DNA from: an uncultured Bacteroides sp.
Lineage (GTDB): Bacteria; Bacteroidota; Bacteroidia; Bacteroidales; Bacteroidaceae
Length of the DNA: 47,952 nucleotides
NCBI GenBank assembly: GCA_949288715.1
Contig: CASELH010000014.1
Location: 1-47,952, forward strand
Reading direction: 5' to 3'
This document shows, piece by piece, positions 1 to 47,952 of this stretch. Both the position numbers and the translations under genes were made by a program. Each line of letters opens with the position of its first letter. Position 1 is the first letter of the stretch. The notes beneath the pieces are model-generated. The model was not told the origin of the DNA and did not search any database. It saw only the letters and a program-made list of their open reading frames with translations.

Positions 1-354
1 GTTGAGCGAATACACGGGCTGCAGCAATTCATAGTCCTGCCCCTCGCCCAGCTGGCGCACGTAGGCCTTCGAGGCGTTGAACAGCACCCGCATCTTGAAT
101 ATTAGCGACCATATCATCAGTATTTCTACAGCAAATCGTCTGCCTTTCCTCGTTTCACACCCCGCCTTTATTATACAATTCTTACGCCAAGGATCCTCCG
201 GCACCATCTCCGCAGGCAGGTACTCCACGCTCACCACCTCCTCTTCGGGCTTGTCGAAGGGCAGCAAGGCATTGAGCAAGCTTATCACCAGGTCGGGATG
301 CTCGCCAAACACTTTCTTAAAAGTCAGGTCGGCCTTGGGGTCTAAGTATCTCAT
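1..354 (-). CDS. Rpn-family PD-(D/E)XK nuclease/putative transposase, 5' part, active site altered
   Basis: The gene enters from beyond the left edge; 118 residues from the ATG at 354 are visible, with no stop. The N-terminus (MRYLDPKADLTFKKVFGEHP) and the later NASKAYVRQL stretch are typical of the Rpn/PDDEXK_2 family (recombination-promoting nucleases, annotated as transposases). Members normally carry an Asp followed by an E-x-Q motif. Here the expected Asp position reads Lys63, Glu77 is kept, and the Gln position reads Leu79, so activity is doubtful. The altered residues sit in an AT-rich patch (about 95-190) inside an otherwise GC-rich gene. The frame is open and a good promoter precedes it, so it may still be expressed. 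The family call is firm; loss of activity is inferred from the residue changes. Confidence 0.8.
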   Translation of the reverse strand, partial: MRYLDPKADLTFKKVFGEHPDLVISLLNALLPFDKPEEEVVSVEYLPAEMVPEDPWRKNCIIKAGCETRKGRRFAVEILMIWSLIFKMRVLFNASKAYVRQLGEGQDYELLQPVYSLN

Positions 355-383
355 AACGGCATATCTTATAGTTCTTCCGTCTG

Positions 384-414
384 CAAAGATAGCACAAACC
401 GCAAGCAATGCAAA
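384..414 (-). promoter_or_regulatory. Bacteroidetes-type promoter for the Rpn-like gene
   Basis: Read leftward, a -33 element TTTG (414-411) is followed by 19 bp and a -7 box TATCTTTG (391-384). This matches the Bacteroides sigma-ABfr consensus in both boxes and spacing. The start codon lies about 30 bp downstream. Confidence 0.7.
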
Positions 415-431
415 GCAAGCCCGCCGCTTTT

Positions 432-533
432 TTTACAAACCCGCCACAGACCCCATTCGTACCCGAGTCGTACCCCATTCGGTACTCCTTCGGTCGGGCT
501 TCGGCCCTATGGAACGGAAAAAGAGCAGACAAA
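432..533 (-). repeat. Dispersed intergenic repeat, copy A
   Basis: Read on the minus strand it contains TTTGTCTGCTCTTTTTCCG, then CCATAGGGCCGAAGC, then GTACCGAATGGGGTACGA with further GGTACGA units, and ends near GGTTTGTAAA. Copies B (26879-26992) and C (46956-47050) share this order. It fills much of the 355-650 gap between two divergent genes. Apart from this copy and the two promoters I see nothing else in that gap. Confidence 0.75.
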
Positions 534-612
534 GTAGGGCTCGGGTCCCTCCCCGCCCCCGCCCTGCCGCAAATACTTCCCGCAGGATGAGCCTCCATCC
601 ACGGAAAATGCG

Positions 613-620
613 TACCTTTG
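613..620 (+). promoter_or_regulatory. -7 box (TACCTTTG) for the DEAD-box helicase
   Basis: TACCTTTG matches the Bacteroidetes -7 consensus TAnnTTTG and lies 30 bp before the ATG at 651. No clear TTTG is visible at -33. The box overlaps a possible TTG start at 618, which argues against that start and for 651. Confidence 0.6.
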
Positions 621-650
621 CACCCGAATTTCAAGAAAGACAATATTTTA

Positions 651-2513
651 ATGAAGACATTTGAAGAACTTGGTGTGTCGGCCGAGATACGCCAAGCCAT
701 TGAAGAAATGGGCTACGTGCAACCGATGCCCGTGCAAGAAGAAGTAATCCCCTACCTGCTGGGGGAGAATAACGACGTGGTGGCGCTGGCGCAGACGGGC
801 ACCGGAAAGACGGCTGCCTACGGGTTGCCGCTCATCCAGAAGGTGGACGTGACCCGAAACGTGCCGCAATCGCTCATCCTCTGCCCCACGCGAGAACTGT
901 GCCTGCAGATAGCGGGCGACCTGAGCGACTACTCCAAATACATCGGCGGGCTGCGCGTGCTGCCCGTATACGGCGGCTCGTCCATCGAGAGCCAGATACG
1001 CGCGCTGAAGCGCGGCGTGCACATCATCGTGGCTACGCCGGGGCGCCTCATCGACCTGATGGAGCGCAAAACGGTGTCGCTGGCCACCGTGCAGAACGTG
1101 GTGATGGACGAGGCCGACGAGATGCTGGACATGGGCTTTACGGACAGCATCAACGCCATTCTGGCCGACGTGCCCCAGGAGCGCAACACGCTGCTCTTCT
1201 CCGCCACCATGAGCCCGGAGATAAGCCGCATAGCCCAGCAATACCTGCACGATGCCAAGGAAATCACCATCGGGCGGAAAAACGAGAGCACCAACACTGT
1301 GAAGCACGTGGCCTACTGCGTGCATGCCAAAGACAAATATGCCGCGCTGAAGCGCATAGTAGACTACTATCCCCAGATATATGCCATCATCTTCTGCCGC
1401 ACACGCGCCGAAACACAGGAGATTGCCGACAAGCTGATGCAGGAAGGCTACAACGCCGACGCCCTGCACGGCGACCTCAGCCAGGCGCAGCGCGACCAGG
1501 TGATGCAGAAGTTCCGCATACGCAACCTGCAACTGTTGGTGGCCACCGACGTGGCAGCCCGCGGGCTGGACGTGGACGACCTGACGCACGTGATAAACTA
1601 CGGCCTGCCCGACGACGTGGAGAGCTATACCCACCGCAGCGGGCGCACGGGTCGCGCCGGAAAAACGGGCACCTCCATCGCCATCATCAACCTGCGCGAA
1701 AAGGGCAAACTGAAGCAGATAGAACGCATCATAGGCAAGAAGTTCGAGGCAGGCGAAATGCCCACCGGCAAGCAAATCTGCGAAAAGCAGCTGATGAAGC
1801 AGATAGACGACCTGGAAAAGGTGAAAGTGAACGAGGAAGAGATAGCCGACTTCATGCCCGACGTGTACCGCAAGCTGGACTGGCTGTCGAAAGAAGACCT
1901 CATAAAGCGCATGGTGAGCCACGAGTTCAACCGCTTTCTCGACTACTACCGCGACCGCGAAGAAATACAAGTAACCCCTATCACAGAGGGCGGCCGCAAA
2001 GAGGGGAAAAGCCGGGGCGACAAGGCCGGTGCCAAGGGGCCACGCCGCGCGGAAGAAGGCTATGCACGCCTGTTCATCAACCTGGGCAAGGCAGACAGCT
2101 TCTTCCCCACCGACCTCATCAGCCTGCTCAACAGCCACACACGCGGCCACATCGCCGTGGGGCGCATCGACCTGATGCGCAACTTTGCCTTCTTTGAAGT
2201 GGAAGAAGGCGCCACAAAGAATGTGCTGAAGGCACTGAACCGCGTCTCGTGGCGAGGCCGCAAAGTGTCGGTAGAGGTGGCCGATGCCCCCGACAAAGGC
2301 CAGGGAGGCAAAGAGGGCGGCAAGCGTAAAGGCGGCACCAAGCCAGGCAAGGCAGCCACCAAGTCCCGCCGTGCCGAGCAGGAATATGCTCCCCGCAGCA
2401 AGAAGAAGGACGACTGGCGACAGTTCTTCCAGCCCGGCAACGAGCTGCGCGGCCCCGAACCCGACTTCAATGAAGAGGGATGGGCAAAGCGGTCGAAGAA
2501 GAAAAAGAAATAA
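651..2513 (+). CDS. DEAD-box ATP-dependent RNA helicase with DbpA-type RNA-binding domain
   Basis: Cytoplasmic RNA helicase of 620 residues. The core motifs are all present: AQTGTGKT (Walker A), PTREL, TPGR, DEAD at residues 153-156, SAT, ARGLD, and HRSGRTGRAG (motif VI). After the two RecA-like domains comes a DbpA-like RNA-binding fold (the region beginning ARLFINLGKAD) and a Lys/Arg-rich tail. That layout is shared by CsdA/DeaD-like helicases of Bacteroidetes, which are thought to act in ribosome assembly or cold adaptation; the exact RNA target cannot be read here. I chose the ATG at 651 because homologues start MKTFEELG and a promoter box overlaps the upstream TTG. It ends directly against the convergent PagL-like gene, with no terminator seen between them. 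Confidence 0.93.
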   Translation: MKTFEELGVSAEIRQAIEEMGYVQPMPVQEEVIPYLLGENNDVVALAQTGTGKTAAYGLPLIQKVDVTRNVPQSLILCPTRELCLQIAGDLSDYSKYIGGLRVLPVYGGSSIESQIRALKRGVHIIVATPGRLIDLMERKTVSLATVQNVVMDEADEMLDMGFTDSINAILADVPQERNTLLFSATMSPEISRIAQQYLHDAKEITIGRKNESTNTVKHVAYCVHAKDKYAALKRIVDYYPQIYAIIFCRTRAETQEIADKLMQEGYNADALHGDLSQAQRDQVMQKFRIRNLQLLVATDVAARGLDVDDLTHVINYGLPDDVESYTHRSGRTGRAGKTGTSIAIINLREKGKLKQIERIIGKKFEAGEMPTGKQICEKQLMKQIDDLEKVKVNEEEIADFMPDVYRKLDWLSKEDLIKRMVSHEFNRFLDYYRDREEIQVTPITEGGRKEGKSRGDKAGAKGPRRAEEGYARLFINLGKADSFFPTDLISLLNSHTRGHIAVGRIDLMRNFAFFEVEEGATKNVLKALNRVSWRGRKVSVEVADAPDKGQGGKEGGKRKGGTKPGKAATKSRRAEQEYAPRSKKKDDWRQFFQPGNELRGPEPDFNEEGWAKRSKKKKK

Positions 2514-3719
2514 TTACCCGCCGAACCTGTAGCCTAAGCCAAGCATCAGGTTGTTGGGGTCCTTGAAGTTGCTCAGCTGGTAGCCCACGTGGAGGAAGAG
2601 GCGGCGGGTGACGAATGCCTTGAGGACCAATATCTGGTAGAGCTTGCCCGTGTCCTCACCCTTGTAGAGCACGTTGTGCCCCACACCCAGGTTGACCGAG
2701 AAGATAGGCATGTTGAGCTCCGCACGCACGGACAAGCCTACGGCAAACTGCTCGCGGAAGGGCGGGCGGTAAAACTTGATGTCGTCGCCGCTGGTGCCCT
2801 CCACTACATGGTCTTTCAGGTTGGCGCTCTCGTCATACTGCGCGTCGAGCGACACACCCGCGCGGAAGTACTTGTTCACCCGGTACATGGGGTTGAAGTT
2901 CAGCCCTGCCACGCCAAACGAACCGGGAATCAAGTCGCCATCATCCGCCGACCACATGATGCCCCGCTTGCGCGTGGAGCCATAGAGCACCAGGTCGTAG
3001 CTGAAGCGTGAGCCCTCTATCTGCCGCCCGGCAGCAGGAGCGTCTTCAGCCTCTACCCCGCCGCCAAACGAGCGCACCACGCCCACCCGCGCGGCAATGG
3101 TGTTAACGCCCGCATTCGGGTAGTTGGTGTTGCCGTTGGAGTAATGCGACAGGTCTACCCCGGCCACTACACTCCACTCCCGGGCAAGCTGCCAGTTCAC
3201 GAAAAAGCCCACGTTGAGGAAGGCATTGATGCGCGAGCCTACAATGTCGTTGTAGTAATTGGCTTCTTCATCGTACTTCTTCCAGCCAAAGGAAGCCCCA
3301 AAGTTCCACTCATAGTTCAGCGTGAGGTTGCGGGCAAGCCGCGCCAAGCGGGAGCCTTGGAACACGTACACCGACACGGGGTTGCCCAGCTCACGGCGAT
3401 TGCCAAACGTGTTGTAGCCCACCCCTATCCCCTGGTAGGCATACGGGTAAAGCTGCCCCCAGCGGGAACTGGGCGCAAAGCGGAAAGCATACCTCAGGTG
3501 GGCTGACATAGCAGGATTGACAGGCTCTCCGGCCTCATTCTCCCCCCGGAAGAAGCCGTGTGTGGGAAATACATAGCCCGGGCGCACATCAAGCCCCAAC
3601 ATGTGTACGGGCTTATCGCCCTCCATGCTGTCGGGTTCAGAGGTAGAAGTTATGGATTGAGCCGCCAAGCCAAAAGGCAGGCAAAGGAGCATGGAAATCA
3701 ATACTAAGATAACTCGCAT
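2514..3719 (-). CDS. Acyloxyacyl hydrolase / PagL-like lipid A 3-O-deacylase, outer membrane
   Basis: A 401-residue predicted outer-membrane beta-barrel with an N-terminal signal peptide ending near LAAQ. The first half carries the PagL signature DLSHYSNGNTNYPN, giving the catalytic pair His192 and Ser194; PagL enzymes remove the 3-O acyl chain of lipid A from the outer leaflet. Many alternating aromatic strands and a C-terminal LGYRFGG end fit a barrel. It is longer than proteobacterial PagL (about 170 residues) because of a second barrel-like half, as in Bacteroides proteins annotated acyloxyacyl hydrolase. It is the last gene of a leftward unit after a lipoprotein and an acyl-CoA synthetase. 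The substrate is inferred from family. Confidence 0.75.
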   Translation of the reverse strand: MRVILVLISMLLCLPFGLAAQSITSTSEPDSMEGDKPVHMLGLDVRPGYVFPTHGFFRGENEAGEPVNPAMSAHLRYAFRFAPSSRWGQLYPYAYQGIGVGYNTFGNRRELGNPVSVYVFQGSRLARLARNLTLNYEWNFGASFGWKKYDEEANYYNDIVGSRINAFLNVGFFVNWQLAREWSVVAGVDLSHYSNGNTNYPNAGVNTIAARVGVVRSFGGGVEAEDAPAAGRQIEGSRFSYDLVLYGSTRKRGIMWSADDGDLIPGSFGVAGLNFNPMYRVNKYFRAGVSLDAQYDESANLKDHVVEGTSGDDIKFYRPPFREQFAVGLSVRAELNMPIFSVNLGVGHNVLYKGEDTGKLYQILVLKAFVTRRLFLHVGYQLSNFKDPNNLMLGLGYRFGG

Positions 3720-3786
3720 ATGTTGAGAAAACTGTTACTTTAAATCTTAAATGGTAATTTACCCTTTCTTTGCGTAGAGGTGCAGT

Positions 3787-4752
3787 CTAATTCCATGGCA
3801 CAATATAAATCTCATAAGCCTGAGGCTTATAGAGATCAAGTTCCCCCTTAAATTCCTGCTTCCTACCTGTGCGCGGGTGGCTGGCATACACCGTGAAGTC
3901 CACCCCGTAGAATTTGTACCACCAGTAGGAACGGATTTCACAGGGAGAATGGGCTGGAATGGTTACCTGTTCTTCCACCTCCAGCAAGGAGTCCGGCACA
4001 GGCAACTCATGCACATCGGCATCCAGCGGCATCTGCCGGTCGGTCACGTACGGCCAGCCAAAGTCATCCACATCCACCAAAGGCACTTCCGGTTTATTTC
4101 CCCCGAAGATGGCCAGCGGATTATCGTCATAAAACGTGAACTGCACTTGATAAGATTGCCTTTCATAAGGAGTGATAACATAAGTTGCCGGCTCCTCTTT
4201 AGGATAGGGTACAATCAACTCACTCTTTGGATGCCACGGCACACTGTCCTGCCCCAACCAAGAGTTCAGCCTATAGACAATGCTGTCCAACTGGTATGCC
4301 TCCGAAGGCTCCACCTCCACGCGGATGTAGCGGCGGTCGTAGTCGTTGCCCACGTCGATAAAGCACTCGAAGGGTTGGCCGCTGGCATTCTCCGTGGAGG
4401 TGACGCGCAGCTTATCCCCCTTCGTCCGCTCCACGGTAAGTGTCACGGTGGGATGGTCGAGCACGAACTTTGTCCAGCCCGGCTCCACATACATAGGGTC
4501 ACTGCCCAGCCACTGCCCGTCGGCATCATACACATCGCCCTTTATCACGTCGCCGTTCAGCGTGTACACGTCAAACACATCCCAGTTGTCCGTCTTGAAG
4601 TCGATGACACGTGCATGCCCGTCGCTGGGCACAAGGACACTTTCATCGGAAGGGGCGAAATCGTCTATGAACACCTCGCTGTTGCAAGACTGCAGCCCCG
4701 GCAAGGCAACCATTGCCGCCACGAGGGCGGACAGGAAATATCTATTCTTCAT
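3787..4752 (-). CDS. Lipoprotein of unknown function
   Basis: A 321-residue protein starting MKNRYFLSALVAAMVALPG, followed by the lipobox LQSC and Asn, so probably a lipidated envelope protein. An in-frame ATG at 4764 would add four residues but is less likely. The mature part is rich in beta-strand-like and acidic stretches with many aromatic residues and no motif I recognise. The start lies inside the last codons of the acyl-CoA synthetase gene, so the two are probably translated from one mRNA. About 67 bp separate it from the PagL-like gene downstream. No function is proposed beyond co-transcription with lipid genes. Confidence 0.8.
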   Translation of the reverse strand: MKNRYFLSALVAAMVALPGLQSCNSEVFIDDFAPSDESVLVPSDGHARVIDFKTDNWDVFDVYTLNGDVIKGDVYDADGQWLGSDPMYVEPGWTKFVLDHPTVTLTVERTKGDKLRVTSTENASGQPFECFIDVGNDYDRRYIRVEVEPSEAYQLDSIVYRLNSWLGQDSVPWHPKSELIVPYPKEEPATYVITPYERQSYQVQFTFYDDNPLAIFGGNKPEVPLVDVDDFGWPYVTDRQMPLDADVHELPVPDSLLEVEEQVTIPAHSPCEIRSYWWYKFYGVDFTVYASHPRTGRKQEFKGELDLYKPQAYEIYIVPWN

Positions 4753-6547
4753 ACATCTTTTCAATCAAGTCCTTATAGTTTTCCGCCACCACGGCGCGGC
4801 GCAGCTTCAGCGTGTTGGTCAGTTCGCCGCGCTCCATGCTGAAGGGGGCGGGCAGCAGGGTAAAGCGCTTCACCTGCTCGTAGTGGGCAAAGGGCTGCTG
4901 CAACGTGTCGATGCGCGCGCGGAACAAAGCCTCCACCTTGGGGTGGGCCAGCAGTTCCTCGCGCGAGTGCCACTCCAGCCCCTTCTCCTTGGCGTACGCC
5001 TCCACCAGCGGATAAACGGGCACAATCAGCGCAGAGACAAACTTGCGCTGGTCGGCAATGATGGCTATTTGGTCGATGTAGCGGTCTATGCCTATACGCG
5101 TCTCCAACGCCTGCGGGGAGATGTACTTGCCGTTCGACGTCTTGAACAAGTCCTTCAGCCGTTCCGTCAGGTAGAGGTCGTTGCCCTTGCGGTAGCCTGC
5201 ATCGCCCGTGTGAAACCAGCCCTCGGCATCGAAAGCCTTCGCGTTGGCCTCGGGACGCTTGTAGTAGCCCGCCGTGATGGTCTTGCCGCGCAGCAATATC
5301 TCGCTATTCTCCCCTATCTTTACCTCCAGGCCCGGAATGATGGTGCCCACCGAGCCTATCTCGTAGTGCGTCAGCCCGAAGCACGACACGGTGGCGGTAG
5401 ACTCCGTCAGCCCGTAGCCCACCAGCAGGTTGATGCCCACGGAGTGGGCAAAGGTGCATATTTCATCGGACACGGTGGCGCCTGCCGTGGGGAAGAACGT
5501 GCCGTTTTCTATGCCGATTATCTTCTTCAGCAAGTGGTACACCGTCTTTTCGTAGAACAGGTACTTCATGTGCAGCCCGAAGGGGGGCGTCTTGCCCACG
5601 CGCACATAGTCGATGTTGTGCGCGCGGCCCACGCGGATGGCATCTTCTATGAGCCGGCGGCGCAAGCCCGACTCCTGCTCAATGCGCTCTTGCACGCCCG
5701 CATACACCTTCTCCCAAAAGCGGGGCACGCTGCACATGGCCGTGGGGCGAATCTCTTTTATCGTCATCTGGATGTCCTGCGGGTGCAGGTTGATGCACAC
5801 CTGGATGCCGCGGTGCAGGCAAAAGAACGTCCACGCCCGCTCGAAGATGTGCGTCAGGGGCAAGAAGTTCATCGACACGTCGTTGTCGGTGAGCGAGGTG
5901 AAGATGATGTCGTGGGCACGGAAGGCCTCCATATAGTTGGAGTGATGCAGCATCACGCCCTTGGGCTCGCCCGTGGTGCCCGAGGTGTAGAGTATGTTGG
6001 CCAAGTCCTCCTCCGAGGCCCGGGCCGTGCGCTCCTCCACCGCGGTGTTCAGCCCCTGCGCGTCGCCCATGGCCAGAAACTCGTGAAAATAGAGAGAGGT
6101 GACGTCCCTTGCGTCGCGCTTCACCTTGGGGTCAAAGATAATCAGCCGCTGCAGGTGGTGGCAGAAGCCGAAGGCGTGGAAAGCCGTGTCATACTGGTAT
6201 TGCTCGCCCACAAAAAGGTATCGTATCTGCGCATCGTTCACAATGTACTGCACCTGCGCCGACGAGCTGGTGGCATAGAGCGGAATGGTCACCGCCCGGT
6301 TGGCAAAGGCCCCGAAGTCGGTGTACAGGCATTCGGGCTTGTTTTGCGAGAATACGCCCACATTCTCCTGCTCCGCCACCCCCAACGCCACCAGGGCACG
6401 CGCCACGCGGCGCACTGTAGCCGAAAACTCACGCCACGTCACCGGCATCCACTGCGCAGTGTCGTAATCACGGTACTTCAGGGCAATCTTCTCGCCATAC
6501 TTCTCCGCCTGCCGGTGCACCAGGACAGACAAATGATGATAATTCAT
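4742..6547 (-). CDS. fadD: Long-chain fatty-acid--CoA ligase (AMP-forming)
   Basis: A 601-residue member of the ANL superfamily that activates fatty acids through an acyl-adenylate to acyl-CoA (or, in some members, acyl-ACP). Seen: the P-loop YTSGTTGEPKG at residues 187-197, YGLTESTATV (adenylate binding), the hinge-side GDAGY, and YLTERLKDLFKTSNGKYISP with the C-terminal lysine region. The length is usual for Bacteroidetes long-chain members. It heads a leftward operon with a lipoprotein and a PagL-like deacylase. A -7 box (6574-6581) precedes the start. Chain-length preference cannot be told from sequence. Confidence 0.9.
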   Translation of the reverse strand: MNYHHLSVLVHRQAEKYGEKIALKYRDYDTAQWMPVTWREFSATVRRVARALVALGVAEQENVGVFSQNKPECLYTDFGAFANRAVTIPLYATSSSAQVQYIVNDAQIRYLFVGEQYQYDTAFHAFGFCHHLQRLIIFDPKVKRDARDVTSLYFHEFLAMGDAQGLNTAVEERTARASEEDLANILYTSGTTGEPKGVMLHHSNYMEAFRAHDIIFTSLTDNDVSMNFLPLTHIFERAWTFFCLHRGIQVCINLHPQDIQMTIKEIRPTAMCSVPRFWEKVYAGVQERIEQESGLRRRLIEDAIRVGRAHNIDYVRVGKTPPFGLHMKYLFYEKTVYHLLKKIIGIENGTFFPTAGATVSDEICTFAHSVGINLLVGYGLTESTATVSCFGLTHYEIGSVGTIIPGLEVKIGENSEILLRGKTITAGYYKRPEANAKAFDAEGWFHTGDAGYRKGNDLYLTERLKDLFKTSNGKYISPQALETRIGIDRYIDQIAIIADQRKFVSALIVPVYPLVEAYAKEKGLEWHSREELLAHPKVEALFRARIDTLQQPFAHYEQVKRFTLLPAPFSMERGELTNTLKLRRAVVAENYKDLIEKMYEE

Positions 6548-6573
6548 AAGCGGTAGCGTTGGTAAATACAGGA

Positions 6574-6581
6574 CAAAGATA
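6574..6581 (-). promoter_or_regulatory. -7 box (TATCTTTG) for the fadD operon
   Basis: On the minus strand TATCTTTG fits TAnnTTTG and lies 27-34 bp before the fadD ATG. No convincing -33 box was seen. It is the only candidate promoter found for the three-gene unit. Confidence 0.55.
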
Positions 6582-6604
6582 GGCGTTTATTTCCATAATC
6601 ACAC

Positions 6605-6783
6605 TTACTCTGCGCCGTATTGTTCCATAAAAAAGTGTTTCTGCTGCTCTATTTCCCTGCGCAGTTCTTCTTCAGCAAGCATGTATGTCATGTACTTAGT
6701 GCTCACTGCCGTGCAATACCGGAGTATTTCGCTATGGTATTGCCCGTATCAGTGCAAAGCAATACGCCAATAACGCAGAATGA
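6605..6783 (-). pseudogene. Remnant of a YhcG/DUF1016 PDDEXK nuclease (C-terminal end)
   Basis: On the minus strand one frame reads CVIGVLLCTDTGNTIAKYS and a second, after a frameshift, reads KYMTYMLAEEELRREIEQQK and stops at 6605. Both segments match the C-terminus of the YhcG (DUF1016) nuclease family, where they are adjacent. No start and no upstream catalytic domain is visible, so this is a decayed fragment. It occupies most of the 6548-7067 gap. A second remnant of the same family lies at 27106-27405. Family assignment is from recalled consensus. Confidence 0.65.
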
Positions 6784-6984
6784 GGCGAATTTGAGCATTC
6801 TCACTGACGGTCAGAAAGTTTGGCTTCGGGTGGCACAAATACTATGTATTTCAAGTCACTCTACAAAGGTAATCAAACCCCTTTCAAACAGCAAGAAACT
6901 TTTTTCAAAAATATTTTTGTCTGTAAACGGCTTATACACAGCAATGGTTACTTACAGGTAAGTATCTGATGTTCAAGTATCTAC

Positions 6985-7015
6985 TTGTAGTGATGGAAAA
7001 CTCTTTCTAATTTTG
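6985..7015 (+). promoter_or_regulatory. Promoter for the SnoaL-like gene
   Basis: A TTG core (6985-6987), 20 bp, then TAATTTTG (7008-7015) fits the Bacteroidetes promoter pattern. It lies about 50 bp before the ATG at 7068 and probably drives both genes of the pair. Confidence 0.65.
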
Positions 7016-7067
7016 CAGCACAAAAGAAACAAAGACACCTATAGTAAGTAATAAAATTATCAAATGT

Positions 7068-7562
7068 ATGAAGAAAGCAAAAATTAAAACACTCCTCTTT
7101 TTTGCAGCAGCACTTACGATGTTTGCAAGCTGTACGATAAAGGCAGGACAGGAAAGAACCATTGAATCCGAAAATGATAAAATGGCTATCACAGAATTAA
7201 TCAACCGATATGTAGAAACCATCAATCGGTGTGACACGGCTTTGGTAAATCAAATATGGTCACACGACACCAATGTATCCTTTATAGGCCCGACTGGTTA
7301 TTACTCCACTTATAACGAAATTCGCGACAGTTTGGTGGTAGGCGTATTTGGCAGGCTTTTCAAAGAACGTCATTTGCAAAGTAACAATTTGAAGATTGAT
7401 ATTGGCGGCAATATGGCATGGTCGGAATTTACGTGGTCATTTGATGCCATGCAGATGGATGGTACTGCGCATCACGCAAAAGGACAAGAAACACAAATCT
7501 TTAAAAGATGCTCCGATGGAGAATGGCGTTTGATACATATCCATTATTCGGCTATTAAATAA
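7068..7562 (+). CDS. SnoaL-like / NTF2-fold lipoprotein
   Basis: A 164-residue protein with a lipoprotein signal (MKKAKIKTLLFFAAALTMF, then lipobox FASC). The mature part matches the SnoaL/NTF2-like fold used for small-molecule binding or isomerase and hydrolase reactions: the helix MAITELINRYVETINRCD, the stretch VNQIWSHDTNVSFIGPTG, and the closing strands EWRLIHIHYS. Catalytic specificity cannot be told. The gene is visibly more AT-rich than most neighbours, which suggests recent acquisition. It sits 36 bp before a beta-lactamase-fold protein and is probably co-transcribed with it. Confidence 0.75.
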   Translation: MKKAKIKTLLFFAAALTMFASCTIKAGQERTIESENDKMAITELINRYVETINRCDTALVNQIWSHDTNVSFIGPTGYYSTYNEIRDSLVVGVFGRLFKERHLQSNNLKIDIGGNMAWSEFTWSFDAMQMDGTAHHAKGQETQIFKRCSDGEWRLIHIHYSAIK

Positions 7563-7598
7563 CATTATTACATAGTAACCATAAAAATAAAAGCAAAA

Positions 7599-8432
7599 AT
7601 GAGAAAGGTATTATTTATTCTGTTCAATCTCTTAACAATTACAGCTATGGCACAGACAAAGGGACGTTTCGAGGTACACGACCTCGGCAATTTCAAACTG
7701 CACGTTTATTACACCAACGACGTGATGGCGGACGCAAGTTACATCATCGAAGGCAAGGATTCGCTGGTGACGATGGAACACCCGTTGTTTAAAGACAATG
7801 TGGCGGAATTTAACGATTATATTGAGAAGTTGGGCAAGCCCATCAATAAAATCATTTCCGACTATCACGTGGGCGGAACCGACAATCACGACCAAATTAT
7901 GGCGGAAGGTATGGAAGCGTTCTCCAAAGGTCCCATCTACGGCGGTATGATGAAAAGCTTCGAGAAAATGTGGGGCGACACGATGACGGAGATGCCTACG
8001 GGAACCGTTACCGAAGTGCCTTTCGGCAGCACACCGACTTGGGGGGGCGTGACGTTCGAGTTCCGCCATGGCGCAAGTTCAGACTTCCCCGCGGCCAGCA
8101 TCCTGATTGGCGGAAAGGTTTATTACACCCATTGGACTCCGGCAAAGGCTCATGTCAGCCACCTGCAAATTTCTTCTCCGGCAGCCATTGACGCAGAAAT
8201 TGCAGAAGCTGAAAACTCGTTGGCTTCGGGCGCGACGTTGTTCATCGGTGGACACGGCGGTGCTGCCACACGCGATGCGGTAGAGTTTAAAATCGCTTAC
8301 CTGAAAAAGATGAAAGAACTGCTCGCGGCCAACAAGACGGCACAGGCTTTCGTGGATGCTATGAAGCAAGCCTATCCCGGATTGCCCGGAGAAGCCGGAT
8401 TGGAAGATTTGGGTAAGGCACTCTATAAATAA
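7599..8432 (+). CDS. Secreted metallo-beta-lactamase-fold hydrolase with atypical metal motif
   Basis: A 277-residue protein with a signal peptide (MRKVLFILFNLLTITAMAQ). The order of segments fits the MBL fold: an early strand SYIIEGKDSLVTMEHP, the histidine-bearing ISDYHVGGTDNHDQ, THWTPAKAH and FIGGHGG. The usual HxHxDH motif is not present; instead the His and Asp residues of HVGGTDNHD could supply ligands. Function may therefore differ from classical MBL enzymes, or the site may be lost. It is second in a two-gene unit with the SnoaL-like lipoprotein and ends at a good terminator. The fold call is moderate; no substrate can be given. Confidence 0.65.
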   Translation: MRKVLFILFNLLTITAMAQTKGRFEVHDLGNFKLHVYYTNDVMADASYIIEGKDSLVTMEHPLFKDNVAEFNDYIEKLGKPINKIISDYHVGGTDNHDQIMAEGMEAFSKGPIYGGMMKSFEKMWGDTMTEMPTGTVTEVPFGSTPTWGGVTFEFRHGASSDFPAASILIGGKVYYTHWTPAKAHVSHLQISSPAAIDAEIAEAENSLASGATLFIGGHGGAATRDAVEFKIAYLKKMKELLAANKTAQAFVDAMKQAYPGLPGEAGLEDLGKALYK

Positions 8433-8456
8433 AAGTAAGACATACTGAGCAATAAC

Positions 8457-8497
8457 GCTTCGGACAGTGTGACTTCAAGCACCGTCCGAAGCCTTTT
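8457..8497 (+). terminator. Rho-independent terminator after the MBL gene
   Basis: GCTTCGGACAGTG (8457-8469) pairs with CACCGTCCGAAGC (8480-8492) around a 10-base loop, with one mismatch, and is followed by TTTT. It closes the SnoaL-MBL unit. Confidence 0.85.
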
Positions 8498-8652
8498 AAG
8501 CAATGGATAAATGAAATTCAATCATAGAAAAGGCATTACACCTCCCACTTTCGAACATTATGAAATGCCCCACTCCTAACCGTCCATCCATTCCATCCCC
8601 CTTCTTTCCACAATTCCGCTCCGCCCTTGACGGTTATTCCATAGATTTTCTA

Positions 8653-8660
8653 TAAGTTTG
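8653..8660 (+). promoter_or_regulatory. Possible -7 box (TAAGTTTG) for the M20 deacylase
   Basis: TAAGTTTG fits TAnnTTTG, with a TTGAC about 20 bp upstream. It would give a leader of about 200 bases containing a small hairpin (CTTGCTTTAGCAAG, 8837-8850). The distance to the gene makes this tentative. Confidence 0.35.
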
Positions 8661-8715
8661 CACAAAGAAAAGGGAACTCCCTTTGTTTTCCCCGCCAAAA
8701 GCACCTCACCCGAGT

Positions 8716-8805
8716 CTTGTTTTGTCCGCTCTTTTTCCTTTCTATAACGAAAGCCGCTACAAGGAGCAGGTAAGGACCGGGTAAGGAGAAGGTAAGGAGA
8801 GGGTC
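8716..8805 (+). repeat. Diverged dispersed repeat (copy D) with GGTAAGGA tandem units
   Basis: It begins CTTGTTTTGTCCGCTC, runs through TTTTTCC, and continues to three GGTAAGGA units spaced 11-12 bp apart. The order resembles copies A-C (TTGTCCG, CTTTTTCC, then 11-12 bp GGTACGA units), but the tandem unit differs. Together with the terminator, the possible promoter and a small hairpin at 8837-8850 this accounts for the 8433-8870 gap. Membership in the family is inference. Confidence 0.5.
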
Positions 8806-8870
8806 TATCCCTGGCATGTAAAGATTAATATAAAACCTTGCTTTAGCAAGAAAACCCTATCTGTTGCTTT

Positions 8871-9944
8871 ATGACATACGACCTGACTACAATGACCGAC
8901 GAAGCCGTCGGGCTGCTGAAAGAGCTGATAGCCATCCCCTCCGTGAGCCGCGAAGAGGCGCAGGCGGCCGACTGCCTGCAACGCTACATCGAACTGCAAG
9001 GCATGGAGACGGGGCGCAAGGGCAACAACGTGTGGTGCCTGAGCCCCGCATTCGACCTGAAGCGGCCTACTCTGCTGCTCAACTCGCACATCGACACGGT
9101 GAAGCCCGTGGCCGGCTGGCGAAAGCCCCCCTTCACGCCCACCGAGAGCAACGGCCGCCTCTACGGCCTGGGCAGCAACGACGCGGGCGCCAGCGTGGTG
9201 AGCCTGCTGCAGGTGTTCCTGGCCCTGTGCCGCACGGCGCAGCCCTATAACCTGGTGTTCCTGGCTTCGTGCGAGGAAGAGGTGTCCGGCGCGGGCGGCA
9301 TAGAGTGCGTGCTGCCCCTGCTGCCCCCCATTACTTTCGCCCTGGTGGGCGAGCCTACCGAGATGCAGCCCGCCATTGCCGAAAAGGGACTGATGGTGCT
9401 GGACGTCACGGCTACCGGCCGCTCGGGGCATGCGGCGAGGGACGAGGGCGACAACGCCATCTACAAGGTGCTGGACGACGTGGCTTGGTTTCGCGATTAC
9501 CGCTTCCCCCGCGTGTCGCCCCTGCTGGGGCCGGTGAAGATGAGCGTGACCCAGATGAATGCCGGCACGCAGCACAACGTCATCCCCGACCGCTGTACCT
9601 TTGTGGTGGACATCCGCAGCAACGAGTGCTACACCAATGAAGAACTGTTTGCCGAAATCTGCCGGCACCTGCACTGCGAAGCCAAGGCACGCTCCTTCCG
9701 CCTGGGTTCTTCGCATGCGCCCGAGGGGCATCCGCTGGTGCAACGGGCCATCGAGTTGGGGCGCGTGCCCTTCGGCTCGCCCACCCTGTCCGACCAGGCG
9801 CTGATACCTTTCCCCTCCATGAAGATGGGGCCGGGCAAGAGCAGCCGCTCGCACACGGCAGACGAGTTTATCTTCATCAAGGAGATTGAGGAAGCCATCG
9901 GGCTGTACCTCCGGCTGCTGGACGGAGCCAGGATTACCGGCTGA
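8871..9944 (+). CDS. argE: M20 metallopeptidase-family deacylase, probably N-succinyl-L-ornithine deacetylase
   Basis: A 357-residue dinuclear zinc hydrolase of the ArgE/DapE group. Seen: NSHIDTVKP (first metal His and Asp), GLGSNDAG (bridging Asp), SCEEEVSGAGG (catalytic Glu and metal Glu), VGEPTE, and SDQALIPFPSMKMGPG with the late SRSHTADE histidine. In Bacteroides the arginine pathway uses N-succinyl intermediates, and this sequence fits the enzyme that releases ornithine from N-succinylornithine. The choice between succinyl and acetyl substrate rests on that lineage knowledge. Its 3' end overlaps the convergent EnvC-like gene by 11 bp. No arginine operator was recognised. Confidence 0.82.
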   Translation: MTYDLTTMTDEAVGLLKELIAIPSVSREEAQAADCLQRYIELQGMETGRKGNNVWCLSPAFDLKRPTLLLNSHIDTVKPVAGWRKPPFTPTESNGRLYGLGSNDAGASVVSLLQVFLALCRTAQPYNLVFLASCEEEVSGAGGIECVLPLLPPITFALVGEPTEMQPAIAEKGLMVLDVTATGRSGHAARDEGDNAIYKVLDDVAWFRDYRFPRVSPLLGPVKMSVTQMNAGTQHNVIPDRCTFVVDIRSNECYTNEELFAEICRHLHCEAKARSFRLGSSHAPEGHPLVQRAIELGRVPFGSPTLSDQALIPFPSMKMGPGKSSRSHTADEFIFIKEIEEAIGLYLRLLDGARITG

Positions 9945-11223
9945 GCCAGGGTTCGGGGTTGAGCTTCTGCTTCTCCTTGCGCAGCTGGAAGTGAAGCACG
10001 GTGCGCCCGCCGTCGGCAGGATTGGAGAAGACGGTGCCCAAGGGCTGGCGGGTGGTGACGGCATCGCCCGTCTTGACGGACGCGGATGACAGGTTGCAGT
10101 AGACGGAGATATAGGCGCCATGGCGCACCAGGATGTTGAACAACCCGTTGAGCTGGAACACGGCGGCCACCTTGCCGCCAAAAATGGCACGCGCCTGCGC
10201 GCCGGGCTGGCCTTGGATGTCGATGCCCTTGTTGTCGAGCTTGACGTTGCGCAGCCCCTCCACGGTGTATTGCCCGAAGTGGCTGGTGATGAGGTAGGGC
10301 CCGGTGATGGGCACGGGCAGCTTGCCCCGGTTTTCGGCAAAGGTGCCTGAGAGGGCTCGGTCAGCCTTGTCCAGGGTATAGGCCTCCACGGGGGCGGGCT
10401 TTTCGGCTTTTCCGGCGGGGGCGGCAGAGGCAGCCTGCTTTTTGCGGGCAGCGGCTTCGCGACGGGCCTCTTCTTCGGCACGCTTGCGGGCCTTCTCTAT
10501 CTCCTCGGCAATGAGGCGGTCTATGCGGTCATTCAGCTGGTTGGCTTCGCGGCGCTTCTTGGCCAGTTCGTTTTGCAGGCTGCGCTGCTGGCGGCGCAGG
10601 TTGTTCACCAGGTTGCGCTGCTGCTTTTCCTGGGCTTCGAGCTTGGCCTTCTCACCCTCGCGCTCCTGCAACAGCTTTGCCTTGGCATCCCTTACTTGCT
10701 GCAGTTCCTCCCGCTTGTCGGCCAGCAGTTGCTGCTGCTTCAGTATCTCCTCGCCTTGCAGGCGCTGGTAGGTGGCATATTCGCGCACGTAGCGCAGGCG
10801 GCGGTAGGTTTGCGCCAGGGTTTTGGCCGAGAAGATGAACAGCAGTTTCTCTTCGATGGACATGTTCTTATAGAGGTAGCACACGGAGGCGGCATACTGC
10901 TCGCGCCTGGCTTGCAGGTCTTGTTGCAGCTTGGCGGTCTGGCGCTGCAGGGAGGCCAGTTCGCGGTCTATCGCCTCCATGTCGCCGTTGATGGTGAGGA
11001 TGTAGCGACGGCGCTCCTCTATCTGTCCGGTCAGGGCAGCAAGGCCCGAGAGCTGGCTGCCTACGTTCTTCTTTGTGGTCTGCAACAGGGTTTCCGACTC
11101 AGCAATCTGTTTCTGCAAAGTGCTGCGCTTGCTTTCCAACTCTTTTATCAGCCGGTTGGACTGCGCGGCGGCGGGCAGCAGCAGGCAAAGGCAGCCTATG
11201 CAGGCACAAAGCAGACGTTTCAT
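9934..11223 (-). CDS. EnvC-like amidase activator: coiled coil plus degenerate LytM (M23) domain
   Basis: A 429-residue exported protein. A signal peptide (ending PAAAQ) is followed by long coiled-coil segments rich in Lys, Glu, Gln and Arg (about residues 25-265), then a LytM domain at the C-terminus. Active M23 enzymes need an HxxxD and an HxH set. Here the first His is Asn (NKGIDI), the YxHL position reads YCNL, and HLHF reads VLHF. Most zinc ligands are lost, as in E. coli EnvC, which activates cell-wall amidases instead of cutting. The likely role is regulating septal peptidoglycan hydrolysis. The start overlaps the DUF4292 stop by 4 bp (ATGA), giving translational coupling. Confidence 0.85.
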   Translation of the reverse strand: MKRLLCACIGCLCLLLPAAAQSNRLIKELESKRSTLQKQIAESETLLQTTKKNVGSQLSGLAALTGQIEERRRYILTINGDMEAIDRELASLQRQTAKLQQDLQARREQYAASVCYLYKNMSIEEKLLFIFSAKTLAQTYRRLRYVREYATYQRLQGEEILKQQQLLADKREELQQVRDAKAKLLQEREGEKAKLEAQEKQQRNLVNNLRRQQRSLQNELAKKRREANQLNDRIDRLIAEEIEKARKRAEEEARREAAARKKQAASAAPAGKAEKPAPVEAYTLDKADRALSGTFAENRGKLPVPITGPYLITSHFGQYTVEGLRNVKLDNKGIDIQGQPGAQARAIFGGKVAAVFQLNGLFNILVRHGAYISVYCNLSSASVKTGDAVTTRQPLGTVFSNPADGGRTVLHFQLRKEKQKLNPEPWLSR

Positions 11224-11810
11224 AGGCTCATCAGCATTTCCAGCAATTCGTAGAGTTGCACCTGCTCGTACTTGGCGGAGAGGCGGGTGGGCGTAAGGGT
11301 CAGGGGCTTGTCGGAAAAGTCGGAGAAGGTGAGCTTGGCTTTCTCCAGGGAGTGGATGCCCAAGTCTTTGGCCGACAGCACGGCCGTGCCTTCCTTGGCT
11401 GCCTTGTAGAGCAGTTTCTCCAGGCGGGCATAGGTGGCCTTGCGGGGCAGCAGGTCTTTCAGTTCCTCGCGGGTGACGCGGACGTAGCGCTTGCCCATGC
11501 GGTCTACCAGCAGGGCCTCGTCGGGGGTGACTTCCACGCGCGCCACTTCCGTGCGCAGGATGGGCATCAGGAAGGAGAGCTGCATGCGCTCGCCCTTCAC
11601 CAGCTTCAAGGTGCCGTTTACAGTGAGCACGGCGTTCTTGCTAGGCACCGTGAGCTGCACCTTGGCGGAGAGGCAGCCGGTGTCTTCCGAAATGGGGCCG
11701 GCGGCATGCTTGGCCGTCTTGCACCCGGCCAGACACACGGCCATGAGCAGCACGAGGGAGAGGAGGCGGAGGGACTTCCGCACGGCGGTATTATTCTGTA
11801 GTGGTTTCAT
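11220..11810 (-). CDS. DUF4292 family lipoprotein
   Basis: A 196-residue protein with a lipoprotein signal ending LAGC-K. It matches the Bacteroidetes DUF4292 family in length and in the DEALLVDRMGKRYVRVTREE stretch. The fold may resemble LolA/LolB-like beta sheets that bind lipids, but this is family-level inference. It sits between the TPR gene (20-bp overlap) and the EnvC-like gene (4-bp overlap), so all three are made together. The constant neighbourhood suggests an envelope assembly role; none is proven from sequence. Confidence 0.8.
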   Translation of the reverse strand: MKPLQNNTAVRKSLRLLSLVLLMAVCLAGCKTAKHAAGPISEDTGCLSAKVQLTVPSKNAVLTVNGTLKLVKGERMQLSFLMPILRTEVARVEVTPDEALLVDRMGKRYVRVTREELKDLLPRKATYARLEKLLYKAAKEGTAVLSAKDLGIHSLEKAKLTFSDFSDKPLTLTPTRLSAKYEQVQLYELLEMLMSL

Positions 11811-13638
11811 CGGGGATGTATTTCTTTTGGGCTATTTTCTCTTTCAGCGTGGGCGAGGTGCTGCCCATCTCCAAGGCCTGCTGCCAGAACTTCAGGGCAC
11901 CCTCCACGTCGCCGGTCATGTAGTAAATGTCGCCGCAGTGCTCCACGACTTCGCTGCTTTTCTCTCCGTCGGCCAGCATGGCATTGTCTATGTAGATGCG
12001 GGCCTCGGCGTAGTTGCCCTTCTCGAAGAGAATCCAGGCATAGGTGTCGAGGTAGGTGGCGTTGTTGGGCTCGGCCTTGATGGTCTTGTAGCTCATTTCC
12101 TCGGCCTTGTCCAGGTCGCGGCGTTCCAGCGAGAGGTAGTAGGCGTAGTTGTTCAGCGTGGCAATGTTGGAGGGGTTGTACACCAGGGCGGAGTCGTAGG
12201 CGGCATAGGCTTCCTGCATCTGCATCTTTTCGTGGTAAGCATCGCCTATGATAGAGTAGAAGTCGGAGATGACTTCCTTTTTGCTGTCTTTCGTCACCTG
12301 CTTCAGGGCACGCCGGCAGATGGAGAGAGCATCGTCGGTGCGCTCGTCGTGGTTGTAGGCTATGGCGAGGTAGAAGTAATACTCCAGCATGTTGGGAGTG
12401 GCCTCCACGCCTGCCTCGCACAGGCGGATGATTTCAGGATAGTTTTCGCGGCGGATGGCTTCGCCCAGCAGCGTCATGCGGGCGGCGTTGTTGGTGGGGT
12501 CGATGTCGAGCACCTGCCACAACACGGGTATGGATGCCTGGTTCATGCCTTTGGAGAGAAGGTATTGGGCGTAGAGCATGGGCAACTGCACGTCGTCTTG
12601 CCCCTGCTCCATGATGCGGTCGAAGAGGCGGATGATGGCGGTGCTGTCTCCCCCCTCGCGTTCATTCTGCACAATGAGCTGGCGCATGACGTTCACCTTG
12701 GTGCCCGATGCCACCTTCTTGTTCACCAGCAGGGCATCGAGCTGCTTGCGGTAAAGTTCCTGTTGGCCCGTCTCCTCGTAGTAGGAAGCCATGGAGTACA
12801 TGGCCATGGCGTTGTCGGGCTCTTGGGCAAGCACTTCCTGGTAGAGGGCATGGGCTTTGTCGGCCTTGCCGTTCTGCAGGTAGACGTCGCCCAGCATGAC
12901 CTTGTAGTTCTGTTCGGCCGGATACTCCTCCACCAGGCTTTCCATCTCACGGAAGGCGCTTTTCACGTCGTCCATCTGCAGGTAGATGCGGAATTTCTCC
13001 ATGGTGAGCTGCTCGCTCTTGCCCATCTTCTGCTCCAGGCGGTTCAGCACGTCTATCACTTGGGTGTAGTTTTCCTTCCGGTTATACAGGTCGAGCAGGC
13101 TGTAAAGCGGGTCGAGCTTGCCGGGGAAGCGGACGGCCATGTCTTCGAGCAAAGTGATGGCTTTGTCCTGCTCGTTCTGCTGCATGTAGAGGTTGGCCAG
13201 TCCCTGGCAGTACCAGTAGTTGTCGGGGGCATTGGCCACGGCCTGCTCCAAAGCGCGCACGCCCAGGGCGGGCTGCTTGAGGTAGAGGTAGTATTGCGCC
13301 AGCTCGTACTGGGCGGAAGCCGCCGCAGGGTTGATGTCCAGGCAGTGCTGCAGCAGCTCGAACGCCTCGTCGTACTTGCCTTGCAGCTTCCGGCGAACGG
13401 CTTCGAGGTAGAAGTAGTCGTACTTGCGCTGCGCCTCGGGCGACAGGGCCGGGCACACCGGCGGGTGCACGGCTTGCGGATTCTTCTTCTTGGTCTTCTT
13501 CTTTTTCTGCTGCAGGCCGGCCATGCGCGCCAAAGTTGTCCCGGCCGATGCCGGGGCCGCATCCGCCGAGGCCTGCCCTTGCACGGGGCACAACAGGCTG
13601 AACAGCAGCAACAGCCACAATATTCGTCGTTTCAACAT
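11791..13638 (-). CDS. Exported tetratricopeptide-repeat protein
   Basis: A 615-residue protein with a signal peptide (MLKRRILWLLLLFSLLCPVQG), a Lys-rich linker (KKKKTKKKN) and then tandem TPR units from about residue 65 to near the C-terminus. TPR hallmarks seen include the A-x-x-Y pattern (ASAQYELAQYYLYL, NATYLDTYAWILFEKGNYAEA). TPR arrays are protein-binding scaffolds. The place in the operon, between dut and an outer-envelope lipoprotein plus amidase activator, suggests work in the periplasm. The 3' end overlaps DUF4292 by 20 bp. The partner is unknown. Confidence 0.88.
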   Translation of the reverse strand: MLKRRILWLLLLFSLLCPVQGQASADAAPASAGTTLARMAGLQQKKKKTKKKNPQAVHPPVCPALSPEAQRKYDYFYLEAVRRKLQGKYDEAFELLQHCLDINPAAASAQYELAQYYLYLKQPALGVRALEQAVANAPDNYWYCQGLANLYMQQNEQDKAITLLEDMAVRFPGKLDPLYSLLDLYNRKENYTQVIDVLNRLEQKMGKSEQLTMEKFRIYLQMDDVKSAFREMESLVEEYPAEQNYKVMLGDVYLQNGKADKAHALYQEVLAQEPDNAMAMYSMASYYEETGQQELYRKQLDALLVNKKVASGTKVNVMRQLIVQNEREGGDSTAIIRLFDRIMEQGQDDVQLPMLYAQYLLSKGMNQASIPVLWQVLDIDPTNNAARMTLLGEAIRRENYPEIIRLCEAGVEATPNMLEYYFYLAIAYNHDERTDDALSICRRALKQVTKDSKKEVISDFYSIIGDAYHEKMQMQEAYAAYDSALVYNPSNIATLNNYAYYLSLERRDLDKAEEMSYKTIKAEPNNATYLDTYAWILFEKGNYAEARIYIDNAMLADGEKSSEVVEHCGDIYYMTGDVEGALKFWQQALEMGSTSPTLKEKIAQKKYIPDETTTE

Positions 13639-13687
13639 GATTCTTTACGGTTCTACTCTACTCATTGTCCACACTGCGGCACCGGAC

Positions 13688-14122
13688 TCATACGCCGGTA
13701 TGGCCAAAGCCTCCCGCGCCGCGCGCGGTTGCGTCCAGCACCTCCACTTCCTGCCAGGCGGCCTGTTCGTGGCGTGCAATGACCATTTGGGCGATGCGTT
13801 CGCCGTCTTCAATAATAAAATCTTCGGAGGAGAGGTTAATGAGAATGATACATATTTCGCCACGGTAATCGGCATCAATAGTGCCGGGGGAATTCAAGAC
13901 CGTGATGCCTTTCTTGAGCGCCAGGCCGCTACGGGGACGTATCTGTGCTTCAAAACCCTGCGGAAGGGCGATGTAGAGACCCGTGGGCACCAGGCAGCGT
14001 TGCATGGGGGCCACCACCATGGGTGCGTCTATGTTGGCACGGATGTCCATGCCGGCCGACTGGCCGGTGGCATAAGAGGGAAGGGGATGCTTGGAGCGGT
14101 TGATGATTTGTACGTTCAGCAT
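13688..14122 (-). CDS. dut: dUTP diphosphatase
   Basis: A 144-residue trimeric dUTPase that hydrolyses dUTP to dUMP and pyrophosphate, keeping uracil out of DNA and feeding dTMP synthesis. All five motifs are visible: AGMDIRA, the R-rich [16 protein letters not shown] with the catalytic Asp, RIAQMVI, and the glycine-rich tail [10 protein letters not shown] chose the ATG at 14122 ([17 protein letters not shown]); an upstream ATG at 14134 adds four residues. It heads the leftward operon with TPR, DUF4292 and EnvC-like genes, and diverges from dgt, so two dNTP-hygiene enzymes share an intergenic region of about 100 bp. Confidence 0.95.
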
Positions 14123-14173
14123 GATTTTAAACATTTATCGGGCGAAAGTACGGATTTTGACGCAAAATAATCA

Positions 14174-14181
14174 TACATTTG
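14174..14181 (+). promoter_or_regulatory. -7 box (TACATTTG) for dgt
   Basis: TACATTTG matches the -7 consensus and lies 40 bp before dgt. A TTTG at 14156-14159 is only 14 bp away, too close for the usual spacing. A weaker leftward match (TACTTTCG, 14150-14143) could serve dut. Confidence 0.6.
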
Positions 14182-14221
14182 CAGTTAAATTATAACAAAG
14201 CCCCTTTCAACGCATACAAAA

Positions 14222-15565
14222 ATGGACTGGAGTACCCTGATATCGGCCAAACGCTTCGGCCTGGAAGAGTTTCACGAAGCACGGCGCGAAAACCGCTCGG
14301 AGTTTCAGCGCGACTACGACCGCCTCATCTTCTCGGCCCCCTTCCGCAGGCTGCAGAACAAGACGCAGGTGTTCCCCCTGCCCGGCAGCATCTTCGTGCA
14401 CAACCGGCTGACGCACAGTCTGGAGGTGTCGTGCGTGGGCCGCTCGCTGGGCAACAACATTGCCAAGGCGCTGCTGGAGCGCGACGCGGAGCTGCGGCAC
14501 ACCTGCGTGTCGGAGGTAGGCTCCATCGTCTCTGCCGCCTGCCTGGCCCACGACCTGGGCAACCCTCCCTTCGGGCACTCGGGCGAAAGGGCCATCTCCA
14601 CCTTCTTTTCTGAAGGGAAGGGACTGGAATTGCGCGCCCCGCAACCCGACGGCACGCGGCTGACCGACGCGCAATGGCAGGACCTCACCCACTTCGAGGG
14701 CAACGCCAATGCCTTCCGCCTGCTCACCCACCAGTTTGAGGGGAGGCGCAAGGGGGGCTTCGTGCTGACCTATTCCACGCTGGCCAGCATCGTGAAGTAT
14801 CCCTACTCGTCGAGCCTGGCGGGGGAAAAGGGCAAGTTCGGCTTCTTCACCAGCGAGGAAAGCAGTTTCCGCCGTATAGCCGACGAACTGGGCATGGTGC
14901 GCCTCAACGACGCCCCGCTGAAGTACGCCCGCCACCCGTTGGTGTACCTCGTGGAGGCGGCGGACGACATCTGCTACCAGCTTATGGACATAGAAGACGC
15001 CTACAAGCTGAAGATTCTGACCCCGCAGGAGACGCGCGACCTGCTGATGGGCTACTTTGCCGACGAGCGGAAGGCCCACATAGAACGCACGCTGCACATT
15101 GTGGACGATGCCAACGAGCAGGTGGCCTACCTGCGCTCGTCGGTCATCGGGCTGCTCACCGGCGAGTGCACCCGCGTCTTTCTGGAACACGAGGCCGACA
15201 TACTAGCCGGCACCTTCGAGGGCAGCCTCATCAAGCATATCGCCCCCACGCCCGCCCAGGCCTACCGCCGCTGCGCCGAGGTGGCCGGGCAGAAGATATA
15301 CCGCTCGCGCGACGTGCTGGACATTGAGCTGGCGGGCTTCCGCATCATCAGCACCCTGCTCGAGCTGATGACCGACGCCGTGCGCTCGCCTTGGAAAACC
15401 TACTCGCGGCTGCTCATCGACCGCGTGTCCAGCCAATACAACATGCAGGCGCCCACGCTCTACGAAAGGGTGCAGGCCGTGCTCGACTATGTGTCGGGCA
15501 TGACCGATGTCTTTGCTCTCGACCTCTACCGCAAGATAAACGGCAACAGCCTGCCGGCCGTGTAA
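14222..15565 (+). CDS. dgt: Deoxyguanosinetriphosphate triphosphohydrolase (HD domain)
   Basis: A 447-residue HD-superfamily dNTPase that converts dGTP (and often other dNTPs) to the deoxynucleoside and triphosphate. Seen: FRRLQNKTQVFPL, the first metal His in LTHSLEV (His65), the HD pair His110-Asp111 in AHDLGNPPFGHSGE, and a late EAADDICYQLMDIEDA that supplies the last Asp. Length and layout fit long Dgt proteins. It faces away from dut. The caspase gene starts 27 bp downstream with no terminator, so read-through into that operon is possible. Confidence 0.93.
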   Translation: MDWSTLISAKRFGLEEFHEARRENRSEFQRDYDRLIFSAPFRRLQNKTQVFPLPGSIFVHNRLTHSLEVSCVGRSLGNNIAKALLERDAELRHTCVSEVGSIVSAACLAHDLGNPPFGHSGERAISTFFSEGKGLELRAPQPDGTRLTDAQWQDLTHFEGNANAFRLLTHQFEGRRKGGFVLTYSTLASIVKYPYSSSLAGEKGKFGFFTSEESSFRRIADELGMVRLNDAPLKYARHPLVYLVEAADDICYQLMDIEDAYKLKILTPQETRDLLMGYFADERKAHIERTLHIVDDANEQVAYLRSSVIGLLTGECTRVFLEHEADILAGTFEGSLIKHIAPTPAQAYRRCAEVAGQKIYRSRDVLDIELAGFRIISTLLELMTDAVRSPWKTYSRLLIDRVSSQYNMQAPTLYERVQAVLDYVSGMTDVFALDLYRKINGNSLPAV

Positions 15566-15591
15566 AGTCTCCCGCAAAGTAAACAAACGCC

Positions 15592-18492
15592 ATGAAGATA
15601 AAAACACTGATATTCGCCCTCCTGCTGACAGGATGCTACCTGCCAAGCTTGGCGCAAACGTCCTCCGCCACCAACGACGAGCCGGTGACCACGATGGTGC
15701 TGTCGGGCCATTACATCGGCACCATCGACGTCAACGCTAACCAGCAATATGCGCTCACCACCGACGGAACCACCATTGCCTTGTGGGACTTGGGAAAACG
15801 ACGTGTTGTCAGGCAAATCACCATGCCCAACAAAGACGTACGCTTCCACCCGCTAAACGCATCGTGGATAATGGTCAGGCCCGTTAACGACATCGGGCTC
15901 TCGGGTGAAACCGTCTATTACACCTACAACTTGTTTACCGGCAAGCGGATGGGCGTAAAGAAAGGAAAAGACGTGCCCGCCAAGAACAAGCGGATGGAAG
16001 ACTTCGTGCTGGAGCGGGAAGCCGGGCTAGTGACCATCCGGTCGAGGAAAACCGGCGAGGTGGTCGGCACCCTAAACGGCTGCTACGGACTGACTGGGGC
16101 GCGACTGGCCTTGGACAACCACGATAGTCTGCTGGTGCAAAGCGGATTGCGCCCACTGGTGTGGGACTTAAAAAACGCCAGGTTCGTGGGCACTCTTCCT
16201 TACATCGATTTCCTGAAGCAGGACGAAGGGCTTTACTTCAGAGATAACTACACCGTACCCATACCCAAGAAGCGCACCTCCTCTGCCCTAAGAGATGATT
16301 TGTATTTCACTTCAAAGAATAATTACCAATATGGCTATCGCAGTTTCTACGAGGCTTACTTCACCGACAACGGCGACGTGCTGCTGGGCGGGTACAATGA
16401 CAACATCACCCGCTGGAGCACGGACGGGCGGTTGCTGGAAACCATCCCAACGGACGGAGCGCCCGTGTTTTCTTTCACGGACAACGGGCAGTACCGCGTG
16501 GCCGCCACCTACCAAGGCCTGAACATGGGCAAGATGCCCGACGGAAAATTGAAGGATTGCAAGGGATTCAACAAAGGCTCCGACTATAAGCTACTATATC
16601 AGGTATCTCCCATATTTCGCAAGAAATACTTTGTGACTGGCGGGGACGACTTAGACCTGGTGATGGGTAAAATGGGAGACCCAGACTTCCGAAAGAAGTT
16701 GCTCTTTATCGACACATTCCCCATGTGCTACGACATTGACACCCCCGAACAGACTATCCTGTTGAGTGGCGAATTTGCGCGCCTGCAAGAAGTACCCATC
16801 GACAACCCCAAACAAAACTTTAAGTATGACACCTCCCCCTTCAAAAGTTCCCGGGCAGACTGCTGTCTTTACTTGGATGAAGAATGGATAGCGGCAGGAT
16901 GCAACGACGGGGTCGTGGGATTCTGGAAACGCGGCACTAAGCAGGCGCAGCAAGTAGCCTATGCGCACAGGGGCGGCGTGACAGACTTGAAGCTGGCTCG
17001 CAACCGCCAATGGATGCTTAGCGCCGACTGGAATGGCATGATACGCATCTGGGATGCCCGGACACACGCGCCCATCATGGATCTTTTTCACTTGGGCGTG
17101 GGGAACGACTATGTATTCGTCACGCCGGACAATTATTACAAGGCATCGAAAGGCGCGTATGACATGATTCACTTTGCCAAGGGCATGCAGGTACTCAGCT
17201 TCGAGCAGTTCGACCTAGTATACAACCGCCCCGACATCGTGCTGCAACGCTTGGGGCAACCGCAAGAGAAAACCCGGGCCTACTACCTGGCCTGGAAAAA
17301 ACGTTTGCGGCGCATGGGGTATGACGAAGACAGGCTCTCCGGCGAGATGCATGCGCCAGAACTGACGGTGAGCAATAGGAAAAGCCTGCCCAAATCCACC
17401 GCGCAGAGGGAGGTCGCGTTAATCGTCCGGGCAACCGACAGCAAGTATAAACTGGAACGCTTGTTTGTTTCGCTCAACGGCGTCCCACTCCATGGCAAGC
17501 GCGGGGCAAACATCGCCGGGCGACAAACGTCGGTTTACGAAGACACACTCCGGGTGCAACTGTGCCAAGGCAACAACCGCATCGACATCTCGTGCATGAA
17601 CGACAAGGGGGTGGAGTCTTACCGCGAGCAGGTTGACATTTATTGCGAAGCGCCTGCCGCACAGCCTAAGCTCTTTGTGGCCGCCATCGGCGTGTCCCGC
17701 TATGCCCAAAACGGATTCAACCTGAACTATGCCGCGAAAGATGCCACCGACTTCGCCACCCTGATGGAACAGTCGGGCAAGGACAGGTTTTCCGCAGTGG
17801 AGTGCATAGTGCTTGCCGACGAGGCATTCTCGCAAGCGTCGTTGCCACGCCTCAAGGAGTTTTTCGGACAGGCAGGGCGCGACGACGTGGTGATGCTTTT
17901 TTACGCCGGACACGGCGTGCTGAGCCGCGACATGGATTACTTTCTGGGCACTTACGCCATGGACTTCGACAGGCCGCAAGCAGAGGGCGTGGATTACGAA
18001 GCTTTCGAGTCTTGCTTGGAGCACACCGAAAGCATCCATCGGTTTTGTTTTGTAGACGCTTGCCATTCAGGCGAGCTGGACAAGGAGGATTACCAGGCAG
18101 ACAATGTGGTGACGAAACCTGCCGGGAAACTGGTGTTCCGCAATGCAGGCTACGGGCTACGAGAAGTAAAGGGGCAAGGCGTGAAGCAAGTGCAAGCCCT
18201 ATTCAACGAGTTGTTTGTAGATGTGCGTTGGGGCATGGGTGCCACCGTATTGTCCAGTGCAGGCGGCATGGAGGTGGCTTTGGAGGGTAACGACTGGAAG
18301 AACGGCTTGTTCACCTGGTGCTTGAAGAAAGGCATCGCGGAGCGTGCCGCCGACCTGGACAAAGACGGGAAAATCAACACCAGCGAACTGACCGCTTACG
18401 TAAGCCAAGAAGTCAACCGCCTGTCGGACGGTCTACAAACGCCAAGCGTCAGGCAAGACAACCGGTTGCAAGACTTTGTGATTGTAGAATAA
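15592..18492 (+). CDS. Exported WD40-repeat caspase-family (C14) protease
   Basis: A 966-residue protein. An export signal opens it; cleavage could follow LAQ, or the LTGC at residues 12-15 could act as a lipobox. Residues of about 35-560 hold WD40-like blades, the clearest being TIALWDLGKRR, PLVWDLKNAR, NITRWSTDGR, VVGFWKRGTK and MIRIWDARTH. A caspase domain follows from about residue 690, with the catalytic dyad His774 (YAGHGV) and Cys824 (VDACHSGE). The domain ends with DLDKDGKINTSE, which resembles a calcium-binding loop. Family members cleave proteins; the target here is unknown. It starts a four-gene unit with SEL1, CHASE2 and small secreted proteins. Confidence 0.85.
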   Translation: MKIKTLIFALLLTGCYLPSLAQTSSATNDEPVTTMVLSGHYIGTIDVNANQQYALTTDGTTIALWDLGKRRVVRQITMPNKDVRFHPLNASWIMVRPVNDIGLSGETVYYTYNLFTGKRMGVKKGKDVPAKNKRMEDFVLEREAGLVTIRSRKTGEVVGTLNGCYGLTGARLALDNHDSLLVQSGLRPLVWDLKNARFVGTLPYIDFLKQDEGLYFRDNYTVPIPKKRTSSALRDDLYFTSKNNYQYGYRSFYEAYFTDNGDVLLGGYNDNITRWSTDGRLLETIPTDGAPVFSFTDNGQYRVAATYQGLNMGKMPDGKLKDCKGFNKGSDYKLLYQVSPIFRKKYFVTGGDDLDLVMGKMGDPDFRKKLLFIDTFPMCYDIDTPEQTILLSGEFARLQEVPIDNPKQNFKYDTSPFKSSRADCCLYLDEEWIAAGCNDGVVGFWKRGTKQAQQVAYAHRGGVTDLKLARNRQWMLSADWNGMIRIWDARTHAPIMDLFHLGVGNDYVFVTPDNYYKASKGAYDMIHFAKGMQVLSFEQFDLVYNRPDIVLQRLGQPQEKTRAYYLAWKKRLRRMGYDEDRLSGEMHAPELTVSNRKSLPKSTAQREVALIVRATDSKYKLERLFVSLNGVPLHGKRGANIAGRQTSVYEDTLRVQLCQGNNRIDISCMNDKGVESYREQVDIYCEAPAAQPKLFVAAIGVSRYAQNGFNLNYAAKDATDFATLMEQSGKDRFSAVECIVLADEAFSQASLPRLKEFFGQAGRDDVVMLFYAGHGVLSRDMDYFLGTYAMDFDRPQAEGVDYEAFESCLEHTESIHRFCFVDACHSGELDKEDYQADNVVTKPAGKLVFRNAGYGLREVKGQGVKQVQALFNELFVDVRWGMGATVLSSAGGMEVALEGNDWKNGLFTWCLKKGIAERAADLDKDGKINTSELTAYVSQEVNRLSDGLQTPSVRQDNRLQDFVIVE

Positions 18493-18511
18493 GTAATAAT
18501 GCGAATCAGGT

Positions 18512-20239
18512 ATGAAACGAAAACTATGCATCGGGATGATAGTAGCCTGCATGGCGAGCACCGCCTTCGTGAAAGCCCAAACAGCCGACGAATTGTGGCA
18601 TGACAACCTGCTGCAATACTTGGAATATGTACAAAAAGGCAAAACGGACAAGACACTCAAACCAATGGCCGACTGCGCGCGCCATGCGAAGAAAGCAAAG
18701 GTCATAGATAACAACATGAAGGTGCTAACCTGGTATTTGTATTTAGCAGAACTGATAAAGCAAGCCCCTCAAAGCAGAGACATCGGTGAATACAGCGCAT
18801 TGATATGCAATTATGGTTCCCAACTGGAAGAAAAGCCTTTGTCCTATGGGCTGGACATGATTACGGCCAATGCCTACCTGCTCCGAACGGCCTATGTGAA
18901 GCCGGAATGGAAACCCGTCATGCTCGTCAACGCATACAGTCTGCTGAACCGTCTGGAAGAAGAAAAAGTGGCATCGGTGGTCGAAGAAGACTATGAAGGC
19001 TTCTACGGCTTGGCGCAACTCTCAGTGTCCAACGAAGAACGGCTCAACATGATGAACTATGTGCTCCAACAGATGGAAAGCCTTTCCGGGAAAGACTGGT
19101 ATGACGCAGCCCAAAACGCCCACGACCATTATAAGTTTGACGGGTACAGGCAAGCCGCCCTGACCTGTGTGTCCATGAGCGAGAAAAAAGAGTTTGCAGA
19201 TGCCTGGGCACTGCATGGTTATATGCATGAAATAGGCCGCGTGGTTGAAAAGGATAAGACGCAGGCTGCCCATTACTACAAGGCAGCTGCCGACAAAGGC
19301 AGCGTGTGGGGCAAGGTGGAATATGCCGCCTTGCTGATAGGGGGAAAGATTGTGAAGCAAAACTATGCCCAGGCATTGCAACTGTTGACATCGGTGGAAG
19401 ACAAGCCAGACTTCCTACGATACGGGGGAGGCTACTACCTGGGCCGGCTTTACGAAAACGGCTGGGCAGTGGAAACAGACCGGGAAAAAGCCATGATGCT
19501 CTACACGGATAGTTTTGAAAAGTGTATCTGGAAGGGAACAAAAAAACTGTCTTACGAAGGCTCCAAAAGGCTGGAGAACAAATTGGTAGAAGAGGCCATC
19601 GATCAAGAAATGGCAGGAGTGGACACCAAGGGAATGAGTGCGGAAGAGCTGACTGCCATTGCCCAACGTTATGAAACGGTAGGCGCCCAAAGAAAAGCTC
19701 TCGACTATCTACTACAGGCCGTGGACAAAGGCAGTTCATATAGTGCCTGCCGCTTGGGGATGAAATGGTTTGACAGTGCCAACAAGAAGAACCAGGTGTT
19801 GCTGCAAGGCGCGTTCCGGCTGTTTCAAAAGGGTGCGGAAGGCAACTATGCCCCCTGCAAATACAACGTGGCCGTGATGTACCTCTACGGTTATGGCACT
19901 TCGCCCAACCACGACATGGCACTGGACTACTACAACCGATACATGGAACAGATAGCAGCCGAAGGCTACAACGAATACGAAAAAGATGATTACATAGGCA
20001 CCATTACGGGCATGTTATACAAAGCCGAGGCAACCAAACAAGGCGTACCCTTAAAGAAAGCCATCGACGAGTTCAACCAACCAGCGGAGTTGTACCAATG
20101 GGCCAGGTTCCGCGAGCGCGACAGCCGCCCCGAAATCTCCATCTACTTCTACACACGTGCCATGCAGAAAGGACATCCCAAAGCTGCGGAGCGGTTGGAA
20201 GCATTCAAGAAGCGGCTACAACAAGAACCGGAAAAATAA
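18512..20239 (+). CDS. Exported SEL1-like repeat protein
   Basis: A 575-residue protein with a signal peptide (MKRKLCIGMIVACMASTAF, cleavage near KAQ). It carries SEL1-type helical repeats: AADKGSVWGKVEYAALLIGG, YLGRLYENGWAVETDREKAM, and CKYNVAVMYLYGYGTS followed by MALDYYNRYM. SEL1 repeats are protein-interaction modules, often in stress or quality-control assemblies. The start lies 19 bp after the caspase stop and the CHASE2 gene begins 12 bp after its end, so the genes are surely co-transcribed. It may scaffold or adapt the caspase; that is inference from context. Confidence 0.82.
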   Translation: MKRKLCIGMIVACMASTAFVKAQTADELWHDNLLQYLEYVQKGKTDKTLKPMADCARHAKKAKVIDNNMKVLTWYLYLAELIKQAPQSRDIGEYSALICNYGSQLEEKPLSYGLDMITANAYLLRTAYVKPEWKPVMLVNAYSLLNRLEEEKVASVVEEDYEGFYGLAQLSVSNEERLNMMNYVLQQMESLSGKDWYDAAQNAHDHYKFDGYRQAALTCVSMSEKKEFADAWALHGYMHEIGRVVEKDKTQAAHYYKAAADKGSVWGKVEYAALLIGGKIVKQNYAQALQLLTSVEDKPDFLRYGGGYYLGRLYENGWAVETDREKAMMLYTDSFEKCIWKGTKKLSYEGSKRLENKLVEEAIDQEMAGVDTKGMSAEELTAIAQRYETVGAQRKALDYLLQAVDKGSSYSACRLGMKWFDSANKKNQVLLQGAFRLFQKGAEGNYAPCKYNVAVMYLYGYGTSPNHDMALDYYNRYMEQIAAEGYNEYEKDDYIGTITGMLYKAEATKQGVPLKKAIDEFNQPAELYQWARFRERDSRPEISIYFYTRAMQKGHPKAAERLEAFKKRLQQEPEK

Positions 20240-20251
20240 CGCACTGCTTCC

Positions 20252-21463
20252 ATGAAATATGAGTTTTCCAACAGGTTTCAAGGACTGCGAAGGATAAAGC
20301 ACATCCTTTTCGCACTGATACACGCGACATGGGTGTTGCTGCTTTGTTACCTGCTGGGGAACAAAGCCTATTCGCTGGGCGATGAAGAACAATTCATTCA
20401 ACATCTTCACTTTGCCAAGGAGAGCATTTGCCCTTCGGAGCCTGTGATGCCCGTAAACTTGCTGCCCGTAAATGTGGCCTATGATAAGCAAATGGCTGCA
20501 TGGGCAGACGAATATGGCTTGCCTGCAGGTGAGCTGGCCATCACCGATCGACAAAAACTGTTGCAGTTCCTGCAACTGGCCAAGGAAACAGACAGCTACA
20601 AATACATCATGCTGGATGTGTTTTTTGAGGAAGGCATCCAAACGCCCGTAGACTCCGCCCTTTTTGCCACTATTGCCTCCATGGACCGCCTGGTGCTCCC
20701 TTGCCATGAAGGAGCCAGAATGGAAGACAGCGTTCTGCTGCCCAAATCAGCCTACGCCGACTATCGCACTTCGGTGAACGAGGGCAATTTTGTAAAGTAC
20801 CAATACCAAGTAGACGGCAAGCCCTCCATGGCCTGGAAGATGTATGCCGATTACACGGGAGCAACCTATTCTCGCCGGGGGCCTTTCCACTTTTGCAACG
20901 GCCGCTTGTGTCACCGCTGCCTATTCTTAAACTTTACAGTCAACCCGGGTGAAAACGCTTATACCTCCGAAGGCGAAAAGCAATACTACAACTTAGGAGC
21001 CGACCTGCTGGACGAAGCAGCCCACATAGATTATGCCACGTTCCTGAAGGACAAAATAATCTTAGTGGGCGACCTATCCGAAAACGACATCCACGACATG
21101 TATGCAGGTTCCATGGCGGGAGCGTATATTCATTACAATGCTTTCCTAGCCCTGATGGATGGCAGACAATATGTAAACGGCTGGTCGATGTTGGCCTTGT
21201 TCACCGTCTACTTCCTAATCACCTTGTTTTTGACGAAACAGGTGTCTTTCTTCGACTGCATTCCTTTGCTGAACAGGGTAAAGACACGCACCTGGCGTTT
21301 TATCTTTTCGTGGTGCGGCTTTTCGGCGGTGCTCTCGGTGGTGTGCGCCGCCTTCTATTTCATTGAAGGGAACATTTATGACATATTGATGATTTCTGCT
21401 TATTTCTCGGTGTTCAACACCGTATTGGAGTTTTACCGTACACTAAAAAAACAAACATCATGA
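20252..21463 (+). CDS. CHASE2-domain membrane protein lacking an output domain
   Basis: A 403-residue protein. One membrane helix lies near residues 18-42 (ILFALIHATWVLLLCYLL). A CHASE2-like extracytoplasmic domain follows: IMLDVFFEEGIQTPVD, the closing signature LKDKIILVGDLSENDIHDMY and AGAYIHYNAFLALMDGRQYV. Three further hydrophobic segments end the protein. CHASE2 usually senses extracytoplasmic signals for a kinase, cyclase or similar C-terminal domain. None is present here, so the signal must pass to another protein or through the membrane helices. A Cys cluster (FCNGRLCHRC) lies in the sensor. The stop overlaps the next ATG by 4 bp (ATGA). Confidence 0.78.
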   Translation: MKYEFSNRFQGLRRIKHILFALIHATWVLLLCYLLGNKAYSLGDEEQFIQHLHFAKESICPSEPVMPVNLLPVNVAYDKQMAAWADEYGLPAGELAITDRQKLLQFLQLAKETDSYKYIMLDVFFEEGIQTPVDSALFATIASMDRLVLPCHEGARMEDSVLLPKSAYADYRTSVNEGNFVKYQYQVDGKPSMAWKMYADYTGATYSRRGPFHFCNGRLCHRCLFLNFTVNPGENAYTSEGEKQYYNLGADLLDEAAHIDYATFLKDKIILVGDLSENDIHDMYAGSMAGAYIHYNAFLALMDGRQYVNGWSMLALFTVYFLITLFLTKQVSFFDCIPLLNRVKTRTWRFIFSWCGFSAVLSVVCAAFYFIEGNIYDILMISAYFSVFNTVLEFYRTLKKQTS

Positions 21464-22089
21464 AAAGAACCGTTTTCTTTGTTTTGGCTCTGCTATGCAG
21501 CTGGCTTTTGGCAACTATGCACGCCCAAGAGCAGTATAAGATTCTTTTCCTCAACACGTCGCCTATCGAGATTGGAGGGAAGCAATGCCAGGTGAACGAC
21601 TGTTTCGACATCTCGGACAAGATTCATTGGAAAAACGATGGGCAAGTAATGAAGGTGATGAACCTGCGCACGCAGCGGCAGAGCGTGGTGGCCGCCCGTG
21701 GATTCAAAAAAAAGAAGCACAAAACACTGTCTTCCTACCTCAGCCAAAACAAGCAGTTGTCCACACGCGACGGCTCTCCGTTGCTGCTTCCACAATTAAA
21801 AGATTACCTGGCCGACACATTCTACCTGATAGACAGCATAGAGGTCAAGGCGTTGGCACCGATGGACGACCGGCATTTCTTTTATGCGGACTATCGCTAT
21901 AAAGACGAAATCATCCATAAACGGCTGCCTGCTACAGAGAATGGCTTTTTGATAGACTACTCCTTATTCACCATTGACGGCAAGCCTATCACGCCGTTTG
22001 AAACGGACTTGTCGATATATTATCTGGACAACGAGCAGGAAAAAGCCATGCTTATCACAACCCATATGCACGTGGTGCCCGTTAAATGA
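21460..22089 (+). CDS. Small secreted protein of the caspase-CHASE2 unit, unknown function
   Basis: A 209-residue protein with a signal peptide (MKRTVFFVLALLCSWLLA, cleavage near MHAQ). The mature part opens with YKILFLNTSPIEIGGKQCQV, has a strongly basic patch GFKKKKHKTLSSY and a middle stretch YFADYR-like in character (residues HFFYADYRYKDE). I do not recognise a family. Translational overlap with the CHASE2 gene makes it part of the same unit. It may be a substrate, inhibitor or ligand of the other three; no choice can be made from sequence. Confidence 0.75.
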   Translation: MKRTVFFVLALLCSWLLATMHAQEQYKILFLNTSPIEIGGKQCQVNDCFDISDKIHWKNDGQVMKVMNLRTQRQSVVAARGFKKKKHKTLSSYLSQNKQLSTRDGSPLLLPQLKDYLADTFYLIDSIEVKALAPMDDRHFFYADYRYKDEIIHKRLPATENGFLIDYSLFTIDGKPITPFETDLSIYYLDNEQEKAMLITTHMHVVPVK

Positions 22090-22134
22090 CCTTCTTTAGT
22101 ATTTGAAAATGTAATGCCATTCGCAATTTATGCC

Positions 22135-22142
22135 TAACTTTG
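22135..22142 (+). promoter_or_regulatory. -7 box (TAACTTTG) for the SLC13 transporter
   Basis: TAACTTTG fits the -7 consensus and is 36 bp before the ATG at 22178. It separates the transporter transcript from the caspase unit. No -33 TTTG is seen at the right distance. Confidence 0.6.
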
Positions 22143-22177
22143 CGGCCTGAAGAACCCCAAAACCAACCCGTAGACTT

Positions 22178-24037
22178 ATGCTCATCACTCTACTCACCCT
22201 CGCCGTTGCCGCCATTTTCTTCATGAGCGGAAAGGTGCGTTCCGACCTGGTGGCCGTGTGCTCCCTGCTCGTCTTGCTGATATGCCATGTGCTGACCCCT
22301 GAAGAGGGGCTGTCGGGCTTCTCCAACTCGGTCGTCATCATGATGGTGGGACTGTTCGTGGTGGGGGGCGCCATCTTCCAGACCGGGCTTGCCAAGATGA
22401 TAAGCAGCCGCATCCTCAAGCTGGCAGGCCAAAGCGAGCTGCGGCTGTTCCTGCTGGTCATGCTGGTCACCTCGGCCATCGGTGCCTTCGTCAGCAACAC
22501 GGGCACGGTGGCACTCATGCTGCCCATCGTGGTGAGCATGGCCATGAGCGCAGGCATCAGTTCAGGCCGCCTGCTCATGCCCCTGGCCTTTGCCAGCAGC
22601 ATGGGCGGCATGATGACCCTCATCGGCACGCCGCCCAACCTCATCATTGCCGACACCTTGGAGAAGGCGGGCTACGGGTCGCTCTCGTTCTTCTCCTTCC
22701 TGCCCGTAGGACTGGTGTGCGTGGCCGTAGGCACTCTCGTGCTGCTGCCCCTCACCAAATGGTTCCTGTCGAAGAAAGGGCAGACAGACAAAGACACCCG
22801 GCGCGGCAAGTCGCTAAACCAGCTGGTCAAAGAGTACGGCCTGTCGAGCAACCTGTTTCGCCTGAACGTGGACAACAAAGCCACCATCATAGGACAAACC
22901 GTCGCCGAGCTGGGCATCCGCCACAAGTACGGGTTGAACATACTGGAGATAAGGAGGAAAACCACCTCGCAACACCGATTCCTGCACACGGTGAAGCAAT
23001 TCTCGGCACCGGACACCCTGCTGGAAGAAGGCGACGTGCTCTACGTGTCGGGCGACCCCGGGCAGGTGGCACAGTTCTGCCAAGCGTGCGGCCTCACCCT
23101 GATGGACGGGCACGCCACGGAAGAAAACGCAGGGCAAGGCGCCACGTCGTTGGACTTCTACGACATCGGCATTGCGGAAATCGTGCTGATGGGCTCCTCG
23201 CGCATCATCAACCGCACGGTGAAGGAGGCAAACTTCCGCGACAAGTTCAACGTCAATGTGCTGGGCATCCGCCGCAAAAAAGAATACCTGCTACGCGACC
23301 TGGGCAACGTGAAGATGCATCAGGGCGACGTACTACTGGTGCAGGGAGATTGGAAAGACATTGCCCGCCTCTCGGGCGAAGAAGACAACTGGGTGGTGCT
23401 GGGACAACCGCTGGAAGAAGCGGCCAAGGTTACGCTGGACTACAAGGCGCCCGTGGCTGCCGCCATCATGCTGCTCATGGTGGCGATGATGGTGTTCGAC
23501 TTCATTCCCGTGGCACCGGTGACCGCCGTCATGATAGCTGCCGTGCTCATGGTCATCACAGGCTGCCTGCGCAGCGTGGAGGCCGCTTACAAAACCATTA
23601 ATTGGGAAACCATCGTGCTGTTTGCCGCCATGATGCCCATGTCGCTGGCGCTGGAGAAGACCGGCGCTTCCGAATACCTCTCCACCGCCCTGGCGCAACG
23701 GCTGGGCGAATATGGCCCCGTCGTGCTGCTGGCAGGCATCTACTTCACGGGCTCAATTATGACCATGTTCATCAGCAACACGGTGACAGCGCTGCTCATG
23801 GCCCCTATTGCCTTGCAGAGTGCCCTGCAAATCGGGGTAAGCCCCATTCCCTACCTGTTTGCCGTGACGGTGGCAGCCAGCATGTGCTTTGCCTCGCCGT
23901 TCTCCACGCCGCCCAACGCCTTGGTCATGCCTGCAGGACAATATACTTTTATGGATTATGTGAAAGTGGGGTTGCCGCTGCAAGTCATCATGGGCATCGT
24001 CATGGTCATCGTGCTGCCCCTGTTGTTCCCCTTCTGA
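22178..24037 (+). CDS. SLC13/DASS-family permease with two RCK_C domains
   Basis: A 619-residue inner-membrane transporter. Hydrophobic segments fill residues 1-190 and 425-619. The DASS-type signature SNTGTVALMLPIV and the loop IGTPPNLIIAD are seen in the first half, and ISNTVTALLMAP with PPNALVMPAG in the second. The cytoplasmic middle holds two RCK_C (TrkA_C) modules, at about 210-315 and 325-410 (LEEGDVLYVSGDPGQV and MHQGDVLLVQGDWKDI). Family members move sulfate, dicarboxylates or other anions with sodium, but the substrate is not readable here. RCK_C modules may bind a nucleotide or ligand and gate transport. Confidence 0.88.
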   Translation: MLITLLTLAVAAIFFMSGKVRSDLVAVCSLLVLLICHVLTPEEGLSGFSNSVVIMMVGLFVVGGAIFQTGLAKMISSRILKLAGQSELRLFLLVMLVTSAIGAFVSNTGTVALMLPIVVSMAMSAGISSGRLLMPLAFASSMGGMMTLIGTPPNLIIADTLEKAGYGSLSFFSFLPVGLVCVAVGTLVLLPLTKWFLSKKGQTDKDTRRGKSLNQLVKEYGLSSNLFRLNVDNKATIIGQTVAELGIRHKYGLNILEIRRKTTSQHRFLHTVKQFSAPDTLLEEGDVLYVSGDPGQVAQFCQACGLTLMDGHATEENAGQGATSLDFYDIGIAEIVLMGSSRIINRTVKEANFRDKFNVNVLGIRRKKEYLLRDLGNVKMHQGDVLLVQGDWKDIARLSGEEDNWVVLGQPLEEAAKVTLDYKAPVAAAIMLLMVAMMVFDFIPVAPVTAVMIAAVLMVITGCLRSVEAAYKTINWETIVLFAAMMPMSLALEKTGASEYLSTALAQRLGEYGPVVLLAGIYFTGSIMTMFISNTVTALLMAPIALQSALQIGVSPIPYLFAVTVAASMCFASPFSTPPNALVMPAGQYTFMDYVKVGLPLQVIMGIVMVIVLPLLFPF

Positions 24038-24055
24038 TGTTCAAGACTCGTCCGC

Positions 24056-25036
24056 TCAGGCCTTGGGCGCACCGGCTATCTTACAGCTTCCCGCCTCTTT
24101 CTTCAGGAAAGATTCGATGTGGCGGATGCGCTTCTCTGCCAAGATTTCATCCACGGCTATCAGGATGCCCGTCTCCTCCACGTCGCCAAACTCATCGTTG
24201 ATGGCCGTGCCGAATACGCGCATCGTGGGGCTAAGGCTCATGTAGGCGTTGACCAGCGGCGGGATGTTGTAGCCCAGCTTGCGGATTTCTCCGTTCAGTA
24301 TCTTATAGTCTTCCTTGAAACTGTCTTTGCAGAAAATGGTCTCCAGTTCCTTCTCGTCGGCCTCTATGGTGAGCGGGTGGATGGGAGTGACCAGCCCGTC
24401 CTTGTCGGCAAAATGCTTGCGCAGGAAGTACAGTATCATGTCTCGCCCCTTGCGGATGTAACTGGGATACATGGTCACCTTGCCGAAGAAATACTTCACG
24501 TTGGGCATGATGACCGTCAGCGCGCCCAGCCCGTCCCACAGATTGTCGAGAGCAAACAGCCCCTTGCTGTCGGCGCGTGTCGACTGGTATTCCACGGTGA
24601 CAAACGAGCGTCCCAGCTCTATGGTGGTAGGCATGTACTCCTTCAGGAACTTCTCCGAGAAGTTGAACATGTGCGCCGTGGCAAGCACCGGCGCCCCCTT
24701 TTCGTCGTAGCGCACGTCGGTGCCCAGGATGTAGCGGTAGCCGCCCAGTATTTCCTCCGCCTCGGGATTCCATACTATCAGCTGTTTGCAAGGGTTGGGC
24801 ATCAGGTCAAACTCGTCTATGTCCATCGACTTTCCCGTGCCCCCTCCTGCGGTGCGGAAGGCAATCTCGCGCAGACGCCCTATCTCCCTCATGGTGTTGG
24901 GGGAGTCATGTGCCGTCACGATGTATATCTCGTTGTTGCTGCGGTTGGTCATGCGCAAGCGTTTGTCTTCAGTCAGCTCCGCCTTCAAGGCCTCTTTGCT
25001 TATCGGTGCTATGATTTCTTCCATACTGGTATGCAT
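24056..25036 (-). CDS. glsB: GNAT-fold N-acyltransferase of glycine lipid synthesis (GlsB-like)
   Basis: A 326-residue acyltransferase. Its first domain is GNAT-like (MREIGRLREIAFRTAGGGTG, SMDIDEFD, LIVWNPEAEEILGGYRYILG, and ELGRSFVTVEYQS). The hemolysin-type tail continues to the end. Bacteroides GlsB joins a 3-hydroxy fatty acid to glycine, giving commendamide-like N-acyl glycine; GlsA then adds a second acyl chain. This gene and its upstream acyltransferase match that pair. The ATG at 25036 is used; 25024 (MEEIIAPIS) is an equally good start. The ORF can be opened further upstream but would run into the preceding gene. The role is by family, not shown here. Confidence 0.78.
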   Translation of the reverse strand: MHTSMEEIIAPISKEALKAELTEDKRLRMTNRSNNEIYIVTAHDSPNTMREIGRLREIAFRTAGGGTGKSMDIDEFDLMPNPCKQLIVWNPEAEEILGGYRYILGTDVRYDEKGAPVLATAHMFNFSEKFLKEYMPTTIELGRSFVTVEYQSTRADSKGLFALDNLWDGLGALTVIMPNVKYFFGKVTMYPSYIRKGRDMILYFLRKHFADKDGLVTPIHPLTIEADEKELETIFCKDSFKEDYKILNGEIRKLGYNIPPLVNAYMSLSPTMRVFGTAINDEFGDVEETGILIAVDEILAEKRIRHIESFLKKEAGSCKIAGAPKA

Positions 25037-25047
25037 TATAATATGGT

Positions 25048-25881
25048 TCAGTCTTCTACTTTCAGTTTGTACACAATGTCCTTTACATATTGCGCCCATT
25101 GCAAGGGCGTCTTCGACTTGTCGAATGTCTGCCACGGGATAGGCTTCCCGATGGTGATGGTGAACGTCTTATGCCGGTTCTTCAGCATCTCGTCCGCCAG
25201 GTAGAGCATGGCAATGTTGAACTTGATGCCCAGCGTCTTGCACACGTTGGCCAGGTTGTAAAAGAAGTTGGAGTTCTGCCCGTCGAAGTGTATGGGCACC
25301 ACGTCGCGGTGCGTCTGCACGCTTTTCACGATGAAGGTTTTTTTCCACTCCACATCGCGTATCACCCCGCCCTGGCGCCGCGAGCAAAGCCCTGCGGGAA
25401 ACATTATCATCTGGTTGTCCGATGCAAAGCCCGCCTCCACCATCCGCGGGAAATCCTTAGCCTGCTTGCCCGTCTTGTTGATGGGGATGCAAAGCGGCGC
25501 CAGCCCGTGCAGGTTCATCAGCAAGTCGTTCACCATGTACTTCACCTTGCCGTTGTAGTGCGTGCCCAGCACGTAGCCCAGCGCCAGGCCGTCTTGTCCG
25601 CCCAGCGGGTGGTTGGACACAAAGGTGCACAAACGCCCGTCCGTCGGCAGGTTTTCCTCGCCCTTCACCACCAGCTTGGCATCCAGAAAGTCCAGGCTGG
25701 CCCTTAGGAAGTCCACCCCCACCTTGTCCTGCGCGCTACGCAGAAAGGTGTTCAATTCCTCTTGATGCACAATGCGTTTCAAGTACGACACCACAAAACG
25801 CGGCACATACTTTGCCTGCTTCGGCGCCTTCTCGCGGAGTATCTTGTCGATGTCGATTAAAAACAAACTGTCGTCAGCCAT
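25048..25881 (-). CDS. glsA: PlsC-type O-acyltransferase of glycine lipid synthesis (GlsA-like)
   Basis: A 277-residue lysophospholipid-type acyltransferase, probably at the inner face of the membrane. It carries the NHPLGGQD motif with His91 and Asp97. That is five residues between His and Asp, one more than the HX4D of typical PlsC enzymes. Other blocks seen are IPINKTGKQA and MFPAGLCSRRQGG (the PlsC FPEG-like block, here FPAG). Bacteroides GlsA adds the O-linked chain to N-acyl glycine. It is first in a two-gene leftward operon with glsB 11 bp behind. ATG 25881 has an AGGAAA upstream. Confidence 0.78.
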   Translation of the reverse strand: MADDSLFLIDIDKILREKAPKQAKYVPRFVVSYLKRIVHQEELNTFLRSAQDKVGVDFLRASLDFLDAKLVVKGEENLPTDGRLCTFVSNHPLGGQDGLALGYVLGTHYNGKVKYMVNDLLMNLHGLAPLCIPINKTGKQAKDFPRMVEAGFASDNQMIMFPAGLCSRRQGGVIRDVEWKKTFIVKSVQTHRDVVPIHFDGQNSNFFYNLANVCKTLGIKFNIAMLYLADEMLKNRHKTFTITIGKPIPWQTFDKSKTPLQWAQYVKDIVYKLKVED

Positions 25882-25905
25882 GCTGTTTTCCTTACTATGA
25901 ACGTG

Positions 25906-25937
25906 CAAAATTAAACTATCTTTTCTATTAATTGCAA
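25906..25937 (-). promoter_or_regulatory. Promoter for the glsA-glsB operon
   Basis: Leftward: TTG (25937-25935), 21 bp, then TAATTTTG (25913-25906). It lies about 25-55 bp upstream of the glsA-like ATG. Confidence 0.65.
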
Positions 25938-26163
25938 GAAAACAGCAGAAAACTACACCATAAATTTGTCAAAATGCACGATTCCCTTTCAAATGGGCAA
26001 TTATTCTTTCAGGGCCGCTATCATCAATACCGGGTTATCGGCTTCCATTAATTGCTCAGCAGTACAAGCAGATAGGAGCGCAGCACCGCATTATCTACAA
26101 TGTCTAAAAAGGAAACCCCATGCTGACGGCCGAAGGGCATTACGGGGATAAATAAGCTTTACC

Positions 26164-26502
26164 TCACATCATCATCGCAATCTGCTTTTCTACTGCCGAC
26201 TTGATAAAAGCATTGATAGAAATGCCTGCCTGCTTGGCAAGAACAGCTATGCGGCTATGCGTTTCCGGCGAAATCCGAATGTTCAGAGAGCCGGAATAGC
26301 TTTTATGAGGCTCTATCCCTTCCTCTTTGCAATATTCCAAATAGTCATCTACGGCTTCGTGGAAAGCATTTGTCAGCTCCTTTACACTTTCACCCTCAAA
26401 ATTCACCAACCCGTTTATACCTTCAACTTTTCCAAAAAAAACATTATCTTTTTCACTAAAAGATACCGAACCGATATACCCTTTGTAACTCAATGTATTC
26501 AT
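26164..26502 (-). CDS. hicB: HicB-family antitoxin
   Basis: A 112-residue antitoxin. The N-terminal half is a degenerate RNase-H-like HicB domain (YKGYIGSVSFSEKDNVFFGK, ESVKELTNAFHEAVDDYLEY). The C-terminal half is a ribbon-helix-helix segment (SLNIRISPETHSRIAVLAKQ) for DNA binding. HicB neutralises HicA and represses its own promoter. The gene follows hicA by 13 bp and is AT-rich compared with the dcw genes. The 25882-26163 gap beyond it holds the gls promoter and a 28-codon decayed coding trace. Confidence 0.88.
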   Translation of the reverse strand: MNTLSYKGYIGSVSFSEKDNVFFGKVEGINGLVNFEGESVKELTNAFHEAVDDYLEYCKEEGIEPHKSYSGSLNIRISPETHSRIAVLAKQAGISINAFIKSAVEKQIAMMM

Positions 26503-26515
26503 AAACTATTTCCTC

Positions 26516-26773
26516 CTATTTAATAAATCCTGCTTCTGTCAAGTCATCTAAAACCTGCTTCATGGCATATCCTTTTACGATATTCCCTGGATGTGGCTTA
26601 TGCAGCATAATGGGTCGTTTGTCTCCATTGCGATAAATAATCCTTGACCCCGAAGTCTTCCCTTTGTTCGATTTCACGTATCCGAAAAAAGACAAAAGCC
26701 TCTCCATTTCATCAAATGTAAAGTCATTAGGCTGCTTTTTAAACCGCGCCACCAGTTTTTCTTTCGTACCCAT
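26516..26773 (-). CDS. hicA: HicA-family mRNA interferase toxin
   Basis: An 85-residue toxin. The family is an RNA-binding dsRBD-like fold that cleaves mRNA. Seen: FDEMERLLSFFGYVKSNKGK, GSRIIYRN, and MLHKPHPGN with the likely catalytic His58, then the closing helix KGYAMKQVLDDLTEAGFIK. Both members of the pair look complete, so the module is probably functional. The toxin precedes the antitoxin, the usual hicAB order. The promoter and operator lie directly upstream. Confidence 0.9.
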   Translation of the reverse strand: MGTKEKLVARFKKQPNDFTFDEMERLLSFFGYVKSNKGKTSGSRIIYRNGDKRPIMLHKPHPGNIVKGYAMKQVLDDLTEAGFIK

Positions 26774-26789
26774 TTTTGAATGCTTTCTG

Positions 26790-26821
26790 CAAATGTAACT
26801 ACTTTATAGTTACAATACAAA
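26790..26821 (-). promoter_or_regulatory. hicAB promoter
   Basis: Leftward: TTTG (26821-26818), 20 bp, then TACATTTG (26797-26790). Both boxes fit the Bacteroidetes consensus. The hicA ATG is about 17 bp beyond. Confidence 0.8.
26794..26814 (-). promoter_or_regulatory. Putative HicB operator (perfect 8-bp inverted repeat)
   Basis: Arms TGTAACTA and TAGTTACA are perfect reverse complements separated by 5 bp. The site lies between the -33 and -7 boxes and covers part of the -7 box. This is where a ribbon-helix-helix autorepressor such as HicB would block the promoter. Binding is inferred. Confidence 0.7.
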
Positions 26822-26878
26822 TAAAAGTGCATAATCTTCGCTCCACACTCCCCTCCTCCACCCCTACCTCCACCCCAC

Positions 26879-26992
26879 CTTGTCCGTTCTTTTTCCGCTC
26901 CATAGCGCCGAAGCGCATTCGAACGAGTACCGAATGAGGTACGAATGGGGTACGACTGAGGTGCGAACCGGGCCGGAGGATGGTTTGTAAAC
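26879..26992 (+). repeat. Dispersed intergenic repeat, copy B
   Basis: Shares with copy A, in the same order, CTTGTCCGTTC, CTTTTTCCGCTCCATAG, the short hairpin GCGCCGAAGCGC, GAGTACCGAATGAGGTACGA with further GGTACGA-like units, and an end at GGTTTGTAAA. It lies between the leftward hicAB and a rightward YhcG remnant. With the hicAB promoter it explains the 26774-27105 gap. Confidence 0.75.
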
Positions 26993-27105
26993 ATGCTTTA
27001 CGCCCGTGAAGTGCGGCAAAGGCATTCATCGGAAGGGGGACGGCAATAAAATGCGGACAGCGATGGAATCTTTCCGCTCTTTTTACTATAAATCATTCTT
27101 TACCA

Positions 27106-27405
27106 ATGAAAAAAGCTGATACGACATCTTTATATGCCCCCGATTTCGTGCGGGACATCAAGCAGATGCCCGCGCCTGGTACCTGAAAGAGGTGGCTGAG
27201 CAGATGTGGAGTTATCGCACGCTCGACCGCAACATCGGTTCGCAGTATTACGAGCGGCTGTTGCTGTCGCAGCACAAAGATGCAGTGGCGTCTGAGATAA
27301 TACATGCTCTACATGCCTACAGAGGAGGAACTAAGGCAGGAGATAGAACGGCAAAAGGATTTCTTCCGCCTGCAACACGGCAATTCCGCTAAGGAAGACT
27401 TGTAA
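27106..27405 (+). pseudogene. YhcG/DUF1016 PDDEXK nuclease remnant (internal deletion, two frame changes)
   Basis: An ATG at 27106 opens MKKADTTSLYAPDFVRDIKQ, then the frame shifts. A second frame reads AWYLKEVAEQMWSYRTLDRN and IGSQYYERLLLSQHKDAV, typical of the YhcG N-terminal region. After a further frame change a third segment reads YMLYMPTEEELRQEIERQKD and stops at 27405, typical of the very C-terminus. The catalytic middle is missing, so this is an internally deleted, frameshifted relic. It sits 110 bp upstream of mraZ. The family call is by recalled consensus. Confidence 0.75.
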
Positions 27406-27452
27406 ACCGCCCCCTGTGGAAAACTTATTTGGAATATTTTCGATAAACATAG

Positions 27453-27472
27453 TGGGGAATTGTGGGGAATTG
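27453..27472 (+). promoter_or_regulatory. Putative MraZ boxes upstream of mraZ
   Basis: TGGGGAATTGTGGGGAATTG gives two TGGGG direct repeats with a 10-bp period. This is the TGGGN-N5-TGGGN arrangement bound by MraZ in other bacteria. A further TGGGA lies at 27504. TAATTTTA at 27475, a near match to the -7 box, follows directly. It predicts autorepression of the dcw operon. Confidence 0.65.
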
Positions 27473-27514
27473 TGTAATTTTACCCCCGCTTATTATAACA
27501 AGGTGGGAAACTGC

Positions 27515-27976
27515 ATGCAATTCTTAGGAAACATAGAGGCGAAGACCGATGCCAAGGGCAGGGTGTTCATCCCCGCCGTCTTCCGCAAGCTGCTGCAGGC
27601 GGCTGGCGAAGAGCGGCTTGTGCTGCGCAAGGATGTGTTTCAGGATTGCCTGGTGCTGTATCCCGAAAGCGTGTGGTTCTGCACGCAAGACGTGCTGAGG
27701 CAACGGCTCAACCCGTGGAACGCGCGCCAGCAGGCGGTGTTCCGCCAGTTTGTAAGCGATGCCGAGATGGTGGTGCCCGACGGCAACGGGCGCATCCTCA
27801 TCCCCCGCCGCTACCTGCAAATGGCCGGCATAAGGGACGAGGTGCGCTTCATAGGCATGGACCAGACCATCGAAATCTGGGCAAGGGAGAAGGCCGAACA
27901 GCCCTTTATGGACCCGCAGGAATTTGGCAAAGCCTTGCAGGAGGTGCTGGGCGGAGACGGCATAAACGAATACTAA
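27515..27976 (+). CDS. mraZ: Transcriptional regulator MraZ
   Basis: A 153-residue DNA-binding protein of two AbrB-type halves. Each half has the DxxGR signature: AKTDAKGRVFIPAVFRK near the start, and VVPDGNGRILIPRRYL in the second half. MraZ forms rings and represses the dcw operon through TGGGN repeats, which are visible just upstream. I chose ATG 27515 (MQFLGNIEAK) over an upstream GTG at 27416 because the family starts there and the boxes lie before it. It is the first gene of the cluster, with rsmH 12 bp after it. Confidence 0.95.
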   Translation: MQFLGNIEAKTDAKGRVFIPAVFRKLLQAAGEERLVLRKDVFQDCLVLYPESVWFCTQDVLRQRLNPWNARQQAVFRQFVSDAEMVVPDGNGRILIPRRYLQMAGIRDEVRFIGMDQTIEIWAREKAEQPFMDPQEFGKALQEVLGGDGINEY

Positions 27977-27988
27977 CGACGACGAGAT

Positions 27989-28921
27989 ATGGCAGACGAA
28001 CCCATTTACCACATCCCCGTGCTGCTGAAGCAAAGCGTGGACGGGCTGGACATTGACCCCGCAGGGACGTATGTAGACGTCACCTTCGGCGGGGGAGGGC
28101 ACTCGCGCGAGATTCTTTCGCGCCTGGGGCCGGAAGGGCGCCTGCTGGGCTTCGACCAGGATGAAGACGCCGAGCGCAACATTCCCGCCGACGGGCGCTT
28201 CACCTTCGTGCGCAGCAACTTCCGCTACCTGCGCAACTTCCTGCGCTACTACGGCATCGACCGGGTGGACGGCATATTGGCCGACCTGGGGGTGTCGTCG
28301 CACCACTTCGACGACAGCGAGCGGGGCTTTTCCTTCCGCTTCGACGGGGCGCTGGACATGCGCATGAACCAGCGCGCCGGGCTGACGGCTGCCGACGTGG
28401 TGAACACCTACGACGAAGAGCGGCTGGCCGGCCTGTTTTACCTCTACGGCGAGCTGAAAAACAGCCGCAAGCTGGCGGCCACCCTGGCCAAGGCACGCGC
28501 GCAGAAGCCCATCGCCACCATAGGGGAGTTTCTGGAGGCCATAAAACCCTGCTTCGGGCGCGAGCGCGAGAAGAAGGAGCTGGCCAAGGCATTTCAAGCC
28601 CTGCGCATAGAGGTGAACCACGAGATGGAGGCGCTGAAGGAGATGCTGGATGCCGCCGTGACCGTGCTGCGACCGGGCGGCAGGCTGTGCGTCATCACCT
28701 ACCACTCGCTGGAAGACCGCATGGTGAAGAACCTGATGAAGGCCGGCAACGTGGAGGGCAAGGCGGAGAAGGACTTCTTTGGCAACGTCCGGGCACCTTT
28801 CCGCCCGCTGAGCAACAAGGTCATAGTGCCCGATGCCGACGAGGTGGAGCGCAACCCGCGCTCGCGCAGCGCCAAGCTGCGCATAGCCTGCCGGACGGAC
28901 AACCCGGAAGACAACGTGTAG
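27989..28921 (+). CDS. rsmH: 16S rRNA (cytosine1402-N4)-methyltransferase
   Basis: A 310-residue methyltransferase that modifies C1402 in the decoding centre with S-adenosylmethionine. The SAM motif VDVTFGGGGHSREIL opens near residue 28; DLGVSSHHFDDSERGFSF and DMRMNQRAGLTAADVVN follow, and the C-terminal YHSLEDRMVKNLMK is family typical. It is second in the dcw operon, 12 bp after mraZ and 13 bp before ftsL, as in most bacteria. Length is normal. Confidence 0.96.
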   Translation: MADEPIYHIPVLLKQSVDGLDIDPAGTYVDVTFGGGGHSREILSRLGPEGRLLGFDQDEDAERNIPADGRFTFVRSNFRYLRNFLRYYGIDRVDGILADLGVSSHHFDDSERGFSFRFDGALDMRMNQRAGLTAADVVNTYDEERLAGLFYLYGELKNSRKLAATLAKARAQKPIATIGEFLEAIKPCFGREREKKELAKAFQALRIEVNHEMEALKEMLDAAVTVLRPGGRLCVITYHSLEDRMVKNLMKAGNVEGKAEKDFFGNVRAPFRPLSNKVIVPDADEVERNPRSRSAKLRIACRTDNPEDNV

Positions 28922-28934
28922 GGAGGAACAAAAT

Positions 28935-29267
28935 ATGGAACAAGCGAAAAAGAAACGCACATCGTGGAAGAGCATCATAGGCGGCGACATTCTGGCCACG
29001 GGCTTCTTCCACCGCCAGGCCAAGCTGATAGCACTCATCATGGTGCTCGTCATTTTCTACATCAGCAACCGCTACTCCGTGCAGCAACAGTTGATACGGA
29101 TAGAGGAACTGAAGACGGAGCTGACCGACGTGAAGTACAACGCCTTGACCCGCAGCTCGGAGCTGATGGAGCAGAGCCGGCAGTCGCGCATCGAGGAGTA
29201 CGTGGCCACGCAGGAAAGCGACTTGCAGACGGCTACCACCCCGCCCTACGTGATACGTGATAATTGA
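28935..29267 (+). CDS. ftsL: FtsL-like bitopic division protein
   Basis: A 110-residue protein in the ftsL position between rsmH and the PBP gene. A basic N-terminus (AKKKRTSWK) is followed by one membrane helix at about residues 31-45 (LIALIMVLVIFYISN), then a coiled-coil segment (QQQLIRIEELKTELTDVKYN). FtsL joins FtsQ and the FtsWI synthase at the septum. Sequence is poorly conserved across phyla, so the call rests on size, layout and position. The stop codon and the last codons lie at the start of an AATTGA-type repeat. Confidence 0.8.
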   Translation: MEQAKKKRTSWKSIIGGDILATGFFHRQAKLIALIMVLVIFYISNRYSVQQQLIRIEELKTELTDVKYNALTRSSELMEQSRQSRIEEYVATQESDLQTATTPPYVIRDN

Positions 29268-29391
29268 AAATTGAGAATTAAAAATTGAAAAATAAAGCGA
29301 GAAGTAAGAAGTGACAATTGAAAAATAAAGTGAGAATGGCCAATGCTTCATTCTTAATTTTCAATTCTCAATTCTTAATTCCCAATTAACA
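29262..29391. repeat. AT-rich inverted repeat between ftsL and ftsI
   Basis: The left arm (AATTGAAAATTGAGAATT and kin) and the right arm (TTAATTTTCAATTCTCAATT and kin) are rough inverted copies around a centre with two ATAAAG(C/T)GAGAA units. It could form a long hairpin in the dcw mRNA. The ftsL stop codon falls inside it. Confidence 0.7.
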
Positions 29392-29397
29392 AAAGGT

Positions 29398-31557
29398 ATG
29401 GCTGTCAACAAAAACAATATCATGCTGCGCTACTTCTTCATCGTGCTGGTGATGTCGCTCATAGGCATCGCGGTGGTGGTGAAGGCAGGCTTCATCATGT
29501 TTGCCGAAAGGCAATACTGGAACGATGTGGCCGACCGCTTCGTGAAGGAGAACAAGACAGTACGCCCCAACCGGGGCAACATCCTCTCGGCCGACGGCAA
29601 GCTGATGGCCAGCTCGCTGCCTGAATACCATATATATATGGACTTCATGTCGGGCGAGCGCGACCCTGAGCTGCGCCGTAAAGACCAGCACCGCCGCGAC
29701 TCGCTGCTGAAGGCCAACCTGGACTCTATCAGCACGGGGTTGCACCGCATCTTCCCGGACAAGAGCAAGGCTTACTTCAAGAACCGCCTGCAGGCCGGGC
29801 GCAGGCAGCGCAGCCGCCACTACCAGCTTTACCCCAAGCGCATTTCGTACATCGAGTTCCGCGAGGTGCAGAAGCTGCCCTACTTCCGCCTGGGCAAGTA
29901 TCAGAGCGGCCTGCACGAGGTGCCCTACAACCAGCGGAAGAAACCCTTCGGCTCACTGGCCTCGCAGACGCTGGGACGCCTTTACGCCGACACCGCCATG
30001 GGGGCACGCAACGGCATTGAACTGGCCTTCGACACCGTGCTGAAGGGGCGCAACGGCATCACCCACCGGCAAAAGGTGATGAACAAGTGGCTGGACATCA
30101 TCGACATTCCGCCCGTGGACGGCTGCGACGTGGTGACCACCATCGACGTGGGTATGCAGGACATCTGCGAGAAAGCCCTGGTGGACAAGCTGAAGGAGAT
30201 AAATGCCAACGTGGGCGTGGCCGTGCTGATGGAGGTAAAGACGGGCGACGTGAAGGCCATTGTGAACATGACCAAGGCCAGCGACGGCAACTACTACGAA
30301 ATGAACAGCAACGCCATAAGCGACATGCTGGAACCGGGCTCCACCTTCAAGACCGCCTCGCTGATGGTGGCCCTGGAGGACGGCAAAATCACCCCCGAAA
30401 CGGTGGTGGAGACAGGCAACGGCGTGAAGAACATGTACGGCAGCCAGATGCGCGACCATAACTGGTACAAAGGCGGCTATGGCACCATCACGGCCACACG
30501 CGCCCTGGAAGTGTCGTCAAACATAGGCGTGTCGGCACTGATAGACAAGTATTACCACGACGACCCGCAGAAGTTTGTAGACGGACTGAAGCGCATGAGC
30601 ATAGACCAGCCCCTGCACCTGCAGATAGGCGGCGAGGGCAAGCCGAATATCAAGGGGCCCAAGGAGCGCTACTTTGCCAAGACTACCCTGCCCTGGATGA
30701 GCATAGGCTACGAGACGCAGATTCCGCCCATGAACATACTGACGTTTTACAACGCCATTGCCAACGACGGCGTGATGGTGCGCCCCAAGTTCGTGAAAGA
30801 GATATTGCGAGGAGACGAGGTGGTGAAACGATTCCCCACCGAGGTCATTAACGGCAAAATATGCTCGGACAGCACGCTAGTGAAGATACGCAAGATGCTG
30901 CGGGGCGTGGTGACCGACGGATTGGCCAAGGCGGCAGGCAGCGACCAGTTTGCCGTGGCGGGCAAGACGGGCACGGCGCAGATTTCGCAAGGCAAAGACG
31001 GCTACCGCAGCGGCAAGCGCGAATACCTGGTGAGCTTCTGCGGCTTCTTCCCGGCCGAAGCGCCGCAATACAGCTGCATTGTCTCCATCCGCAAGCCGGC
31101 AGCCGGAGGCGCGTCGGGCGGACTGATGGCGGGCAGCGTGTTCAAAAAGATAGCCGAGCGGGTGTATGCCAAGAACCTGCGCATTGACATGGCACAGGCC
31201 ATAGACAGCACCAGCAACGTCATTCCCACCGTGAAGCCGGGCGAAATGAACGAGGCGCTGGTGGTGCTGAACGACCTGGACGTGCCCAGCCGGTCGCCCC
31301 TCGACGAAAAAGACGGGCAGGAATGGTGGGGGCGCACCGAGTCGACCGACACAGCCGTGGTGCTGCACGAGACGGAATATGCTGCCAACACCGTGCCCAA
31401 CGTCATCGGCATGGGCGCCAAAGATGCCGTCTACCTGCTGGAAAGCAAGGGTTGGCGCGTCAGGCTGAGTGGCGTGGGGCGCGTCAGGCACCAGTCGCTC
31501 GCGGCAGGCACCCGCGCAGCAAAGGGGGCAACCATAGGGCTGCAACTGAGGAATTGA
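29398..31557 (+). CDS. ftsI: Septal peptidoglycan transpeptidase (class B PBP, FtsI) with PASTA domain
   Basis: A 719-residue class B penicillin-binding protein that cross-links septal peptidoglycan. One N-terminal membrane helix (about 12-35) is followed by a PBP dimerisation domain. The transpeptidase motifs are S315-T-F-K318, S373-S-N375 and K523-T-G. A single PASTA domain ends the protein (TVPNVIGMGAKDAVYLLESK). It follows the ftsL spacer repeat and precedes murE by 250 bp, most of which is repeat. The dcw position supports a division role over elongation. PASTA may bind muropeptides or stem peptides. Confidence 0.95.
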   Translation: MAVNKNNIMLRYFFIVLVMSLIGIAVVVKAGFIMFAERQYWNDVADRFVKENKTVRPNRGNILSADGKLMASSLPEYHIYMDFMSGERDPELRRKDQHRRDSLLKANLDSISTGLHRIFPDKSKAYFKNRLQAGRRQRSRHYQLYPKRISYIEFREVQKLPYFRLGKYQSGLHEVPYNQRKKPFGSLASQTLGRLYADTAMGARNGIELAFDTVLKGRNGITHRQKVMNKWLDIIDIPPVDGCDVVTTIDVGMQDICEKALVDKLKEINANVGVAVLMEVKTGDVKAIVNMTKASDGNYYEMNSNAISDMLEPGSTFKTASLMVALEDGKITPETVVETGNGVKNMYGSQMRDHNWYKGGYGTITATRALEVSSNIGVSALIDKYYHDDPQKFVDGLKRMSIDQPLHLQIGGEGKPNIKGPKERYFAKTTLPWMSIGYETQIPPMNILTFYNAIANDGVMVRPKFVKEILRGDEVVKRFPTEVINGKICSDSTLVKIRKMLRGVVTDGLAKAAGSDQFAVAGKTGTAQISQGKDGYRSGKREYLVSFCGFFPAEAPQYSCIVSIRKPAAGGASGGLMAGSVFKKIAERVYAKNLRIDMAQAIDSTSNVIPTVKPGEMNEALVVLNDLDVPSRSPLDEKDGQEWWGRTESTDTAVVLHETEYAANTVPNVIGMGAKDAVYLLESKGWRVRLSGVGRVRHQSLAAGTRAAKGATIGLQLRN

Positions 31558-31608
31558 AAATTATAAATATAGAATAAATGAGGAATTTAGCGTGCGTTTA
31601 TTTTCCAG

Positions 31609-31765
31609 CCGCAGATGACACGGATAACACGGATTTTCAAGAGGCTTCGCCCACGTGTATCTGTCATTCTGAGCGAAGCGAAGAATCTCCTATCAATATG
31701 GGAGATACTTCACTTACGTTCAGTATGACAAAAGAAAAAATCTGCGTTATCCGTGTCATCTGCGG
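31609..31765. repeat. Nested inverted-repeat element between ftsI and murE
   Basis: Outer arms: CCGCAGATGACACGGATAAC (from 31609) pairs with GTTATCCGTGTCATCTGCGG (ending 31765). Inside, 31662-31730 is a second imperfect palindrome: TGTCATTCTGAGCG, then AAGCGAAGAATCTCC, against GGAGATACTTC and the reverse TATGACA end. Reading through gives the CHSERSEE peptide seen in many spurious ORFs. I take it as a small non-coding repeat (MITE-like or REP-like). A partial copy of its right end lies at 47078-47115. Confidence 0.75.
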
Positions 31766-31807
31766 ATGAAAAATAAAACACATAGCACAATATAATAGAC
31801 ATTGCCT

Positions 31808-33259
31808 ATGAAACTGAACGAACTACTGAAGAAAATACAGCCGGTGGACATCATCGGCAGCACGGACAAGGAGATAGCCGGCGTGTGCATCGACTCCCGA
31901 CAGGCGGAGCGGGGCTACCTGTTCATGGCCATGCGGGGCACGCAGACCGATGGGCATGCCTACATCCCTGCGGCCATAGGGAAAGGTGCCGTGGCGGTGC
32001 TTTGCGAGGAACTGCCCCAGGAACTGGCCGAGGGCGTGACCTACATCCGCGTGAAGGACAGCGAGGAGGCCGTGGGACTGGTGGCCACCACCTTCTATGG
32101 CGACCCTACGGACAAGATGGAGTTGGTGGGCGTGACGGGCACCAACGGCAAGACCACCGTGGCCACGCTGCTCTACCACACCTTCCGTTACTTCGGCTAC
32201 AAGGTGGGACTGATATCGACGGTGTGCAACTACATAGACGACCAGCCCGTGCCCACCGAGCACACCACCCCCGACCCCATCACGCTGAACCGTTTGCTGG
32301 GGCAGATGGCCGACGCGGGCTGTAAGTATGCCTTCATGGAGGTCAGCTCGCACAGCATCGCACAGAAGCGCATCAGCGGGCTGCGCTTTGCCGGGGGCAT
32401 CTTCACCAACCTGACGCGCGACCACCTGGACTACCACAAGACGGTGGAGAACTACCTGAGGGCCAAAAAGAAGTTCTTCGACGACCTGCCCAAGACGGCC
32501 TTCAGCCTGGTGAACCTGGACGACAAGAACGGGCTGGTGATGACGCAGAACACCCGCTCGCACGTATATACCTACTCCTTGCGAAGCCTTGCCGACTTCA
32601 AGGGGAAGGTGCTGGAAAGCCACTTCGAAGGCATGCTACTCGACTTCAACAACCACGAGCTGGCGGTGCACTTCATCGGGCGATTCAATGCCTACAACCT
32701 GCTGGCAGTGTTCGGCGCCGCCGTGCTGCTGGGCAAGCGCGAGGAGGATGTGCTCGTGGCCCTGAGCACCCTGCACCCCGTGGCCGGGCGCTTTGACGCC
32801 GTGCGCTCTCCGCAAGGATACACGGCCATCGTAGACTATGCCCACACGCCCGACGCGCTGGTGAATGTGCTGAACGCCATACACGGCGTGCTGGAGGGGC
32901 GGGGCAAGGTCATCACCGTGGTGGGCGCAGGCGGCAACCGCGACAAGGGCAAACGCCCCCTCATGGCCAAGGAGGCCGCAAGGCAGAGCGACCGCCTCAT
33001 CATCACCAGCGACAACCCACGCTTTGAGGAGCCGCAGGACATTATGAACGACATGCTGGCAGGCCTCAGCAAGGACGACATGCAGAAGACTCTCGCCATA
33101 GCCGACCGCCGCGAGGCCATACGCACCGCCTGCATGCTGGCGCAGAAGGGCGACGTAGTGCTGGTGGCCGGCAAGGGGCATGAGGACTATCAGGAAATAA
33201 AGGGAGTGAAACACCACTTCGACGACAAGGAGGAGGTGAGAAAAGCGTTTAACGTTTAG
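31808..33259 (+). CDS. murE: UDP-N-acetylmuramoyl-L-alanyl-D-glutamate--meso-diaminopimelate ligase
   Basis: A 483-residue Mur ligase that adds the third stem amino acid. The ATP loop G-T-N-G-K-T-T spans residues 111-117. [12 protein letters not shown] and [10 protein letters not shown] are present, and D402-N-P-R405 is the motif of meso-diaminopimelate-adding enzymes, so the cell wall is predicted to contain DAP. The start is the ATG at 31808 (MKLNELLKK), not the TTG two codons earlier. The last codon runs into a TTTAGTGATTAATG repeat that supplies the stop. Confidence 0.96.
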
Positions 33260-33262
33260 TGA

Positions 33263-33320
33263 TTAATGCCACACTAACCGCTAATCACTAATCGCTCATC
33301 ACTAACCACTAATCACTAAA
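33263..33320. repeat. CACTAATC-type simple repeat between murE and mraY
   Basis: Several near-identical units (CACTAAC, CGCTAATCACTAAT, CACTAACCACTAATCACTAA) fill this spacer just before mraY. The same unit type recurs, as an inverted repeat, between murD and ftsW. Some copies are 7-8 bp apart. Confidence 0.7.
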
Positions 33321-33324
33321 AACA

Positions 33325-34593
33325 ATGTTATACTACTTATTCCAATGGCTTGACCAATACGACTTCCCCGGGGCGGGGATGTTTGCCTACACCTCGTTCC
33401 GCGCGCTGATGGCGGTGATACTGGCACTGCTCATCTCGAGCATCTGGGGCGACAGGTTCATCAACCTGCTGAAGCGCAAGCAGATTACCGAGACGCAACG
33501 CGATGCCAAGATAGACCCCTTCGGCGTGCAGAAGGTGGGCGTGCCAAGCATGGGCGGGGTCATCATCATCGTGGCGATACTCATCCCCTGCCTGCTGCTG
33601 GGGAGGCTGGGCAATATATATATGGTGCTGATGCTCATCACCACCGTGTGGCTGGGCTCGCTGGGCTTTGCCGACGACTACATCAAGATATTCAAGCGCG
33701 ACAAGGAGGGGCTGCACGGCAAGTTCAAGATTATCGGGCAGGTGGGGCTGGGCCTCATCGTGGGGCTGGTGCTCTACCTCAGTCCGCAGGTGGTCATCCG
33801 CGAGAACATCGAGGTGGAGAAGCCGGGCGGACAGGTGGAGGTGGTACATGCCGCCAAGGAGATTAAGGCCACGCAGACCACCATCCCCTTCTTCAAGAGC
33901 AACAACCTGGACTATGCCGACATCATGGGCTTCATGGGCGAGCATGCGCAGGCGGCGGGCTGGGTGCTGTTCGTGTTGGTCACCATCTTCGTGGTGACGG
34001 CCGTGAGCAACGGGGCCAACCTGAACGACGGCATGGACGGCATGGCAGCGGGCAACTCGGCCATCATAGGCGTGACGCTGGGCATACTGGCCTACGTGTC
34101 GAGCCACATAGAGTATGCGGGCTACCTCAACATCATGTACATACCGGGCAGCGAGGAGCTGGTCATCTTCATCTGCGCCTTCATCGGGGCGCTCATCGGC
34201 TTCTTGTGGTACAATGCCTACCCGGCACAGGTGTTCATGGGCGACACGGGCAGCCTGACGATAGGCGGCATCATCGCCGTCTTTGCCATCATCATCCACA
34301 AGGAGCTGCTGATACCCATACTGTGCGGCGTGTTTCTGGTGGAGAACCTCTCCGTCATCCTGCAACGGGTGTACTACAAGATGGGCAAACGCCACGGGCG
34401 GAAGCAACGCATGTTCAAACGCACGCCCCTGCACGACCACTTCCGCACCTCGATGGCGCAGGTAGAAGCAGGCTGCACGGTGATGTTCCAACGGCCCACG
34501 CAACTCTTCCACGAGTCGAAGATAACCGTGCGCTTCTGGATTGTGACCATCGTGCTGGCGGCCATCACCATCATTACGCTGAAGATACGATGA
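33325..34593 (+). CDS. mraY: Phospho-N-acetylmuramoyl-pentapeptide transferase
   Basis: A 422-residue polytopic membrane enzyme that moves phospho-MurNAc-pentapeptide onto undecaprenyl phosphate, making lipid I. Family blocks seen: VPSMGGVIII, GFADDYIKIFKRDKEGLHGK (catalytic Asp pair), NGANLNDGMDGMA (magnesium-binding Asp) and FMGDTGSLTIGG, then the C-terminal KRTPLHDHFR. It has an extra loop of about 50 residues (VEVVHAAKEIKATQTTIPFF), common in Bacteroidetes. It sits between murE and murD; 287 bp with palindromes separate it from murD. Confidence 0.96.
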   Translation: MLYYLFQWLDQYDFPGAGMFAYTSFRALMAVILALLISSIWGDRFINLLKRKQITETQRDAKIDPFGVQKVGVPSMGGVIIIVAILIPCLLLGRLGNIYMVLMLITTVWLGSLGFADDYIKIFKRDKEGLHGKFKIIGQVGLGLIVGLVLYLSPQVVIRENIEVEKPGGQVEVVHAAKEIKATQTTIPFFKSNNLDYADIMGFMGEHAQAAGWVLFVLVTIFVVTAVSNGANLNDGMDGMAAGNSAIIGVTLGILAYVSSHIEYAGYLNIMYIPGSEELVIFICAFIGALIGFLWYNAYPAQVFMGDTGSLTIGGIIAVFAIIIHKELLIPILCGVFLVENLSVILQRVYYKMGKRHGRKQRMFKRTPLHDHFRTSMAQVEAGCTVMFQRPTQLFHESKITVRFWIVTIVLAAITIITLKIR

Positions 34594-34675
34594 GCTACGA
34601 GTAAAGAAATAAAGGATGAGTAAAAAGGATATACACATCAGACCCGCTTAGGAGGGCACGCGTGGGTGTCAGTGA

Positions 34676-34764
34676 TACCCCACGCGTGGGGTACCCAAAG
34701 GGGGCACTCGTGGGGTACTGAGACGACCCACAGTGACTCATGACAACGACCCACAGTGGGTCGT
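34676..34764. repeat. Palindromic units in the mraY-murD spacer
   Basis: A perfect 18-bp palindrome TACCCCACGCGTGGGGTA lies at 34676-34693. A second, ACGACCCAC-A-GTGGGTCGT, lies at 34746-34764, and partial copies of both stand between and before them (for example GACGACCCACAGTG at 34722). They could fold as consecutive hairpins in the long dcw mRNA. The murD start, with a clear AAAGGAGA ribosome site at about 34864, is 120 bp further on. Confidence 0.75.
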
Positions 34765-34880
34765 CGCCACCCCCTCCAGAAGGCTTTGCAGGGCACTTTT
34801 GCGTAGCCGGAAGAAAGCCTGAACGGCAGAAGTAAGGAAACTATACAAAGTAAACGAAATTGAAAGGAGAACATAGAGAC

Positions 34881-36218
34881 ATGAAACGAATCGTAATACT
34901 GGGCGCCGGCGAGAGCGGCTCGGGAGCCGCCGTGCTGGCACGGGTGAAGGGCTTCGACACCTTCGTGAGCGACACGGGTGCCATCAAGCCCAAGTACAAG
35001 GAGCTGATGGACAGCTACCACATCCCCTGGGAGGAGGGGCACCCCCACACGGAGGAACTGGTGCTCAACGCCGACGAGGTGGTGAAGAGCCCCGGCATAC
35101 CCAACGACGCGCCCATCATCCTCAAACTGAAGGCGCAGGGCACGCCCGTCATCTCGGAGATAGAGTTTGCCGGACGCTACACCACGGCCAAGATGGTGTG
35201 CATCACCGGCTCCAACGGCAAGACCACGACCACGTCGCTCATCTACCACATCTTCAAGAGCGCGGGGCTCAACGTGGGCCTGGCGGGCAACATCGGGCGC
35301 AGCCTGGCCCTGCAGGTGGCCACCGAGCAGCACGACTACTACGTCATCGAGCTCAGCTCCTTCCAGCTGGACAACATGTACCGCTTCCGTGCCAACATTG
35401 CCGTGCTGATGAACATCACCCCCGACCACCTGGACCGCTACGACCACTGCATGCAGAACTACGTGGACGCCAAGTTCCGCATCACGCAGAACCAGACGGA
35501 GGACGATGCCTTCATCTACTGGCAAGACGACCCCATCATCAAGAGGGAACTGGAGAAGCACGGCCTCAGGGCACAGCTCTACCCCTTCTCCGCCGTGAAG
35601 GAAGACGGGGCCATAGCCTACGTGGAGGACGACGAGGTGCACATAGACCGCCCCATCGCCTTCAACATGGAGCAAGAGGAGCTGGCGCTGACGGGCACGC
35701 ACAACCTCTACAACTCACTGGCCGCAGGCATCTCCGCCAACCTGGCCGGCATCAAGAAGGAAGACATCCGCAAGGCACTGTCCGACTTCAAGGGAGTGCC
35801 CCACCGCCTCGAAAAGGTGTGCGACGTGCGGGGCATACACTTCGTGAACGACTCGAAAGCCACCAACGTCAACTCCTGCTGGTATGCCCTGCAAAGCATG
35901 AAGACCCCGGTGGTGCTCATCCTCGGCGGCAAGGACAAGGGCAACGACTACCGTGAGATAGCCGACCTGGTGCGCCAGAAGTGCCGCGCCCTGGTCTACC
36001 TGGGGCTGCACAACGAGAAGCTGCACCAGTTCTTCGACCCCATGGGTCTGCCCGTGGCCGACGTGCAGACGGGCATGGCCGACGCCGTGCAGGCCGCCTA
36101 CCACCTGGCCCAGCGGGGCGACACCGTGCTGCTGAGCCCCTGCTGCGCCTCGTTCGACCTCTTCAAGAGCTACGAAGACCGGGGCGACCAGTTCAAGGAG
36201 TGCGTAAGGGCACTGTAA
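34881..36218 (+). CDS. murD: UDP-N-acetylmuramoyl-L-alanine--D-glutamate ligase
   Basis: A 445-residue Mur ligase that adds D-glutamate as the second stem amino acid. The N-terminus is KRIVILGAGESGSGAAVLA; the ATP loop G-S-N-G-K-T-T starts at residue 110; NITPDHLDRYDH follows, and VNDSKATNVNS is the MurD-specific block. The start is the ATG at 34881, after AAAGGAGA; the ATG at 34860 lacks that. The gene follows a spacer of palindromes and precedes ftsW by 99 bp of repeats. Confidence 0.96.
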   Translation: MKRIVILGAGESGSGAAVLARVKGFDTFVSDTGAIKPKYKELMDSYHIPWEEGHPHTEELVLNADEVVKSPGIPNDAPIILKLKAQGTPVISEIEFAGRYTTAKMVCITGSNGKTTTTSLIYHIFKSAGLNVGLAGNIGRSLALQVATEQHDYYVIELSSFQLDNMYRFRANIAVLMNITPDHLDRYDHCMQNYVDAKFRITQNQTEDDAFIYWQDDPIIKRELEKHGLRAQLYPFSAVKEDGAIAYVEDDEVHIDRPIAFNMEQEELALTGTHNLYNSLAAGISANLAGIKKEDIRKALSDFKGVPHRLEKVCDVRGIHFVNDSKATNVNSCWYALQSMKTPVVLILGGKDKGNDYREIADLVRQKCRALVYLGLHNEKLHQFFDPMGLPVADVQTGMADAVQAAYHLAQRGDTVLLSPCCASFDLFKSYEDRGDQFKECVRAL

Positions 36219-36224
36219 TAAACG

Positions 36225-36312
36225 GTTAGCGGTTAGTGATTAGTGGTTAATGCGGACTAATCACTAAACACTAACCACCGCATTAATCACTAATCACTAA
36301 ACACTAATCACT
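36225..36312. repeat. Inverted CACTAATC repeat between murD and ftsW
   Basis: The left arm GGTTAGTGATTAGTGGTTAA plus TGCGG pairs with CCGCATTAATCACTAATCAC plus TAAAC around a central ACTAATCACTAAACACTAAC. It fills the murD-ftsW gap and ends just before the GTG start of ftsW, so a hairpin could influence ftsW translation. Confidence 0.75.
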
Positions 36313-36317
36313 AAAAA

Positions 36318-37646
36318 GTGGACCTACTAAAGAACATATTCAAAGGCGACAAGGTCATCTGGATCATCTTCCTGATGCTGTGCCTCATCTCCATCATCGA
36401 GGTGTTCTCGGCATCGAGCACGCTGATATACCGCAGCGGCAACCACTGGGAACCCATCACGCGCCACCTCATCTTCCTCATGGCAGGCGCAGGGGTGGTG
36501 GTGTTGTTCCACAACATACCCTACAAGTGGTTTCAGGTGTTCCCGCTGTTTCTGCTGCCCTTCTCGGCAGTGTTCCTGCTGCTGTTGCTGCTGTTCGACA
36601 ACCTCAACCTGGGCGGACTGCTGGTCATCGAGAAGGTGAACGACGCCGGGCGGTGGGTGCGGCTGTTCGGCTTCCAGTTCCAGCCGTCGGAGTTCGCCAA
36701 GATGGCGGTAGTCATTGTCACTGCCTTCATCCTGTCCAAGAACCAGGGAGAGCGGTCGGCCTCGCCGGGCGCCTTCAAGCACATCATGATTATCACTTGC
36801 GTCATCTGCGGCCTCATCCTGCCGGAGAACTTCTCTACAGCGGCACTGCTGGCGGCCGTGGTGTTCCTCATGATGATTATAGGCCGTGTGGCAGCCAGGT
36901 ACCTGCTGCTGCTGAGCGGCGGGGTGGTGGCGCTGGCCGTGGCGGGCGTCATCTTCCTGGAGGCCACGAAGGGCATAGACAACGACTTCCTACACCGCTT
37001 CGACACGTGGCGGGCGCGGGTGGAGCAGTTTGTGCACCCCGAGCAGGTGCCGCCCGAGAAGTTCGACATCAACCACAACGCTCAGGTGGGCCACGCGCGC
37101 ATCGCCGTGGCATCGAGCAACGTGCTGGGCAAGGGGCCGGGCAACTCGGTGCAGCGCGACTTCCTGAGCCAGGCGTTCTCGGACTTCATCTACGCCATCA
37201 TCATCGAAGAACTGGGGCTGATAGGGGGCGCCTTCGTGGTGTTCCTCTACATCTGGCTGCTGATACGGGCGGGCAAGATAGCCCAGCAATGCAACCGCAC
37301 CTTCCCGGCCTTCCTGGTGCTGGGCATCGGACTGCTGCTGGTGGTGCAGGCGTTGTTCAACATGATGGTGGCCGTGGGCCTGGCGCCCGTCACGGGGCAG
37401 CCGCTGCCGCTCATCAGCCGGGGCGGAACGTCCACGCTCATCAACTGCGTCTACATAGGCATGCTGCTCAGCGTGAGCCGCTACACCGCCCGCCTGCGCG
37501 AACAGCAGGAGCATGACGCCCGCATCCCCCTCACCATAGACGGGGGCGGGCAACCCGGCGACGAACTGATGCCCGCCGCCAGCGAGGCGCAGACGGCTGC
37601 CGAACCTACCGCCGCCGCGCTGAACAGTGACGACGAGTTCAAGTGA
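36318..37646 (+). CDS. ftsW: SEDS peptidoglycan glycosyltransferase FtsW
   Basis: A 442-residue polytopic SEDS protein that polymerises lipid II at the septum together with FtsI. The start is GTG (36318), MDLLKNIFKGDKVIW. Blocks seen: NDAGRWVRLFGFQFQPSEFA, the large periplasmic loop with TWRARVEQFVHPEQ, QRDFLSQAFSDFIYAIIIEE, and GLAPVTGQPLPLISRGGTS. A hydrophilic Ala/Glu-rich tail ends it. Position between murD and murG favours FtsW over RodA. The start follows a repeat element directly and lacks a good ribosome site. Confidence 0.94.
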   Translation: MDLLKNIFKGDKVIWIIFLMLCLISIIEVFSASSTLIYRSGNHWEPITRHLIFLMAGAGVVVLFHNIPYKWFQVFPLFLLPFSAVFLLLLLLFDNLNLGGLLVIEKVNDAGRWVRLFGFQFQPSEFAKMAVVIVTAFILSKNQGERSASPGAFKHIMIITCVICGLILPENFSTAALLAAVVFLMMIIGRVAARYLLLLSGGVVALAVAGVIFLEATKGIDNDFLHRFDTWRARVEQFVHPEQVPPEKFDINHNAQVGHARIAVASSNVLGKGPGNSVQRDFLSQAFSDFIYAIIIEELGLIGGAFVVFLYIWLLIRAGKIAQQCNRTFPAFLVLGIGLLLVVQALFNMMVAVGLAPVTGQPLPLISRGGTSTLINCVYIGMLLSVSRYTARLREQQEHDARIPLTIDGGGQPGDELMPAASEAQTAAEPTAAALNSDDEFK

Positions 37647-37711
37647 CAGGCCGGAGAACAGGATATGTCCCCCACGGGGACAACAAGAGATATGAATACA
37701 GAGAAAGAACA

Positions 37712-37719
37712 TAACTTTG
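37712..37719 (+). promoter_or_regulatory. Possible internal dcw promoter before murG
   Basis: TAACTTTG matches the -7 consensus, followed by CACAC and the ATG candidates at 37728 and 37734. It lies between ftsW and murG, so murG-murC-ftsQ may have their own transcript. No -33 TTTG is seen. It also argues against the far-upstream murG start at 37665, which would run through the box. Confidence 0.5.
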
Positions 37720-37733
37720 CACACTTTATGCTT

Positions 37734-38918
37734 ATGGACAACAAACATACGGCAACGACCAACGAAGCCCCGCGCATCATCATCAGCGGGGGCGGCACGG
37801 GTGGGCACATTTTTCCCGCCATCTCCATAGCCAACGCCCTGCGCCAGCTGCGCCCGCAGGCCGACATACTCTTTGTAGGCGCGGAGGGACGCATGGAGAT
37901 GCAGCGCGTGCCCGACGCAGGCTACCCCATCATCGGGCTGCCGGTGGCAGGCTTCGACCGCCAGCACCTGTGGAAGAACTTCGGCGTGCTCGTCAAGCTG
38001 CTGCGCAGCCAGTGGAAGGCGAAGAAGATAATCAAGGACTTCCGCCCCCAGGCAGCCGTGGGCGTGGGCGGCTATGCCAGCGGCCCCCTGCTGAAGACCG
38101 CCGCCCTGATGGGCATCCCCACCCTGATACAGGAGCAGAACTCGTATGCCGGGGTCACCAACAAGCTGCTGGCCAAGAACGCGAAGAGAATCTGCGTGGC
38201 CTACGAGGGCATGGAGAAGTTCTTCCCCGCCGACAAGCTGCTGCTCACCGGCAACCCCGTGCGCCAGAACCTGCTGGACCACCACATCACGCGCCAGGAA
38301 GCCGCCGCCTACTTCGGCCTCGACCCCGAGAAACCCACTATATTAATATTGGGCGGCAGCTTGGGCGCCCGCACGCTGAACGAAACGCTCATGGCCACGC
38401 CGGAGACCATACATGCCCGCGACGACGTCCAGTTCATCTGGCAGACGGGCAAAATATACATCGACCGGGTAAAGGACACCATCACCACCTTCACGGGCCA
38501 GCCCCTGCGCAACTGCCGCGTGCCCATGCTGCCCAACCTGTACGTCACCGACTTCATCAAGAACATGGACCAGGCCTATGCCGCCGCCGACCTCGTGGTG
38601 TCGCGCGCCGGGGCAGGCTCCATCTCCGAGTTCTGCCTGCTGGGCAAGCCCGTCATCCTGGTGCCCTCGCCCAACGTGGCCGAAGACCACCAGACCAAGA
38701 ACGCCATGGCCCTGGTGAACAAGGGCGCCGCCCTCTGCGTGAAGGACAGCGAAGCCCACGACAAGCTGCTGGACCTGGCCATAGACCTCGTGTACGACCG
38801 CGAGAAGCTGGACGAACTGAGCCGCAACATCCGCCGGCTGGCCTTGCCCGACTCGGCACGCATCATTGCACAAGAAGTACTGAAACTCATCGATAACCCC
38901 AAGGAGGAGAAAGCATGA
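37734..38918 (+). CDS. murG: UDP-GlcNAc:lipid I N-acetylglucosamine transferase
   Basis: A 394-residue peripheral GT28 enzyme that turns lipid I into lipid II. The N-terminal block IIISGGGTGGHIFPAISIAN holds the lipid-binding glycine loops; VGVGGYASGPLL and VSRAGAGSISEF are the other family motifs. I use ATG 37734 (MDNKHTATTN); 37728 is also possible. The stop overlaps the murC ATG (ATGA), so the two are coupled. Confidence 0.95.
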   Translation: MDNKHTATTNEAPRIIISGGGTGGHIFPAISIANALRQLRPQADILFVGAEGRMEMQRVPDAGYPIIGLPVAGFDRQHLWKNFGVLVKLLRSQWKAKKIIKDFRPQAAVGVGGYASGPLLKTAALMGIPTLIQEQNSYAGVTNKLLAKNAKRICVAYEGMEKFFPADKLLLTGNPVRQNLLDHHITRQEAAAYFGLDPEKPTILILGGSLGARTLNETLMATPETIHARDDVQFIWQTGKIYIDRVKDTITTFTGQPLRNCRVPMLPNLYVTDFIKNMDQAYAAADLVVSRAGAGSISEFCLLGKPVILVPSPNVAEDHQTKNAMALVNKGAALCVKDSEAHDKLLDLAIDLVYDREKLDELSRNIRRLALPDSARIIAQEVLKLIDNPKEEKA

Positions 38919-40315
38919 TGAACTTGTCCGACATACAATCCGTCTACTTCATCGGCGCGGGCGGCATCGGCATGAGCGCCCTGGTGCGCTACTTCCTGTC
39001 GAAAGGCAAGGCCGTGGCCGGATACGACCGCACCCCCAGCGAACTGACCGAACGCCTTGCCGCCGAAGGCGCGCAGATACACTACGAAGAGAGCGCCGAC
39101 CTCATCCCCGACACGTGCCGCGACCCCGCCAGCACGCTGGTAGTCTACACCCCCGCCATCCCGCAGCAGCACGCCGAGCTGGCCTACTTCCGCGACGGGG
39201 GGTTCGAGATACACAAGCGCGCCCAGGTGCTGGGCCTCATCACCCGCGGCAGCAAAGGCCTGTGCGTGGCAGGCACCCACGGCAAAACCACCACCAGCAC
39301 CATGGCCGCCCACCTGCTGCACCAGTCGCACGTGGGCTGCACGGCCTTCCTGGGAGGCATCTCGAAGAACTACGGCACCAACCTGCTGCTTTCGGCCGAC
39401 AGCCCCTACACGGTGATTGAGGCCGACGAGTTCGACCGCTCCTTCCACTGGCTCAGCCCGTGGATGAGCGTCATCACCGCCACCGACCCCGACCACCTCG
39501 ACATCTACGGCACGCGCGAGGCCTACCTGGAGAGCTTCCGCCACTACACCACCCTCATCCGGCCCGGCGGCGCGCTCATCATCCACCAAGACCTGGACCT
39601 CCAGCCCGACCTCCAGCCGGGTGTCGCCCTCTACACCTACGGGCGCGATGCGGGCGACTTCCATGCCGAGAACATCCGCATAGGAGGCGGAGAAATCTAC
39701 CTGGACTTCGTGGCGCCGGACACGCGCATAGCCGACATCCGACTGGGCGTGCCCGTCAGCATCAACATCGAGAACGGCGTGGCCGCCATGGCACTGGCCC
39801 ACCTCAGCGGGGCCACCGACGAGGAGATACGCCGCGGCATGGACAGCTTCGAGGGCGTGGTGCGCCGCTTCGACTTCAAGGTGAAGACCGACCGCGTGGT
39901 GTTCCTCAGCGACTACGCCCACCATCCGGCCGAAATAGCGCAGAGCGTGAAGTCTGTGCGCGAGCTGTACCCCGACCGGAAGATTACCGGACTGTTCCAA
40001 CCCCACCTCTACACCCGCACGCGCGACTTCTACCGTGAGTTTGCCGACAGTCTGTCGTTGCTCGACGAGGTCATCCTCACCGAAATCTACCCGGCGCGCG
40101 AAGCACCCATACCCGGCGTGAGCAGCCGCCTCATCTACGACTGCCTGCGCCCCGGCATCGAGAAGACCCTCTGCCCCAAGGCCGAGGTGCTGAACCTGCT
40201 GGCCCGCAAGCCCGTGGACGTGCTGGTGCTGCTGGGCGCGGGCGACCTGGACGACTACTCGCCCCAGATAGCCCGGCTGCTGCGCGAAAAGGCCGAAGAA
40301 AACCCACCCCACTAA
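38915..40315 (+). CDS. murC: UDP-N-acetylmuramate--L-alanine ligase
   Basis: A 466-residue Mur ligase that adds the first stem residue, L-alanine. The N-terminal YFIGAGGIGMSALVRYF is the dinucleotide-like MurC opening; the ATP loop CVAGTHGKTTTSTM and EADEFDRSFHWLSP follow, and YAHHPAEI is MurC-typical. The gene starts inside the last codon of murG (ATGATGA), which ties their translation. It can start at 38915 or 38918. ftsQ follows 7 bp later. Confidence 0.96.
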   Translation: MMNLSDIQSVYFIGAGGIGMSALVRYFLSKGKAVAGYDRTPSELTERLAAEGAQIHYEESADLIPDTCRDPASTLVVYTPAIPQQHAELAYFRDGGFEIHKRAQVLGLITRGSKGLCVAGTHGKTTTSTMAAHLLHQSHVGCTAFLGGISKNYGTNLLLSADSPYTVIEADEFDRSFHWLSPWMSVITATDPDHLDIYGTREAYLESFRHYTTLIRPGGALIIHQDLDLQPDLQPGVALYTYGRDAGDFHAENIRIGGGEIYLDFVAPDTRIADIRLGVPVSINIENGVAAMALAHLSGATDEEIRRGMDSFEGVVRRFDFKVKTDRVVFLSDYAHHPAEIAQSVKSVRELYPDRKITGLFQPHLYTRTRDFYREFADSLSLLDEVILTEIYPAREAPIPGVSSRLIYDCLRPGIEKTLCPKAEVLNLLARKPVDVLVLLGAGDLDDYSPQIARLLREKAEENPPH

Positions 40316-40322
40316 CCCCCTC

Positions 40323-41063
40323 ATGCCTATGTTCAAGAAGATATTGCTTTCCGCCCTGCTGCTGCTCATCGCCGCCTACATCGTGGCAGCCGTCACCGTC
40401 TTCAACCGGAAGCCCGCGGCGCAAGTGTGCCACGACATCCGGCTCGTCATCCGGGACACCGTCTACGCCGGCTTCGTCACCAAGAAAGAGGTCACCTCCC
40501 TGCTCCGCCAGAAAGGCATCAGCCCCATCGGCCGCCCGGCCGACAGCATCAGCACCCGCGCCATAGAGCAGGCCCTGGCCCTGCACCCCCTCATCGACCG
40601 CGTGGAGTGCTACAAGACGCCCGGCGGCAGCCTCAGCATCGAGGTGAGCCAGCGCATCCCCATCCTGCGCGTCATGGCCGACAACGGCGACAATTACTAC
40701 CTCGACAACAAGGGCAACATCATGCCCCCCGGCGCCAAGTGCGTGGCCCACCGCGCCATTGCCACCGGAAGGATAGAAAAAGCCTTCGCCGTGAAAGAGT
40801 TATATAAATTTGGCGTATTTTTGCAGCGGAATCCCTTTTGGGACGCGCAGATAGAGCAGATACACGTCTTGCCCGACGGCAATGTGGAGCTGGTGCCCCG
40901 CGTGGGCAGCCACCTCATCTACCTGGGCCGGCTGGACCACTTCGAGGCCAAGCTGCAACGGGTGAAAGCCTTCTACGAAAAGGCCCTCAACCGCGTGGGC
41001 TGGAACAAGTACTCGCGCATCAACGTAGAGTTTGCCAACCAGATTATCTGCACGAAGAGATAA
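40323..41063 (+). CDS. ftsQ: Cell division protein FtsQ-like
   Basis: A 246-residue bitopic protein. One membrane helix (about 5-22) is followed by a POTRA-like segment (TKKEVTSLLRQKGI to VECYKTPGGSLSIEVSQRIP) and the FtsQ beta domain (NRVGWNKYSRINVEFANQII). FtsQ recruits other divisome proteins to the septum. The start may be 40323 or 40329 (MFKKILL). It follows murC closely; 126 bp containing two palindromes separate it from ftsA. The call rests on position and layout; primary sequence is weakly conserved. Confidence 0.86.
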   Translation: MPMFKKILLSALLLLIAAYIVAAVTVFNRKPAAQVCHDIRLVIRDTVYAGFVTKKEVTSLLRQKGISPIGRPADSISTRAIEQALALHPLIDRVECYKTPGGSLSIEVSQRIPILRVMADNGDNYYLDNKGNIMPPGAKCVAHRAIATGRIEKAFAVKELYKFGVFLQRNPFWDAQIEQIHVLPDGNVELVPRVGSHLIYLGRLDHFEAKLQRVKAFYEKALNRVGWNKYSRINVEFANQIICTKR

Positions 41064-41081
41064 GCCTACCAACACTGCCGC

Positions 41082-41120
41082 GCTGGCGTTGGAACGCCAG
41101 CAAGCAAGCGTTGGAACGCT
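41082..41120. repeat. Tandem palindromes between ftsQ and ftsA
   Basis: GCTGGCGTTGGAACGCCAGC (41082-41101) is a perfect 9-bp-arm palindrome. A second, AGCGTTGGAACGCT (41107-41120), repeats the GCGTTGGAACGC core 22 bp later. Two hairpins in the ftsQ-ftsA spacer are predicted. The rest of the spacer up to 41189 shows only an AAGGAGA ribosome site before ftsA. Confidence 0.8.
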
Positions 41121-41189
41121 GGCACGGTGGCGATACTACGCTACCAACCGGCTGATTTACAGAACAGAATTTAACAAAGGAGACAACAC

Positions 41190-42632
41190 ATGGCAACAAC
41201 AGAATTCATCGCCGCCATCGAGCTAAGTTCATCCAAGGCCACCGGCATAGCCGGGCGGAAGAACAGTGACGGAGGCATCGAAATCCTGGCATACGCCCGG
41301 GAAGACGCCTCACCCTTCGTCCACAAAGGCAACATCTACAACATAGACAAAGCCGCCCACGCGCTGGCCACCCTCAAAGGCCGGCTGGAGGAGCAACTGG
41401 GCCACCCCATCGCCCAAGTGTATACCGGCATCGGCGGGCAATCGCTGCGCACGGTGAGCAACACCGTGAGTCGCACGCTCGGCGAAGAGAGCATCATCTC
41501 CCCCGAACTGATAGACGCCATCACCGACGAGAACCTCGAAACACCCTACGCCGACATGTGCGTGCTCGACGTGGCCCCCCAGGAATACAAGATAGACAAC
41601 GCCCTGCATGCCGACCCCGTGGGAGTGACCGGCACACACGTCACCGGGCAGTTCCTCAACATCATGACGCGCGCCTCGGTCAAAAAGAACCTCGAGCTGA
41701 GCTTCGAGCAGGCGGGCATCAAGACGGCCGACCTCTTCGTGGCCCCCACGGCACTGGCCAAGGCGGTGCTGACGGAGGGCGAAATGCGCTCGGGCTGCGC
41801 GCTGGTGGACTTCGGAGCCGACACCACCACCCTGCAGGTCTACAAGAACAACCTGCTGCGCTACCTCTGCGTGCTGCCTCTGGGCGGCAACAACATTACC
41901 CGCGACATCGCCACCCTGAAGATGGAAGATGAAGACGCCGAACACCTCAAGCTGACCTACGGCAACGCCCTGCCCGACCAGGAAGCGCAACCCCAGGACG
42001 AAGACGAGCACACCACCTGCACCTTGCCGGACGGCCGCGCCATCGAGCTCTCCACGCTGGACGACATCATCGGCGCCCGTGCCGAAGAAATCGTGGCCAA
42101 CGTAGGGCACCAGATAGAACTCTCGGGCTACGCCGACAAGCTCTTTGCCGGCATCATCCTCACCGGCGGAGGCAGCAACCTGCGCAACCTGGACAACCTG
42201 CTGCGCAAAACCTGCCGCCTGGACAAGGTGAAGACCATCCCCTTCGTCCACACCGACATCCGCGAAGCGCAATGCACCCTGCCCAAAGACGGTACCCAAT
42301 GCACCCTGCTGGGCCTGCTCGCCCTGGGCGAAGACAACTGCTGCGCCGAAGAGCCGGAAGAAAAGCCCCGACCGACCACCGACACCACAGAGCCAAGCCA
42401 TGAGCAGAAAACCCTATTTGATGATGACGAAGAACTGAAGAGACAAACCGAAGAAGCCCGCCGCCAAGCCGAAATCAAGCGCAAACAGGAGGAAGAAGAA
42501 CGTAAACGGAAGAAGAAAAAACACGAAAAGGACACACATCAAAACCAAGGTGGAAACGGCAATTGGTTTACCAATATTCTCAACAAAGGGAAAAGCATCT
42601 TTGATGATAACGAAGACTCGGAAATGAAATAA
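41190..42632 (+). CDS. ftsA: Cell division protein FtsA
   Basis: A 480-residue actin-like protein that anchors FtsZ to the membrane and recruits the divisome. Seen: ELSSSKATGIAGRK (phosphate 1), VYTGIGGQSLRTVSN, ALVDFGADTTTLQVYKNN and ILTGGGSNLRNLDNLL. After about residue 395 comes a charged, low-complexity linker (KRQTEEARRQAEIKRKQEEE) and a C-terminal amphipathic stretch (NWFTNILNKGKSIFDD), likely the membrane-targeting helix. The charged linker is longer than in E. coli. It lies 26 bp before ftsZ. Confidence 0.94.
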   Translation: MATTEFIAAIELSSSKATGIAGRKNSDGGIEILAYAREDASPFVHKGNIYNIDKAAHALATLKGRLEEQLGHPIAQVYTGIGGQSLRTVSNTVSRTLGEESIISPELIDAITDENLETPYADMCVLDVAPQEYKIDNALHADPVGVTGTHVTGQFLNIMTRASVKKNLELSFEQAGIKTADLFVAPTALAKAVLTEGEMRSGCALVDFGADTTTLQVYKNNLLRYLCVLPLGGNNITRDIATLKMEDEDAEHLKLTYGNALPDQEAQPQDEDEHTTCTLPDGRAIELSTLDDIIGARAEEIVANVGHQIELSGYADKLFAGIILTGGGSNLRNLDNLLRKTCRLDKVKTIPFVHTDIREAQCTLPKDGTQCTLLGLLALGEDNCCAEEPEEKPRPTTDTTEPSHEQKTLFDDDEELKRQTEEARRQAEIKRKQEEEERKRKKKKHEKDTHQNQGGNGNWFTNILNKGKSIFDDNEDSEMK

Positions 42633-42658
42633 AAAATAACCCTGGAATAGCAAGCATT

Positions 42659-43960
42659 ATGGATGACATAACAGTACAATTCGACTTACATACCGATTCA
42701 CCGAAAATCATCAAAGTAATCGGCGTAGGCGGCGGCGGGTGCAACGCCGTGAACCACATGTACAACGAAGGCATCAACGGCGTGACCTTCATGGTGTGCA
42801 ACACCGACTCGAAGGCACTCAACGACTCGCCCGTGCCCGACAAGCTGCTGCTGGGCGAAGGTCTCGGCGCCGGCAACGACCCCGATGAAGGCCGCCGCAA
42901 GGCAGAAGCCAGCATGGACGACATCCGAGACCACCTGAGCGACGGCACGCGCATGGTGTTCATCACCGCAGGCATGGGCGGAGGCACCGGCACAGGCGCC
43001 GCCCCCATCATAGCCAAGACGGCCAAGGAAATGGACATACTCACCGTGGGCATCGTCACCATACCCTACCAGTGGGAGGGCATCAAGAAGATAGACCAGG
43101 CGCTGGACGGAGTGGAAGCCATCAGCCGCCACGTGGACGCCCTCATCGTCGTGAAGAACGACAAGCTGAGCGAGATATACGGCGACATGGGCTTTGAAGA
43201 CGCCTACGACCGCGCCGACGACATCGTGCTGGTGGCCGCCAAAAGCATCTCGGACATCATCACCATGCACGGCAAGATAAACCTCGACTTCAACGACGTG
43301 CGCATGGTGCTGAAAGACGGTGGCGTGGCCATCATGGGCACAGGCTACGGCAGCGGCGAAGGCCGCGTGACCGCCGCCATACGCAACGCCCAGACCTCGC
43401 CCCTGCTCAACAACAACGACATCTTCAACGCCAAGAAGGTGGCACTGTGCATCTCCTACAGCTCGCAAAGCCAGCTCATGATGAACGAAATGAGGGAAGT
43501 GGAAGAATTCATGACCCGCTTTAGCCGCGACATCGTGACCAAGCATGGCGTGGAACGCGACGAGTCGCTGGGCGACCAAGTGAAAATCACCCTGCTGGCC
43601 ACCGGCTTCGGCATACAGGACATCCACCTCAAAGAGATGGATGACCGCATCGCCGCCAAAAGCGAGGAAGAACTGGAACGCCTGGCCGAGGAAGAAGAGC
43701 GCAAACGCCAACGCCGCCAGAAGTACTACGGCAAAGAAACCGGCAGCCCCACGCAGCGCATGCGCCGACGCAACATCTACCTCTTCAAGCCCGAAGACCT
43801 GGACAATGCCGAGCTCATTGCCCTCGTGGAAGACAGCCCCACCTACCAGCGCGACAAAATAACGCTGAACAACCTGAAGCGCAAATCGCAGCAAGACGCC
43901 CTGCAGGCCACACCGCCAGAGCAGGAGGCCAACGAAGAAGGCGTCATCACCTTCGGATAA
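42659..43960 (+). CDS. ftsZ: Cell division protein FtsZ
   Basis: A 433-residue tubulin-like GTPase that forms the division ring. IGVGGGGCNAVNHM opens the GTP site; GMGGGTGTGAAPIIAK is the tubulin signature; the T7 loop reads NLDFNDVRMVL. A charged linker (about 335-400, with EERKRQRRQKYYGKE) separates the core from a C-terminal end. That end lacks an E. coli-type conserved peptide; LFKPEDLDNAELIALVEDSP is a candidate docking segment. It follows ftsA in the usual order. Confidence 0.97.
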   Translation: MDDITVQFDLHTDSPKIIKVIGVGGGGCNAVNHMYNEGINGVTFMVCNTDSKALNDSPVPDKLLLGEGLGAGNDPDEGRRKAEASMDDIRDHLSDGTRMVFITAGMGGGTGTGAAPIIAKTAKEMDILTVGIVTIPYQWEGIKKIDQALDGVEAISRHVDALIVVKNDKLSEIYGDMGFEDAYDRADDIVLVAAKSISDIITMHGKINLDFNDVRMVLKDGGVAIMGTGYGSGEGRVTAAIRNAQTSPLLNNNDIFNAKKVALCISYSSQSQLMMNEMREVEEFMTRFSRDIVTKHGVERDESLGDQVKITLLATGFGIQDIHLKEMDDRIAAKSEEELERLAEEEERKRQRRQKYYGKETGSPTQRMRRRNIYLFKPEDLDNAELIALVEDSPTYQRDKITLNNLKRKSQQDALQATPPEQEANEEGVITFG

Positions 43961-43995
43961 ACAAGACAATTATACTCCTAAAAAACAACTGTACT

Positions 43996-44445
43996 ATGGA
44001 TTTATTTGAAAAAGTCAGCGAAGACATTAAAACCGCCATGAAGGCCAAAGACAAAGTGGCCCTCGAAACCCTGCGCAACATCAAGAAAGTATTTCTGGAA
44101 GCAAAGACTGCACCGGGCGCCAACGACACCCTCAGCGATGCCGACGCACTGAAACTCATCCAGAAGCTGGCCAAGCAAGGCAAAGACGCCGCCGACATCT
44201 ACATCCAGCAAGGACGCCAGGACCTGGCCGACGCCGAACTGGCACAGGTGAAGGTGATGGAGGCCTACCTGCCCAAGCAGATGACGCCCGAAGAACTGGA
44301 GGCCGCCCTGCGCGCCATCATCGCCGAGACAGGTGCCACCAGTGCCAAAGACATGGGCAAGGTGATGGGTGTGGCCACCAAGCGGCTGGCCGGACAAGCC
44401 GAAGGCCGTGCCATCTCAGCCAAGGTGAAAGAGCTGCTGGGCTAA
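43996..44445 (+). CDS. GatB/YqeY domain-containing protein
   Basis: A 149-residue YqeY family protein. The sequence MDLFEKVSEDIKTAMKAKDK, LRNIKKVFLEAKTAPG, and the end MGKVMGVATKRLAGQAEGRA fit the two-domain YqeY fold, related to the tail domain of the tRNA amidotransferase subunit GatB. Its role is not well known; tRNA binding has been proposed for the family. In Bacteroidetes it commonly follows ftsZ. It is the last gene of the cluster, 35 bp after ftsZ, and is closed by a terminator. Confidence 0.92.
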   Translation: MDLFEKVSEDIKTAMKAKDKVALETLRNIKKVFLEAKTAPGANDTLSDADALKLIQKLAKQGKDAADIYIQQGRQDLADAELAQVKVMEAYLPKQMTPEELEAALRAIIAETGATSAKDMGKVMGVATKRLAGQAEGRAISAKVKELLG

Positions 44446-44461
44446 TGTCTTTCTACATTGA

Positions 44462-44493
44462 GGCGCGGATTATACACAATCCGCGCCTTGTTT
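44462..44493. terminator. Terminator at the end of the dcw cluster
   Basis: GGCGCGGATT (44462-44471) pairs perfectly with AATCCGCGCC (44478-44487), then TTGTTT. It lies between the rightward yqeY-like gene and the leftward arabinofuranosidase, so it may act in both directions; the leftward side has a weaker U-run. Confidence 0.88.
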
Positions 44494-44501
44494 ATGCCGC
44501 G

Positions 44502-46049
44502 TCAGCGAATGCTGAGCGTCACAATGGACTTGGCAGGCAGCGTGACTTTCAGCGTACCCTTGACGAGGCGGGCACCGCTGAAGTCGGCAGGCTTCACCTT
44601 GTCCGGCTGCTCAAAGGTGTTGTGGTCATCAATGTTTCCGGTGGTGAGGATGATGCCCTTCACAGACTTGCCTTTCACGTCGCCAAGGGCAATTTCCACG
44701 TCGCACGTATTCTCCAGGTCAATGTTGGCCAACGAGATGTGCACCGTGCCCTCATTGTCGCGCGAGGCGGTAGCGCTCAGGGTAGGCACAATGCGGTCAT
44801 CGCGCACCACGCGGCGCTCGCACTGCACGTCCAAGGGGATGTACGTGGCATCCTGGTGCACCTTGTACATGTGGAACACGTGGTAGGTGGGGGTAAGCAC
44901 CATGCGGTCGTCCTTCGTCAGAATCATGGACTGCAGCACGTTGGCAATCTGGGCAATGTTGGCCATCTGTATGCGGTCGGTGTATTTGTGGAAGACGTTC
45001 AGCGTGAGGGCGGCCACCATGGCATCGCGCAGGGTGTTCTGCTGGAACAAGTGTCCGGGGATGGTGCCCGGCTCCTGGTCCCACCACGTGCCCCACTCGT
45101 CCACCATCAACGCCACGTTGCGGTCGGGGTCATACTTGTCCATGATGCCGATGTGGCGTTGCAACACCTGCTCTATCTCCAGGCACTTGCCCAAGGTGCG
45201 ATAGTATTCGGCGGCATCGAAGTCGGTGGCCGAGCCTTTTTGGTTCCAGTCCATCACCGTGTAGTAGTGCAGCGAAAGCCCGTTCATGCGGTTGCCCACA
45301 CGCTGCATCAGCACCTCCGTCCAGTTATAGTCATAGTCGCTGGCGCCGCTGGCTATCTTGAACAGCTGGTTGCCGTTATAATTCCGGCAATAAGTGGAAT
45401 AGCGGCGGTAAAGGTCGGCATAAAACTCGGGGCGCATGCTGCCGCCACATCCCCAGCTCTCGTTGCCCACGCCGAAGAACTTCACCTTCCAAGGCTTTTC
45501 GCGCCCGTTTTGCTTGCGCAGCTTGGCCATGGGGCCGTCCTCGGCGGTCATGTATTCCACCCACTTGGCCATTTCCTCCACCGTGCCGCTGCCCACGTTG
45601 CCGCTGACGTAAGGCTCGCAGCCCAGCAGTTCGCACAGGTTCAGGAACTCGTGGGTGCCGAAGCTGTTGTCTTCCACCGTGCCGCCCCAGTTGTTGTTCA
45701 CCATGCGGGGACGCTGGTCGCGCGGGCCTATGCCGTCCATCCAGTGATACTCGTCGGCAAAGCAGCCTCCCGGCCAGCGCAGGTTGGGGATGCTGAGTTC
45801 CTTCAGCGCACCCAGCACGTCGTTGCGGTACCCTTGGGTGTTGGGGATGTCGGAGTCCTCGCCCACCCACAGCCCGCCGTAGATGCAGGTGCCCAGATGT
45901 TCGGCAAATTGCCCGTAGATGTGCCGGCTGATGATGTTTTTCCCTTGGTCGGCATGGAGGGTGACAGTGGCTTTCTCTTGCGCCCGCAGTCCGGGCAAGG
46001 CGGCCAGCATCAGGGCCAGCGCGCCCAGTTTCAGGATGTATGTTTTCAT
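44502..46049 (-). CDS. Alpha-L-arabinofuranosidase (GH51)
   Basis: A 515-residue exported enzyme that cleaves alpha-L-arabinofuranosyl residues from arabinan or arabinoxylan. A signal peptide ([20 protein letters not shown], end at LRAQ) is followed by the GH51 catalytic barrel: [30 protein letters not shown], the acid/base Glu in [12 protein letters not shown], and the nucleophile Glu in [13 protein letters not shown]-terminal beta domain ends it. The ATG at 46049 is preferred to an upstream one that lacks a signal peptide. It is not in a visible polysaccharide locus here; recO is its upstream neighbour. Confidence 0.93.
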
Positions 46050-46070
46050 ATATTGCAAAGATTGTTTCTG

Positions 46071-46078
46071 CAAAGATA
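46071..46078 (-). promoter_or_regulatory. -7 box (TATCTTTG) for the arabinofuranosidase
   Basis: TATCTTTG on the minus strand lies about 22-29 bp before the ATG at 46049. A second CTTTG close to the start (from about 46060) is less well placed. It suggests separate transcription from recO. Confidence 0.55.
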
Positions 46079-46143
46079 ACCGGAAAAAAGCAAATACGGG
46101 TATACCAAATGTTTCCGGATGGGATGCCAAGAGTCTTTTGCGC

Positions 46144-46872
46144 TCATCCAAACAAAGCCTTCAGCACGTCCAGCGATTTCAATTCCGGAAAGTCGGGCAA
46201 GTGCAGGCGGTAATATTCGTTGATGATGTCCAGGCAACGGGCGCGCTCCATGCGGTTCATGCCGAAGAGGTGCATGGTGGCATAGTTCATGCGCGTCAGG
46301 CTGAGCAGCCGTGCCGCCTCCTCGGGACCTATGTAGTGGCTGTGCCCCTGCGGACGCAGGGAGGTAAAACAGGCATTCTGCAAGTCGAAGTAATCGCCCG
46401 CCCGGTAGCCCTCCAAGTTGGGCGCAAGCCCCAGGAAACGCGCAAGCCGCATCAGGAAAACCAGGTGGAAGTTGGCAAAGCCCTCGCGGCACTCGTCCAG
46501 CCACACGATGGAGTGCCACAGGTAGGCATAGAGCGGGTGGTTTTCGGCCTCCTCGCGCACGGCGCGGCACAGGAATTCGGCCAGGAACAGGGCGATGGCC
46601 GACTTGCACGGGTCGTAGGGCAGACTGGAAAAAGGGTAGGCCGACTTGGCCTCGCGCACGCGGTAGATAGTGGCCGTGGGGCGGAAGTCGGCCACCAGCT
46701 CCACCAGCGCCAGCGGCTGGAAGAGCACGGGCTTCACGGCCGACTTGCGCGTGCGGGGCAGGCGCACCACGAACGACGTCCGCCCCGACTCGCGGGTGTA
46801 CAAGTCGGCTATCATCGACGTGTCGGCATACTTCACGGTGCGCAGCACGATGCCCTGCGTGGTTTGCAACAT
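46144..46872 (-). CDS. recO: DNA repair protein RecO
   Basis: A 242-residue recombination mediator of the RecFOR pathway that helps load RecA onto single-stranded DNA. The N-terminal OB-fold block reads [20 protein letters not shown]; a helical domain follows, with [20 protein letters not shown] and [18 protein letters not shown]. No clear C4 zinc motif is present, as in other Bacteroidetes RecO proteins. A -7 box and a strong AAAGGAG ribosome site precede the ATG at 46872. Confidence 0.93.
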
Positions 46873-46903
46873 ACGATTCTCCTTTCTTACTGATTCCCGC
46901 CGG

Positions 46904-46911
46904 CAAAGCTA
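46904..46911 (-). promoter_or_regulatory. -7 box (TAGCTTTG) for recO
   Basis: TAGCTTTG on the minus strand lies 31-39 bp before the recO ATG, and AAAGGAG (about 46885-46879) stands in ribosome-site position. Confidence 0.6.
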
Positions 46912-46955
46912 CAAAAAAGGCGCCGGATGCGCAAATGTCAATTCCCTTTACCCAT

Positions 46956-47050
46956 CTTGTCCGCATTTTCTACGCTCCCCCTTCGGTCCATAGGGCCGCA
47001 GCGCGAGCGAAGCAGTACCGAATGGGGTACGAATGGGGTACGAAGGAGAA
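46956..47050 (+). repeat. Dispersed intergenic repeat, copy C
   Basis: CTTGTCCGCATTTTCTACGC, then TCCATAGGGCCGCAGCGCG, then CAGTACCGAATGGGGTACGA and a second GAATGGGGTACGA. It matches copies A and B, with a short insertion (CCCCCTTCGG). It lies between the leftward recO and the rightward Rhs-type gene, another divergent gap. Confidence 0.75.
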
Positions 47051-47077
47051 ACGGAGATGGCGCAGGTCCTATTTTTT

Positions 47078-47115
47078 TATCCGTGTAATCTGCATCATCT
47101 TCGGGTGAAAAATTT
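47078..47115 (+). repeat. Partial copy of the right end of the 31609-31765 element
   Basis: TTATCCGTGTAATCTGC, then CATCATCTTCGGGTGAAAAA, resembles the GTTATCCGTGTCATCTGCGG plus ATGAAAAAT end of the ftsI-murE element. Only one arm is visible here, so this is a fragment. Confidence 0.45.
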
Positions 47116-47242
47116 ATTTTCAGCATTTGAAACCGCACTCATATGCAAGAATACTATTTTAAAAATATTCATATAGAACATTCTATTTGTGAATTATTTA
47201 CGCAAAAAGTTTTATTCATAAGATAAAATTTTTACAGGTTTG

Positions 47243-47274
47243 TTTGCATAAGCCAAAATCGCATTTTATATTTG
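47243..47274 (+). promoter_or_regulatory. Promoter for the Rhs/DUF6443 gene
   Basis: TTTG (47243-47246), 20 bp, then TATATTTG (47267-47274) fits the consensus closely. It predicts a leader of about 150-190 bases holding a 37-codon ORF. The rest of the AT-rich 47116-47335 stretch shows nothing else I can name. Confidence 0.75.
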
Positions 47275-47335
47275 CAGAGTGATTAAGCTTAATACACGAA
47301 ACAAACTATTATTTTAAACTAAACGAAAATAAACC

Positions 47336-47449
47336 ATGAACAAAATTAGCATTAATGAAAAACAAACGACGCAGACGGGAACGTCCGAAAACAAACTCCG
47401 CAACACAATGTTCAACATTTTAAAAACAAGACTTAACAATGGCAACTAA
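47336..47449 (+). CDS. Possible 37-residue leader peptide or small protein
   Basis: ATG to TAA gives a 37-residue basic, Asn/Thr-rich peptide (begins MNKISINEKQTTQTGTSENK, ends RLNNGN). It is in the leader between a good promoter and the Rhs-type gene. Its stop (TAA, 47447-47449) overlaps an alternative start of that gene at 47439 in another frame, so the two could be coupled. I recognise no family. It could be chance; coding status is uncertain. Confidence 0.35.
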   Translation: MNKISINEKQTTQTGTSENKLRNTMFNILKTRLNNGN

Positions 47450-47468
47450 AATTTCAAAGAATCGAATT

Positions 47469-47952
47469 ATGAAACGGGCAATATTATTCAGCATAGGCCT
47501 GTTTGCCTGCATGGCAACGGCCGGGGCGCAGGATGTCGCCCAAAACTATGTGCTCCGCCGCACGATGCTCGACGAGGCGGGCACCGGCAGCATGGACAAT
47601 GTGACGTATTACGACGGGCTGGGACGCCCCTCCCTGCACGTGGGGCTGGGCGCAGCGCCCGACGGAAAGAACCTGCTGACCCTGCAGGAGTATGACGACG
47701 CGGGGCGTGAGTCGGCTACCTGGCTGCCCGTGGCCTTGGCAGACGACTGCCCGACGGCGACGGCCATACAGTCGGCCGCAAAGAGCGCCTACGGCGACAA
47801 CTTGCCCTACGCCAAGACGGTATACGAGGCTTCGCCGCTGAACCGCGTCAGCCAGCAGTACGGCCCCGGGGCGGCCTGGCACAACGGACACCCGGTGCGG
47901 ACGGAACGGATGGCCAACGGCACGGCCCTGCCCTTGTCGTGCCTGCACTACA
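47469..47952 (+). CDS. Rhs-type/DUF6443 domain protein, N-terminal part (runs off window)
   Basis: The first 161 residues are visible; the gene continues past the edge. A signal peptide (MKRAILFSIGLFACMATAG, cleavage near AQ) is followed by a DUF6443 region: NYVLRRTMLDEAG, VTYYDGLGRPSLHVGLG, LLTLQEYDDAGRESATWLPV and VYEASPLNRVSQQYGPG. In Bacteroidetes this domain opens large secreted Rhs/YD-repeat proteins whose variable C-termini are often toxins. The start is 47469; an in-frame ATG at 47439 would add MATKISKNRI. Toxin content lies outside the window. Confidence 0.85.
   Translation, partial: MKRAILFSIGLFACMATAGAQDVAQNYVLRRTMLDEAGTGSMDNVTYYDGLGRPSLHVGLGAAPDGKNLLTLQEYDDAGRESATWLPVALADDCPTATAIQSAAKSAYGDNLPYAKTVYEASPLNRVSQQYGPGAAWHNGHPVRTERMANGTALPLSCLHY

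Follow-up and report, generated by a model that had tools for sequence, protein, structure and literature searches.

Four co-directional genes (A, B, C and D; 15592-22089, + strand) in DNA from an uncultured Bacteroides sp. form one unit, a cassette that was likely acquired horizontally. In it, a CHASE2 membrane protein without a recognised output domain (C), together with its partner D, would probably switch on an exported caspase-like protein (A, with B) in the periplasm. The whole stretch of DNA analysed, 47,952 nucleotides, is referred to here as the window. All four ORFs were confirmed and found as the initial annotation had described them, with 19 bp between A and B, 12 bp between B and C and a 4-bp overlap of C and D. 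Hydropathy analysis places one N-terminal hydrophobic segment each in A, B and D and finds segments in C as well, in agreement with the earlier claim that all four begin with export or membrane signals.

Features of the A-D cassette in the window, with the basis or a description of each
Feature	Position	Strand	Basis or description
Block absent from sister genome G797	15565..22159	.	holds A-D, no other gene; blastn
Gene A	15592-18492	+	966 aa; signal peptide, WD40 region, C14 caspase domain
WD40 repeat of A (residues 457-488)	16960..17055	+	PF00400, 42.3 bits
Caspase domain of A (residues 699-960)	17686..18471	+	PF00656, E 3e-11; second scan places it identically
Catalytic His774 codon of A (predicted)	17911..17913	+	alignment of caspase ORFs
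Catalytic Cys824 codon of A (predicted)	18061..18063	+	alignment of caspase ORFs
EF-hand-like calcium loop of A (residues 921-932)	18352..18387	+	regular-expression match
Gene B	18512-20239	+	575 aa; Sel1-repeat protein, signal peptide, partner of A
Gene C	20252-21463	+	403 aa; CHASE2 membrane protein, no recognised output domain
CHASE2 domain of C (residues 100-323)	20549..21220	+	PF05226
Gene D	21460-22089	+	209 aa; signal peptide, unnamed family, paired with C
N-terminal beta domain of D	21532..21768	+	HMM and model
C-terminal Ig-like beta sandwich of D (predicted)	21784..22086	+	

The limits of the unit were defined by comparison with the sister genome G797, where a stretch of 45 bp corresponds to 6,595 bp of the window containing exactly A to D. 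The blastn alignment shows 97.6% identity from 14132 to 15564, breaks at that position, and resumes at 22160 with 94.9% identity from there on. The flanking proteins, a dGTPase and a CitMHS transporter, are 100% and 97% identical between the two genomes, and their genes lie 65 bp apart in G797; in the window the dGTPase gene stops 26 bp upstream of A. Genes A to D are present or absent together between near-identical flanks, and Phocaeicola plebeius DSM 17135 (L088) carries all four in identical order, so that the earlier proposal of a single unit holds. The G+C content of A to D is 0.48-0.55 and that of the flanking genes 0.63 and 0.60; at third positions the values are 0.61-0.71 for A to D and 0.87 and 0.81 for the flanks. 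C is patchily distributed, occurring in 28 of 399 genomes of the family and 12 of 393 of the order; under identical search settings D was found in 23 of the 399 family genomes, in 22 of them beside C, which means that 22 of the 28 family genomes with C have D next to it.

Among 57 distinct C loci, searched with HMMs seeded from the same loci, a caspase, CHAT or transglutaminase-like protein is encoded in the C operon in 48 and lies within 10 kb of C on either strand in 49. The initial annotation had named rarity of such neighbours in other genomes as grounds for giving up the idea of one system, and the reverse was found. In a set of 40 loci, 25 have a caspase or CHAT gene within 10 kb of C where 0.89 are expected (about 28-fold; P about 1e-34), and the transglutaminase-like subfamily adds 7, giving 32 loci with an effector and 8 without one in that distance. 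Because the sister genome lacks exactly the A-D block and C adjoins caspase and CHAT genes far above expectation, the arrangement is beyond chance. In the nine operons without an effector, C lies near a contig end in four (L057, L063, L079 and L093), the caspase is divergently oriented and hence outside the operon count in L089, and none of the three effector classes is found in L056, L058, L059 and L112. The conserved core is C, D and a cysteine hydrolase, the caspase being one of three effector classes. The four-gene system proposed earlier stands as far as the operon of C with an effector is concerned; B, found in 4 of the 57 loci, falls outside that core. On a tree of the 57 C proteins, in which 25 of 54 inner forks have strong support, the effector changes nine times between three classes over 49 labelled loci, and the classes are clustered far more than shuffled labels. 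The transglutaminase-like class is defined by an invariant Cys and His; against Pfam Transglut_core, six of its larger members score below the cut-off in four cases (E 0.002-0.2) and give no match in two. Six transglutaminase-like genes of 226-243 aa lack the Cys and, judging by sequence, look catalytically dead.

The Peptidase_C14 match of A scores 43.9 bits against a cut-off of 21.4. The predicted dyad is complete, as had been claimed: among 29 aligned caspase ORFs, that of the window included, the column of His774 holds H in 28 and the column of Cys824 holds C in all 29; one caspase among the loci has a His-to-Tyr change and appears catalytically dead. An EF-hand-like loop was matched by regular expression in four of the 29 (the window, L088, L077 and L014) and not in the L089 caspase, while the Pfam EF-hand models on A stay below their cut-offs. 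A single WD40 stretch of A passes; the scores of other propeller models are under their Pfam cut-offs. The Sel1 repeats of B match PF08238 (E 1e-14). B always occurs beside a full-length relative of A, and the relatives of both adjoin in L088, L089 and L077.

The third gene had been read as a CHASE2 protein, and PF05226 scores 36.2 bits on C, above the curated cut-off of 26.3 (E 6e-9). A six-frame search of the genome from which the window comes, with this Pfam model, missed C, which the protein-level scan finds; at E 0.001, 14 of 24 C proteins pass this model, the window's included, and 10 do not. A structure model of C (pLDDT 87.7) has a helix at residues 2-36, an alpha/beta domain and helices at 310-328, 346-372 and 379-402, that is, one long helix before and three after the CHASE2 domain, where hydropathy alone gives three segments. 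The usual CHASE2 receptor carries a cytoplasmic output domain on the same chain. In the 24 C proteins scanned, Pfam finds only CHASE2, and the tail after the last hydropathy segment has a median length of 33 residues and is at most 59 in 56 of 57 loci, the exception of 151 residues being a frame at a contig end.

D matches no Pfam, NCBIfam or PHROG family above cut-off. By HMM it adjoins C in 41 of the 57 loci, in 25 of them with a 4- or 1-base overlap, and was not found in the other 16. In five relatives a fusion joins the N-terminal beta domain of D with a caspase, directly after C. An alignment of six distant neighbours (that of L057, already counted, and five others) gives a profile match to D that includes the signal peptide, and an alignment of six further distant neighbours gives a weak one.

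We propose that A, B and D would cross the inner membrane via their signal peptides and that the CHASE2 domain of C would bind some envelope signal. As no recognisable signalling part of C lies inside, that signal would be relayed to the protease by D at the membrane's outer face, and A may then cleave envelope proteins, perhaps in a calcium-dependent manner through its EF-hand-like loop. The effector would be interchangeable, since C and D make up the conserved switch. The Sel1 and WD40 repeats may act as scaffolds, as the initial annotation proposed, and the outcome could be repair, self-killing or defence. A bolder and much more tentative extension is that systems of this kind are widespread envelope death or conflict switches, in which a receptor without an inner part and a dedicated partner would govern an interchangeable executioner (caspase, CHAT or transglutaminase-like) outside the cytoplasm, a caspase-type decision being taken in the periplasm.

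Bacteroidota export many hydrolases, and the proteases could be ordinary exported digestive or housekeeping enzymes that lie near CHASE2 genes by chance in variable regions. By a loose rule, N-terminal signals, which speak for the proposed export, are present in 25 of 28 caspases, 13 of 16 CHAT proteins, 23 of 23 transglutaminase-like proteins and 39 of 41 D proteins; under the same rule the background is 152 of 315 for the remaining long ORFs of these loci, some of which may not be genes. The adjacency of caspase and CHAT genes to C, the D-caspase fusions and the presence or absence of the block as a whole nevertheless make this explanation very improbable. It is somewhat less improbable, if still unlikely, that C, rather than being a receptor, works with D in assembling the exported protease or holding it in place, as an inner-membrane anchor or maturation factor whose CHASE2 domain senses nothing. 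Such a role would suit the lack of a recognised output domain, the direct fusion of D to caspases, as expected of a holder, and the fact that no ligand or solved relative could be named; against it, 24 aligned C proteins share 17 invariant columns, a conservation that a simple anchor would not require, and three papers, in their available parts, treat CHASE2 as a sensor domain (PMC5192318, PMC3501461, PMC7475262).

A conflict system in the envelope, for defence or self-killing, would use the same parts as our main model, with C and D sensing damage or invasion and the protease killing or arresting the cell. The patchy spread of C, the clean presence or absence of the block with its foreign composition, and the repeated change of effector are consistent with such a role, as is a match of the PADLOC caspase model (2023 library) to A, over residues 698-867 only (38.6 bits). 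The same library gives no match for B, C or D, and a search of 50,697 phage and 72,556 plasmid records at E 1e-5 found no match to C. When PADLOC was run on ten proteins, nine hand-picked from eight related loci and one from a window flank, five had no match, one matched a candidate family strongly (PDC-S01, in L014), and four matched weakly or via common enzymes such as helicases. We regard a conflict role as possible but doubtful, and a periplasmic caspase-like protein switched by C and D as the preferred reading.

The known systems are compared here as the available parts of their descriptions present them. Trichodesmium erythraeum has a caspase-CHASE2 fusion in one polypeptide, its caspase predicted to be cytoplasmic (PMC3501461, PMC2853523), and a model of membrane-bound orthocaspases has WD40, ANF or CHASE2 at the surface and p20 in the cytosol (PMC7475262). 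The window shares with both the joining of C14 with CHASE2 and the idea of a CHASE2-gated caspase, and C shares with the fusion one helix before CHASE2 and three after, an arrangement described in PMC3501461 and PMC5192318. Unlike in the fusion, caspase and CHASE2 are encoded apart in the window, and the signal peptide of the caspase would put its output across the membrane; the cassette also includes D and B. In Burkholderia, an operon encodes a FecR-LysM protein, a CHASE2 histidine kinase and a response regulator (PMC5192318). There too the gene for an exported protein adjoins that for a CHASE2 membrane protein; the kinase on that CHASE2 protein is cytoplasmic, whereas C has no recognised output domain, and a Pfam scan of A to D found neither a histidine kinase nor a response regulator. 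Unlike the FecR-LysM partner, D has no Pfam FecR match, and FecR is absent among the Pfam matches at E 1 in 21 D proteins.

In EACC1-like conflict systems, one component ends in a C-terminal domain that can be swapped, and CHASE2 is one of the several alternatives (PMC8195603). The resemblance lies in a CHASE2-bearing component in a system with swappable domains, theirs at the C-terminus; the window differs in that A reaches 72.6 bits on the EACC1-associated caspase model (NF047832), whose cut-off is 140, and that export is predicted for A, B and D. In a survey of prokaryotic caspases, WD40 is the domain found most often (10.9% of sequences), with Sel1 in third place (6.0%) (PMC3501461). In contrast to those caspases, which carry such domains themselves, the window has Sel1 on a separate partner gene and adds the CHASE2-D pair.

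What would be new is the predicted location of the effector, since the published caspase-CHASE2 and FecR-CHASE2 cases that we found have their output in the cytoplasm, as far as the available parts of those papers describe it. If the model is correct, this receptor cassette places CHASE2-linked caspases outside the cytoplasm, contrary to those published models, which put them on the cytoplasmic side. It would open to direct study what CHASE2 senses, by what route a signal can move over the periplasmic side with no output domain inside, and which substrates an exported caspase cleaves, and Phocaeicola plebeius DSM 17135, a named species with all four genes, makes the model testable.

The four open reading frames of the block, their spacing and the caspase residues His774 and Cys824 in A, all claimed in the initial annotation, are present as described. 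Pfam matches over the cut-off assign C14 and WD40 to A, Sel1 to B and CHASE2 to C, with only a single stretch of the WD40 region of A passing; D has no family over the cut-off in the Pfam scan and receives no name from NCBIfam or PHROGs. Towards the C-terminus of its caspase domain, A has an EF-hand-like loop that is also present in three related loci (L088, L077 and L014); the remaining 25 caspase ORFs, including that of L089, lack it. Because of this loop, a possible calcium dependence of A would be worth testing.

Positions of the genes and related features (L, locus around a C relative or other fetched stretch; G:C, genome and contig; G000, genome of the window)
Feature	Stretch	Positions	Strand	Description
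A	window	15592-18492	+	WD40 and C14 caspase
B	window	18512-20239	+	Sel1-repeat protein
C	window	20252-21463	+	CHASE2 membrane protein
D	window	21460-22089	+	small protein
Small gene pair	window	26164-26773	-	two neighbouring genes, a putative HicB/HicA toxin-antitoxin pair
Caspase variant	L080	10651-12276		Sel1-caspase-TonB_C protein, Tyr at catalytic His position
Transglutaminase-like	L083	9114-10952		starts with D-like beta segment
Transglutaminase-like	L087	6805-8634		starts with D-like beta segment
Transglutaminase-like	L095	7268-9238		starts with D-like beta segment
Transglutaminase-like	L113 (G000:C61)	8217-9725		further member of C-associated subfamily, near contig end
CHAT cluster	G000:C4 (within L114)	71954-80154		three CHAT genes, contig other than that of C
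Mixed cluster	G720:C6	67192-74801		two transglutaminase-like genes near a caspase gene, no C detected

The block is present or absent as one unit. Genes flanking it were searched in 60 genomes of the genus; at a threshold of E 1e-60, 57 have the upstream dGTPase gene and 27 have the CitMHS-type transporter gene that lies downstream. In the sister genome G797 these two genes, whose products are 100% (dGTPase) and 97% (transporter) identical to the window proteins, are separated by 65 bp. Compared base by base, the window matches G797 up to 15564 and again from 22160, and between the matching flanks lie 45 bp in G797 versus 6,595 bp in the window, the extra block containing A-D as its only genes. 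The block genes have a lower G+C content than the flanking genes. This composition and the rare occurrence of C within the genus favour gain of the block over its loss as the more likely direction of the event.

C was found by single-sequence search in 8 of 151 genomes of the family, and by profile search in at least 28 of 399 family genomes and at least 12 of 393 order genomes; the two profile counts each include the window genome and are lower bounds, since at most four candidates were scored per genome. A scan of named genomes yielded 25 C loci, of which 7 duplicated loci from the earlier searches; the earlier copies of these 7 were dropped, and L065 (C at E 2e-4) was excluded as having no C by an HMM built from these loci, giving a final set of 57 distinct C loci with the window counted. 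D adjoins C in 41 of the 57, with an overlap of 4 or 1 base in 25. A separate search detected D in 23 of 399 genomes, with 22 places beside C and one weak match elsewhere, and gave no D in 6 of the 28 C-bearing genomes. Six distant neighbours of C (one already counted as D) match the D profile when aligned (probability 98, E 2e-14), the match covering the signal peptide, and another six match it weakly (probability 44).

Phocaeicola plebeius DSM 17135 (L088) has A-B-C-D in the order of the window, with protein identities of 65, 60, 59 and 65%, respectively; its C is the same over the last 250 residues as that of G713, a genome in the same family as the window genome. In L089, A and B are oriented away from C-D, and in L077 the order is C-D-A-B; the genes therefore act as two separate pairs, A-B and C-D. 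Relatives of B were found in 4 of the 57 loci, always adjoining A. The proposal of one four-gene system stands in part: the unity of A-D is well supported, but the core that is conserved differs from the proposed set of four and consists of C and D together with an exchangeable cysteine hydrolase.

Whole-genome searches of 39 C-bearing genomes returned 116 C14 and 46 CHAT matches. One or the other lies within 10 kb of C in 25 of 40 loci, against 0.89 expected from each genome's own match number and size. Among the remaining 15 loci, 7 carry a transglutaminase-like gene, all from a single subfamily, and 8 of the 40 have none of the three effector classes. An alignment of eight members of this subfamily shows one Cys and one His to be invariant; four of six larger members scanned match Transglut_core below the cut-off and two match nothing, and one small member exceeds the cut-off for DUF553 (transglutaminase-like) by 1.4 bits. 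Of 23 subfamily matches in C-bearing genomes, 15 are near C and 8 are not, one of the latter being in the window genome. When operons are defined by same strand, gaps <200 bp and a distance of at most 4 genes, 48 of the 57 loci have at least one effector (caspase 25, CHAT 14, transglutaminase-like 15); the number rises to 49 when genes on both strands up to 10 kb away are counted.

Five loci encode a caspase whose own N-terminus is the D domain, and two of these fusions run on into BspA-type leucine-rich repeats. The D-like starts of the three transglutaminase-like proteins from L083, L087 (weak profile matches) and L095 (by eye) look as if a D-like module were fused to this effector too. A transglutaminase-like gene of 226-243 aa directly precedes C in L091, L095, L096, L097, L098 and L111; in these genes GDSED replaces CDCED, so that the catalytic Cys is absent, and a larger Cys-keeping copy occurs in the same locus. 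The small protein is possibly a pseudoenzyme regulator. L080 encodes, besides its Tyr variant, another caspase, one that keeps both His and Cys, on the opposite side of C.

Related genes also occur away from C (see the table). In L113, which stops at the contig end, no CHASE2-like ORF was seen by eye among the listed ORFs of at least 150 aa, and the stretch between the caspase and transglutaminase-like genes of G720 may contain a more divergent CHASE2 gene.

A quick tree of the 57 C proteins (SH-aLRT support only; 25 of 54 inner branches starred, three rows with long branches) requires 9 changes among the three classes over the 49 labelled loci, the labels of the mixed loci L097, L111 and L100 and of L089 being our choice. 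Five labels change 14 times versus a shuffled mean of 33.1, a clustering to which near-copies add. Effectors have thus been both inherited with C and exchanged, and we are unsure of the exact number of exchanges.

Published accounts describe a Trichodesmium caspase-CHASE2 fusion with a caspase predicted to be cytoplasmic (PMC3501461, PMC2853523), CHASE2 as a caspase partner listed in a review (PMC5756287), an EACC1-like component bearing CHASE2 (PMC8195603), a cyanobacterial cluster containing WD40 and CHASE2 genes (PMC5587647) and a Burkholderia operon of FecR and a CHASE2-kinase (PMC5192318). Another review proposes a model of membrane-bound orthocaspases in which the p20 is cytosolic and WD40, ANF and CHASE2 serve as receptors at the surface; it reports no CHASE2 among its own 98 sequences (PMC7475262). 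Searches of the open-access literature, which takes in few subscription journals or preprints, returned no account of exported caspases that are paired with a CHASE2 protein lacking an output domain.

The structural model of C (pLDDT 87.7), for which no clear solved relative was found, has one helix before the domain and three after it. By hydropathy the tail after the last segment has a median of 33 residues and is at most 59 in 56 of 57 proteins, the exception being a frame at a contig end. N-terminal export signals, called by a loose rule under which a later start is permitted, are commoner in effectors and D than in the remaining long ORFs of these loci, a background that may include ORFs that are not genes. 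Since C lacks a recognised inside domain and its partners are predicted to be outside, the simplest path would be for the signal to travel along the periplasmic face. The most economical reading, which we regard as somewhat probable, is that a receptor and its partner gate an exported protease.
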